From: a virus
DNA length: 37,448 bases
IMG/VR virus record: IMGVR_UViG_3300035182_000144
Coordinates: 1 to 37,448 of that record
Strand: one strand, 5' to 3'
Shown here: piece by piece, positions 1 to 37,448 of the stretch
Layout: every line of letters begins with the position of its first letter
Numbering within the stretch: position 1 is the stretch's first letter
Program-made: the position numbers and the translations under genes
Notes under the pieces: model-generated
Database searches by the model: none
Seen by the model: only the letters and a program-made list of their open reading frames with translations
What the model was told of the DNA's origin: nothing

Positions 1-394
1 GGTCGCCATCCGCCCATCGGGCGTCCAGGCTGGCACCGAGCACCTTGACGACCGGACTCTTCAGGAACTCGTAGGGGTTGGCGAAGGTGATCGGGTGGCC
101 CACATGGTCGGCATAGCCCTCCAGGATGGGGCGCTCAAGGCGTCGGCCCCATGCCATCTGGGGATTGTCGGAGGCCTCGGTCATGCCGCGCTTGCTCAGC
201 CAGACCTGCATGGGACTGGACCACTTGGACAGGCCCAGGATGGCGGCCACTTCCGTGCCCCCAATGGCCTTCCGGCGTTCCTCCAGCCAGCCGTTGCGGC
301 GTTGCTCCATGGTTTCCTGGGTCGGGGCCTCCAGGGCGCCGAACATGGATGCCGTGGCGGATGCCGTGGCCTTCACCAGCAGTTCATCGCCCAT
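1..394 (-). CDS. YqaJ/lambda-type exonuclease, first copy, C-terminus cut by window edge
   Basis: This is the N-terminal 131 codons of a phage recombination exonuclease. The gene starts with ATG at 394 and runs off the left edge. It carries the family's N-terminal motif GGTEVAAILG (about residues 45-54) and reaches the LGASLDARW segment holding one metal-binding aspartate. It is a diverged allele of the complete gene at 35619-36641: most changes are silent, and the motif residue that is Asp in the other copy is Glu here, a conservative swap. The start overlaps the end of the HTH gene by 11 bases, so the two are translationally coupled. Family enzymes degrade one strand of duplex DNA and work with a single-strand annealing protein. 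Confidence 0.85.
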   Translation of the reverse strand, partial: MGDELLVKATASATASMFGALEAPTQETMEQRRNGWLEERRKAIGGTEVAAILGLSKWSSPMQVWLSKRGMTEASDNPQMAWGRRLERPILEGYADHVGHPITFANPYEFLKSPVVKVLGASLDARWADGD

Positions 395-599
395 CGCACG
401 CCTCCGCCTTCTTCAGATCGCTGGGCTTCAGCTTGCCCTTCGCCAGTTTGAGTATCTCTGTGGCGTGGTCCAGCGTCGGCTGGGTCCGTCCCTTCTTCCA
501 GAGGGTCACGGCGCTAGGGTGTACGCCGAGGCGTCGAGCGAGAGCCCGCGTCCCGTACGCCTTGATCCAGGCTCCGAATTTGCTGAGGGTGGGGTCCAT
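384..599 (-). CDS. Small HTH (Cro/C1-like) regulator, first copy
   Basis: A 71-residue DNA-binding protein. A helix-turn-helix is visible around LARRLGVHPSAVTLWKKG (about residues 21-38), typical of Cro/C1/YdaS-like phage regulators. I chose the ATG at 599 because GGAGG lies 5 bases upstream. An upstream in-frame ATG at 641 would sit almost on the predicted transcription start and lacks a Shine-Dalgarno sequence. It is the first gene of the leftward early operon and overlaps the exonuclease start. The other copy (36631-36849) differs at several residues, including Lys to Asn just after the recognition helix, plus one extra residue near the start. No divergent repressor gene accompanies it, so it may be the only phage-encoded transcription switch here. 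Confidence 0.8.
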   Translation of the reverse strand: MDPTLSKFGAWIKAYGTRALARRLGVHPSAVTLWKKGRTQPTLDHATEILKLAKGKLKPSDLKKAEACDGR

Positions 600-647
600 T
601 CCTGCCTCCATGTTGGCGGCCTGTGTTGACCGCTGGTCCATGCCTTC

Positions 648-675
648 AGTTTAGGCCCCGTTGATTTGGGCGCAA
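648..675 (-). promoter_or_regulatory. Putative sigma-70-type promoter of HTH-exonuclease operon, first copy
   Basis: On the minus strand a -35-like TTGCGC (670-675) and a -10-like TAAACT (648-653) are 16 bases apart. Both hexamers match consensus at 4 of 6 positions and both are unchanged in the diverged copy at 36898-36925. The predicted start near 641 gives a leader of about 40 bases before the HTH start at 599. The spacer contains TCAAC, which recurs at the same place in the promoter at 31769-31796. The activity is inferred. Confidence 0.55.
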
Positions 676-702
676 CACTTTGTTCATCACTGCTCCACAC
701 AT

Positions 703-718
703 TGTGATCTTTGTCACA
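703..718. promoter_or_regulatory. CRP/FNR-type palindrome TGTGA-N6-TCACA, first copy
   Basis: A perfect inverted repeat TGTGA-TCTTTG-TCACA matches the CRP consensus. Its centre (710.5) is 57.5 bp upstream of the putative -10 of the leftward promoter, giving about -70 relative to the predicted start. That is a classical class I activator position. In the second copy both arms are intact while the 6-base spacer has changed. Confidence 0.55.
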
Positions 719-730
719 CCCGCACACGGA

Positions 731-765
731 CACAAGAAAACGCCCGGCCCACAATGAGCCGGGCG
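731..765 (-). terminator. Rho-independent terminator of the late operon, first copy
   Basis: On the minus strand an 8-bp perfect stem (CGCCCGGC/GCCGGGCG, 741-748 with 758-765) with a 9-base loop is followed by TTTTCTTGTG. It lies about 60 bases past the stop of the last lysis gene, so it would end leftward late transcription just before the next early promoter. In the second copy the stem and T-tract are identical and only a loop base differs. Confidence 0.85.
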
Positions 766-825
766 CCCACTCCACCCTCACCGCCCTGAGGAGCCGTCAC
801 GGCGGGCGGGCAGGTGATGGTCTCG

Positions 826-1440
826 TCAGAATCGAATCCCGACCCGGATGGACCCGGCCCATGTGGTGCGGCCACCCGCCACCGGGGGGGCTCGCACTTG
901 GTAGAGGTCGGCTCCCAGGCGGAGAAACCCGGCGTCACGCTCGATCCAGGCGCCGAAGGTTCTGTCCGCAGGGTTCCAACTCGGCCCGACCGCCCACTTC
1001 AGAACCCGCTGGGGCGTCGCCGCCTCCACCGGGATGTCCACCCCGCCAATGACCTGCCCGTCGGGGCTGGATGCCACCACGCGGCGGGACTGGTCAGGCA
1101 TCCTCACGAGGGTGAGATCCACACGGACGGGCGGGCACGGCCTATTTGGTTCCAAAGCAACGGACCCGGAAGGGGGAAGCGAAGCAGGAGGGACGGGCTG
1201 GCTTGGCTGCACCACCACCTGGACGATGCGCTCCACCTTCGCGCCCTTGGGCACGGCCTGAGCTGGTTTCGCGTCCTCCTGCGGCTTGCGCTCCAGCACC
1301 AGGCTTCCGTCCTGCTGGCGCACCGGCGGGGCATAGATCTCCGGCTTCGGGGTCTTCGGCCTCCACAGCATCCATCCTGTCCCGAGTCCGGCCCCGAAGA
1401 TCAGAGCGCAGGCGATCAGTCCTTTCTGAGCGTCTCTCAC
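826..1440 (-). CDS. Membrane-anchored lysis-cassette protein (possible inner spanin), 204 aa
   Basis: The start is GTG at 1440, which overlaps the stop of the holin-like gene as GTGA. One transmembrane segment lies near the N-terminus (about residues 6-22, GLIACALIFGAGLGTGWML). It is followed by a proline- and glutamine-rich stretch and a C-terminal domain ending in GADLYQV and a short strand-rich tail (GSIRVGIRF). The position (last gene of the lysis cassette) and the topology (N-in anchor, periplasmic remainder) fit an inner spanin or Rz-like role. However, the long coiled coil usual for Rz is not obvious and no separate lipobox gene was found. I do not recognise the C-terminal domain. The terminator at 731-765 follows. 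Confidence 0.7.
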   Translation of the reverse strand: MRDAQKGLIACALIFGAGLGTGWMLWRPKTPKPEIYAPPVRQQDGSLVLERKPQEDAKPAQAVPKGAKVERIVQVVVQPSQPVPPASLPPSGSVALEPNRPCPPVRVDLTLVRMPDQSRRVVASSPDGQVIGGVDIPVEAATPQRVLKWAVGPSWNPADRTFGAWIERDAGFLRLGADLYQVRAPPVAGGRTTWAGSIRVGIRF

Positions 1441-1709
1441 GGCTGGTCCCCCTTCGGTGGTTCCGGTGCACTGGAGCCCCTTTTGAACAGGCCGCCGGTG
1501 ATGGCGGTGAGGAAAGCGCTGAAGGCCAACACTAGGTTGCCGTCCCGTGGGCCGGTGTAGAACCACCACGTCAGCCAACCTGCGGCGGCGATGAGCCCCA
1601 CGCCATAGGCGGCCAGGTTGACCTCTAGGGTGTGATCCTGGCTGTCGAAGGCCCGCCCAAGGCCCAGGCGCGGCCTCAACTTCTCCAGGAGATCAGCCAG
1701 CCATGTCAT
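1437..1709 (-). CDS. Holin-like protein, 90 aa, two membrane segments
   Basis: A short protein with two hydrophobic spans, roughly residues 31-50 (NLAAYGVGLIAAAGWLTWWF) and 58-75 (NLVLAFSAFLTAITGGLF). It ends in a charged, proline-containing tail. Size, topology and position immediately after the peptidoglycan enzyme match phage holins, which open the inner membrane at lysis. Its ATG at 1709 overlaps the previous stop (ATGA), and its stop overlaps the GTG start of the next gene. The family is not identifiable by eye, so holin is a contextual call. Confidence 0.7.
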   Translation of the reverse strand: MTWLADLLEKLRPRLGLGRAFDSQDHTLEVNLAAYGVGLIAAAGWLTWWFYTGPRDGNLVLAFSAFLTAITGGLFKRGSSAPEPPKGDQP

Positions 1710-2086
1710 GGCGTCACCGTCAGTGTGTCATTGGGTCCGGGTGTGAGGTCGTGAATCTTCAGACGCCCAGCGAAAGGAACCACGCAGCAGCCCTGGGACT
1801 CCTGCCCCCTGCGGGCGGGGTCCAGACTTGGACCGTGGATGAAGAAGCCATCACGCCCGAAGGTCTCCCCGGTGATCTGGGTCAGGGGCGCCACCATCCG
1901 CCCCAGGTGAGGATGGTTCTGCCAGGGGCCGATGCGGTAGATTCCCTGCGGTAGCGGCCCCACGTTGTGGACGTGCTGCATGGCGGGGTTGCACTTGCCC
2001 TCCCCGTTCCCAGCCCACCCCTGAGCAACGTGTGTGCCGTCATCCCTAGTCACCAGGCCGGTGGACTGGCTGAAGTTCAGGTTCAT
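1706..2086 (-). CDS. L,D-transpeptidase-like (Tlde1/DUF2778-type) peptidoglycan enzyme, candidate endolysin
   Basis: A 126-residue protein with the hallmarks of the DUF2778/Tlde1 family: GIYRIGPW, then GFFIHGPS (residues 80-87, His84) and a C-terminal ESQGCCVV with the presumed catalytic Cys100. Members of this fold cut or exchange peptide bonds in Gram-negative murein. No signal peptide is visible, so release would depend on the adjacent holin. It sits between a membrane/coiled-coil protein and the holin with ATGA overlaps on both sides, which argues for the endolysin role. Most phage endolysins are muramidases, amidases or transglycosylases, so this choice is unusual. An immunity or cell-wall-remodelling function cannot be excluded. 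Confidence 0.7.
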   Translation of the reverse strand: MNLNFSQSTGLVTRDDGTHVAQGWAGNGEGKCNPAMQHVHNVGPLPQGIYRIGPWQNHPHLGRMVAPLTQITGETFGRDGFFIHGPSLDPARRGQESQGCCVVPFAGRLKIHDLTPGPNDTLTVTP

Positions 2087-2496
2087 CGGCCACCTCCAAA
2101 TTTCAGTGGGCAGTTCTCGGTATGGTACTGAATCTCCGTGCGGAGTTCGTTCCGGGTGTCCCGCAAATCATCCTTGGTGGCGTAATCCCGGGCCATCGTG
2201 CTATCGAGCTTCGCCACGGTGGCGCTTAGGCTCCCGATGGTGGCGTTCAGTGAGTCAATGGACAGGCGGAACTGGCTAGCCACACGCTCCAGGGCGCGGG
2301 TGAAGCTATCCCTCGCTTCTTTCAACGCGGCTTCATGGTCCAGCCTATTCTGATTGACCGCCTTCCACAGTTTGTCCTTTGATGTGACCTCCCGCCAAAT
2401 GAAGGCAGCGAGGGCCGTCCCCAGGACAGCCACCAGTCCGCGCATGGCATAGGTTTCGAAGTCTGTGCCCATGTGTGCCCTCGGTGCTTTCTGCAT
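2083..2496 (-). CDS. Membrane/coiled-coil lysis-cassette protein, 137 aa
   Basis: The start is the ATG at 2496, with GGAGG 5 bases upstream. A hydrophobic segment around AMRGLVAVLGTALAAFIW (about residues 17-34) is followed by a long helical region rich in charged residues and leucines (about 40-125), and the protein ends in NCPLKFGGGR. The one-membrane-span plus coiled-coil design resembles accessory holins, pinholin-like proteins or tail-associated membrane proteins often found upstream of lysins. Its stop overlaps the lysin start (ATGA). I cannot assign a family. It could also serve as the inner spanin of this cassette in place of the 826-1440 gene. Confidence 0.7.
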   Translation of the reverse strand: MQKAPRAHMGTDFETYAMRGLVAVLGTALAAFIWREVTSKDKLWKAVNQNRLDHEAALKEARDSFTRALERVASQFRLSIDSLNATIGSLSATVAKLDSTMARDYATKDDLRDTRNELRTEIQYHTENCPLKFGGGR

Positions 2497-2582
2497 GGTG
2501 CCCTCCACGGGCGTCCTAGTCCAGGGTCTTGATATTGGAACTCACTACCGTGGCCGGGCCGGGAATCCACCGGCAAGGGCAA

Positions 2583-2660
2583 CTATGACACCGCCGTGGT
2601 CAGATCAGCCTTGACCCCGGCCACGCCAATGAGCCGTTGGAACGCTTGGTCGAAGTTCAT
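2583..2660 (-). pseudogene. 25-codon ORF resembling the start of a GH108 endolysin (probable stump)
   Basis: ATG at 2660 is preceded by AGGA at 7 bases. The first 12 residues, MNFDQAFQRLIG, look like the N-terminus of GH108-type phage muramidases, whose first helix typically reads (N/S)FDQAFERLIGHEGGY. After that the sequence leaves the family: the catalytic Glu-containing EGG is replaced by VAGVKADL and a stop comes at codon 26. It lies exactly where an endolysin gene would begin, just upstream of the lysis cassette. I read it as the remnant of an older lysin replaced by the L,D-transpeptidase-like gene. It could instead be a functional leader peptide. The flanking bases 2497-2582 and 2661-2759 hold no other supported gene. 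Confidence 0.45.
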
Positions 2661-2759
2661 GTAGTGATCCTGTTAAGAACCAAGGTTGGCTGTGAGAGAA
2701 GTGACATTGGGTCCCTTCACTTGGGTATCCACCGGCAAATCAGTTATGAAACACTGGGG

Positions 2760-4796
2760 CTACACCCACGGCGTTACCTCTACTCCAAGATACACGGAGG
2801 GAGTTGTGATGGCTGAGGCCGTGTTGTTCTGGAAGATGAGATAGATAGCTTGGTTATACATGAGTATTGGAGCACTGGCTGAACCTACATTCCCCAGAGA
2901 AGACGAAAGGGTGTAAATTCCGACCCCGCCAGAACCAACGGCTATAGAGACATCTGGGGCACTCATACCCGCAAAGCTCATTTTTTGACCGACAGCTAGT
3001 GATCCAGACACGACCGATGTCACCGTTAGGGTTGTTCCAACAATGTAGCCGTAGAAAGTGGCCTGATTAACCATCTTACCGAAGTAGGAAATCTGATAAT
3101 TCCCGGCATATTGGGGAGTGATTACTACCGAGGCATATTGGAAGGGTGGCCAAATCGAGCACGGGATAACAGACTGAGTCTGACTTCCTGAGTTGATGGT
3201 AGACAGGGTGGCTGAATAGAAGAAAAACCAACGGCCAACGGCTGTTCGCTGGCTCCCCGGGGGGTTCTCGGTCAGCCAGAACGAACATCCAGATGAGATG
3301 GTCCAGTTTGGGGGCGAGAGCTGCAAGTTTATGCTGTTATCACATTGACTGGCTATTCCACGGGCATTCGTTGCAACCACCACCGGAGTTGCTAACGCTC
3401 GGCAAGTTTCAAGTGTGCTGGAGGAGAAGCCACTGGAAATATTCCAGCCGTTCTTGCCAGGACGCGCTGATCCAACATAAATACTCTCAAATTTGCTGAT
3501 GACGATCTTCTGTGGGGCACCATTCCCTAATGTCACAGAGGAAGCACCTGATCCGCTTGTTCCCAGGACATCTTCCAGGTACATGTCCTTAAAACTGCTG
3601 GAGTTTGATTCGTAGACTACGAAATCGTTGAGAACCTGCTCAGTGTGAACACCAGAAACGGACATCGCATCGCCGTCTACGATGAGCCCACGGGTGGAGT
3701 ATGTCATCCGCAAGTTGCTGATGGTGGAGGCGTTACCATTGATCCAGTTAACGCAGTCTCCGCAGTACTGAGCATGGAGGTTGCTAAGGGTAGTCCAGTA
3801 TGGCGCAACGGCAAGAATCCCAGTACCGAGTCCCGTGAAATCCACGGTATCAATAGAATTGAGACCTTCGCGCGTGTAGGCAAGACCGATCAGGTTATCT
3901 ACGGGAGCAGCGGAGGCATTCCCAGGCATGTAGCGCGTCCCAGACATGCTGGCTTGGCTTATGCACGTGAGTCCTCGGATGAAAGCGCTCCCAAAGCTGC
4001 CAGTGAGGTTGTATTCAAGCATCGCCGCAGGCGCAGTTGCTGGAGGAACCCAAGCCGTGGCAGCTACTAGGACCGCGTTCGTATCGAAATCGAAGCTGAT
4101 AGATTGATAGTTGTTCTGGTTGTAGGTCTGGTTCGCGCTGTCTGGCGCAAGGCCCGGTGTTGTCGCCGTGCAGGCTTCTGCCCCGATAGTTCCGGGTGAG
4201 GTGCTCAAGGTGAAGGGGCCAGTGCCACTGAGGATTGTGGTTCCAGCAGAGACCCCGGCTGCTGTGATGATGTCACCCACCCGAGGGACGCCATAAGTGG
4301 TCGTCACTACGGTCATCTGGTTCGCGTTGAAACTACAGGTGCCCGAGAAGTTCAGCCCTCCCATATCAGCGGTGCGGCGGATCATGGTGGAAAATTGGGC
4401 GGGGGTGTAGATAGATGCCCCGACGTGGATGGTCCCGCTGATCAGGTAAAACCCATGGGGGAACCAGAGCGTTCCGCCACGAAGCAGCATGGCATTGACT
4501 GCCTGCTGGATCGGAGTAGTTACATCAACCTGTAGTGTGCCCGCCTGAACATCAGCGATCTGATCTGCTGTGAACCAACGGAAGACGCTGATAGATTCCG
4601 TATTGACCTGACTCTGCGTCGTTGCCACCGCCCCAGTGAACGGTGCGAGATAGCCCACCATCTCCGCGCCCTGGCCGGGGCCGGTGCCCGAGATGGCCGC
4701 GTAAGTGATTTCCCCAGGGTCACCCTTCTGGATGAGCCTGACGACGATTTGGGGTGGGTAATTGACGATCGCGGTAATGGTGGATGGAAGGCTCAT
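2760..4796 (-). CDS. Tailspike / tail fibre with pectate-lyase-like beta-helix, 678 aa
   Basis: The N-terminal part (about 1-80) is a short virion-attachment region. From about residue 92 the sequence TPIQQAVNAMLLRGGTLWFP followed by GFYLISGTIHV is the typical entry to a right-handed beta-helix of the pectate-lyase/tailspike type, and strand-rich Asn/Ser/Gly repeats follow. The C-terminal part (about 530-678) is another beta-rich domain. Such proteins bind and often cleave capsule or O-antigen during adsorption. The start overlaps the stop of the upstream gene (ATGA). Base composition is visibly AT-richer than the neighbouring tail genes, as expected for an exchanged receptor-binding cassette. 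The substrate is unknown. Confidence 0.75.
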   Translation of the reverse strand: MSLPSTITAIVNYPPQIVVRLIQKGDPGEITYAAISGTGPGQGAEMVGYLAPFTGAVATTQSQVNTESISVFRWFTADQIADVQAGTLQVDVTTPIQQAVNAMLLRGGTLWFPHGFYLISGTIHVGASIYTPAQFSTMIRRTADMGGLNFSGTCSFNANQMTVVTTTYGVPRVGDIITAAGVSAGTTILSGTGPFTLSTSPGTIGAEACTATTPGLAPDSANQTYNQNNYQSISFDFDTNAVLVAATAWVPPATAPAAMLEYNLTGSFGSAFIRGLTCISQASMSGTRYMPGNASAAPVDNLIGLAYTREGLNSIDTVDFTGLGTGILAVAPYWTTLSNLHAQYCGDCVNWINGNASTISNLRMTYSTRGLIVDGDAMSVSGVHTEQVLNDFVVYESNSSSFKDMYLEDVLGTSGSGASSVTLGNGAPQKIVISKFESIYVGSARPGKNGWNISSGFSSSTLETCRALATPVVVATNARGIASQCDNSINLQLSPPNWTISSGCSFWLTENPPGSQRTAVGRWFFFYSATLSTINSGSQTQSVIPCSIWPPFQYASVVITPQYAGNYQISYFGKMVNQATFYGYIVGTTLTVTSVVSGSLAVGQKMSFAGMSAPDVSIAVGSGGVGIYTLSSSLGNVGSASAPILMYNQAIYLIFQNNTASAITTPSVYLGVEVTPWV

Positions 4797-5230
4797 TGCA
4801 CCACCTCGGGCGTGATGACTGCGGTTCCCTCAAGGACTCGCGTGATATTCCCGCCGGTCCAACTGCTGTCGGTGATCTCCAGGCTGTAGGGCGCCTTGTA
4901 GCCGGTCTTAATGACCTGATTCCCAGCGCCGTCGAAAGCAACAAAAGTGGGGACCAGAGACGGGTCCAAAGCTGCGATGGGGATGGCCTTCGTCTGCGCA
5001 GCCGTTGCGGCGATGGTGATGGTCCCTGCGGTGCCGCCCATGGTGATCCCTCCCAGTCCCGCATTGTCGAGGGATAACACCGGGGAGGCATCCCCGATAT
5101 GCCCCCTCACCTGGAACTTGGCCGAGTAGCCAGTCAGATCGACATTGGCCCCAGTGGAATCCTGGAGATTAACCACGAGGTTCAGGTTGGCCCCGACCTC
5201 GATGAGTATATTTGCTTGTGCGGCTGGCAT
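4793..5230 (-). CDS. Small tail/baseplate-type structural protein, 145 aa
   Basis: The sequence opens with a pattern common in phage receptor-binding and upper-baseplate proteins: ILIEVGANLNLVVNLQDSTG followed by VDLTGYSAKFQVR. This forms a small beta-sandwich that docks fibres. The rest is beta-rich with no catalytic motif and ends ITPEVVQ. The stop overlaps the tailspike start by ATGA, so the two are made together; this protein may be the adaptor between the tail tip and the tailspike. No enzyme function is suggested. Confidence 0.65.
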   Translation of the reverse strand: MPAAQANILIEVGANLNLVVNLQDSTGANVDLTGYSAKFQVRGHIGDASPVLSLDNAGLGGITMGGTAGTITIAATAAQTKAIPIAALDPSLVPTFVAFDGAGNQVIKTGYKAPYSLEITDSSWTGGNITRVLEGTAVITPEVVQ

Positions 5231-5267
5231 GATTGACTCCTATGTGGCGCCGATCCCGAAAGTTGAA

Positions 5268-6077
5268 TTACACATAGAAACTTGGTGCCTTCTGTTTGGT
5301 TCCCATCCCAGTGCTTTGGTAATGCAGATCGACATATGTCACAAAAGGTTCATTGGGTGATCCTCCAGTAATGGTCGGGATACCAGTTACGGTCATGCAC
5401 CCAAGGATCAAACCATCTGGTTCGATGATTGCGGTATCAAAGAGCGTTGATGATCCGCCCGAAGATGACCACTGGACCTCGTCAATTCGGTGAATGTACT
5501 GCGGCGTAGTGGCGATATCAACTGTTGGGTAGGTAATAGTAACGGTTTTCTCGGCAGGGAAAATGGCCTGGTTGTGGCCTTTCGCGTAGGTGGATGCGAT
5601 TGAGGCGACCATATTGCCTGAAATGGCTGTCCCGTTGTGGCTCCAATGAATGTGGATGAAAAGATCAGTTCCGGGAACATAATCGTGCGGGATATGGAAT
5701 TGAAAATCCATCTTGTCGTTTACGGAGTAGGAGTACTGTCTTCCTGCGCCTCCACGAAATACGTTTAGTGTCGGGCTATTAGTTCCCCCTGGGTCAGGGC
5801 GCATGTCACCGATCAAATCGCGCCATGGGAAAGTGGGAGCCGCTGTGTCAATCTTAATCCCAATGCCTGATGTTTTCGGTAAGATCAATCCAGCGGTGGC
5901 AGTGAGGGTTGTCACATTCACAGGACCATGGTTTCCGGTCCATCCCCCAGGTGGAGCCGCCTGCGATGATGTGCCCGTGATGGAGCCCCATAGCAGGGCT
6001 GTGCCGCCGACAACATCCGTCAGGGTTCGCGTGGCCGATGATGGCGTTGAAGTCATGCCCCAGTCTGAGTTAGGCAT
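5268..6077 (-). CDS. Putative tail-associated structural protein, 269 aa
   Basis: A beta-rich protein with a central segment FHIPHDYVPGTDLFIHIHWS (about residues 125-145) that I have seen in phage proteins of unknown function near fibre genes. The N-terminus (about 1-100) is Ser/Thr/Gly-rich and may be a linker. The ATG at 6077 overlaps the preceding stop by 8 bases. Like the tailspike, the gene is visibly less GC-rich than the tail core, placing it in the exchangeable receptor-binding region. No catalytic motif was recognised. It may be a second adhesin or a fibre-tip protein. Confidence 0.6.
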   Translation of the reverse strand: MPNSDWGMTSTPSSATRTLTDVVGGTALLWGSITGTSSQAAPPGGWTGNHGPVNVTTLTATAGLILPKTSGIGIKIDTAAPTFPWRDLIGDMRPDPGGTNSPTLNVFRGGAGRQYSYSVNDKMDFQFHIPHDYVPGTDLFIHIHWSHNGTAISGNMVASIASTYAKGHNQAIFPAEKTVTITYPTVDIATTPQYIHRIDEVQWSSSGGSSTLFDTAIIEPDGLILGCMTVTGIPTITGGSPNEPFVTYVDLHYQSTGMGTKQKAPSFYV

Positions 6078-6375
6078 ATATGGCCCTCACAGCGGCATTC
6101 ACGGTGGCTAGGTCTGCGGGCGGCGCGAATGATTTAATGCAACGGCGAACCGATGGATTAACCCGCATAGGCGTGAACAGATAAGTAGAAGCATCGTTTG
6201 CGTCCGATCCGGTATATGCGACCACATCGAAACCAATGATCTGACTTTCAAGGGGAACAGGGAACGACCAATTGATATCGGCCCAGCGGGGGTCCACGAT
6301 GGCCGGACCCCCTGTTGATCCACCAGTCGGGATGGTGCTTCCAGTTCCGCCATCATCAATCGGGGTATTGATCAT
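6070..6375 (-). CDS. Small tail-tip-associated protein, 101 aa
   Basis: ATG at 6375 is preceded by AGGAG. After a Gly/Thr/Ser-rich leader (1-25), the sequence ADINWSFPVPLESQIIGFDVVAYTG resembles one fibronectin-III-like beta-sandwich strand pattern, and the C-terminus (NAAVRAIYA) ends abruptly. It follows the tail tip protein by 9 bases. In many phages such FN3-like modules are fused to the C-terminus of the central tail protein, so this may be a detached module. No specific function can be assigned. Confidence 0.6.
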   Translation of the reverse strand: MINTPIDDGGTGSTIPTGGSTGGPAIVDPRWADINWSFPVPLESQIIGFDVVAYTGSDANDASTYLFTPMRVNPSVRRCIKSFAPPADLATVNAAVRAIYA

Positions 6376-6384
6376 GACTCGCTC

Positions 6385-8451
6385 CTACGATGTGGGTCTG
6401 GTGGTGGTGATGGCGATAGTGACGCCGTATGGGGCCGGGCGGGCTTGTAATTCAGGCGTGAAGGTGTAGGCCGTCTCGGCGCTGATCTGCCTCAGCCCGC
6501 CGCCCCATTGGTTGTACGAGACGAGCTTCACATAGAGCATGACGCCAACCTGCGCCGCCGGGATGGCGTAGCGGAAGACGTTCGAGTCGCACTTCACCCA
6601 GGCCGCGCCGGACGCATGGCTGCCCGGTGAGGTGCCGTAGAGCCCGCGGTAGAGTCCGGTCAGGTTGTATGTGTTCGTCCCCGTGAGCGTGGCAGTCTGG
6701 AAGCTAATCATCTCCCCGTCCACCCAGAGCAGGTTCAGGCCCGCTGCCGCGCTGGCATTGTCCACACTGGAGAGCGCACCACCGTTGGGGATAGTGACGG
6801 AGAGGGTGTTGGTGTTGTCTTGGGCCATCCCGCCGGTATAGGCCGCAAGCGCGGCGGTGAGGGTGCCATATCGGCATGGGTTGGTGATGTAGCCCGCCTT
6901 GGCATAGGTCGTCCCCGTGGTGCTGACCCACACCTCGCAGCCGCCCCAGATCGGTCCACCAGCAGCCGCAAGTGTGACCTCCGGGCCGCCACTCTGTGAC
7001 CAGAGGGCGGGACTGTCAAAGATGACCGGGGCAGCCGCCGGGCCAGGGTCAGCGTTCACATTGGGAGACGTGCCAGATGGGGTCTGGACCGTGTAGGCCG
7101 TGGCGGTGGCCACGCCGAAGGGCCACTCTTCAGCGGTGACGGTGATGCCGTTCTCTTCACTGCTCTCGTCGGGTATATCAACGCTGAGGATGCGGACTAC
7201 CTTCCGCGTAAAGCCAATGATGGGGTCCGTGAGTGTTACCAGGTCCATCGGCTCCAGCAGGAAGTAGCGCCAGCCGAGGTTGAAGGTGTACTGATTGCGG
7301 ACGTAGACATTCCGTTGGGCCTTAATTGTGCTGATGGCCTGCGCCACGCTAGCCCGAGTGATCATATGTAGGCTGAGGGGCTGGGCCTTCTTCAGCCCGT
7401 TGACGGCCACGTCCGTCGGCTCGGGAACATCCACCACACTCACGTTGTAGCCCGTCAGTCGGTCCCAGTACTCGACCGGCACGGAATTGTAGACATCCTG
7501 GTTTGAGACGCGGGTGATCGTGATGGGACTCTTGCCGGTAGCCTTCCCATCCTTCCCTACCACGCCAAGAAAGTCGTCATAGGTCAGGTCGTACAAAGGT
7601 GCCGTGTTGGGCGTGTAAGTAGCGCCGTTTGCGGTGATGGGTGAGTCACCGTAGGGGACCACGTTCAACACCATGGACGCCGCCCCGGAATGCCAAACCG
7701 TCTCGCTGTTCGTGGCGTCGAGGATGTCTTGAAGGTGGGACCGCATCGGCTTCTGAGTGTTGAAGGCGGGAGACAGAACAATGCCCGCCGCCTGGCAATA
7801 GGTGGCATAGCTGGCCGCACCAGTCACAAGGTCGCCGATCTTCGCCTGGTCCCATGTGGCACCGTAGTAGGCATTGGAGAGGGCATCCACCACGATGTCT
7901 GAGGGCTTCGCATCATAGGCGGCAGGGGCGGCGGGGTCCTGCTGGGTGGCGGCTAGGGCGATGACCTCGAAGGAGTGGTTCTTCATGGCGCCGGATGACC
8001 CAAGGTCCGCCGTAGCATTGCAGACTAGGGCCATGCCGCTGTATCCACAGGCGAAGGTCGGGTGGTTCGAGGTCAGATAGCTCCAGGGCGTTTGAGTGCG
8101 GGTTCCAGAAATGAAGGTGAAGCCGAACCCGGACAGACTCCCGAGGTCTTTGTCACGCCAGACTTGGTTGATGCTGGTGACGGGGCCTTCACAGAGCGCC
8201 AGCATCACGCAGGCTGTGTAAGTATAGGTCGTGCTGGTCTGGGTGCTACCGCCGCCCCCCTTGCCAACGGTGGTGCTGGTCGTGTGCGGGATCGCAGTGA
8301 AGTCTGCGTAGTAGATCAGGTTCCCTGGCACACGGGTAGTCCCATAGACCACGGGGATGACGCCGCCATAGCTGGATGTCTGGAGCTGCATCCCGGCTAG
8401 GACCTGCTCCGAGGTGCTGGTGCTGTGTCCACCACCAAACAGTCCGCTCAT
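6385..8451 (-). CDS. Tail tip / host-specificity protein (gpJ- or GTA gp15-like), 688 aa
   Basis: The start is the ATG at 8451, overlapping the NlpC/P60 stop (ATGA); an upstream extension of the frame reads inside that gene and is not coding. The N-terminus, MSGLFGG then QTSSYGGVIPVVYGTTRVPGN, is the typical start of the phage-tail-protein family that includes gpJ and Rhodobacter GTA gp15. The middle (about 170-470) contains the tube-closing hub, with SDIVVDALSNAYYGA and FNLGWRYFLLEPMDLVTLTDP. C-terminal beta domains (about 480-688) follow. It would cap the tail tube and carry receptor-binding proteins. The order DUF2460, DUF2163, NlpC/P60, tip is diagnostic of this tail type. Confidence 0.85.
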   Translation of the reverse strand: MSGLFGGGHSTSTSEQVLAGMQLQTSSYGGVIPVVYGTTRVPGNLIYYADFTAIPHTTSTTVGKGGGGSTQTSTTYTYTACVMLALCEGPVTSINQVWRDKDLGSLSGFGFTFISGTRTQTPWSYLTSNHPTFACGYSGMALVCNATADLGSSGAMKNHSFEVIALAATQQDPAAPAAYDAKPSDIVVDALSNAYYGATWDQAKIGDLVTGAASYATYCQAAGIVLSPAFNTQKPMRSHLQDILDATNSETVWHSGAASMVLNVVPYGDSPITANGATYTPNTAPLYDLTYDDFLGVVGKDGKATGKSPITITRVSNQDVYNSVPVEYWDRLTGYNVSVVDVPEPTDVAVNGLKKAQPLSLHMITRASVAQAISTIKAQRNVYVRNQYTFNLGWRYFLLEPMDLVTLTDPIIGFTRKVVRILSVDIPDESSEENGITVTAEEWPFGVATATAYTVQTPSGTSPNVNADPGPAAAPVIFDSPALWSQSGGPEVTLAAAGGPIWGGCEVWVSTTGTTYAKAGYITNPCRYGTLTAALAAYTGGMAQDNTNTLSVTIPNGGALSSVDNASAAAGLNLLWVDGEMISFQTATLTGTNTYNLTGLYRGLYGTSPGSHASGAAWVKCDSNVFRYAIPAAQVGVMLYVKLVSYNQWGGGLRQISAETAYTFTPELQARPAPYGVTIAITTTRPTS

Positions 8452-8936
8452 CAGATGCCTCCCCAGGGCGACCAGAACCCAGCCTGGGCCTCGCGCAGGA
8501 CGGTGTTCCGCTCTCCCTCGTCCAACACCACGCCCAGCCGGATGTAAGCATGGATGATCTGAGGCCAGGCGATGACAATGGCGCCATGACTGATGCACCT
8601 GCCGAAGCGGTAGAGCACGATGTCACCCGGAAGTCCTACGTCCACCTGGTGGGCATGGGCCGCAACCAAGCCAAGATACCGTTCCCCGTCCTGGTGCATG
8701 TGCCAGTCGGGGGGGTATTCATCGGGGGTTACGTGGGGCATGACGCCCGCCTGCTCATAGACCTCAGCTAGCAGCATGCCGCAGTCCACCCCTGCGCCCT
8801 TGATGCGGGCCGCGTGATGATAGGGTGTGCCGAGCCAGGTCAGTGATTCCTGCACTACGGCTAGACGCTGAGCCTGCTCATCCAGGGGGCGATCCTGGAT
8901 GAGTGCATGGGCGGTCAGCATCACATCGGCGATCAT
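8451..8936 (-). CDS. NlpC/P60-type tail assembly peptidase, 161 aa
   Basis: The start is the ATG at 8936 overlapping the previous stop (ATGA). The catalytic region is visible: WLGTPYHHAARIKGAGVDCG gives Cys in a DCG motif (about residue 53), and GDIVLYRFGRCISHGAIVI gives the histidine. Phage NlpC/P60 proteins sit at the tail tip (lambda gpK-like, GTA gp14-like) and cleave peptidoglycan cross-links or peptides during DNA entry or tail assembly. Gene order with DUF2163 upstream and the tip protein downstream supports the call. Confidence 0.85.
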   Translation of the reverse strand: MIADVMLTAHALIQDRPLDEQAQRLAVVQESLTWLGTPYHHAARIKGAGVDCGMLLAEVYEQAGVMPHVTPDEYPPDWHMHQDGERYLGLVAAHAHQVDVGLPGDIVLYRFGRCISHGAIVIAWPQIIHAYIRLGVVLDEGERNTVLREAQAGFWSPWGGI

Positions 8937-9814
8937 CGTGTCGTCTCGGGAGGGGGCACCCAGGGACAACCCCGGTAACGGTTTTGGTTCGCCCACTTCG
9001 TCCCGCATGTGGCGAAGCTCCGGTCACACCCAGGCGTCACGGTGAAGGTGTCCCCGGCGGACGGAGCAACGGGTAGGGGCGTCGAAAGGGTGAGCGTCCC
9101 CCCATTGAATGCCGAGACGGTCCGACGCGCCCCTGATGCCGCCCCTGATGTCATGGTGAGCGTCCCCATGGCGAAGTAGCCGGAGCCCTGGGCCAATGAA
9201 GACGGGATGCTGGTTGTGGATGGTGTGCCCGTGGCGGAAGCGGTGACGGTGAGCGGCCCAAGGGCTATCCCGCAGCCCGCGTCTCCGAAGGCATTTGCAC
9301 AGCCCGGCTGGAAGACGACACGGGGCCACGGCTGGGCCAGGCGCTCCAGGTCGGACTTCACATGCAGCACCACCTGGACCGTCTCCGGGTCCACAGAGGC
9401 CACGGCCCCTTCGAAGATCACCACGGAGCCGAGCGAGGTGTCCCCCCACCCTCCCGGACCCATAGGCACCCACTCCAGAAGCACCCGAGCCCCGTCGAAT
9501 CCGCCATTGTGAGCAAAGAGCGGTAGTGGCACTCCGCCCATCATCACCGTCTGGCCGCTGAGTAGCGTCAGGTCCAGTGTCTGCGTCTCCAGCCCTCGGG
9601 CGTGCCGGATGGCCCCGCGGACGATGCCGGGCTGGGTTGACCCATTGTCCGAGGCGCTGGTGAAGGTGTTCCCACCGTAGGAGAGCGGCATGTCACAGCC
9701 GGTCCAGCGATAGACGGTGCCGTTCTGGAGCGTGATGGTGTAGCACCAAGCCGACAGGATGACGGTGTTGGCGTTCAGGTAGGAGATGAGAGGACCGGAG
9801 GCGTAGCGCATCAC
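8933..9814 (-). CDS. DUF2163 / phage BR0599-family tail protein, 293 aa
   Basis: The C-terminus carries a family signature with conserved cysteines (TPGCDRSFATCGTKW then NRYRGCPW). The N-terminus has YTITLQNGTVYRWTGCD, matching the DUF2163 beta domain that forms the hub of GTA-type tail tips (gp13). FQPGCANAFGDAGCG (about 165-180) adds another Cys pair; in structural relatives such cysteines bind an iron-sulfur cluster or metal. It sits between DUF2460 and NlpC/P60 genes, with ATGA overlaps on both sides. Confidence 0.85.
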   Translation of the reverse strand: MMRYASGPLISYLNANTVILSAWCYTITLQNGTVYRWTGCDMPLSYGGNTFTSASDNGSTQPGIVRGAIRHARGLETQTLDLTLLSGQTVMMGGVPLPLFAHNGGFDGARVLLEWVPMGPGGWGDTSLGSVVIFEGAVASVDPETVQVVLHVKSDLERLAQPWPRVVFQPGCANAFGDAGCGIALGPLTVTASATGTPSTTSIPSSLAQGSGYFAMGTLTMTSGAASGARRTVSAFNGGTLTLSTPLPVAPSAGDTFTVTPGCDRSFATCGTKWANQNRYRGCPWVPPPETTR

Positions 9815-10194
9815 TTCACACTTATAAGGTCAATGGTGCCGCCCGACCACGCCAAGTTAACGAGGCGTTCGAGAGTCAGTTCATCCATGTCGAAACGGAC
9901 CCGCCGCTGGACGCCGTCCACGGGATCGTTGTAGAGGAAGGAATCCCACTTGCCCTTGTGTGTCTCGAAGAACGTAACCAGCGTGTTCAACTCGTCCACC
10001 AGCGTGTTCGCCGAAAAACCGCTCTGCCGGACGAAGTTCAACTTGAGTTGATAGCTGTATCGCGGGGTGCTCCAGAGCCCCGCCCGCAGTTCCTTCCCGC
10101 TCGCAGCGGACTGAACGATGGTGCTATAGATCTCCTTGCGGGTGGCCGTGATATCGAAGCCCATGAGGGTGTCAGGGAATACGAGGTTCGACAT
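9811..10194 (-). CDS. DUF2460 / TIGR02217-family distal tail protein, 127 aa
   Basis: Short beta-rich protein with family features: the N-terminal FPDTLMGFDITATRKEIYST, the central FFETHKGKWDSFLYNDPVDG and the C-terminal SGGTIDLISVK. These match DUF2460 (GTA gp12-like) distal tail proteins that join the tape-measure/tube end to the hub. Most relatives are around 200 residues, so this is a compact version. Start and stop overlap the neighbouring genes (TGATG with the tape measure, ATGA with DUF2163). Confidence 0.8.
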   Translation of the reverse strand: MSNLVFPDTLMGFDITATRKEIYSTIVQSAASGKELRAGLWSTPRYSYQLKLNFVRQSGFSANTLVDELNTLVTFFETHKGKWDSFLYNDPVDGVQRRVRFDMDELTLERLVNLAWSGGTIDLISVK

Positions 10195-12479
10195 CAGATC
10201 CTCCCGTTCCGTCCGCCTTCGCGGAAGATGCGGAAGAGGCTGTCCTGATGCCTCGTGAGAACCCGATGGACATCCTGCCCGTCCATGGCCTGGATGGTGA
10301 TGCTGACGTTCCGCCTTTCGCTCCCATGATCCCCACCGGAGGCCATGCCCCGGATGTTCTCCGCGAGGTTGGCAGGGAGCACCATTTCGTTCTTGTGGAT
10401 CATCGCCAGGGTGTCCTGCGGAACCCGATCCCAGCCGCCCTCTGCCGAGGCCAGCCCTGCCATCGCCAGACCTTCTGCGTAGGCCGCCTCACCGACACCG
10501 GGAGCCATCGCCCAGCCGATCATCGGGATTTCGGCAACGGATGCCATGGCGTTCACGGCGTAAAGAGCTGCGGCGCCCTGAGCCTCGTCCACATTGCCTG
10601 TCTTGTTCATAGCTAGGCTGGTGGCCCATCTGGTGGCCTCCTCAATACCCCACTGCACGAAGAAGCTGATGAGGCCGCTGAGAGCCTGGTCGGTCACGGT
10701 CTTGAATGCGTTGCCCCAGGTCATGGTGCCCTTGACCAAGCCCTGGATGGCGCTGTCGAAGCCGCCCGTCATGGAGTTGAAGAATGAACTCCACCTGGCC
10801 CGGGCCTTGTCGAGGGCGTCGGCTTCGATCTTCTCCATGTCCAGGTGGGCCTGGCGCGTCAGGGCGTTCTTCTGGTTCTGGATCGTCTTCCACTTATCCA
10901 AATCGCCTTTGGCTGCGATCTGTTCCTTATCCAGTTCGTCCAGTTGCGCCCGCAGCGCCTGCATCGCCCCGGCCTTCTTCATGGCGACCCACTGCGCCTC
11001 ATTTATCCGGCCATAAGCCAGGTCCTGATCCAGGGCCCGATCCTTCTCTTCGAGGATGGTTTTCTGGAGGTTCAACTCGTCCTGGGCCGCGAGCTTCGCC
11101 AGCTCCATCTGTTGACGCAGCGCCTTCTCTTCCTCACGATGGGCCTTCTCCTTCTCCTTCCGAGCGTTCTCCGCTGACTGCCGGTCTAGGTCATTCAGGT
11201 CAGCGTAATACTTCTGTTGAAGCTCCTTCTCTTTGTTCAGGATGGCGGCCTGCTCTACCGGCTTCCCTTCCAGCAGCTTCCGCTTCTTTTCCTCGGCTGC
11301 GATGACGGTGTCGAGCTGCTGTTTGTAGGCCATCTTCACATCGGAAACCATGTCTGCATAGCTCATCTGCCCCGACGCCACCAGCTCCTTGTCATCCTTG
11401 ATCTGCTCCTGCACACTCATCTCGGCGGAGCGGATGATCTCGTCCTGCGCCATTTTGGCGATGGCGACGCGATCTTCGGCGGCCTTCTTCTCGGCGGCAA
11501 TGTCCTCGGGCGTTTTAATGTGCTTCGCGGCGGGCTTGGTCTCCCCAGAGCCCCCTCCGACGGGGATGGCGCCATGGGCGACAATATCGGCCCTGGCCTT
11601 GTCAATCTGGGCTTTGAGCGCGTCAATCTGCTTCTGAGCGGCGACGTTCACGCCGTCGCCGAAGATCATATGCACCCCGTTGGACCAATCTGCTAAGAAC
11701 TCGGCCCATCGCTCACGAGCCGTAGTCAGGTTGTCCCCGAATGCCTCTGCCAGTGTCTGCTTCAGCCCCTTCATGGCGATGGACGTCTCCCCTGCCGCGC
11801 GCTCGGCACGTCTCATCTGCTTAAAGAAGTTTTGGTCCAGGTTCCGCCCGTACCTCTCCAGGATTTCCGGGGCTTCCTTCAATTGCTCCAACATCTCCCG
11901 GATCTGGGGAGCAGCTTCCTGCCCGGAACGCCCCAGCGCCATCTGAAGGAATACCCCGCGCTCCATGGGGTTCTCAATGGCCTCGGCCTTTTCCATGACC
12001 GTCTGGAGGTAATCTGTCAATGGCATAGCCATCAGCGCGGCCTTGTTAGCAGCCACGCCATTCTCGACCAGGAAGTCGGAGTTCGCCTTGATGCTCCGGG
12101 TCGCACCCTTCATCCAGCCTTCAAGCTCCTGGACCGTCCCACCCGTGAGCTGCTGGGCCGCGCTGAGCTTGTTCAACTCATCGAAGTTGATGCCCGTTTG
12201 GTAGGACAGATCTTTGAATGATCGGGCCATCTCGTCTGTCTCATTTATGGCATCCTTCACAAAGGAGAAGGACTCCTTCAATCCCTCAAAGGCCAGCCCC
12301 ACGGCACCGATGGCAAGGGATGCCATGCCGAACTTCTCGAACGACTCGATCAGGCTCCCGAGGTCGCCCTTCATCCCGGCGGCAGCGGTCTCCGTGTGCT
12401 CCTGCGCGTCCTTCAGCCCCTGAAGGAGGGACTTCACATCGGCGCTGATCTTTACGGCTATTTCCTGATTGTCAGCCAT
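10194..12479 (-). CDS. Tail tape measure protein, 761 aa
   Basis: The ATG at 12479 is preceded by GGAGG. Residues 1-100 are amphipathic with a Gly/Ala segment (LAIGAVGLAFEGL). The middle is long helical coiled coil rich in Lys, Glu, Ala and Gln (about 280-560). The C-terminal third has Gly/Ala-rich hydrophobic stretches (about 600-690) and ends with the common tape-measure tail WDRVPQDTLAMIHKNEMVLP. The protein sets tail length; by the usual 0.15 nm per residue rule, about 110 nm. It lies directly after the frameshifted chaperone pair, the standard siphovirus arrangement. Confidence 0.9.
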   Translation of the reverse strand: MADNQEIAVKISADVKSLLQGLKDAQEHTETAAAGMKGDLGSLIESFEKFGMASLAIGAVGLAFEGLKESFSFVKDAINETDEMARSFKDLSYQTGINFDELNKLSAAQQLTGGTVQELEGWMKGATRSIKANSDFLVENGVAANKAALMAMPLTDYLQTVMEKAEAIENPMERGVFLQMALGRSGQEAAPQIREMLEQLKEAPEILERYGRNLDQNFFKQMRRAERAAGETSIAMKGLKQTLAEAFGDNLTTARERWAEFLADWSNGVHMIFGDGVNVAAQKQIDALKAQIDKARADIVAHGAIPVGGGSGETKPAAKHIKTPEDIAAEKKAAEDRVAIAKMAQDEIIRSAEMSVQEQIKDDKELVASGQMSYADMVSDVKMAYKQQLDTVIAAEEKKRKLLEGKPVEQAAILNKEKELQQKYYADLNDLDRQSAENARKEKEKAHREEEKALRQQMELAKLAAQDELNLQKTILEEKDRALDQDLAYGRINEAQWVAMKKAGAMQALRAQLDELDKEQIAAKGDLDKWKTIQNQKNALTRQAHLDMEKIEADALDKARARWSSFFNSMTGGFDSAIQGLVKGTMTWGNAFKTVTDQALSGLISFFVQWGIEEATRWATSLAMNKTGNVDEAQGAAALYAVNAMASVAEIPMIGWAMAPGVGEAAYAEGLAMAGLASAEGGWDRVPQDTLAMIHKNEMVLPANLAENIRGMASGGDHGSERRNVSITIQAMDGQDVHRVLTRHQDSLFRIFREGGRNGRI

Positions 12480-12482
12480 GTA

Positions 12483-13012
12483 TCACCTCCCGTTCACTAG
12501 AGATACAAGGGCCTGAAGCTCGTCTTGCGACGCGAGCCGTACTTCTTCGGGTTCTTTGGCCTTGTAGCCCAGGAAACCCTTCACCAGCAGGTGTAGAGGC
12601 AGGTTGTCTCGCCAGTAGTCGAGAAGGTCTGCAATATCGGGCCACGGAGTGGAATCCAGTTGGTGGATGGTCCACCCCGTGGTCGTGACGATGAGCCCTG
12701 TGAGACGGCTCCAGTTCAGGGGTTCGTCTGAACTGGAGCGTCGGCTTCCGGGCGAGAGAAGGTTGCCTTGTACACCGCGAAGGCGGCGGCATCCAAGACA
12801 CCAGGGGCGATACCGTCGAAGTCTTCATCGGTAGCCTCCGGGTAGGCAAGCTTGAGGAATTTGATCGAGCGATCGGTGAGATCGAGCCGGGATAGCCCTT
12901 CGGTGGGTTCCGTGAGGGCATCCAGGATGTGCTTGTTCCTTTTGATGACGCCGTAAGTAAGGGCTGGGATCTTGGACAGGTCCATCGTTCTTGTTTCTTC
13001 GTGCATAGCCAT
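12483..13012 (-). CDS. Tail assembly chaperone GT, made by -1 frameshift (about 176 aa)
   Basis: The T frame from 12719 to 12483 is open but has no start of its own. It encodes 78 residues of convincing protein (LNWSRLTGLIVTTTGW at the start, ELQALVSLVNGR at the end). It joins the upstream G frame if the ribosome slips back one base at CCCC just before the TGA of G. The G/GT pair upstream of the tape measure is nearly universal in siphoviruses and chaperones tape-measure assembly. The GT stop lies 3 bases before the tape measure ATG. A different reading frame over this interval gives a longer ORF of low-complexity sequence, which I reject. Confidence 0.75.
12716..12727 (-). promoter_or_regulatory. 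Programmed -1 frameshift site (AAC CCC TGA)
   Basis: On the minus strand the zero frame reads ACG AAC CCC TGA with a fourth C just before the final triplet pair. Slipping back one base lets the proline tRNA re-pair perfectly on CCC and places CTG in the A site instead of TGA. Reading then continues into the T frame. It is not a canonical X-XXY-YYZ heptamer, so P-site slippage at a stop codon is the likely mechanism. Confidence 0.6.
12716..13012 (-). CDS. Tail assembly chaperone G, 98 aa
   Basis: The start is the ATG at 13012, with GGAGG 8 bases upstream; earlier in-frame starts at 13042 and 13027 lack a ribosome site. The protein (AMHEETRTMDL, then LTYGVIKRNKHILDAL) resembles small tail assembly chaperones of the lambda gpG type, acidic at its C-terminus (FSRPEADAPVQTNP). 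It is the normal product when no frameshift occurs. It follows the major tail protein, as expected. Confidence 0.75.
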   Translation of the reverse strand: MAMHEETRTMDLSKIPALTYGVIKRNKHILDALTEPTEGLSRLDLTDRSIKFLKLAYPEATDEDFDGIAPGVLDAAAFAVYKATFSRPEADAPVQTNP

Positions 13013-13030
13013 GGTCTCGGCCTCCATGTT

Positions 13031-13052
13031 GGCCCCGCGCAAAGGCGGGGCC
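13031..13052 (-). terminator. GC-rich hairpin between major tail protein and chaperone genes
   Basis: A perfect 8-bp stem (GGCCCCGC/GCGGGGCC) with a 6-base loop lies 9 bases after the major tail protein stop. No T-tract follows, so full termination is unlikely. It probably lowers read-through or protects the upstream mRNA 3' end, keeping tail tube subunit expression higher than that of the chaperone. Confidence 0.5.
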
Positions 13053-13060
13053 GGGTTGGG

Positions 13061-13789
13061 TTACTCGGTGGTGTAGAAGTCCATCACCCTGCCGCTGCTG
13101 TCAGCGAAGCACTCGAAATCCAGATCCTGCTCGGTGTAGTCCTCACTCTTGAAGGCGAATGACAGCTTCGGGATCGTGGCCGCGTAGAGCTTCAGCCCCG
13201 TGTTCTTCCCCCGGAAGGAGTTGAACAGGGTCAACTGATAGACCGTGCTGGTGCCCATAAGGGCATTCACCAGGGCGTTAGTCTGCCCGGTGGCGGCGCT
13301 GGTGTAGCTGTAGCTGATGGACATGGAATGCGTGGTGTCAGCAGCGGCGAAGGTATAGACGCCAGCGGCAGCGGAATACTGGCCCGTGGAGGGGGCGCTG
13401 GACACGCGGGTCAGGTAGAGGCCGGTGGTATTGTCGAATACCCCCAGGTCATCCAGCCAGTTCACGCTGTTCGCCACAGTGACCTGGTAGGGGGTGCTGG
13501 GCACGGTAGCGGTTTCACCAGTGACTCCGATCTTCGAGCCAGCGGACTTCGTGGTGTTCAGGATGGCGGAAACGATGCCGCTGTTGATCTGCCCATACTT
13601 GGCCTTGCCGCTGATCTTGCCACCGGCGCGGGCCACATCCACGGCGAACTGGTAGGCACCTCGCAGTTCCTTGGTGGTGAAGGTGATGTCCAGGGACACG
13701 TCCTTAATGACGCCGATGTCGAGGGCCTGCGCGGGGGTGGCGGGGGTGATGAGCGTCAGCTTGCCCACGCCGAAATTGTATTGGGACAT
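13061..13789 (-). CDS. Major tail (tube) protein, 242 aa
   Basis: The N-terminus, YNFGVGKLTLITPATP, and a segment rich in KELRGAYQFAVDVARAGGKI and SGKAKYGQ match the tube-protein fold seen in many siphoviruses. An inserted Thr/Ser-rich domain (about 90-165) is followed by a return to the tube core with LTLFNSFRGKNTGLKLYAAT and the C-terminal EDYTEQDLDFECFAD. It is placed between the tail terminator genes and the chaperone pair. The hairpin at 13031-13052 follows its stop, consistent with high expression. Confidence 0.85.
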   Translation of the reverse strand: MSQYNFGVGKLTLITPATPAQALDIGVIKDVSLDITFTTKELRGAYQFAVDVARAGGKISGKAKYGQINSGIVSAILNTTKSAGSKIGVTGETATVPSTPYQVTVANSVNWLDDLGVFDNTTGLYLTRVSSAPSTGQYSAAAGVYTFAAADTTHSMSISYSYTSAATGQTNALVNALMGTSTVYQLTLFNSFRGKNTGLKLYAATIPKLSFAFKSEDYTEQDLDFECFADSSGRVMDFYTTE

Positions 13790-13790
13790 T

Positions 13791-13988
13791 TCAGTCCTCC
13801 TTTGGGGTGAGGGCCGCGTTCAGGCGCTCTTTGAGCGTGGCGGTGGCGGCGCGGAAGTGGTTGAACAGCTCCACTGGAAGGGCGGGGCCGTGGTTGTGGA
13901 AAGTCTCAATGAACCAGCGGTCCACCGCAAGGTCCGTGGCGGTCGGGCTGGCTTCAGTTGCTTCGGTGAGGTTCGGGGTATCAGCCAT
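13791..13988 (-). CDS. Small phage protein of unknown function, 65 aa
   Basis: A short acidic N-terminus (TPNLTEATEASPTATD) precedes a helical segment (VDRWFIETFHNHGP, ELFNHFRAATATLKERL). It sits between the tail terminator and major tail protein genes, 1 base before the latter's stretch, inside the late operon, and has the same codon style as its neighbours. I do not recognise a family; a small tail-assembly factor is likely by position only. Confidence 0.6.
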   Translation of the reverse strand: MADTPNLTEATEASPTATDLAVDRWFIETFHNHGPALPVELFNHFRAATATLKERLNAALTPKED

Positions 13989-13996
13989 GTCGGCTC

Positions 13997-14458
13997 CTAT
14001 GAGGTTGCGAGGATGTCCAGGGGGATCTGCGCTACGGCCTGCCCCCCAAGGATGCCCTCGTCAGTGACGATTGGTCCGCCGATCCAACAATGGCTCACAA
14101 GGCCGCCTAGAGTGGTGCCATAGGTGTCCGGGCTGGCGAACCCCCCTTGCTCATTCGGCTGGCGCTCCAGGGCCGCCTCTACGCCCTGGATGAGTATAGC
14201 GAGGCGGGTGCCGGGGGCCTCGCTGGCGTCCTGATCCGTGCGGCAATAGATCCACAGGGTCGGCTGGAGACGCCATGCCGGGGGCAGACCGCGCTGCTGA
14301 ACGGGCACCTCGTTACCGTGGGGGAGGAACAGAGCTGGCTGGCTGGACGCGGGCACATCGTCCCACACCTTCCAGTTGCGGCTGACCGTGACGAAGCCCT
14401 GGACGGTTCCCAGGCGCTCAAGCAGGGCCGTGTAGATGGCTTCCCGGTTCAGGGCCAT
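13997..14458 (-). CDS. Tail terminator (lambda gpU-like), 153 aa
   Basis: The N-terminus, MALNREAIYTALLERLGTV, and a following beta-strand core (LWIYCRTDQDASEAPG then TRLAILIQGVEAALERQP) are typical of tail terminators/neck-tail completion proteins, which cap the tube and join it to the head. It lies one base after the HK97 gp10-like gene and just before the major tail protein region, the usual order. Confidence 0.7.
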   Translation of the reverse strand: MALNREAIYTALLERLGTVQGFVTVSRNWKVWDDVPASSQPALFLPHGNEVPVQQRGLPPAWRLQPTLWIYCRTDQDASEAPGTRLAILIQGVEAALERQPNEQGGFASPDTYGTTLGGLVSHCWIGGPIVTDEGILGGQAVAQIPLDILATS

Positions 14459-14459
14459 G

Positions 14460-14942
14460 TCACACCACCTTCATCGCCCGCATGAGACGGGCGCGAATCT
14501 CACCGCGCATTTCCTCAAGGCTCGGCACTAGGAAAGGACGGGGCGCTTGGTTGACATTCCGGCTGTGGGCATGGACCACGGCCTGCACGGGGGAGATCGG
14601 CCTTCCAAACGCCATGCGGATCGTGCGGGTGAACTCCTTAACCTGTTGGGTGCCGTGGAAACCAAGCTCCCAGAATCGGCCATAGACCACATTTGTGCCC
14701 ACGCGGGATTCCATGTGGCCCTCATCCTCAACGAACTTTTCGTTGATAGACCGGCGGAGGCGTCCCGTGCGGACCTTCAACACCTGTCCCGTCAGCTTCT
14801 CCGACTTGACCTTGGTCATCAGGTCACGAGCGAGGCTCCGCACCGCGTCACGGGTGGCGTCCTTCACACGCGGGCCAGCAAACTGGAACCGGGCCGTCAC
14901 CGCCTCCGCGCCAAGGATCTGAGCATGGAGTTCGATGGTCAT
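14460..14942 (-). CDS. HK97 gp10-like head-tail component, 160 aa
   Basis: The start is the ATG at 14942 overlapping the previous stop (ATGA); an upstream in-frame ATG is inside the neighbour. The signature KVRTGRLRRSINEKF (about 60-75) plus NVVYGRFWELGFHGT (about 85-100) and NQAPRPFLVPSLEEM near the end are characteristic of the HK97 gp10 family. These proteins act at the tail completion stage in the neck. Order gp6-like, gp10-like, terminator, tube is canonical. Confidence 0.85.
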   Translation of the reverse strand: MTIELHAQILGAEAVTARFQFAGPRVKDATRDAVRSLARDLMTKVKSEKLTGQVLKVRTGRLRRSINEKFVEDEGHMESRVGTNVVYGRFWELGFHGTQQVKEFTRTIRMAFGRPISPVQAVVHAHSRNVNQAPRPFLVPSLEEMRGEIRARLMRAMKVV

Positions 14943-15478
14943 ACCGGCACCACATTCCGCCAATTGTTCAGCAGGGTCTTCACATCGTTTGGCATGTCCT
15001 GGGTCTGGAAGGCTACGACCTCCCCCTGGACTGTCTTGCTCGAATGCCCGAGCCGGTCCTTCTCTTTGTAGGCCCAGGCAGCCATCTTCGTGACGGCCTG
15101 GCTGATGTCTGCCGGGATCGCGGCGTAGCCTGCCTTGTATGTCACGGACACATTCCCGTAGCCGCTGGTGAACGTCGCACCATCCGTTCGGATGAGCATG
15201 GCCCCACGGTAAACGATGGTCGTCAGATCCACGGCCATGCCATCCACCGTGAGGGAAACGACATCGGTCACTGGATACTGGCCCACCATCAGCCGCGATG
15301 TGCCGGTGCCGTCCCGGACCTCACTATAGGTGTCCTCCAGGATGTCGCGGTTCAGGTAGGACTTGACCCATGCCGAGGCCGAGGTCACCAGGGACGCGAT
15401 GAGCGCGTCATCGGTGGCGCTGGTCAGGCCCAGGTAGAGCTTGACGGCCTCTTGTGTGGTCAGATCCCCGGCGGCCAT
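14939..15478 (-). CDS. Head-tail connector (HK97 gp6-like adaptor), 179 aa
   Basis: The N-terminal helix bundle, TTQEAVKLYLGLTSATDDAL then IASLVTSASAWVKSYLNRDI, is the classic gp6-like adaptor start. VTYKAGYAAIPADISQAVTK (about 130-150) forms the conserved helix entry, and the C-terminus has MPNDVKTLLNNWRNVVPV. It forms the ring under the portal. The start at 15478 and the 3-base gap to the upstream gene fit the tightly packed late operon. Confidence 0.85.
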   Translation of the reverse strand: MAAGDLTTQEAVKLYLGLTSATDDALIASLVTSASAWVKSYLNRDILEDTYSEVRDGTGTSRLMVGQYPVTDVVSLTVDGMAVDLTTIVYRGAMLIRTDGATFTSGYGNVSVTYKAGYAAIPADISQAVTKMAAWAYKEKDRLGHSSKTVQGEVVAFQTQDMPNDVKTLLNNWRNVVPV

Positions 15479-15481
15479 GGC

Positions 15482-15877
15482 CTAGTCCTTCCCCTGGAGG
15501 CTAATCAGTTCTTCCAGTTCGGCTTCGGTCAGGTCCGCAGTGCCCTTCGCCTCCAGTTCGGCCAGGCGGGCGGCCTTGGCCTTCGCCTGCCGGGCGGCGG
15601 CCACAGCCTGCACCAGGTCTTTGCGGGCCATGCCGACGCTGTCTAGGCCCAGTTCGTTACCCTCTTCCTCCAGGGCCTCCGTGGTCATCTGGGCGGGGTT
15701 GGCCTTCCGTTCGTTAACGGGGGCGGCGGGGATGGGCGCGGCGGTGCTGAACCCGTGGTCCATCAGGGCGGCGGCGTGGGCATCTTCCACGTCAAAGGCC
15801 CCATCGGCTCCCTTCTCGTAACTGACGCCATCCACGGAACAGCCTGTGGCGTCCGGGTGGAACAGCTTGATGCTCAT
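15482..15877 (-). CDS. Acidic, helix-rich head-region protein, 131 aa
   Basis: The start is the ATG at 15877 with AGGAG upstream; an in-frame extension upstream crosses a hairpin and is rejected. Residues 1-45 (SIKLFHPDATGCSVDGVSYE) form a small beta domain seen in phage head proteins. The rest is an Ala/Glu/Lys-rich helix (AKAARLAELEAKG). Position between major capsid and connector suggests a minor head protein, head fibre base or decoration protein. No enzyme motif was seen. Confidence 0.65.
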   Translation of the reverse strand: MSIKLFHPDATGCSVDGVSYEKGADGAFDVEDAHAAALMDHGFSTAAPIPAAPVNERKANPAQMTTEALEEEGNELGLDSVGMARKDLVQAVAAARQAKAKAARLAELEAKGTADLTEAELEELISLQGKD

Positions 15878-15894
15878 GATGGCTCCTAGAAGTA

Positions 15895-15920
15895 GGGGCG
15901 GGCAGTTGCCCACCCGCCCC
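15895..15920 (-). terminator. GC-rich hairpin after the major capsid gene
   Basis: A perfect 8-bp stem (GGGGCGGG/CCCGCCCC, 15895-15902 with 15913-15920) with a 10-base loop lies 23 bases past the capsid stop. There is no T-tract, so a partial attenuator or mRNA-stabilising element is more likely than a full stop. This matches the hairpin after the tail tube gene. Confidence 0.5.
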
Positions 15921-15942
15921 TGGGGTTTAAGCACGGGGTTGG

Positions 15943-17418
15943 TTAGGCGCCCGCCACATTGGTGAGCTTCAGCAGAGAGGCGGGGAAGTAGTGCTGAAGG
16001 ACTTCATCCGCATAGACGCCGTACTCGTACTTGCGGCTCCGAAGCGGCCACTCCAACTGGTAGTAGTCGCGGCGGGTCTTGACCTGGAACACATTGCCCA
16101 CGCCATTGAGGGGGTAGGGGATCTGCTTGCTGTAGCCCAGGATGGTCCCGGCGGGCATGAAGGGGTGGACGCGAACCCGGATGAGTTCGTTGGTGATCGG
16201 GTTCAGGTAGGAGCCCACGGTGGCCCCGGCAGAGATGCCAGCCTGTCCGGCGCCGTCCAGGTTGAATCGGAACAGCGGGGCGCCGCCGTTGGCCAGGCAG
16301 AGTTTGTTGATCAGCCGGATGCCCGCGCTGGACACCAGGAGGTCACTGGGCCCGAACCGGAGGTTGTCGTACATGTTCTGCAAGAGGTCGTTCAGCTCCT
16401 GGATGCCGCCCGCGCCATCGCTGGTAAGGGTGGTGCCGGTGCCGGGGGTGCCGGTCGCCAGGGTCTTGATCTGGGCGTTGTTCGCGGACTTGGCGAAGGA
16501 GAGCAGGCCATCCATGTTGTAGGTGGCATCCTTGGAGTAATCGGCGGAGGCCAGAGCCGATGCCAACTGGTGGGTGCCGTTGAGGGGCGCGGAGACAGCC
16601 AGCGAGTTGATGCTGGTGATGAACTCCAGCCGCTCAGAGCCGCTCGTGCCGATGAACCATGCGTAGGCCACAGCACCTTCCACGGCGGTCACGGAGCAAG
16701 AGAGAACCTGTCCCAGCGTGATGGCCTGGGTGGCGGCGGCGGACTTCTGAGCCGCACCACCGTTGATGGTGTCGGTAGAGCCGTCCGTGTTGGTCTTGGC
16801 GATCTGCTGGACCACGCCATTGGCGAGGCTGGACCGGCTGAGGCCCTGCGGGGTCAGAGCCACGCAGATGACGGAATAGGTCGCGGCGGGCAGGGTCGCA
16901 TTGGAGCCACCGGCGGACAGGGTGGGGGTGGGGGTGGTGCCCAGGGCGATGCTGGCGTTGCCGCCGAGCAGCATGGGCTCCTCCTGAAGCATGAGGGACC
17001 GAAGGAGGCCCACTGCGGCCCGGGCCTTCGCGTCGTCGAACCCCTGAGAGGCATAGTCGGCCTCAAAGGTCACGTAGTCCTCCAGGCCCAGTCCGACATA
17101 GGCGGCGGTGTAGGACGCGATGCTGGTGGCGATGGACGCGCCACGGTTGCCCTCGGACACGCCGGGGTGAGTGTTGCCGGTGTTGATGCCGGTGATCGCC
17201 TTCCAGCGGGTGGCCGTGTCACCACCACCGCCCACGCGGGGGATGTCGTTCCTCAGCATGGTCATGGAGGCCATGAAGGGGTAGAGCGCCAGGGCGGGAG
17301 CCTGGAGGTCGTAGTTGACCAGACCGAGGCTCTGCGTGAACGCCTTGTTCAGCGCGTCGTCTGTGGTGCCGTTGGCCTGGGCGGTCTTCATGGCGTCCAG
17401 GGTCTCGTTGAGGTTCAT
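15943..17418 (-). CDS. Major capsid protein, HK97 fold with an internal beta-domain insertion, 491 aa
   Basis: The start is the ATG at 17418 with GGAGG 6 bases upstream; an upstream in-frame ATG reads into the leader and is rejected. The N-terminal part (about 1-170) resembles capsid proteins with an N-arm and scaffold-like helix. The C-terminal half (about 310-491) has LINKLCLANGGAPLFRF and IPYPLNGVGNVFQVKTRRDY then PLRSRKYEYGVYADEV, typical of the capsid A and P domains. Between them (about 190-300) a Gly/Thr-rich stretch, including AATYSVICVALTPQGLSRSS and VEGAVAYAWFIGTSGSE, looks like an inserted Ig-like beta-sandwich, presumably surface exposed. The neighbouring protease and connectors support the call. 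Confidence 0.85.
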   Translation of the reverse strand: MNLNETLDAMKTAQANGTTDDALNKAFTQSLGLVNYDLQAPALALYPFMASMTMLRNDIPRVGGGGDTATRWKAITGINTGNTHPGVSEGNRGASIATSIASYTAAYVGLGLEDYVTFEADYASQGFDDAKARAAVGLLRSLMLQEEPMLLGGNASIALGTTPTPTLSAGGSNATLPAATYSVICVALTPQGLSRSSLANGVVQQIAKTNTDGSTDTINGGAAQKSAAATQAITLGQVLSCSVTAVEGAVAYAWFIGTSGSERLEFITSINSLAVSAPLNGTHQLASALASADYSKDATYNMDGLLSFAKSANNAQIKTLATGTPGTGTTLTSDGAGGIQELNDLLQNMYDNLRFGPSDLLVSSAGIRLINKLCLANGGAPLFRFNLDGAGQAGISAGATVGSYLNPITNELIRVRVHPFMPAGTILGYSKQIPYPLNGVGNVFQVKTRRDYYQLEWPLRSRKYEYGVYADEVLQHYFPASLLKLTNVAGA

Positions 17419-17443
17419 GGAACCCTCCTGTGATTGCCCGGAC

Positions 17444-18640
17444 TTAGCCGAGGCGGGTGGTGAGAATGAGACGGCCACTGGTCGCATGGACCTTTTTCAT
17501 GGCCGCCAGGGGATCGGAGGTTACGGGCTCGGCCCCGGCACCTTCGGACTTCGTAATGGTCTGGTCTTCCTTGCCCTTTTCGATGGGCACAACCTTCAGG
17601 GGCTTCTGGCCCTTGAGGGTGGTCAGTTCGCGCTCCAGGGTGACGGCCTTGGTGATCGCCTCGTCGCGTTCCTGATGCGCCTTGATCAGCTCGTCCTCCA
17701 GGGCGGCGGCCTTCTGGATGGCATCGGCGGATTCGGCCTTCTCGCCCTCTTCAACATCCTCCCCGGCCTCCATGTCCTCAAAGGGCTTCATGCACTCGAC
17801 CAGGTTGGCGACGGCATCCTTCACCGCCTTCAGAGCGGCCTTAGTATCCTGGGAATATTTGGCCCCCTTCTTCTCCAGGTCGCCAGTATCCTCTCCCATC
17901 GCCAGCAGGGCATCGCCCTGAGGCTGGGAGTTGTCCTCCATGATTTCGGAGGCGATGAAGGCGCGGAGACGCCCGCAGGCAACCTCCAGATCTGCCGCCT
18001 GAGCCGCGTCGCCCTCGGAGAGTTCCTGCTGCCAGAGCCAGAACAGGGCATCCAGGCAGGCCAGAGCCTGACCGGCGTCCATGATTTCCTGCCCGGCCCA
18101 CGCCTTGACGATGTTCAGACGCTCAGCCTTCTCTACGTCCACCGCCGGAGCATTGCCGGTGGCCTGGGTTTCGGTGCCGGACGTGATCGTGTTCTCATCC
18201 ACGGTGTCCTCCATCTTGACGAGGCCGATGATGGCCTCCGGGTTGGCGGGGCGGTCCACCAGGGAGATTTCCACCAGCTTGATGCCCTCAATGACCTTCT
18301 TGTTCTTGCTGTTCCGCTTCGTGACCTTCCCCCCGATGCTGAAGCCCTTGAGTACGCCGGTCTTCACCTTGCGGCAAGACTCGGCATCCACAACGATCGC
18401 TTCCAGATAGGTCCGACCATCCTCCTGGACCTCACAGGACAGGGCTGTCCCGGCGGCGATGGGCTGGTGCATTTCCCGCAGGGCGCCGAACTTCATGTAA
18501 TCGGGGATGGCGTCCTTCATTGCGGTGGAGGTAATGACCTCACCGTCACTGTCCACCGCCTCGCTGGAAGCGATGCCGGAAACGGTCAGGGTGCCGTCAT
18601 CGTTCTCGACGACCTTGGTGATGTCTCCCCAAATCCGCAT
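17444..18640 (-). CDS. Prohead protease, XkdF/HK97-type, with acidic scaffold-like C-terminus, 398 aa
   Basis: The protease domain is at the N-terminus (about 1-140): IASSEAVDSDGEV, then REMHQPIAAG with candidate catalytic His58, LKGFSIGG with candidate Ser101, and the family tail EISLVDRPANPEA. The remaining 250 residues are acidic, helical and Lys/Glu/Ala-rich (about 190-360), as in a delta domain or scaffold that fills the prohead and is later degraded. A separate scaffold gene is absent, so fusion of the two roles is plausible. It lies just upstream of the major capsid gene and has its own putative promoter. Confidence 0.85.
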   Translation of the reverse strand: MRIWGDITKVVENDDGTLTVSGIASSEAVDSDGEVITSTAMKDAIPDYMKFGALREMHQPIAAGTALSCEVQEDGRTYLEAIVVDAESCRKVKTGVLKGFSIGGKVTKRNSKNKKVIEGIKLVEISLVDRPANPEAIIGLVKMEDTVDENTITSGTETQATGNAPAVDVEKAERLNIVKAWAGQEIMDAGQALACLDALFWLWQQELSEGDAAQAADLEVACGRLRAFIASEIMEDNSQPQGDALLAMGEDTGDLEKKGAKYSQDTKAALKAVKDAVANLVECMKPFEDMEAGEDVEEGEKAESADAIQKAAALEDELIKAHQERDEAITKAVTLERELTTLKGQKPLKVVPIEKGKEDQTITKSEGAGAEPVTSDPLAAMKKVHATSGRLILTTRLG

Positions 18641-18662
18641 CGGTCCCTCCTTTTCGCCACGG

Positions 18663-18690
18663 ATTCTAGCACCAGAGGTTCTTTTGTAAC
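18663..18690 (-). promoter_or_regulatory. Putative extended -10 promoter for protease-capsid genes
   Basis: In the 57-base gap before the protease gene the minus strand has TGCTAGAAT, an extended -10 (hexamer TAGAAT, 5 of 6 matches, 18663-18668). GTTACA (18685-18690) lies 16 bases upstream. The predicted start is about 16 bases before the protease ATG, leaving room for the AGGAGG ribosome site. This is inferred from sequence only. Confidence 0.45.
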
Positions 18691-18697
18691 AGTCCGA

Positions 18698-19012
18698 TCA
18701 GGCCGCCCCGCGTTTGATGGGGAGCAGTCCACCCCCCACCAAGGTCCGCCCACCCGAGGTCATGATCTTGGCCCGGATGAGATAGGTGGCACCATTCGTG
18801 CCGCCCGCGATCAGTTGCAGAGCCGATCCGCCCTGAACGGTGGCGGCCCCGCTGATCATGGCGCTGGTGTCCTCCGTGGTCCCATCCTGGCGTTCAGCGG
18901 TGAACACGGGGGTGCCCGTGATGGTCTCTGCGCCCCCAAGCAGGTTGTCGAACTTGACCGTGAGGGTGATGACCTCATCGGGATCTTTGGGACTGAAGCT
19001 CTGAATGCTCAT
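18698..19012 (-). CDS. Small beta-rich virion protein, 104 aa
   Basis: A compact strand-rich protein: VITLTVKFDNLLGGAETITG, then TPVFTAERQDGTTED and LIRAKIMTSGGRTLVGGGLL. This pattern resembles small phage proteins near the head operon with an Ig-like or decoration fold. The start overlaps the stop of the repeat-protein gene (ATGA), so they are co-expressed. No catalytic residues were seen. A capsid decoration or fibre-attachment role is a guess from position and fold. Confidence 0.6.
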   Translation of the reverse strand: MSIQSFSPKDPDEVITLTVKFDNLLGGAETITGTPVFTAERQDGTTEDTSAMISGAATVQGGSALQLIAGGTNGATYLIRAKIMTSGGRTLVGGGLLPIKRGAA

Positions 19013-20214
19013 GCGTTCACCTCATAGGTTCGGGCGGACAGGGTGATGGACCAGGCGCGGGTGTCAGCGGTGACGGCCCATTGCCGGGCGTCAGTGGTGA
19101 TGGCCCAGGTGCGGGCGGTAGGAGTAACGGCCCAGGTGCGGGTGTCAGGGGTCACGGCCAGGGACCGGGCGTCAGGGGAGACGGACCAGATGCGCGCGTT
19201 AAGGGTGACGGACCATGTGCGATCATCAGGGGTCACGGCGGAGACGGCCACCGGCGCCAGGGCATATGTCCGGGCCTCCAGCATCACCGCCCAGGCCCTA
19301 TTATGCGCCTCAACAAAGAAACGCGGGTCCGTCTCCAATGGCCCCGCCATGGACAAGGAAGGCGCCCCCGCGGCGAAGGCCAACGCTGAGGACGGAACGC
19401 TGAGGACGAATCGTGCGGAAGGTTGCGCCCCGGATGTTGTCAGCGTTGCGGACGGGATACCAAGGCTATACGCCAGGCTCGGCCCTGGGCCGGATAGGGC
19501 CATAGCAGCCGGGGCGGGTATCTGGAGAACTTGGTCCACTTCCAGCGTTGGTGTCAGACCTGCAAGAGCGCTGGACGTGACGGGAGCGGAGAGTGCGAAC
19601 CCCATCGAAGGGCCCGGACTGCCCAGGATGAGGCTTCCCGGTCCTCCGACCTGTAAATCGGTGGTGCCGGAGACGGACAGCGTCGGGGCAGACGCGGCGA
19701 ATCCCATCGCACCAGGTGCCGGGGATAGGGCCGTTGCTAGTGCAGGCGCGGCGGGCGCAAGGGTCAGCGCGGCGGGTGATGGTAGCCCCAGGCTCACCAC
19801 CAAAGAAGGCGCGGGTGTCCCGATGTTCACTGGCGCGGCTGCGGGTATTCCCAAAACCGAGACAAGAACGGCCGCAGCCGTGGCGAATGCCGCCGCAGCG
19901 ACGGATGCTTGTAGACTCGTGGAAAGAGAAGGTGCCGGTTCCGACGTGCTCATCGCCGCAGCGGACGGCACCTGCAATACGGTTGCTTGCGACAAGGCAG
20001 GCGCCGGTTCTGCAAGGGTCATGGTGGCCGATGGAACGGCCAAGTTGACCGCCAGCGCCGGTGCTGCTGCGGCTGTGGCGATATTCGTAGGTGTAGGACA
20101 ATTGAGAACCGTCCCTCCACCCGAGACGGTCTCCCAGAACTCCGACCCGGTCACGGCTCCCAGGACGCCTTCGTCCCGGAGGTTCTGAGCCGTGGCGCGG
20201 GTGGTCCAGAGCAT
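19009..20214 (-). CDS. Repeat-built putative virion fibre protein, 401 aa
   Basis: After an N-terminal cap (about 1-45) the sequence is made of two repeat types. Residues about 45-290 are roughly 25- to 30-residue units rich in Ala, Pro and Ser (core pattern PAPSL then LGIPSAA). Residues about 325-401 are eight consecutive 9-residue units of the form x-D-A/T-R-x-W-A/S-V-T, such as PDTRTWAVT and TDARQWAVT. Nine-residue repeats of this R-x-[WL]-x-V-[TP] style occur in other phage head-region proteins and suggest a repetitive beta structure. It lies in the virion operon. I do not know its exact role; head fibre or decoration is the best guess. Confidence 0.65.
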   Translation of the reverse strand: MLWTTRATAQNLRDEGVLGAVTGSEFWETVSGGGTVLNCPTPTNIATAAAAPALAVNLAVPSATMTLAEPAPALSQATVLQVPSAAAMSTSEPAPSLSTSLQASVAAAAFATAAAVLVSVLGIPAAAPVNIGTPAPSLVVSLGLPSPAALTLAPAAPALATALSPAPGAMGFAASAPTLSVSGTTDLQVGGPGSLILGSPGPSMGFALSAPVTSSALAGLTPTLEVDQVLQIPAPAAMALSGPGPSLAYSLGIPSATLTTSGAQPSARFVLSVPSSALAFAAGAPSLSMAGPLETDPRFFVEAHNRAWAVMLEARTYALAPVAVSAVTPDDRTWSVTLNARIWSVSPDARSLAVTPDTRTWAVTPTARTWAITTDARQWAVTADTRAWSITLSARTYEVNA

Positions 20215-20216
20215 GG

Positions 20217-21050
20217 CTATTTAGCTCCGATGGCCAAGGTGCCCAGGGTGATGCCGGTGCTGGTCGTAGTCGTCCAGTACATCGCATTGATGCAGGCGTT
20301 CGCTCCGACCTTGGGCATCGCGAGCGCCGCGAAGTCCCTGGTGTCAGGGTAGTTCGAGGCGAGGCTCATGAACGGTGCCAGCCTCTTGACCGCCGTGACG
20401 CCGAAACTACCAGCGGTGCCCGTGCTGGCGCTGAGTGTCACGGAATCTACCGTCTTGATCCACTTGCCCACTGTTCCAGCGGGCGGCTGGATCGGGAGCA
20501 TGCGGTAGGCAGGCGTGGAGGCCGCAACGGTGACGGTCGCGGAGCCGGTGGACGCATCGTTGTAGGTCACGGCGCAAGTGGCAGTGACGCCGGTTGAGCC
20601 CGTGGCCGTATACCACTCCAGGTAGTGCTCCACATCGGAGTAGTCCGAAGCGCACCGGCCATCGGTGACAGGTGAGGTCATCACCGCGCCCGTGGACTGA
20701 GCCGTGGTCACGGTCCCGCTGAGACCGCCCATGTGCCCCAGGCGGTCTACCAACCACTTACCCTGCCCGGCGTTGGCCTGGGCGATGGAGCCCCATAGCA
20801 GGCGGCAAGTTGCGCTTCCGGGGTTGCTGTAGTTCGGGTTGTAGGCCCCGAGCGTGGAATAGGTCGGATTCGCCCATGCTCCCGGAGTCGCACCCGCCGC
20901 AGGCGCACCACCCTCCTGCCACCCGGAATACCAGTTGGATGCCACGGCGGTGAGGCTGGTCTTGTAAATGTTGAACCTTCCTCCCGCACCGCCTCCGCCG
21001 CTGGCTGCGAGGGCGGAGACGACATCTGAGGTCGTCGCAAAATCAGTCAT
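20217..21050 (-). CDS. Putative virion structural protein, 277 aa
   Basis: The N-terminus (TTSDVVSALAASGGGGAGG) is a flexible leader followed by a beta-rich body with aromatic residues (YKTSLTAVASNWYSGWQEGG) and many Thr/Ser strands. The C-terminus (TTTTSTGITLGTLAIGAK) ends the fold. The ATG at 21050 overlaps the stop of the small SH3-like gene (ATGA). Composition and context, among portal-proximal late genes, suggest a capsid decoration or head fibre protein. No homologous family was recognised. Confidence 0.6.
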   Translation of the reverse strand: MTDFATTSDVVSALAASGGGGAGGRFNIYKTSLTAVASNWYSGWQEGGAPAAGATPGAWANPTYSTLGAYNPNYSNPGSATCRLLWGSIAQANAGQGKWLVDRLGHMGGLSGTVTTAQSTGAVMTSPVTDGRCASDYSDVEHYLEWYTATGSTGVTATCAVTYNDASTGSATVTVAASTPAYRMLPIQPPAGTVGKWIKTVDSVTLSASTGTAGSFGVTAVKRLAPFMSLASNYPDTRDFAALAMPKVGANACINAMYWTTTTSTGITLGTLAIGAK

Positions 21051-21211
21051 GGCGCGGCCTCCAGGTACATCAGCGCGAAGGCAGACTCGACGCCTTCAAG
21101 ATAGACCACCGTCTGCCCATCATCGGCGGTGCCGACAGAGGCCACTGTGTGGACACCTGGGAAGGCATCCGCAAATGGCGGAAGGATGACGACGCGATCG
21201 CCAGGATTCAT
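21047..21211 (-). CDS. 54-residue SH3/KOW-like small phage protein
   Basis: A complete small gene with AGGAGG 6 bases before the ATG at 21211 and a stop that overlaps the next start (ATGA). The sequence begins MNPGDRVVILPPFADAFPG and continues HTVASVGTADDGQTVVYLEG, then AFALMYLEAAP. The G-D-R-V opening, the alternating strands and the final Y-L-E are typical of tiny SH3-like barrels seen beside phage head genes. Function is unknown; it may be a head-tail joining or decoration peptide. Its strong ribosome site and tight coupling make it real. Confidence 0.75.
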   Translation of the reverse strand: MNPGDRVVILPPFADAFPGVHTVASVGTADDGQTVVYLEGVESAFALMYLEAAP

Positions 21212-21223
21212 TTCGGCCTCCTA

Positions 21224-21679
21224 CTAGGTGAGCGTGAACCAGCCAGCGGCGTTCTGTGTGACAGTCACCGTGTTGCCCGCAGCGAAGGACACATCGGCGG
21301 GAGTAGAGTCCAGCATTAGGAAGCCGACAAGTGGGCTCGCTTTGCCGTTGAGCGTGCCCGAGGCGTATAGCACCAAGTAGCGGGCCGCGAAGCCAGAACC
21401 GCTACCAGTCCACGAAGGATTGTTGCCCGTCTTGAATGCCGCCGTGCCGGAAGTCTGAGTGAACGTGGGAGAGGTGAGCGAGACTCCCCCGGAAGTGTAG
21501 CCGTTCCCATTGGCGACTTCGTTGGTGAGGTCGCCAAACACCTCGCCAGTCCCGGCGGAAAGTGAGGCGGAGCTTGTGAACAGCGCAGCCTTGAACGAGT
21601 TGCCGTCCATATCGAACGTCCCGTTGCCGAGGTTCGCTTTGAACGTGTTGAAGAGGGTCAGAGCAGATGGCGCAGCCAT
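21224..21679 (-). CDS. Putative virion protein, 151 aa
   Basis: The sequence SALTLFNTFKANLGNGTFDM followed by GNSFKAALFTSSAS resembles a family of small phage structural proteins found near portal genes. The rest alternates strands and Gly/Ser/Thr loops and ends NAAGWFTLT. The ATG at 21679 has AGGAGG upstream, inside the end of the portal fusion gene. No catalytic motif. A head decoration role is likely by position. Confidence 0.65.
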   Translation of the reverse strand: MAAPSALTLFNTFKANLGNGTFDMDGNSFKAALFTSSASLSAGTGEVFGDLTNEVANGNGYTSGGVSLTSPTFTQTSGTAAFKTGNNPSWTGSGSGFAARYLVLYASGTLNGKASPLVGFLMLDSTPADVSFAAGNTVTVTQNAAGWFTLT

Positions 21680-21682
21680 GGA

Positions 21683-23932
21683 TCATTCCTCCTGATTGGG
21701 TTGCGAGAGAACCGGGAGCAGATCGCACCGGCAGTTGGGATGAAGAGGCGGATCGCCTCCGGGGAACTCGGAATCCAGGGCCACAACCATGCCGTCCATG
21801 GCCTGGCAGTCCTCGCATACCTCGTCCTGGGCCACCAGCCATTGCTTGGCATCCACCACGCCGGACTCACGGTAGCCCATGAGGTTCCCCTGGATGTCTG
21901 CGGCGGCGGTTTCCGTGCGGGCGATCATCTCACTTCGGGCGTCTCCGAAGCTGGTCGCATCCCGGATGGCAGCCGCCAGCTCATCGTTGCTCCAGCCGCT
22001 CGTGAGGGCCTGGCTGACTAGATCCCGTAGTCCTTCGCGGGTGGTTTCGTCAATGCCCGTGACCAGGCGAGCCGCGTGTTCCTCTGCCCAGGCGATGGCC
22101 TTCGTGTTCGCCTGGGAGAGCATCTCATCCAGGGCATCCTCGCTCATGGTCCCGGTGAACTCAAAGATCTGGTCCAGGGCCTCGCTGGCGCCATCCATGG
22201 CGATGCGGCCCAACTCCTGCTTGAGCATGTCCAGGAACGCCTCGCGATCCTCCGTCGGCAAGGCCGCCAAGATCGCCTCAAGTTCCTCACGGGTGAACTC
22301 AGCCTTGGCGATCTTTTCGGCCCGCAGGTGAGCCAGCACGGCGTCACGGATACCGGCGAAGTATCGCTTGCTTGCCGCCTGGATGCGCTTCTCCACGCGC
22401 CGGACAATGGGACGGTTCCTGGTCAGGGGAGCCAGGGTCTTTTTTTTTTGGATCTTCTCAGCGCTGGATTCAGAGGCAGGGGGGAGGCCGGAGGCCGAGT
22501 CACGGCCCTCCCCCTGGGGAGGTTTCGGCTTTGCACCCGGCTTCCCGGTCGGATCGCCTCCGCCACCCAACTCATCCCCACCTCCGCCGAACAGGCCCGG
22601 AGGGGGCGGGGGATTCAGTTCCTCCTTCTGCTCGGGGGTAAGGGGATTCTTGCCCAGGTCCGCGCGCACTTCGTCCGGGGTGATCGCCTTCATGTCCACA
22701 TACGTCTTGTGGACCTCGGCCTTCACCTTGGGGTCCGTGATTTCCTCGTCTGCCCAGGCGAACTCCAGATCATCCGCGCCCCAGCACCGGACCAGGACCT
22801 CGTTCATCACATCTGCCCACCACTCTTTCAGCGGTTCCAGGCCCTCGGCCCGAGCCGTGGCGGCGTTGGTCTGAGCTGTGGCCCTGTTGTTATCCTTCAC
22901 CAGCGCGGAGGGGCTGATGCTGAAACACCAGCAGATGATCCGCGCCAGCCATTCATCCAGGGGATCAGTCAGTTGGGCGTCCTTCAGGGGCTTCGTGTCC
23001 ATGCCGCCTGGGACCACGATGAGCTTGCGCCGGGCCTCAAGGTTGCCCGTCAGGATGGTATCGAACCAATCCTGCGCTTGCTTGATCTGGTCTGGGTTCC
23101 AGATTTCCGGAGCGCCCACCAACTGTTCGGGGATGTTGCCAGCCGTGTAATAGCTGATCAGGTGGAGCTGCCGCTTCAGGCCCAAGTTGATGATGTTCAC
23201 CGATTGTTCGACCGGACTCATCCCATAGAACCGGTGGCTCCGCAGGTTGCGCGGGGCATAGATCAGCTCGTCCAGGGTGTAGTTGTTTGCGGGGAGGCCC
23301 TTGATGATCTGTTGGAACGCTGGCTCGGGCGGCAGGGGACGCCGCCCATTCTGGTCCACCAGGATTTTGATGGTGGCGCCGTCCATGACCTCGGGGATCT
23401 TGAAGCCCTCGGCCATCGGTCGCAGGTAGAGCGTGGGGGCGTCAATGACCAGCAGATCCTCCAGCAGTTGCCTCTGCCACTGGCGGAAGGTGTGGACCAG
23501 ATCGGGGCGGCGGAGCGCGGTCTGCACCAGCTTCGCCCGTTCCTTGGAGGGTTCGGGGATCTCATCATTCAGCTTCTTCGGGCGCACCACCCAGCGTTGA
23601 GCCTCCATCTGATCCTTGCGAGTCTCAATGGCGATACGCATGAGGTCCAGCCCCCCCGCCGCCGGGTCAGCGATGCGCCGCAGGACATCGAACCCGATGC
23701 CGGACTCGCTGGCCTCGCTCTTGGGGCGATAGTTGAGGTTGACGCCCATGGGGAAGTCGAAGGGGCGGCCCTTCACTTCCTCTGGAGCCTGCGGAGGCAG
23801 GGGATTGTTTGGGCCGAACCACGCAGGCGTTTCGCCGGTGATGGTGTAGCGGACCGCCCCAGCGATCCGTTCGATCAAGCCAGGCTCAAAGGGCGTTGCC
23901 TTCCCACCAGCCGGGGTTCCAGGTGTCGCCAT
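21683..23932 (-). CDS. Portal protein fused to a MuF-type minor head protein, 749 aa
   Basis: Residues about 60-450 are a portal protein: MRIAIETRKDQMEAQRWVV, then YAPRNLRSHRFYGMSPVEQS and the wing/stem region ending NPLTPEQKEEL. A Pro/Gly-rich linker (about 455-497) contains GLFGGGGDELGGGG. From about residue 500 to the end is a Mu gpF / SPP1 gp7-like domain, with the hallmark MIARTETAAADIQGN and the Cys-rich end CEDCQAMDG then HPNCRCDLL. Portals form the 12-subunit DNA gate; MuF proteins are minor ejected or head-assembly proteins. The two are normally separate genes. The A10 run at 22440-22449 lies exactly in the linker (codons about 495-498), so slippage could release a 500-residue portal without MuF. 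Confidence 0.85.
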   Translation of the reverse strand: MATPGTPAGGKATPFEPGLIERIAGAVRYTITGETPAWFGPNNPLPPQAPEEVKGRPFDFPMGVNLNYRPKSEASESGIGFDVLRRIADPAAGGLDLMRIAIETRKDQMEAQRWVVRPKKLNDEIPEPSKERAKLVQTALRRPDLVHTFRQWQRQLLEDLLVIDAPTLYLRPMAEGFKIPEVMDGATIKILVDQNGRRPLPPEPAFQQIIKGLPANNYTLDELIYAPRNLRSHRFYGMSPVEQSVNIINLGLKRQLHLISYYTAGNIPEQLVGAPEIWNPDQIKQAQDWFDTILTGNLEARRKLIVVPGGMDTKPLKDAQLTDPLDEWLARIICWCFSISPSALVKDNNRATAQTNAATARAEGLEPLKEWWADVMNEVLVRCWGADDLEFAWADEEITDPKVKAEVHKTYVDMKAITPDEVRADLGKNPLTPEQKEELNPPPPPGLFGGGGDELGGGGDPTGKPGAKPKPPQGEGRDSASGLPPASESSAEKIQKKKTLAPLTRNRPIVRRVEKRIQAASKRYFAGIRDAVLAHLRAEKIAKAEFTREELEAILAALPTEDREAFLDMLKQELGRIAMDGASEALDQIFEFTGTMSEDALDEMLSQANTKAIAWAEEHAARLVTGIDETTREGLRDLVSQALTSGWSNDELAAAIRDATSFGDARSEMIARTETAAADIQGNLMGYRESGVVDAKQWLVAQDEVCEDCQAMDGMVVALDSEFPGGDPPLHPNCRCDLLPVLSQPNQEE
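22440..22449 (-). promoter_or_regulatory. A10 run, possible transcriptional-slippage or frameshift site
   Basis: On the minus strand ten consecutive A residues read CAA AAA AAA AAG (Gln-Lys-Lys-Lys) at the portal/MuF junction. One missing A leads to TGA after 5 codons; one extra A leads to TGA after about 31 codons. Either product would be a normal-sized portal lacking MuF. Runs of 9 or more A are known to provoke polymerase slippage. No similar run was noticed elsewhere in this GC-rich sequence. Confidence 0.5.
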
Positions 23933-23956
23933 GCCAGCCTCCTATCAGGGGGCATT

Positions 23957-25480
23957 TTAACTGGCGGTGTCGGCATTTGCCATTAACTTAGCTTTCGTCG
24001 CCTCGGCTTCCCGGCGAAGGTACTCGAAGAATCCCATGCCGCCCCCACCGGATGACAGATAGCTCAAGGCGCCGTCGAAGGCGTCCACCTGGTCGTCATG
24101 GGCCGCATTGGGGAAGGTGGCAAGCTCGTCCATGAAGTCACTAACCCAGGTAGCGCCCTCGGGCAGACTGACCAGCCCTGCCTCCAGAACGGGGGTCACG
24201 GCATTGGCACGGGCCACCTTGTCATTGTCCACCTGGATTGCGACCACCGGGATGCGGGTTTCCCGCTTCAATTCCTGGATCAAGCTCTGCCCGCTGGCCT
24301 TGTCCTCAACCAACACCACGGACGGAGCCCACTTGGCGGTCTGCGCAGGAACCGCCCGCTTCAGCTCAGGGAACTCTACCTGCCCCCTCCAGACATCCAG
24401 CACGAAGTAGCGGTTCTTCCCGGCCCCCATGGTGACCCCCACGCTGTAGTCCGCCTGGTCGCCCTTCTTGAAGGCCGTGTCCCAGAACTGGACCACATTC
24501 GTGATGCCAAGATCCTTGACCAGTTGCTGGGGGTCATCCGTGGTCACACGGTGCCATTGCCACCAATCGCGCTTGAAGATGGCACCTTCCGCCGCCGCCG
24601 GGCGTTGCTGGTAGAGGCTGGCCCACACGCGAGAACCAACGGCCCGCTTGATCTTGTCTAGTTCCTCGATTGAGTAACGCTCTGGATGGAGGGGGTCGCC
24701 CTCCTTCCTCAAGAGGCGCCCGTCAAGGGTGCTGAACTCGTCCTGCTCTGCCACCGCCGGGAAGTTGATGACAGTCCAGGTGTCACCCTCCCCGTCCTTC
24801 ATCTGCCTCAGCAGCCGCCCCACAAGGTCGTCCTCATGCCACCGCGTCATGATGATCAGCACCCCTGCGCCCGGTGCGCGGCGGGTGTAGAAGGTGGACT
24901 GGTACCACTCCCACACCTTGTCCCGGTATGTCTTGCTGTTCGCCTGCTCTGCGTCTTTGATGGGGTCGTCAATCACCAGGATGTCGCCACCCATGCCTGT
25001 GATGCCACCCCCCACGCCCGCGCTACGGTAGGAACCCTTGTGGTCCAGGATCTCAAATAGCTCCGAGGTCCGAACCCGTGTGCCATCACGCCCGACCTTG
25101 AGCCCAGGGATGCGGGTGTTAGGGAAGATCCAGCCGTACGTGGGGTCGTCCATGATGCGCTGAACATCGCGGTTTATACGGTTGGAGAGGTCGGCTGAAT
25201 AACTGGTGGAGAGGATTGCCAGGTCGGGATTCCTGCCCAGGGCGTAGGCTGGGAATCGTCGGCTCACGATCTCCGTCTTGCCATGACGTGGCGGCGCCTC
25301 AAGGATCAGGCGGGGGGACTTCCTGGCCTCAACATCATCAAGGAACCGGTCCAGGGCCGCCGCCACCTCATGCGCGAACCACCCGGCCTTGTAGCCGGGA
25401 AAAGTTTCGATGATGAAGCGAATGAGCTTCTTACGGGCCAGTTCCCGCTTGATGTCAGCCAGGGGCGGGAGGTTCTTCAC
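23957..25480 (-). CDS. terL: Terminase large subunit, 507 aa
   Basis: The start is the GTG at 25480, directly after the terS stop; the frame upstream of it is the shadow of terS. The N-terminal ATPase has a Walker A-like APPRHGKTE (about 62-70) and Walker B ILVIDD (167-172), with STSYSADLSNR and IMTRWHEDDLVGR motifs. The C-terminal RNase H-like nuclease has VVQFWDTAFKKGD (Asp334), VVLVEDKASG (Glu392/Asp393) and the terminal HDDQVDAFDG (461-470). The protein powers and cuts DNA during packaging. Order terS-terL-portal is canonical. Packaging type cannot be read from sequence alone. Confidence 0.95.
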   Translation of the reverse strand: MKNLPPLADIKRELARKKLIRFIIETFPGYKAGWFAHEVAAALDRFLDDVEARKSPRLILEAPPRHGKTEIVSRRFPAYALGRNPDLAILSTSYSADLSNRINRDVQRIMDDPTYGWIFPNTRIPGLKVGRDGTRVRTSELFEILDHKGSYRSAGVGGGITGMGGDILVIDDPIKDAEQANSKTYRDKVWEWYQSTFYTRRAPGAGVLIIMTRWHEDDLVGRLLRQMKDGEGDTWTVINFPAVAEQDEFSTLDGRLLRKEGDPLHPERYSIEELDKIKRAVGSRVWASLYQQRPAAAEGAIFKRDWWQWHRVTTDDPQQLVKDLGITNVVQFWDTAFKKGDQADYSVGVTMGAGKNRYFVLDVWRGQVEFPELKRAVPAQTAKWAPSVVLVEDKASGQSLIQELKRETRIPVVAIQVDNDKVARANAVTPVLEAGLVSLPEGATWVSDFMDELATFPNAAHDDQVDAFDGALSYLSSGGGGMGFFEYLRREAEATKAKLMANADTAS

Positions 25481-25481
25481 G

Positions 25482-25985
25482 TTACGCCTTGGGGTCGGGC
25501 GCAGGCTCGGCATCCGGGGCGGGGTCAACAGCGCAGGTCTGGTATATGGCCTCCAGCGTCTCCAGTTGGTCCACGGAAAGCCTGGACAGGTCCAAGACCG
25601 GAGGCATCGCGCTCCCGTCGGGCAGGGTGGGGGCCACCAGGGTCGGGGCATCTAGCCCGAGCAATTTGGCCCGGCGCTCCGCCACCCGCAGAGCCGTGTC
25701 TATCGCCCGGACACTTCCTGCCTGCACCTGCTTGGCGATGGCCTGGAGATAGGTATCACACCGCAGGATCTCCGTCTCCACCAGATCGGCCTTGGCCTCG
25801 CTGATGCCCTTCCGCTCCGCCGCGAAGGCATCCTTGACCAGCGCGTGGGCCGTGCCATGGCTGCACCCGAGGGCCTTGGCGATGTCCCGGAAGCTGTGCC
25901 CGTGGGCACGGAGCCGGAGCGCCTGAGTCTGTTTGAGCAGACGCCCGGCGGATTGCTTGGGGGTCTTGGTTGGTCTGCTGCTCAT
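25482..25985 (-). CDS. terS: Terminase small subunit, 167 aa
   Basis: The N-terminal HTH (ALRLRAHGHSFRDIAKALGC then SHGTAHALVKDAF, about 22-54) would recognise the packaging site. A central helix (AKADLVETEILRCDTYLQAI) and RALRVAERRAKLLGL-like oligomerisation helix follow, and the Pro/Ala-rich tail (DPAPDAEPAPDPKA) fits TerL contact. The ATG overlaps the methyltransferase stop (ATGA), and the TAA is one base before the terL GTG. A pac or cos recognition site often lies in or near this gene, but I see no clear iterons. Confidence 0.85.
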   Translation of the reverse strand: MSSRPTKTPKQSAGRLLKQTQALRLRAHGHSFRDIAKALGCSHGTAHALVKDAFAAERKGISEAKADLVETEILRCDTYLQAIAKQVQAGSVRAIDTALRVAERRAKLLGLDAPTLVAPTLPDGSAMPPVLDLSRLSVDQLETLEAIYQTCAVDPAPDAEPAPDPKA

Positions 25986-27373
25986 GGGCGCACCGCCTTC
26001 TGGCCCGTGGCCTGCTCCCAGCGGGCCACGATGACGTCGCAGTAAATGGGGCTGATCTCCATCCCGTAGCAGGTTCGGCCCGTTTTTTCGGAGGCGATGA
26101 GCGTGGTCCCGCTACCCATGAATGGGTCAAAGATGGCGTCGCCTTCGTCACTGAATGCTTTGATGAAGAACTCAGGGAGCCCGACGGGATAGGCGGCGGG
26201 GTGCCCGTTGGCCTCACTCTGGAATGTGGGGAGGCGGTTCCCTGGGTAGGCCATGCCCTCCAGGACTTCGTTCCCATCTACGGCGGAGCGCATCCCCTGC
26301 CTTTTGGCCGCGTTGGTATCCCCCGCACCTTTGCCAATCGCCTTCGGGACAGATTTGGATGGGTGTTGGACGGCCTCGGGTCGTATCTTCCATTCCCCCC
26401 GTGTGAATTGATAGATCGGTTCAAACTGATTCTTAAATCGTCTTGTAACCTGCTGGGGGATGCCCGACCGTTCCCAGCAAAACTCTTCCGCATAGTTCCA
26501 CCCCCAATCCCTTGCATGGGCCAGGACTAAGTCGAATACATACAACTCCCTGGACAATCCTTCGGCGTTGGGTTTGATGTTGCAGAAGTACGATCCATCC
26601 TCCGCCAGATTTGCCATGATGTTAGCCGCAACGTCACGATACCACTCGACATACTCATCGGTCGGGATGGGTTTAAACCCACTGGCCTCGTCGTACTTGC
26701 GCTGGCTGGCATAGGGCGGGGAGGTCACAGTCACATTGATCTTTGCCCCAGCCAGGAGTGCGGACACATGGGAGAAGTCCCGGCAGTCCCCACACATCAG
26801 CCGGTGCCGCCCCAGCGTGATGATGTCCCCCGGCTTCGTGGTGGGCACCTTGGGAGGTTCGGGCACCGCGTCTTCGTCCACACCAGGGACGAGCCCGCCT
26901 TCCGGCTCCGGGTTCATCAACCCCGTCACATCCGGGAACCCCAACAGGTCCAGATCGAACCCATCCGCGTCCAGCTCAGCGAGCTCCAGGGCCAGCATCT
27001 CGGCTTCCCATCCTGCGTTGAGGCTGAGCTGGTTATCGGCAAGGATGTAGGCCCGCGCCTGCGTCTTGCTGAGGTGTGACAGGTCAATGGCGGGAACGGT
27101 AGCCATCCCGAGCTTCCGGGCCGCCAGGACGCGCCCGTGGCCCGCCAGGATGTCGTCCCCATGGGTCAGGACGGGGTTGGTGAAGCCGAACTCTTTGATC
27201 GATGCCGCGATCTGGGCAACCTGAGCGTCGGAATGGGTCCGGGCGTTCCGGGCGTAGGGGATCAGGTCGGTGACGCGGCGCGTCACAACCTGCAATCGTT
27301 CGGGCGCTGATGTGTCCAGATCTTGACAGTGGGTGTTCGGATCTGGACAGCCCTTAGCCTTCGGGTTCGCCAC
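25982..27373 (-). CDS. DNA methyltransferase with N-terminal ParB-like domain, 463 aa
   Basis: The start is the GTG at 27373, with GGAGG 6 bases upstream; an upstream ATG at 27394 lacks a ribosome site. Residues about 28-125 are a ParB/Sulfiredoxin-like domain (DLIPYARNARTHSDAQVAQI then DILAGHGRVLAARKLG). The methyltransferase follows: catalytic TSPPY at 217-221 and the AdoMet motif DPFMGSGTT at 416-424, the order of beta-class N4-cytosine/N6-adenine enzymes. No restriction partner is near. Such phage enzymes typically protect virion DNA from host restriction or mark DNA for packaging. Its stop overlaps terS, so it is coupled to packaging genes. Confidence 0.9.
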   Translation of the reverse strand: MANPKAKGCPDPNTHCQDLDTSAPERLQVVTRRVTDLIPYARNARTHSDAQVAQIAASIKEFGFTNPVLTHGDDILAGHGRVLAARKLGMATVPAIDLSHLSKTQARAYILADNQLSLNAGWEAEMLALELAELDADGFDLDLLGFPDVTGLMNPEPEGGLVPGVDEDAVPEPPKVPTTKPGDIITLGRHRLMCGDCRDFSHVSALLAGAKINVTVTSPPYASQRKYDEASGFKPIPTDEYVEWYRDVAANIMANLAEDGSYFCNIKPNAEGLSRELYVFDLVLAHARDWGWNYAEEFCWERSGIPQQVTRRFKNQFEPIYQFTRGEWKIRPEAVQHPSKSVPKAIGKGAGDTNAAKRQGMRSAVDGNEVLEGMAYPGNRLPTFQSEANGHPAAYPVGLPEFFIKAFSDEGDAIFDPFMGSGTTLIASEKTGRTCYGMEISPIYCDVIVARWEQATGQKAVRP

Positions 27374-27417
27374 GGTTTGCCTCCTTTCGGGCACAGGATA
27401 GCAGGCTGAGGCGTGGT

Positions 27418-27439
27418 GGAGCCCCCGAAAGGGGGCTCC
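27418..27439 (-). terminator. Strong hairpin between HNH nuclease and methyltransferase genes
   Basis: A perfect 9-bp stem (GGAGCCCCC/GGGGGCTCC, 27418-27426 with 27431-27439) with a GAAA/TTTC tetraloop begins at the HNH stop codon. There is no clear T-tract after it on either strand. It could be an attenuator at the border between the accessory genes and the late (methyltransferase-terminase) genes. Confidence 0.55.
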
Positions 27440-27783
27440 TATGGTTCATCCAGATTGAGAATGGCCCGGGTCCGCTCTGCATGTTCCCGCTGGGGGCCAT
27501 AGAGTGCCTCCCATGACCGCTTCCCGATCCGGTGGAAGGCGTTGGGGCCGGTGCGGTGGCAGACGGCGCAGAGGCTGATGGCCTGATGATCGTCGGCCTT
27601 CTGCCCCATGCCCTGGCCCTCGCGGGGATGGTGTGCCTCGCTGGGTGGCGTGGCTCCGCAGACGATGCAGGGCAGTTCTCGGACGCGGGCCAGGTATTCG
27701 GGATCTTCAACCCGCCTGGCTTTGATCCGGGGGGTAGGGGTGCCCTTGCGGCGGGGCCTGGATCGCTTGGATGGGAGACTCAC
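27439..27783 (-). CDS. HNH nuclease (Ref/DUF968-like), 114 aa
   Basis: GTG start at 27783 with GGAGG upstream. The zinc/HNH layout is visible: CIVC (Cys39, Cys42), then SEAHHPREGQGMGQK (His51-His52), the DDHQAISLCAVCH segment (Cys72, Cys75, His76) and a later His84. This matches the recombination-enhancement (Ref) or DUF968 HNH nucleases of phages, and is about their usual size. HNH proteins next to terminase genes are known to assist packaging cleavage, so the position just before methyltransferase-terS-terL is suggestive. The hairpin at 27418-27439 follows its stop. Confidence 0.8.
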   Translation of the reverse strand: MSLPSKRSRPRRKGTPTPRIKARRVEDPEYLARVRELPCIVCGATPPSEAHHPREGQGMGQKADDHQAISLCAVCHRTGPNAFHRIGKRSWEALYGPQREHAERTRAILNLDEP

Positions 27784-27804
27784 GATACCTCCCTGCCGAT
27801 GATC

Positions 27805-27993
27805 CTAACCATTAGAGCCTCCCATGCGAGGCGAGCCATTGCTGGAACCTGTTACAGCGGCGATCCTGGCCTCCAGTTCCGCAACCCTGGCTTCCATTTC
27901 CCGCCACGCCTTGGTCGGCGTGCAGGTATGGATGACACCGTCTTCCGTGTCCCCGGTGAGGGTCAGGCACCGGGGGCAACATCTTGCTTTCAT
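27805..27993 (-). CDS. Small zinc-ribbon plus coiled-coil protein, 62 aa
   Basis: ATG at 27993 with AAGGAG upstream. A CPRC near the start (residues 6-9) and a single further Cys in HTCTPTKAW (about residue 24) suggest an incomplete zinc-knuckle. Residues 31-48 form a short Glu/Ala-rich coiled coil (EMEARVAELEARIAAV), and the tail is Gly/Ser-rich. The gene lies between an unknown protein and the HNH nuclease. Role unknown; small DNA- or protein-binding adaptor is possible. Confidence 0.6.
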   Translation of the reverse strand: MKARCCPRCLTLTGDTEDGVIHTCTPTKAWREMEARVAELEARIAAVTGSSNGSPRMGGSNG

Positions 27994-28049
27994 GGTTGCT
28001 CCTTCTGGTTCGTGTTTCGCGCGATAGGCGGACTAGCTGTTCGCCCAAA

Positions 28050-28328
28050 TTAAAGTTGGGCAGCACCAACATCCCCGCGTGCGATCTTCTCGGCGTCGGC
28101 CTGGCTGAGTCCGTTACCGACTTGCGTCAGCGGGTCTAGCGTCAACGGGCGCAGATACTTTGGCAGCTTGGCCGGGACGTTCTCGCAGTTCCAGAACCAC
28201 CAGCAGTCATATAGGGACTGTGGCGTTGCGTGCTGGTAGGTGATGCCAAGTTCCTTCATCACAATCTGCGCGTGGCGGTTCTCGTTGCAATCCATGCCAG
28301 CAGTCATCAGGTTATACGTCAGGTGCAT
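28050..28328 (-). CDS. Hypothetical protein, 92 aa
   Basis: ATG at 28328 preceded by TAGGAG. Sequence contains ENRHAQIVMKELGITYQHAT and an aromatic run LYDCWWFWNCENVP, and ends with a helical LSQADAEKIARGDVG. I do not recognise the family, though the pattern is reminiscent of small phage proteins of nucleotide-metabolism regions. It follows a 26-codon ORF with which it may be coupled (stop TAG 9 bases before this ATG). Confidence 0.6.
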   Translation of the reverse strand: MHLTYNLMTAGMDCNENRHAQIVMKELGITYQHATPQSLYDCWWFWNCENVPAKLPKYLRPLTLDPLTQVGNGLSQADAEKIARGDVGAAQL

Positions 28329-28337
28329 TTCAATCTC

Positions 28338-28418
28338 CTAGTCATCACACATGGGCCGGGTGCTGCCTAACCCAGCGCTCAACTCGGACCCTTGGGCCTG
28401 TGCATGTTTTCGGTTCAT
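28338..28418 (-). CDS. Possible 26-residue peptide gene
   Basis: ATG at 28418 has a strong GGAGG 6 bases upstream. The 26-residue product (MNRKHAQAQGSEL then SAGLGSTRPMCDD) ends 9 bases before the next gene's start, within its ribosome site, an arrangement typical of translational coupling. It could be a leader peptide or a real small protein. No family can be assigned. Confidence 0.4.
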   Translation of the reverse strand: MNRKHAQAQGSELSAGLGSTRPMCDD

Positions 28419-28453
28419 GTCGTTCCTCCATGCCCCTGGCGGGGCCGATCCGC

Positions 28454-28720
28454 TCAACCCTCATGCGCCACCCGCTTCCCGAGGCGATCCAGCTTGTAGT
28501 CAATGGCCACGTCCACCTGGGAAGGCCCGAACAGGAGCCTCATTTGAGCGGCCATGATAAGCACGTCCGCAAGTTCCTCGATCACCTTTGCGGCTGGAAC
28601 CTTGCCATCTTGGAAGTGGTGCAGCACAACGGTCAGCTCTGCACATTCTTCGGCCATCTTCATGATCTGCCGGTCGCACCCGTAGGAGGCCAGGGCAGCG
28701 CGTAGGATCGTCTCATTCAT
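28454..28720 (-). CDS. MazG-like nucleotide pyrophosphohydrolase, 88 aa
   Basis: ATG at 28720 with GGAGG upstream. The all-alpha NTP pyrophosphohydrolase metal motif is present as EECAEL (Glu24, Glu25, Glu28) followed by VIEELADVLIMA (Glu48, Glu49, Asp52), the EExxE-ExxD pattern. Such enzymes hydrolyse NTPs or dNTPs, and phage versions are thought to reshape nucleotide pools or lower alarmone signals. It lies among other small metabolic and unknown genes of the accessory operon. Confidence 0.8.
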   Translation of the reverse strand: MNETILRAALASYGCDRQIMKMAEECAELTVVLHHFQDGKVPAAKVIEELADVLIMAAQMRLLFGPSQVDVAIDYKLDRLGKRVAHEG

Positions 28721-28738
28721 GGTTCCTCCAGGTAGTCG

Positions 28739-28918
28739 TTAGGCGTAGATCAGCACCCAGGCCCACGCTGTAAGGCCAATCGTCAGGATGAGGAGGACCA
28801 CATCCTCACCCAGACTGTATTTCACGGTCCTTGGATAATTGCTAATCATCATGTCGAGGGCTCGCGCAACGATTCCGGCGATGCCAAACCAGAAGGAGAT
28901 CTTGATGTAGAGGTTCAT
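28739..28918 (-). CDS. Small double-membrane-span protein, 59 aa
   Basis: A complete gene with AAGGAG 6 bases before the ATG at 28918. Two hydrophobic segments are visible, IKISFWFGIAGIVARAL (about 5-21) and VVLLILTIGLTAWAWVLIYA (about 40-59), joined by a short polar loop (SNYPRTVKYSLGED). It could be a membrane modulator such as a superinfection-exclusion protein, but this is inferred only from size, topology and position. I do not recognise a family. Confidence 0.65.
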   Translation of the reverse strand: MNLYIKISFWFGIAGIVARALDMMISNYPRTVKYSLGEDVVLLILTIGLTAWAWVLIYA

Positions 28919-28982
28919 GTAGTGCTCCTTGTATGGGGTTTTGGGTGGTTAACCCGACGCTCATGCTCGCAAAGCAGGAGAG

Positions 28983-29129
28983 TCATGGCAGCCGCCGGGT
29001 CTTGGTTGTGTCATGGGTGCGAGGCCCGCTGCGACGCTCGTCGGGCATGGGCAGCAGCAGGACCGCCACCAGGCCGAAAAGGAAGAGGGCGAAGAGACAG
29101 AGCTGGTAGTCGAGGTTGGGTTCAGGCAT
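28983..29129 (-). CDS. Small single-span membrane protein, 48 aa
   Basis: ATG at 29129 overlaps the stop of the preceding gene by 8 bases. One strong hydrophobic segment (LCLFALFLFGLVAVLLLP, about 10-27) is followed by a basic, hydrophilic tail (DERRSGPRTHDTTKTRRLP). N-out/C-in topology is suggested by the positive tail. No family was recognised. A larger ORF on the same strand in this frame extends upstream without a ribosome site and is not supported. Confidence 0.5.
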   Translation of the reverse strand: MPEPNLDYQLCLFALFLFGLVAVLLLPMPDERRSGPRTHDTTKTRRLP

Positions 29130-29463
29130 GGGGCAACTCTCCGCAATCCTCGGATGGTTCAGGTGTGCGACCTGTCCGTTCGGCGTATAGCTTGCGGAGA
29201 TCCCGCACATGCTTGATGTGATCGGCCTCGTTCCGCCGCATCTCCCACTCCTGCTGATCGGCGTAGCGGGTGGCGCGTAGGGCATGGACACGATCCCGGT
29301 CGCGCTTCCTGTATAGATCCCGTGCGGCCTCTTCATCCTGCGTCAGGGGCCGCACCTGCACCTTGCGGGCCGCCTTCTCACGGGCCGTCCGTTCCCGGTC
29401 AAGATCTCGGAGGATCACGACGAGTCCGAGTAACCAGAGGGGGATGAGAACCACGAAGATCAT
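29122..29463 (-). CDS. Membrane-anchored, highly charged protein, 113 aa
   Basis: The start is the ATG at 29463 (GGAGG upstream) overlapping the preceding stop (ATGA); the longer open frame upstream lies inside the neighbouring gene. An N-terminal membrane segment (IFVVLIPLWLLGLVVIL, 2-18) is followed by a long Arg/Glu/Asp-rich helix (about 20-95) with ARDLYRKRDRDRVHALR. Such one-span, coiled-coil proteins are common in phage accessory regions. Function unknown. Confidence 0.6.
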   Translation of the reverse strand: MIFVVLIPLWLLGLVVILRDLDRERTAREKAARKVQVRPLTQDEEAARDLYRKRDRDRVHALRATRYADQQEWEMRRNEADHIKHVRDLRKLYAERTGRTPEPSEDCGELPHA

Positions 29464-29816
29464 CGCTGTCCCTCCTTCATGGCCTCCCGGATCGCGGCCC
29501 GACGGCGCTCCCGGTACTCCCTGGCCTTCTGGCGGTTGTATTCGCGGGTGGCACCGGACCAGGCGGGCCTCTTGTGTTTCCGGCCCATGGGCTCCCGATA
29601 GATGTAGTCGGCACGGGGCATGACGACGGGTTTTTGCCGCTCGAACTCGACGGTGACGCCCTGCATGGAGACGGCGCACTCCAGACGTCCCTTGGTATCA
29701 ATCCACCGTTGCATGGCGCGATACCAGGCGATGGCCTCGGTGCTGTCGGGGTTGTAGGGACGCGGCATTTCGGGGCGCCGGGCGAGATGGGCGGCTAGGG
29801 CTTCAGCGGGGGTCAT
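29460..29816 (-). CDS. Hypothetical basic protein, 118 aa
   Basis: The start is the ATG at 29816 overlapping the previous stop (ATGA). The N-terminal half contains a helical AEALAAHLARRPEM and AIAWYRAMQRWIDTKGRL. The middle is strand-like (VSMQGVTVEFERQKPVV). The C-terminus is very basic (NRQKAREYRERRRAAIREAM), suggesting nucleic-acid binding. I do not recognise the family. It is tightly coupled to its neighbours in the accessory operon. Confidence 0.6.
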   Translation of the reverse strand: MTPAEALAAHLARRPEMPRPYNPDSTEAIAWYRAMQRWIDTKGRLECAVSMQGVTVEFERQKPVVMPRADYIYREPMGRKHKRPAWSGATREYNRQKAREYRERRRAAIREAMKEGQR

Positions 29817-30166
29817 GCGGACTCCTCCACCCAGGCTCGCAGGTCCTGGATACTGTAGAAAACAGGGATCTGCCATTGCTCAGCCTGGAGAAGCTCCATG
29901 CGGCATCCACGGGATTTCTCCCAGTCTGGACAGAGCAGCATGGCGTCAGACCTGGAGAGCATGGTCAGGCATTCTTGCATCGCCGGTCCCCAGGCTCCCT
30001 TGGCGCTCAGAGTGGGGAACGGAATGACCGCTATGTGGGGCACCAGGGGCGTTGCCCCGATGTCGCGGACCTGTGCCCCGCAGGCGATGGCCCGCTGGGT
30101 GTTGACCCCCATCAACTGCTCGCTGGCGGCGGTGTAGGGAGAGCTGACATAGACGAGGGGGCGCAT
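29813..30166 (-). CDS. DUF4406 / nucleoside deoxyribosyltransferase-like protein, 117 aa
   Basis: The start is the ATG at 30166, sharing one base with the preceding stop (TGATG). The Rossmann-like pattern VYVSSPYTAASEQ, then NTQRAIACGAQVRDIGATPL, PHIAVIPFP and the SRSDAMLLCPDWEKSRGC segment is the DUF4406 family, related to nucleoside 2-deoxyribosyltransferases. The family's conserved late Glu (CRMELLQAEQWQIPVF) is present. A role in base or nucleotide salvage or modification is inferred, not shown. Confidence 0.75.
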   Translation of the reverse strand: MRPLVYVSSPYTAASEQLMGVNTQRAIACGAQVRDIGATPLVPHIAVIPFPTLSAKGAWGPAMQECLTMLSRSDAMLLCPDWEKSRGCRMELLQAEQWQIPVFYSIQDLRAWVEESA

Positions 30167-30453
30167 CACGGCTCCTTCTTCTTCAGTTCGGCCATGACGG
30201 CGGACATGGGGATCATGGTGGTCTGCCACCAGACCTCAGACGCCATGATCCCGTGCTTCACGCGGTAGGAGAGGGTGGTGCCGGGCACCTGGAGGATGCG
30301 GCTGGCCTGGGCCGGTAGAACGTGGGACGGGGCCAGGATGATGCCGTGGCGGGGTTTCACCGTGCTGAGGGCCGCCAGGACATCCTGCGGGTGGTCCCAG
30401 CCCCAGGCGTTGAGGTAGGGACGTAGGGCGGCGATGGTGGGGTGGATGCTCAC
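30166..30453 (-). CDS. Hypothetical protein, 95 aa
   Basis: The start is the GTG at 30453 overlapping the preceding stop (GTGA). An N-terminal segment (IHPTIAALRPYLNAWGWDHP) is followed by QDVLAALSTVKPRHGIILAP, and the C-terminal part has a basic Lys-rich end (AELKKKEP). No family was recognised. It lies in the run of coupled small genes between the pentapeptide protein and the DUF4406 gene. Confidence 0.55.
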   Translation of the reverse strand: MSIHPTIAALRPYLNAWGWDHPQDVLAALSTVKPRHGIILAPSHVLPAQASRILQVPGTTLSYRVKHGIMASEVWWQTTMIPMSAVMAELKKKEP

Positions 30454-30680
30454 AGGGGGCCATCCGTGTCGCGGTCCGGGCCGCTGAGGTTCGCCTGCGC
30501 CCGTGTGGCGTAGCGCGAAGCCAGCCATTCGAAAAGGCCCCTGGTGATCGCCTTGCTGGTGATGAGAGCCTCTTCGATCTCGGCAGTAGTGGGCTGGTTA
30601 GTGGTAAGCGCCGTGAGCTTGGCGATTAGATCGGCGATGACCTTCGGGGCTTTCTGCCCGGTGGACGTGGTGGGAGTCAT
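30450..30680 (-). CDS. Hypothetical helical protein, 76 aa
   Basis: ATG at 30680 overlaps the pentapeptide gene's stop (ATGA). The protein is helical throughout: VIADLIAKLTALTTNQPTTA, then EIEEALITSKAITRGLFEWL. The C-terminus is Asp/Gly-rich. No family was recognised. Coupling and codon use match the neighbours. Confidence 0.55.
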   Translation of the reverse strand: MTPTTSTGQKAPKVIADLIAKLTALTTNQPTTAEIEEALITSKAITRGLFEWLASRYATRAQANLSGPDRDTDGPL

Positions 30681-31387
30681 GACAGCCCCTTCCTGTGGGC
30701 CTCAGCCATACGGAGCGCCTTGGCGCGGGTGAACTCAAAGGCCGCCGCCCGTTCCTCGGATTCCGCACTACCGTCATCGGGGAACTCTTTGGTGTTGCTC
30801 ACCCGGATGCCGATGGCGTCCCACTCATCCACGGAGTACCAGAGGCATCCCATCCGAACATAGGGGGTGCCGTCATCAGCGACCACGGCCCAGCACTGGT
30901 AGCTGTAGAGCCCCGTCATGACCACTACCGCAGCCAGCCTCAGATCGCCCCATCTTGCCCCGGCGAGGTTTGCCTCGGTGAGGTTCGTTCCGGCGAGGTT
31001 TGCACCGTCGAGATCAGCCTCGGCGAGGTTTGCTCTGTACAGGTTCGCTCCGGCTAGATTCGCCTCTGCCAGGTCCGCTCCGTAAAGGCTCGCCTTGCCT
31101 AGGTCCGCCCCAGAGAGGTCCGCATAGGCGAGGTTTGTCACTGAGAGGTTCGCCCCTGCGAGGTTCGCTCCGGCAAGGTCTGTGCCGTGGAGGTTCGCCC
31201 CGGCGAGTACCGCCTTGGTGAGGTTCGCCCCGGCAAGGTCCGCGTCAGAGATGTCGGCACCAGCGAGATCCGCCCCGGAGAGATCGGCGCCGGAGAGATT
31301 GGCCCCATACAGGTCCGCCCTGACGAGTTTTGCGCCTGAGAGGTCCGCACCGGGGCCGGGGGTCACGGGAATGGTGGAGGTGGTCAT
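30677..31387 (-). CDS. Pentapeptide-repeat protein, 236 aa
   Basis: Residues about 13-147 are near-perfect pentapeptide repeats of the A(D/N)LxG type, about 26 units with no break. These fold into a right-handed quadrilateral beta-helix. The C-terminal 90 residues are a separate domain, including VVVMTGLYSYQCWAVVADDG and YVRMGCLWYSVDEWDA, not made of repeats. Some members (MfpA, Qnr) mimic DNA and act on gyrase; others are targeting or signalling modules. The repeat region looks acidic on one face, compatible with DNA mimicry, but this is inference. Its ATG overlaps the upstream stop. Confidence 0.85.
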   Translation of the reverse strand: MTTSTIPVTPGPGADLSGAKLVRADLYGANLSGADLSGADLAGADISDADLAGANLTKAVLAGANLHGTDLAGANLAGANLSVTNLAYADLSGADLGKASLYGADLAEANLAGANLYRANLAEADLDGANLAGTNLTEANLAGARWGDLRLAAVVVMTGLYSYQCWAVVADDGTPYVRMGCLWYSVDEWDAIGIRVSNTKEFPDDGSAESEERAAAFEFTRAKALRMAEAHRKGLS

Positions 31388-31716
31388 GCGAGCACCTGCG
31401 CAGCAGGGGGGCGAACCATGTTGACGGCGGCTTCCAGGGCGTCCATGGCGGCATCCTCAGCGGGGCTGGGATCGGGCGTCGCCATGGCGGCCTCGATAGC
31501 CTCCCGCTTCGCCTTCATCTGGAAGGCTTCCTCCAGGTGGTCAGCCAGGGCACGGAGGGCGCTCACGGTACCCTCCGTGCAGGTGGGGGACATGGTCATG
31601 CAGCCCATGGACAGGTGGAGCCAGGGCTTGCTGACGCCCCGGTCGGGCGCGTAATGGATGGCGGCGGAGATGTCCTCCGTCAGTTGGACGGGGCGGTAGG
31701 GGAAGGCGGTTGCCAT
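31384..31716 (-). CDS. Hypothetical protein, first gene of the accessory operon, 110 aa
   Basis: The start is the ATG at 31716 with AAGGAG upstream; the ORF could be read from an ATG 87 bases earlier, but that start lacks a ribosome site and would cross the putative promoter. The protein has a beta-like first half (PVQLTEDISAAIHYAPDRGV, LHLSMGCMTMSPTC) and an alpha-helical acidic second half (ALADHLEEAFQMKAKREAIE). It is the first gene downstream of the CRP-like site and promoter at 31.8 kb. Family unknown. Confidence 0.6.
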   Translation of the reverse strand: MATAFPYRPVQLTEDISAAIHYAPDRGVSKPWLHLSMGCMTMSPTCTEGTVSALRALADHLEEAFQMKAKREAIEAAMATPDPSPAEDAAMDALEAAVNMVRPPAAQVLA

Positions 31717-31768
31717 GGTGGGCTCCTTGGGATGGGCGATGGGGGGATCGGACCCCTTCGATGATTCC

Positions 31769-31796
31769 AGTATCGCCAGAGTTGACCGGGAATCAA
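31769..31796 (-). promoter_or_regulatory. Putative promoter of the accessory operon
   Basis: On the minus strand TTGATT (31791-31796) and GATACT (31769-31774) are 16 bases apart. Aligned to the HTH promoter, the two share TTG, CC, TCAAC and the final ACTG at identical spacing (about 17 of 29 positions). The predicted start near 31762 gives a 46-base leader. The CRP-like palindrome is 56.5 bp upstream of the -10. TTGA and TCAA also form a short inverted repeat across the -35. Confidence 0.5.
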
Positions 31797-31822
31797 CCCC
31801 CAAACCGTGCTTTCCTGCGAAG

Positions 31823-31838
31823 TGTGATCTTCATCACA
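31823..31838. promoter_or_regulatory. CRP/FNR-type palindrome TGTGA-N6-TCACA upstream of accessory operon
   Basis: TGTGA-TCTTCA-TCACA, with a full symmetric core GTGTGAT/ATCACAC, overlaps the stop codon of the 31834-32106 gene. It sits at nearly the same distance from the putative -10 as the two sites upstream of the HTH gene (centre 31830.5, -10 starts at 31774). Confidence 0.55.
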
Positions 31839-32106
31839 CCTTCTTTGGATTCAGGAAGCAGCCCTTGCCTTCCAGGTGGGGACGGATATGCGCCCGGAAC
31901 TGATCGGGTATGTTCGCCCCCCAGCCGGGCGCTAACACACACTTGCAGGATGGACAGACATAGCCCCAGTAGCCGGGGCGGAACTGCCGGTAGTAGTGGA
32001 CCAGATCGGGCGGGACATGGAAGTCATCCTCCACCATGTTGGGCGGGTTGCACCCATATGCCCCAGGATCATCCAGCGGGGGTTCGGTCGGGAAGTTGGT
32101 GGTCAT
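31834..32106 (-). CDS. Small Cys-containing protein, 90 aa
   Basis: ATG at 32106 overlaps the helicase-loader stop (ATGA). The sequence is Pro- and aromatic-rich (PDLVHYYRQFRPGYWGYVCP) with a CPSC motif followed by SQDQ-free text and later a Cys and His pair (FRAHIRPHLEGKGCF). A zinc-binding role with Cys-x2-Cys and a distant His/Cys pair is plausible. It is the last gene of the replication module, and its stop overlaps the CRP-like palindrome. Family unknown. Confidence 0.55.
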   Translation of the reverse strand: MTTNFPTEPPLDDPGAYGCNPPNMVEDDFHVPPDLVHYYRQFRPGYWGYVCPSCKCVLAPGWGANIPDQFRAHIRPHLEGKGCFLNPKKV

Positions 32107-32930
32107 TTGAACCTCTGATCCTTGAGGCCGGTCACGACGACCAGCGGGTTATCACCGCAGAGGCGGCTTACGAGACGGGCGCCGTAGAACTCAATCAGGC
32201 CGCTCATGTCAAGGTTGGTGGTGTAGAAGGTCGGAGCCTCCCGGCGGTAGCGCTCATCCACCACGACATCTAGCTGCGAGGCGGCGAAGTCCTCCACGTA
32301 GGAACCCTTAATGCGCTCCGAGCCCAGGTCGTCCAGGAACAGGATGTCAGCCTGGATCATGGCATTCATGGTGGTCTCCACGAACCCGTCAACGGTTGCC
32401 CTAGCCCGGAGAAGAGCCACGGTGGAAGGCCAGGATCGCCAGTGGAGCCCTGCGGCCCCTGGGAAGGGGTTGGGTCCCCCGCCCTCGTTCACGCGGGCCA
32501 CTTCCCGCGCATGCAAGTGCGCTCGGAGGATCGCGGCCATCGCGGATGTCTTGCCAGCGCCCGTGCCCTCGCCACCGATGCCAAAACCCGCCTTGGGCGG
32601 CTTGCCCTCCAGCATGGCCTTGACGGCCTCGATAGGGAGCGCCCGCTTGATCTCCACCGGGATCTTCCCGACTTCCGACCGGGCTTCGCGGGGACTCATG
32701 CCAGCATCCATGCAGACGCCCCAGCTCCAGGCGCCGATATTCTCCAGGTATTCAGCCTTGCGCTTCGCCTGCCATGCCTGTTCCTGGCAGTAGCCGCAGA
32801 CCAGCTCACCAGGTTTCTTCCGGTCGGGCCCCATCGGGTTCTGACAGACCGGACAGGGTGTGGCCTCCGGCGTCATTGAGTTGGGCCTTGAGGGCGGCAT
32901 CCCGCCTAGCGTGGCGATGGGTCGCAACAT
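32103..32930 (-). CDS. DnaC-like helicase loader ATPase, 275 aa
   Basis: The ATG at 32930 was chosen for its strong AAGGAG with 6-base spacing. An N-terminal zinc finger (Cys26, Cys29, Cys45, Cys48: CPVCQNP, CGYCQ) precedes an AAA+ domain with Walker A GEGTGAGKTS (120-129) and Walker B ILFLDD (196-201), then the sensor region FYTTNLDMSGL and RLVSRL. Such proteins load the replicative helicase at the origin. It follows the initiator gene, the usual phage order, but with a 125-base overlap of the initiator's 3' end. Confidence 0.85.
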   Translation of the reverse strand: MLRPIATLGGMPPSRPNSMTPEATPCPVCQNPMGPDRKKPGELVCGYCQEQAWQAKRKAEYLENIGAWSWGVCMDAGMSPREARSEVGKIPVEIKRALPIEAVKAMLEGKPPKAGFGIGGEGTGAGKTSAMAAILRAHLHAREVARVNEGGGPNPFPGAAGLHWRSWPSTVALLRARATVDGFVETTMNAMIQADILFLDDLGSERIKGSYVEDFAASQLDVVVDERYRREAPTFYTTNLDMSGLIEFYGARLVSRLCGDNPLVVVTGLKDQRFK

Positions 32931-33711
32931 GGTTGGCTCCTTGGTTGGTGATGGATGGTTTCGCGCTATCCTGGGCACGGCTTAGCCAGTTGGTGGTGAA
33001 TCTCCCCATGCCGACGTAGGTTTTCCCCCGCTTGGGGTTCTGTTCAAGCCATAGCCTCATTCGCTTGGCCTCAGCCAGCGGGTCAAGACCTGGATAGGCA
33101 TCTTTCCAGTCGTCGAGAAGGGCCTGAGTCACGGGCCACTCCTTCAGCCCCTTCCCAACGCATGGGAGGACCACCACCGCCGGGCCGGATGGCGGCTTGG
33201 CCGCCTCCGGGCATGTAGTTCTCTTTTGGTCTTGGTCTTGGTCTTGGTCTTGGTCTTGGTCTTGGTCTTGGTCTTGGTCTTGGTAGGGCATCGCTCGGGC
33301 ATCCCCACGGGCATCCCCACGGGCATCCCGCTCGTCCTGTTTAGGCCAGCGAGCGGCTCCACCTCGGGCGGCCTTTATACGTTGGGCCTCATAGAACCCC
33401 ATCACCTGTTCCCACTCTCTGACCAGGTAGGGGATGCCGGTCCTCCCTGGCTGGTCGGGGACTGGCTTCAGCTTCGGCCACTTCGCCAGCATGTCATCCA
33501 GCTCATCCGGGGTGCAGCGGGCCAGCCATGCCAGCTTCCGGCGGTCATCTGGCAGGGTGCCACCCTTGGCCCATTGGTGGAGCATGAGAAGGAAAACGGA
33601 GCCCCATTCCTCACGGCTAAGGTTCTCGTAGTCCTCATCCATGAGCAAATGCCTTGGGAACACCCGGAAATAATCTGCCCGTTCAGGTCGGTCCATCTTG
33701 CAGTGTGTCAT
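32806..33711 (-). CDS. Replication initiator-like protein with (Gln-Asp)9 repeat, 301 aa
   Basis: The start is the ATG at 33711 with GGAG upstream; an upstream in-frame ATG at 33759 has no ribosome site. The N-terminal domain (about 1-120) with PERADYFRVFPRHLLMDEDY, then FLLMLHQWAKGGTLPDDRRK and LAWLARCTPDELDDML resembles DUF1376-type phage initiators. Residues about 150-185 contain the low-complexity linker: GDARGDARAMP followed by nine Gln-Asp pairs. The C-terminal domain (ITNQGANHVATHRHARRDA then LNDAGGHTLSGLSEPDGA) overlaps the start of the loader gene by 125 bases in another frame. The function is inferred from the N-terminal domain and the adjacent loader. No promoter or gene was identified in the 128 bases before it. 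Confidence 0.75.
   Translation of the reverse strand: MTHCKMDRPERADYFRVFPRHLLMDEDYENLSREEWGSVFLLMLHQWAKGGTLPDDRRKLAWLARCTPDELDDMLAKWPKLKPVPDQPGRTGIPYLVREWEQVMGFYEAQRIKAARGGAARWPKQDERDARGDARGDARAMPYQDQDQDQDQDQDQDQDQDQKRTTCPEAAKPPSGPAVVVLPCVGKGLKEWPVTQALLDDWKDAYPGLDPLAEAKRMRLWLEQNPKRGKTYVGMGRFTTNWLSRAQDSAKPSITNQGANHVATHRHARRDAALKAQLNDAGGHTLSGLSEPDGARPEETW
33228..33281. repeat. Nine tandem GGTCTT hexamers within initiator gene
   Basis: The plus strand has nine consecutive GGTCTT units, encoding the Gln-Asp repeat on the minus strand. A second repeat (12-base units starting GGGCATCCCCAC, about 2.7 copies) lies 15 bases to the right, at 33297-33329. Phage origins are often iteron arrays inside the initiator gene (lambda O is the model), so this could be the origin, but no AT-rich melting segment is evident. 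Confidence 0.55.
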
Positions 33712-33839
33712 GCCCACTCCGGGCAGGGTCCCCCTCGCCGGTGGTCGCGTCCGGAACACCCTGCGGTCTGTCCGGTCACTGGCGGGGGGGATGTCGAGAA
33801 CTCGTCCGGGGCATCCTGCGCGATTCAGGCCCGGTCCTT

Positions 33840-34313
33840 TCAGTCTAGGACGTTCCCACCTGGCGTCAACCCCCCCTTCCCCAGTGGGGCGTCCTCCAGC
33901 ATCATCACCAGGTGGGGCTTCTCTCCCTTGCTCAGCGGGCGCTGTTCTACGATCAGGTCCAGGTGGGGGGCATCATCCTCCAGAATCAGGCCGTGACCAA
34001 TGCGCCGTCTGGTCCAATGCTGGCCCGCCTTCTTGCCGGTCTTGTAGTAGCCCTCTTCATGCTTCGGGGGGCGAAGAACGTCAATGACCGGCTTCATGCT
34101 GGCATAGAGGTTGTCACGGTCCAGGGTGCCACGACCGAACCGGATCAGGGTCAGCCGACGCCTGCATTCGGCCCTGGGTATATCCATGAAGCCGGGGGCC
34201 GCCCGGATGAGCCAGAACCACTCATGCAGGAGACGACCATACACCGGCCACGCCATGCGCTTGATGACATTCCCGCTGGGTGGAACCTTTGGGATGGTAA
34301 GACTCCAGGTCAT
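33840..34313 (-). CDS. RusA-like Holliday junction resolvase, 157 aa
   Basis: The conserved acidic/basic cluster of RusA is present: GTLDRDNLYASMKPVIDVL gives Asp65, Asp67, Lys74 and Asp78, and GLILEDDAPHLDL adds Asp113/Asp114. Length fits (RusA is 120 residues; phage relatives run to about 160). The enzyme resolves recombination junctions so that branched DNA can be packaged. It lies in the early recombination operon after the exonuclease and annealing protein genes. The start overlaps the preceding stop (ATGA). Confidence 0.85.
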   Translation of the reverse strand: MTWSLTIPKVPPSGNVIKRMAWPVYGRLLHEWFWLIRAAPGFMDIPRAECRRRLTLIRFGRGTLDRDNLYASMKPVIDVLRPPKHEEGYYKTGKKAGQHWTRRRIGHGLILEDDAPHLDLIVEQRPLSKGEKPHLVMMLEDAPLGKGGLTPGGNVLD

Positions 34314-34579
34314 GGCCGGGGCTCCAGGGCATAGGTGGTCACACCCGTCACCCGGTCACGGCTCAGGATCTCTATGGCATAGCCTGCGCCCCGGAGGTCG
34401 TGGATGCGGGCGCCGAACCGCTGGGCGATCCGCATGAGGTCGGAGTTACTGGCCGGGCCTTCCTTCAGCCGGGCCAGGATCGCCTGACACTGGCGCGAAA
34501 GCCGAGGTTCTTCCTCTGTGCCCCGGACCTTGGGGTCAGCCAGCCGGAACAGCGGGAGGTCTTGGGTTTCGTCAGGCAT
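34310..34579 (-). CDS. Small winged-helix protein, 89 aa
   Basis: ATG at 34579 with GGAGG upstream. The middle, RQCQAILARLKEGPASNSDL then MRIAQRFGARIHDLRGAG, is a winged-helix motif common in phage proteins of the recombination operon, and YAIEILSRDRVTGVTTYAL supplies the wing. A DNA-binding or regulatory role is suggested. The stop overlaps the RusA start. Confidence 0.7.
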   Translation of the reverse strand: MPDETQDLPLFRLADPKVRGTEEEPRLSRQCQAILARLKEGPASNSDLMRIAQRFGARIHDLRGAGYAIEILSRDRVTGVTTYALEPRP

Positions 34580-34595
34580 GGTTCCTCCTTCTGGA

Positions 34596-34631
34596 ACGGC
34601 CCTGGGGGGGCATGGTGGTCCCCAGGGCCGT
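34596..34631 (-). terminator. Strong hairpin between annealing-protein and winged-helix genes
   Basis: Perfect 12-bp inverted repeat (ACGGCCCTGGGG, 34596-34607, with its complement at 34620-34631) and a 12-base loop, just after the annealing-protein stop at 34645. There is no T-tract, so partial attenuation or RNA processing is more likely than complete termination. Confidence 0.5.
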
Positions 34632-34644
34632 CATCATGGCGGGA

Positions 34645-35622
34645 TCAGTCGAGAGGCCCCCCTTCCGGGCTCCAGGTGCCCGTAGCGTCCTGCTCGGGCT
34701 CGGGAGGGGCGGCAGGAGCCGAAGTCTGGGAGACGGCCTTCAGGGCATCCTTGAGGCCGCTCTTGCCCGGCTTGGTGGCGGGCCGCTTCTCGTCCTGCGG
34801 GGCTCGGGACTCCATGACCTCCCTCCAGGTGGTTTCCCCGTCACGGATGGCAGAATAGAGCGCCCGGAGATCAGCCAGTTCCTTTGGACTGAGAACGTCG
34901 CCCTTGTGCCCCAGGAATTCCTTGATCTGTTCGGCGCTGACCCCCAGCCCGGAGAAGCTGTCGAACAGCCTGCGCTTGGCGGCATCGGGATCTTGCGCGT
35001 CCCGCGTGTTCAGGGTGCGGAGCACTTCATCCATCGCCTCGTCCAGCAGATCGCCGGGGATCAGCCGCAGACCCAGGGTGCGGACCGCCTTGCTGATGAG
35101 CGCCCCCTGTTTGTTGAGGATGTCATCATCCGTGGCCTCCAGGATGTAGAGGGTCTGCCCCCTGGAGTTGAGCCGGGTCTTGAGGGGGACTTCGCCGGTC
35201 TTGAGCGACAGGCGCTCAATCGTCTTGGTGATCGTCACGTCCTGGCTGTAGGGCACATTAGCTTCCAGGTCCGTGACCATCACCCGGACGATGCGCTTCT
35301 CCACATTGTCGAAGACCGTCATTGTTTCGACGGTGATGTTGGTCATGCAGCGGATGGCAGCCTCCGCGAACCGAATGCTAGGGCCTTCTACGCCCTTGCC
35401 GATGGGCTTCCGGTAGCGGGCCACCTCCGCGAAGGACGGGCGACGGCATTCTTTGAGCAGGCGTTCCCGGACCATGTCGAGGTCACGGGGGCGGTTGATC
35501 GCCATGAGGTAACGGGCCTCAATCATTGACCGCGCCTGGGTAGCCAGGGCGGATGTGGCGGTTTCGTCCGGGGCGGTCATCACCCCTGCCGGCGGCTGGT
35601 AGGTGTTGAGATTGTCGCTCAT
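34645..35622 (-). CDS. Probable single-strand annealing/recombination partner, 325 aa
   Basis: The N-terminal half contains the pattern AINRPRDLDMVRERLLKECR, then GVEGPSIRFAEAAIRCMTNI and KQGALISKAVRTLGLRLIPG. These are shared with phage proteins usually encoded next to YqaJ exonucleases and thought to anneal single strands. The C-terminal third is a Pro/Ala-rich, charged tail (about 270-325). The ATG overlaps the exonuclease stop (ATGA), so exonuclease and partner are made together. RecT-like function is inferred from the neighbour and the motif resemblance, not shown. Confidence 0.65.
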   Translation of the reverse strand: MSDNLNTYQPPAGVMTAPDETATSALATQARSMIEARYLMAINRPRDLDMVRERLLKECRRPSFAEVARYRKPIGKGVEGPSIRFAEAAIRCMTNITVETMTVFDNVEKRIVRVMVTDLEANVPYSQDVTITKTIERLSLKTGEVPLKTRLNSRGQTLYILEATDDDILNKQGALISKAVRTLGLRLIPGDLLDEAMDEVLRTLNTRDAQDPDAAKRRLFDSFSGLGVSAEQIKEFLGHKGDVLSPKELADLRALYSAIRDGETTWREVMESRAPQDEKRPATKPGKSGLKDALKAVSQTSAPAAPPEPEQDATGTWSPEGGPLD

Positions 35623-36641
35623 TCGGCCTCCTTGAAGTTGAAGAGGAACCGGCGAGAGCCGGTCTTGGTGGTGGTGAACTTCCGGACGATTTCCGGTGTG
35701 GCGCCCAATTCGGCGGCTACGGCCTTCCAGTCCGTGCTGGAGCTATCCTGGGCCTTCTTCCAGGTGCATACCCCGGCGATGCCTGCGCTTTCGCCGATGA
35801 TGCCCTTCAGGATGTTCTCCAGCCGGGCTTGCTCTGTTTCGACTTCCTTGGCGCGGGCTCGGACCTCGGCTAGCCGCTTGGCGGCCTCCAGCGCTTCGGG
35901 CGTAGCGGGGAGGATCAGGTCCGAGTTCTTCTGGAACCGGCGGGTCAGATACTCGGTCGTGGCCTTAGAGCCGTCAACCTCGGGCGGGATGCCCTGGACG
36001 ATGTGGCGCTCCCACCATGCCTCCACCTTCTCCAGGATCATGCTTTCTACCTCCATGTCCCGGTAGAGTGTGAATACCTCCAACTGCTGACCGCTGAACA
36101 GGACGGCAAGGTCTGCGGTCGGCGTGTCGGTCACGTGCATCTGGACCGCAAGCTGGCAGGCATAGTAAATCGGGATGATGTCAGACCCAGCCTCGCCAAA
36201 GTCCTGCTGATTCTTCCATCGGATGTTCTTTGCATCCACCGGGCGCTGGTCGCCATCCGCCCATCGGGCGTCCAGGCTGGCACCGAGCACCTTGACGACC
36301 GGACTCTTCAGGAACTCGTAGGGGTTGGCGAAGGTGATCGGGTGGCCCACATGGTCGGCATAGCCTTCCAGGATGGGGCGTTCAAGGCGTCGGCCCCATG
36401 CCATCTGGGGATTGTCGGATGCCTCGGTCATGCCGCGCTTGTTCAGCCAGACCTGCATGGGGCTGGACCACTTCGACAGGCCCAGGATAGCGGCGACATC
36501 TGTGCCGCCGATGGCCTTCCGGCGTTCCTCCAGCCAGCCGTTGCGACGCTGTTCCATAGTCTCCTGGGGCTGGGCCTCCATGGCGCCGAACATGGAGGTA
36601 GTGGCGGATGCCGTGGCCTTCACCAGCAGTTCATCGCTCAT
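35619..36641 (-). CDS. YqaJ/lambda-type recombination exonuclease, 340 aa
   Basis: A complete gene: N-terminal GGTDVAAILGLSKW (45-58), then WGRRLERPILEGYA (Glu87), LGASLDARW (Asp124), PVDAKNI (Asp136, Lys138) and the helix YYACQLAVQMHV. This is the D-(D/E)-x-K core of the lambda-exonuclease/YqaJ family. The C-terminal region contains a coiled coil (about 250-290: LAEVRARAKEVETEQARLEN) that may contact the partner protein. The start overlaps the HTH stop by 11 bases. The N-terminal 131 codons are duplicated, with differences, at the other end of the window. Confidence 0.9.
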   Translation of the reverse strand: MSDELLVKATASATTSMFGAMEAQPQETMEQRRNGWLEERRKAIGGTDVAAILGLSKWSSPMQVWLNKRGMTEASDNPQMAWGRRLERPILEGYADHVGHPITFANPYEFLKSPVVKVLGASLDARWADGDQRPVDAKNIRWKNQQDFGEAGSDIIPIYYACQLAVQMHVTDTPTADLAVLFSGQQLEVFTLYRDMEVESMILEKVEAWWERHIVQGIPPEVDGSKATTEYLTRRFQKNSDLILPATPEALEAAKRLAEVRARAKEVETEQARLENILKGIIGESAGIAGVCTWKKAQDSSSTDWKAVAAELGATPEIVRKFTTTKTGSRRFLFNFKEAE

Positions 36642-36849
36642 CGCTCGCCCCCGCTTTCTTCAGGTCGTCAGGCTTCAGTTTGCCCTTGGCCAGTTTGAGG
36701 ATCTCGGTGGCGTGGTCCAGCGTCGGCTGGGTCCGGCCATTCTTCCAGAGGGTCACTGCGCTAGGGTGTACGCCGAGACGTCGGGCGAGAGCCCGCGTCC
36801 CGTACGCCTTGATCCAGGCGCCGAATTTGCTGAGTGTTGGTTGGTCCAT
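36631..36849 (-). CDS. Small HTH (Cro/C1-like) regulator, second copy
   Basis: The 72-residue allele of the 384-599 gene. The HTH reads LARRLGVHPSAVTLWKNG, so the Lys of copy one is Asn here; other differences lie at the C-terminus (DDLKKAGASDER). A 3-base insertion adds one residue after the start (MDQPTL). GGAGG lies 5 bases before the ATG at 36849. It leads the early operon and overlaps the exonuclease start by 11 bases. Confidence 0.8.
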   Translation of the reverse strand: MDQPTLSKFGAWIKAYGTRALARRLGVHPSAVTLWKNGRTQPTLDHATEILKLAKGKLKPDDLKKAGASDER

Positions 36850-36897
36850 TCCTGCCTCCATGTTTGCGGCCAGTGTTGGCCGTTGGTCCATGCTCTC

Positions 36898-36925
36898 AGT
36901 TTATGCACCGTTGATTGTGGCGCAA
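36898..36925 (-). promoter_or_regulatory. Putative promoter of HTH-exonuclease operon, second copy
   Basis: TTGCGC (36920-36925) and TAAACT (36898-36903) with 16-base spacing are identical in sequence and position to copy one, although the spacer differs at several bases. That conservation in otherwise diverged DNA supports function. Confidence 0.55.
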
Positions 36926-36952
36926 CACTTTGTTTATCTCCGCTGCACACAT

Positions 36953-36968
36953 TGTGACCTTCATCACA
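36953..36968. promoter_or_regulatory. CRP/FNR-type palindrome, second copy
   Basis: TGTGA-CCTTCA-TCACA. Both arms match copy one while three of six spacer bases differ. The centre (36960.5) is again 57.5 bp from the start of the putative -10. Confidence 0.55.
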
Positions 36969-36980
36969 CAGACACGCGGA

Positions 36981-37015
36981 CACAAGAAAACGCCCGGCCC
37001 ACCATGAGCCGGGCG
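36981..37015 (-). terminator. Rho-independent terminator of the late operon, second copy
   Basis: The same 8-bp stem (36991-36998 with 37008-37015) and TTTTCTTGTG tail as copy one; only one loop base differs. It would end leftward transcription entering from a neighbouring phage unit beyond the right edge. Confidence 0.85.
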
Positions 37016-37075
37016 CCCACTCCACCCTCACCGCCGTGAGGAGCCGTCACGGCACGCGGGCGGGTGATGGCCTCA

Positions 37076-37448
37076 TCAGAACCGAATGCCGACCCGGATG
37101 AACCCGGCCAATGTGGTGCGGCCACCCGTCACCAGGGGTTCTCGCACTTGGTAGAGGTCGGCTCCAAGGCGGAGGAACCCGGCGTCCCGCTCGATCCAGG
37201 CGCCGAAGGTTCTGTCAGCAGGGTTCCAGCTTGGCCCGACTGCCCACTTCAGAACCCGCTGGGGCGCCGCCGCCTCCACCGGGATGTCCACCCCACCCAC
37301 GACCACGCCGTCAGGGCTGGATGCCACCACGCGGCGGGATTGGTCAGGCATCCTCACGAGGGTGAGATCCACACGGACGGGCGGGCACGGCCTATTTGGT
37401 TCCAAAGCAACGGACCCGGAAGGGGGAAGCGAAGCAGGAGGGACGGGC
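37076..37448 (-). CDS. Membrane-anchored lysis-cassette protein, second copy, N-terminus cut by window edge
   Basis: The C-terminal part of a second allele of the 826-1440 gene. It shares the motifs VRVDLTLVRMPDQSRRVVAS, GGVDIPVEAA, LKWAVGPSWNPADRTFGAWI and the final IRVGIRF. The N-terminal membrane segment lies beyond the right edge of the window. Its presence shows that sequence past the right edge continues into another lysis cassette. The reading frame is open to the edge with mostly silent differences from copy one. Confidence 0.8.
   Translation of the reverse strand, partial: PVPPASLPPSGSVALEPNRPCPPVRVDLTLVRMPDQSRRVVASSPDGVVVGGVDIPVEAAAPQRVLKWAVGPSWNPADRTFGAWIERDAGFLRLGADLYQVREPLVTGGRTTLAGFIRVGIRF

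Follow-up and report, generated by a model that had tools for sequence, protein, structure and literature searches.

Promoter anatomy of the accessory operon and the HTH gene

Does the accessory operon of this phage answer to the same host signal as its early genes? The question is raised by a perfect TGTGA-N6-TCACA palindrome in front of the operon, which recurs in front of the gene for an HTH protein in the window (the whole 37,448-nucleotide stretch of viral DNA analyzed here). The recognized genes of the 37.4-kb contig lie on the minus strand, as do the promoter elements described below. The accessory promoter begins with the CRP-like palindrome TGTGATGAAGATCACA (31823..31838), which overlaps the stop codon of the upstream gene (31834..32106), a 90-aa CxxC protein gene that is the last early gene and ends the replication operon. 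After 25 bp comes a second palindrome, GTTGATTCCCGGTCAAC (31781..31797), a candidate repressor operator that covers the spacer and includes the -35 element TTGATT (31791..31796). A 16-bp spacer leads to the -10 element GATACT (31769..31774), followed by a leader with AAGGAG and the ATG at 31716; transcription is predicted, from sequence only, to start near 31762. The distance of 56.5 bp between site and GATACT given in the original prediction was confirmed: it runs from the palindrome center to the nearest -10 base and equals 59 bp between centers.

The HTH promoter, which drives the early operon, has a matching layout. In its right copy, TGTGA-N6-TCACA (TGTGATGAAGGTCACA, 36953..36968) is followed after 26 bp by GTTGCGCCACAATCAAC (36910..36926), which contains the -35 element TTGCGC (36920-36925), and after a 16-bp spacer by the -10 element TAAACT (36898..36903), where TAAACTGA is invariant in nine HTH promoters. 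The start is predicted in the same way to lie near 36891. The left allele carries TGTGACAAAGATCACA (703..718) and GTTGCGCCCAAATCAAC (660..676), and the site lies 60 bp from TAAACT in both copies. A terminator-like hairpin (36988..37018) just upstream of the promoter is conserved in relatives and probably insulates it from upstream genes. Also upstream, on the same strand, a gene at 1706-2086 encodes a protein with a Tlde1/YkuD (L,D-transpeptidase-like) domain. The HTH mRNA leader is probably about 42 nt long (36850-36891); it holds a near-palindrome, CGGCCA-N4-TGGCCG, which is mostly conserved in relatives and could be a hairpin or a further operator.

The perfect palindrome marks two independent loci

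A pattern scan of the whole window found perfect TGTGA-N6-TCACA at 703-718, 31823-31838, and 36953-36968 only, and the letters and coordinates given earlier were all verified. The accessory site had been called the third of its kind; the site exists, but that count is misleading. The window ends (1-1198 and 36248-37448) overlap at 92% identity with exact edges. The most likely reading is a circular or terminally redundant genome whose population is represented here by two alleles of one region; a duplication is disfavored. On this overlap, the sites at 703 and 36953 are read as two alleles of one HTH-promoter locus, and three independent sites were dismissed in favor of two independent loci. 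About 100 bp are near-exact at each edge of the 1.2-kb overlap.

Markov shuffles of the unit genome (about 36 kb) gave about 0.03 perfect sites on average, with one site in 55 of 2,000 shuffles and two in none of the 2,000. When all 1,024 five-base half-sites with an N6 gap were counted in the unit genome, only three reached two copies, TGTGA among them. With up to two mismatches allowed, there were 11 matches against 13.3 expected, which is chance level, and therefore the perfect matches alone count. One single-mismatch copy (2691-2706) lies between the gene for a 678-aa protein and the next gene, in a gap of 251 bp (2509-2759).

Set in register, the two 32-bp cores are identical at 18 to 19 of 32 positions, a value reached by 0.02 to 0.03% of window positions. 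The TTG, TCAAC, and ACTG reported as shared are indeed equally spaced, whereas the CC named with them is common to the left copy only (the copy at 36953 has CA). The earlier description missed that the shared letters form the second palindrome, GTTG-N9-CAAC. Within the window, this palindrome is restricted to the accessory and HTH promoters, and its GTTG half also serves as the -35 element (TTGATT or TTGCGC). The N6-gap variant GTTGA-N6-TCAAC has two copies (13220 and 30101), both within genes. A further candidate, CGGYCAACWCTGGC, common to the HTH leader and the accessory core (12 of 14 letters), was dropped because it is absent from the relatives' accessory promoters.

Half-sites and spacing are conserved in close relatives

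We scanned 2.9 million viral contigs for both palindromes 15 to 45 bp apart. The scan returned 52 stretches, with gaps of 25 and 26 bp the commonest (7 each), and the clade of this phage accounts for 10 of the 14 stretches with either gap. The promoters were then aligned, as the original prediction had proposed. No letter of the TGTGA and TCACA halves changes across 9 distinct HTH and 5 accessory promoters, whereas the flanks and centers of the sites differ among relatives. Across the N6 center and spacer, 50% and 61% of positions are invariant (Fisher p of 0.004 and 0.018 against the half-sites, uncorrected for kinship). The distance from the site to the -35 element (GTTG) is constant within each class in all relatives, at 26 bp for HTH and 25 bp for accessory promoters. 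In the accessory class, GTTGAT is invariant, and GATACT is present in five of five promoters, 6 to 7 bp past the second palindrome. The sole relative noted with a 17-bp core spacer is L058. Every clade contig that could be aligned over either junction carries the site, the mosaic L069 excepted. Half-sites and spacing are thus kept in all close relatives; loss of the spacing, named beforehand as evidence against the prediction, was looked for and not seen. The compared phages are closely related (about 84 to 92% in the HTH promoter region), so these figures overstate independence. A scan with a tightened core pattern, which was too short to capture promoters of the HTH type, recovered three known accessory promoters.

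The strongest independent points for conservation are three more distant or mosaic phages. In G001/L248 (major capsid protein 78%), one perfect site lies 27 bp before TTGACA-N16-TAATCT, after a terminator-like stem; the 60-bp site-to--10 distance is kept, and the core and first gene are unrelated. G002 (capsid 71%, DnaC 54%) has a single perfect site after its DnaC and CxxC genes, and the distance to its best -10 element is not that of this phage. Its two promoters showed no significant local similarity to each other (p = 0.18) and its HTH protein differs, so that a shared second operator in G002 was dismissed. L069, apparently a mosaic whose early and accessory operons have merged, has a one-mismatch site, TGTGACAAAGATCACT, as its only CRP-like site. 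It precedes the exonuclease/accessory operon, in which the accessory genes come after the exonuclease-like gene. Two divergent promoters share this site (L069:2990-3110; TTGACA-N16-TATACT and TTGCAT-N16-TATACT), and it stands at -41.5, the class II position, from the TATACT of the rightward one.

Perfect sites are a local trait of this clade: across the wider capsid family they occur at background frequency, with none in 1.07 Mb of viral loci and one in 1.28 Mb of genomic loci around the capsid gene, DNA that is mostly the structural half of the genome. Phage protein searches and one genome scan placed the best capsid relatives, at about 54%, mostly in alpha- and betaproteobacteria. In an uncontrolled survey of viral contigs, CRP-like sites before TTGACA promoters were common (at least 78 distinct arrangements); among the matches listed, site positions cluster near -63, -72 to -75, and -80.

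Genes of the early operon and of the variable accessory operon

The early operon runs from the HTH gene through those for a YqaJ exonuclease, a phrog_3657 protein, a RusA-like protein (our own reading; the family search gave no match), a replication protein, and a DnaC-like loader to that for the CxxC protein. The HTH protein (36631..36849; HTH_3, 4.1e-08) has 72 aa when read from the ATG at 36849, which is preceded by GGAGG. This is probably the true start, since several relatives have an in-frame TAG after the first ATG of the listed 86-aa open reading frame. Its scores against the YdaS and P22 Cro profiles are under the Pfam cut-offs, and no CI partner or integrase was recognized among the proteins scanned. 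Within the replication protein gene, a short tandem repeat (33226-33284) codes for QDQDQDQ....

The first accessory gene (31384..31716) has AAGGAG 6 bp before its ATG and encodes a 110-aa protein that matched nothing in family and structure searches. The second (30677..31387) encodes a 236-aa pentapeptide-repeat protein (Pfam PF00805, 2.9e-39) that matches PDB pentapeptide solenoids, QnrB1 and MfpA included. The operon had been described as starting with an unknown protein and the pentapeptide protein. This phage fits the description. In four relatives, though, an additional gene of about 61 aa comes first, and the pentapeptide gene was not seen in the stretch examined in those four. Among the operons read, the 110-aa protein gene is present in all and the pentapeptide gene only in this phage and L069; membrane-like genes replace it in two relatives. 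Elsewhere in the window, a DNA methyltransferase is fused to a ParB-like N-terminal domain (25982-27394).

Both promoters are probably activated by a host CRP-family protein

We put the probability that a host CRP-family protein activates both promoters at about two in three. A CRP/FNR-superfamily protein with E. coli CRP-type specificity would bind TGTGA-N6-TCACA about 70 bp before the start and recruit RNA polymerase to the weak core TTGATT-N16-GATACT in the manner of a class I activator. The same module would serve the early operon (HTH, YqaJ exonuclease, recombination, and replication genes) at its promoter and would act a second time where that operon ends, to drive the accessory operon of varying gene content. 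Expression of both gene sets would then follow the CRP signal of the host, be it a cyclic nucleotide or another. A further layer may be repression of one or both cores by the phage HTH protein through GTTG-N9-CAAC.

Both loci have the perfect 16-bp palindrome of a class I CRP-dependent promoter and a sigma-70 core (TTGATT-N16-GATACT and TTGCGC-N16-TAAACT). The cores are weak, under the threshold of the promoter scan, which fits activator dependence. Class I CRP sites are centered near -61.5, -71.5, -81.5, or -91.5. With a start 7 nt past the -10 element, the predicted centers here are -68.5 and -69.5, which is 2 to 3 bp short of the -71.5 optimum unless the start lies slightly downstream; at 9 nt they are -70.5 and -71.5. 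Activation is the best reading of sites predicted to stand at canonical class I (about -70) and, in L069, class II (-41.5) positions. It is also favored by the restriction of perfect sites to just two loci, well above chance and each directly before an operon. The original prediction of one regulon, with two promoters sharing an activator-type site, agrees with the conserved half-sites and spacing and with predicted positions that fit class I.

Known systems offer precedents for the site and its position. In E. coli, class I CRP acts at -61.5 and -71.5, class II at -41.5, and the native malT site lies at -70.5 (PMC10882989). The malT site is of the same type and also about 70 bp upstream of the start, whereas the sites here are candidate CRP sites in a phage, occur twice in one genome, and are joined by a second palindrome over the -35 element. 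CRP binds TGTGA-N6-TCACA in E. coli, and CgrA of the alphaproteobacterium Rhodospirillum centenum has the same 16-bp palindrome as its footprinted target (PMC4681086). That target belongs to a bacterial cyst regulon, in contrast to the phage operons here, and this phage is not known to infect an alphaproteobacterium. The alpha- and betaproteobacterial capsid relatives, together with the use of this palindrome in an alphaproteobacterium, favor activation. Several points count against it: the predicted site centers, 2 to 3 bp off the -71.5 optimum if the start lies 7 nt past the -10 element; the near-consensus core of G001, which would need little activation; the differing site-to--10 distance in G002; the repression of phage T1 promoters by CRP; and the background frequency of sites in the wider capsid family.

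Alternative explanations

The phage HTH protein could instead be the main controller of both promoters, acting through GTTG-N9-CAAC over the -35 element and spacer to regulate itself and co-repress the accessory operon. We regard this as a real possibility that falls short of even odds; it is compatible with CRP-type activation and does not exclude it. The target that we infer for the HTH protein occurs at these promoters only, and its HTH_3/Cro-like fold suits the role. In Cro, P22 Cro, and YdaS-type phage regulators, as here, a small HTH_3 protein is the first early gene product and a palindrome overlaps the promoter; here, by contrast, the profile scores are below cut-off, the proteins scanned include no CI partner or integrase, and the operator is a candidate. 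A common repressor on TTG-N8-TCAAC had been tentatively proposed. That proposal is weakly supported: a palindrome is present at both cores, but TTG is the -35 element, and at the HTH promoter of five relatives the right half has decayed. GTTG would be conserved as a -35 element anyway, which leaves CAAC as the independent evidence; it is kept in four of five accessory promoters. At the HTH promoter, the right half is TCCAC or TCTAC in L057, L060, L064, and L067, and CCAAC replaces TCAAC in L058. Exactly these five have an HTH protein with GVDPSAVTNWK or a close variant, as opposed to GVHPSAVTLWK or GVYPSAVTHWK. Decay confined to relatives with a changed recognition helix fits a protein that contacts its own promoter. 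However, this covariation is one clade split and thus one event, the accessory promoter keeps GTTGAT..GTCAAC/T in the same relatives despite the changed HTH protein, and G002, with another HTH protein, lacks a significant shared core motif. The recognition helix variants (H..L, Y..H, D..N) track the right half of the promoter palindrome.

The main rival on the direction of effect is that the CRP-type site represses, with the host protein lowering phage early transcription in starved cells. We consider this unlikely. The precedent is phage T1, in which cAMP-CRP inhibits pir, dam, and recE (PMC6737242); the operon downstream is of a similar type, with exonuclease and recombination genes. There too, a host CRP acts at phage promoters, that of a RecE-type exonuclease included, and ties phage genes to metabolism; the phages are unrelated, and the T1 promoters are inhibited by CRP, whereas the site position here suggests activation. 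A repressor site normally overlaps the -35 or -10 element, but these sites are predicted to stand at activating positions (about -70, and -41.5 in L069) beside weak cores. Activation is the direction that we infer.

It is very improbable that the palindrome works at the RNA level, as a hairpin (terminator or processing stem) ending the replication operon, and not as operator DNA. In GTGTGAT-GAAG-ATCACAC, seven base pairs could make up a stem overlapping the upstream stop codon, but no U-run follows 31823 on the minus (coding) strand and the terminator scan lists the element on the plus strand only; the G+C-rich stem with a U-run on the transcribed strand that marks an intrinsic terminator is not present. 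The inner stem pair is broken in relatives (TGTGACGGAGATCACA), and the same element stands upstream of the HTH promoter, behind a separate terminator-like hairpin. Coincidence, an ordinary palindrome near an ordinary gene start, is hardly credible: the two-mismatch pattern does occur at chance frequency, but perfect matches exceed chance and, as strong counter-evidence, the halves and fixed spacing are conserved in relatives.

Implications

Activation by the host protein and repression by the phage protein may combine into a two-input switch, in which early replication and a swappable cargo operon need the host CRP-family sensor on and the phage HTH protein low, with cargo genes swapped behind a conserved promoter. 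We hold this combination to be tentative and rather doubtful. T1 already provides a documented case of CRP acting at phage promoters, and the activation proposed here would therefore extend a known principle, not found a new one. If it is true, an uncultured environmental phage would have its replication and cargo genes gated by a host CRP-type metabolic signal, and nutrient-gated phages could be recognized, and co-regulated phage operons predicted, from sequence. With its constant promoter and exchangeable genes, the cargo operon would also be a place to seek host-takeover or counter-defense genes.
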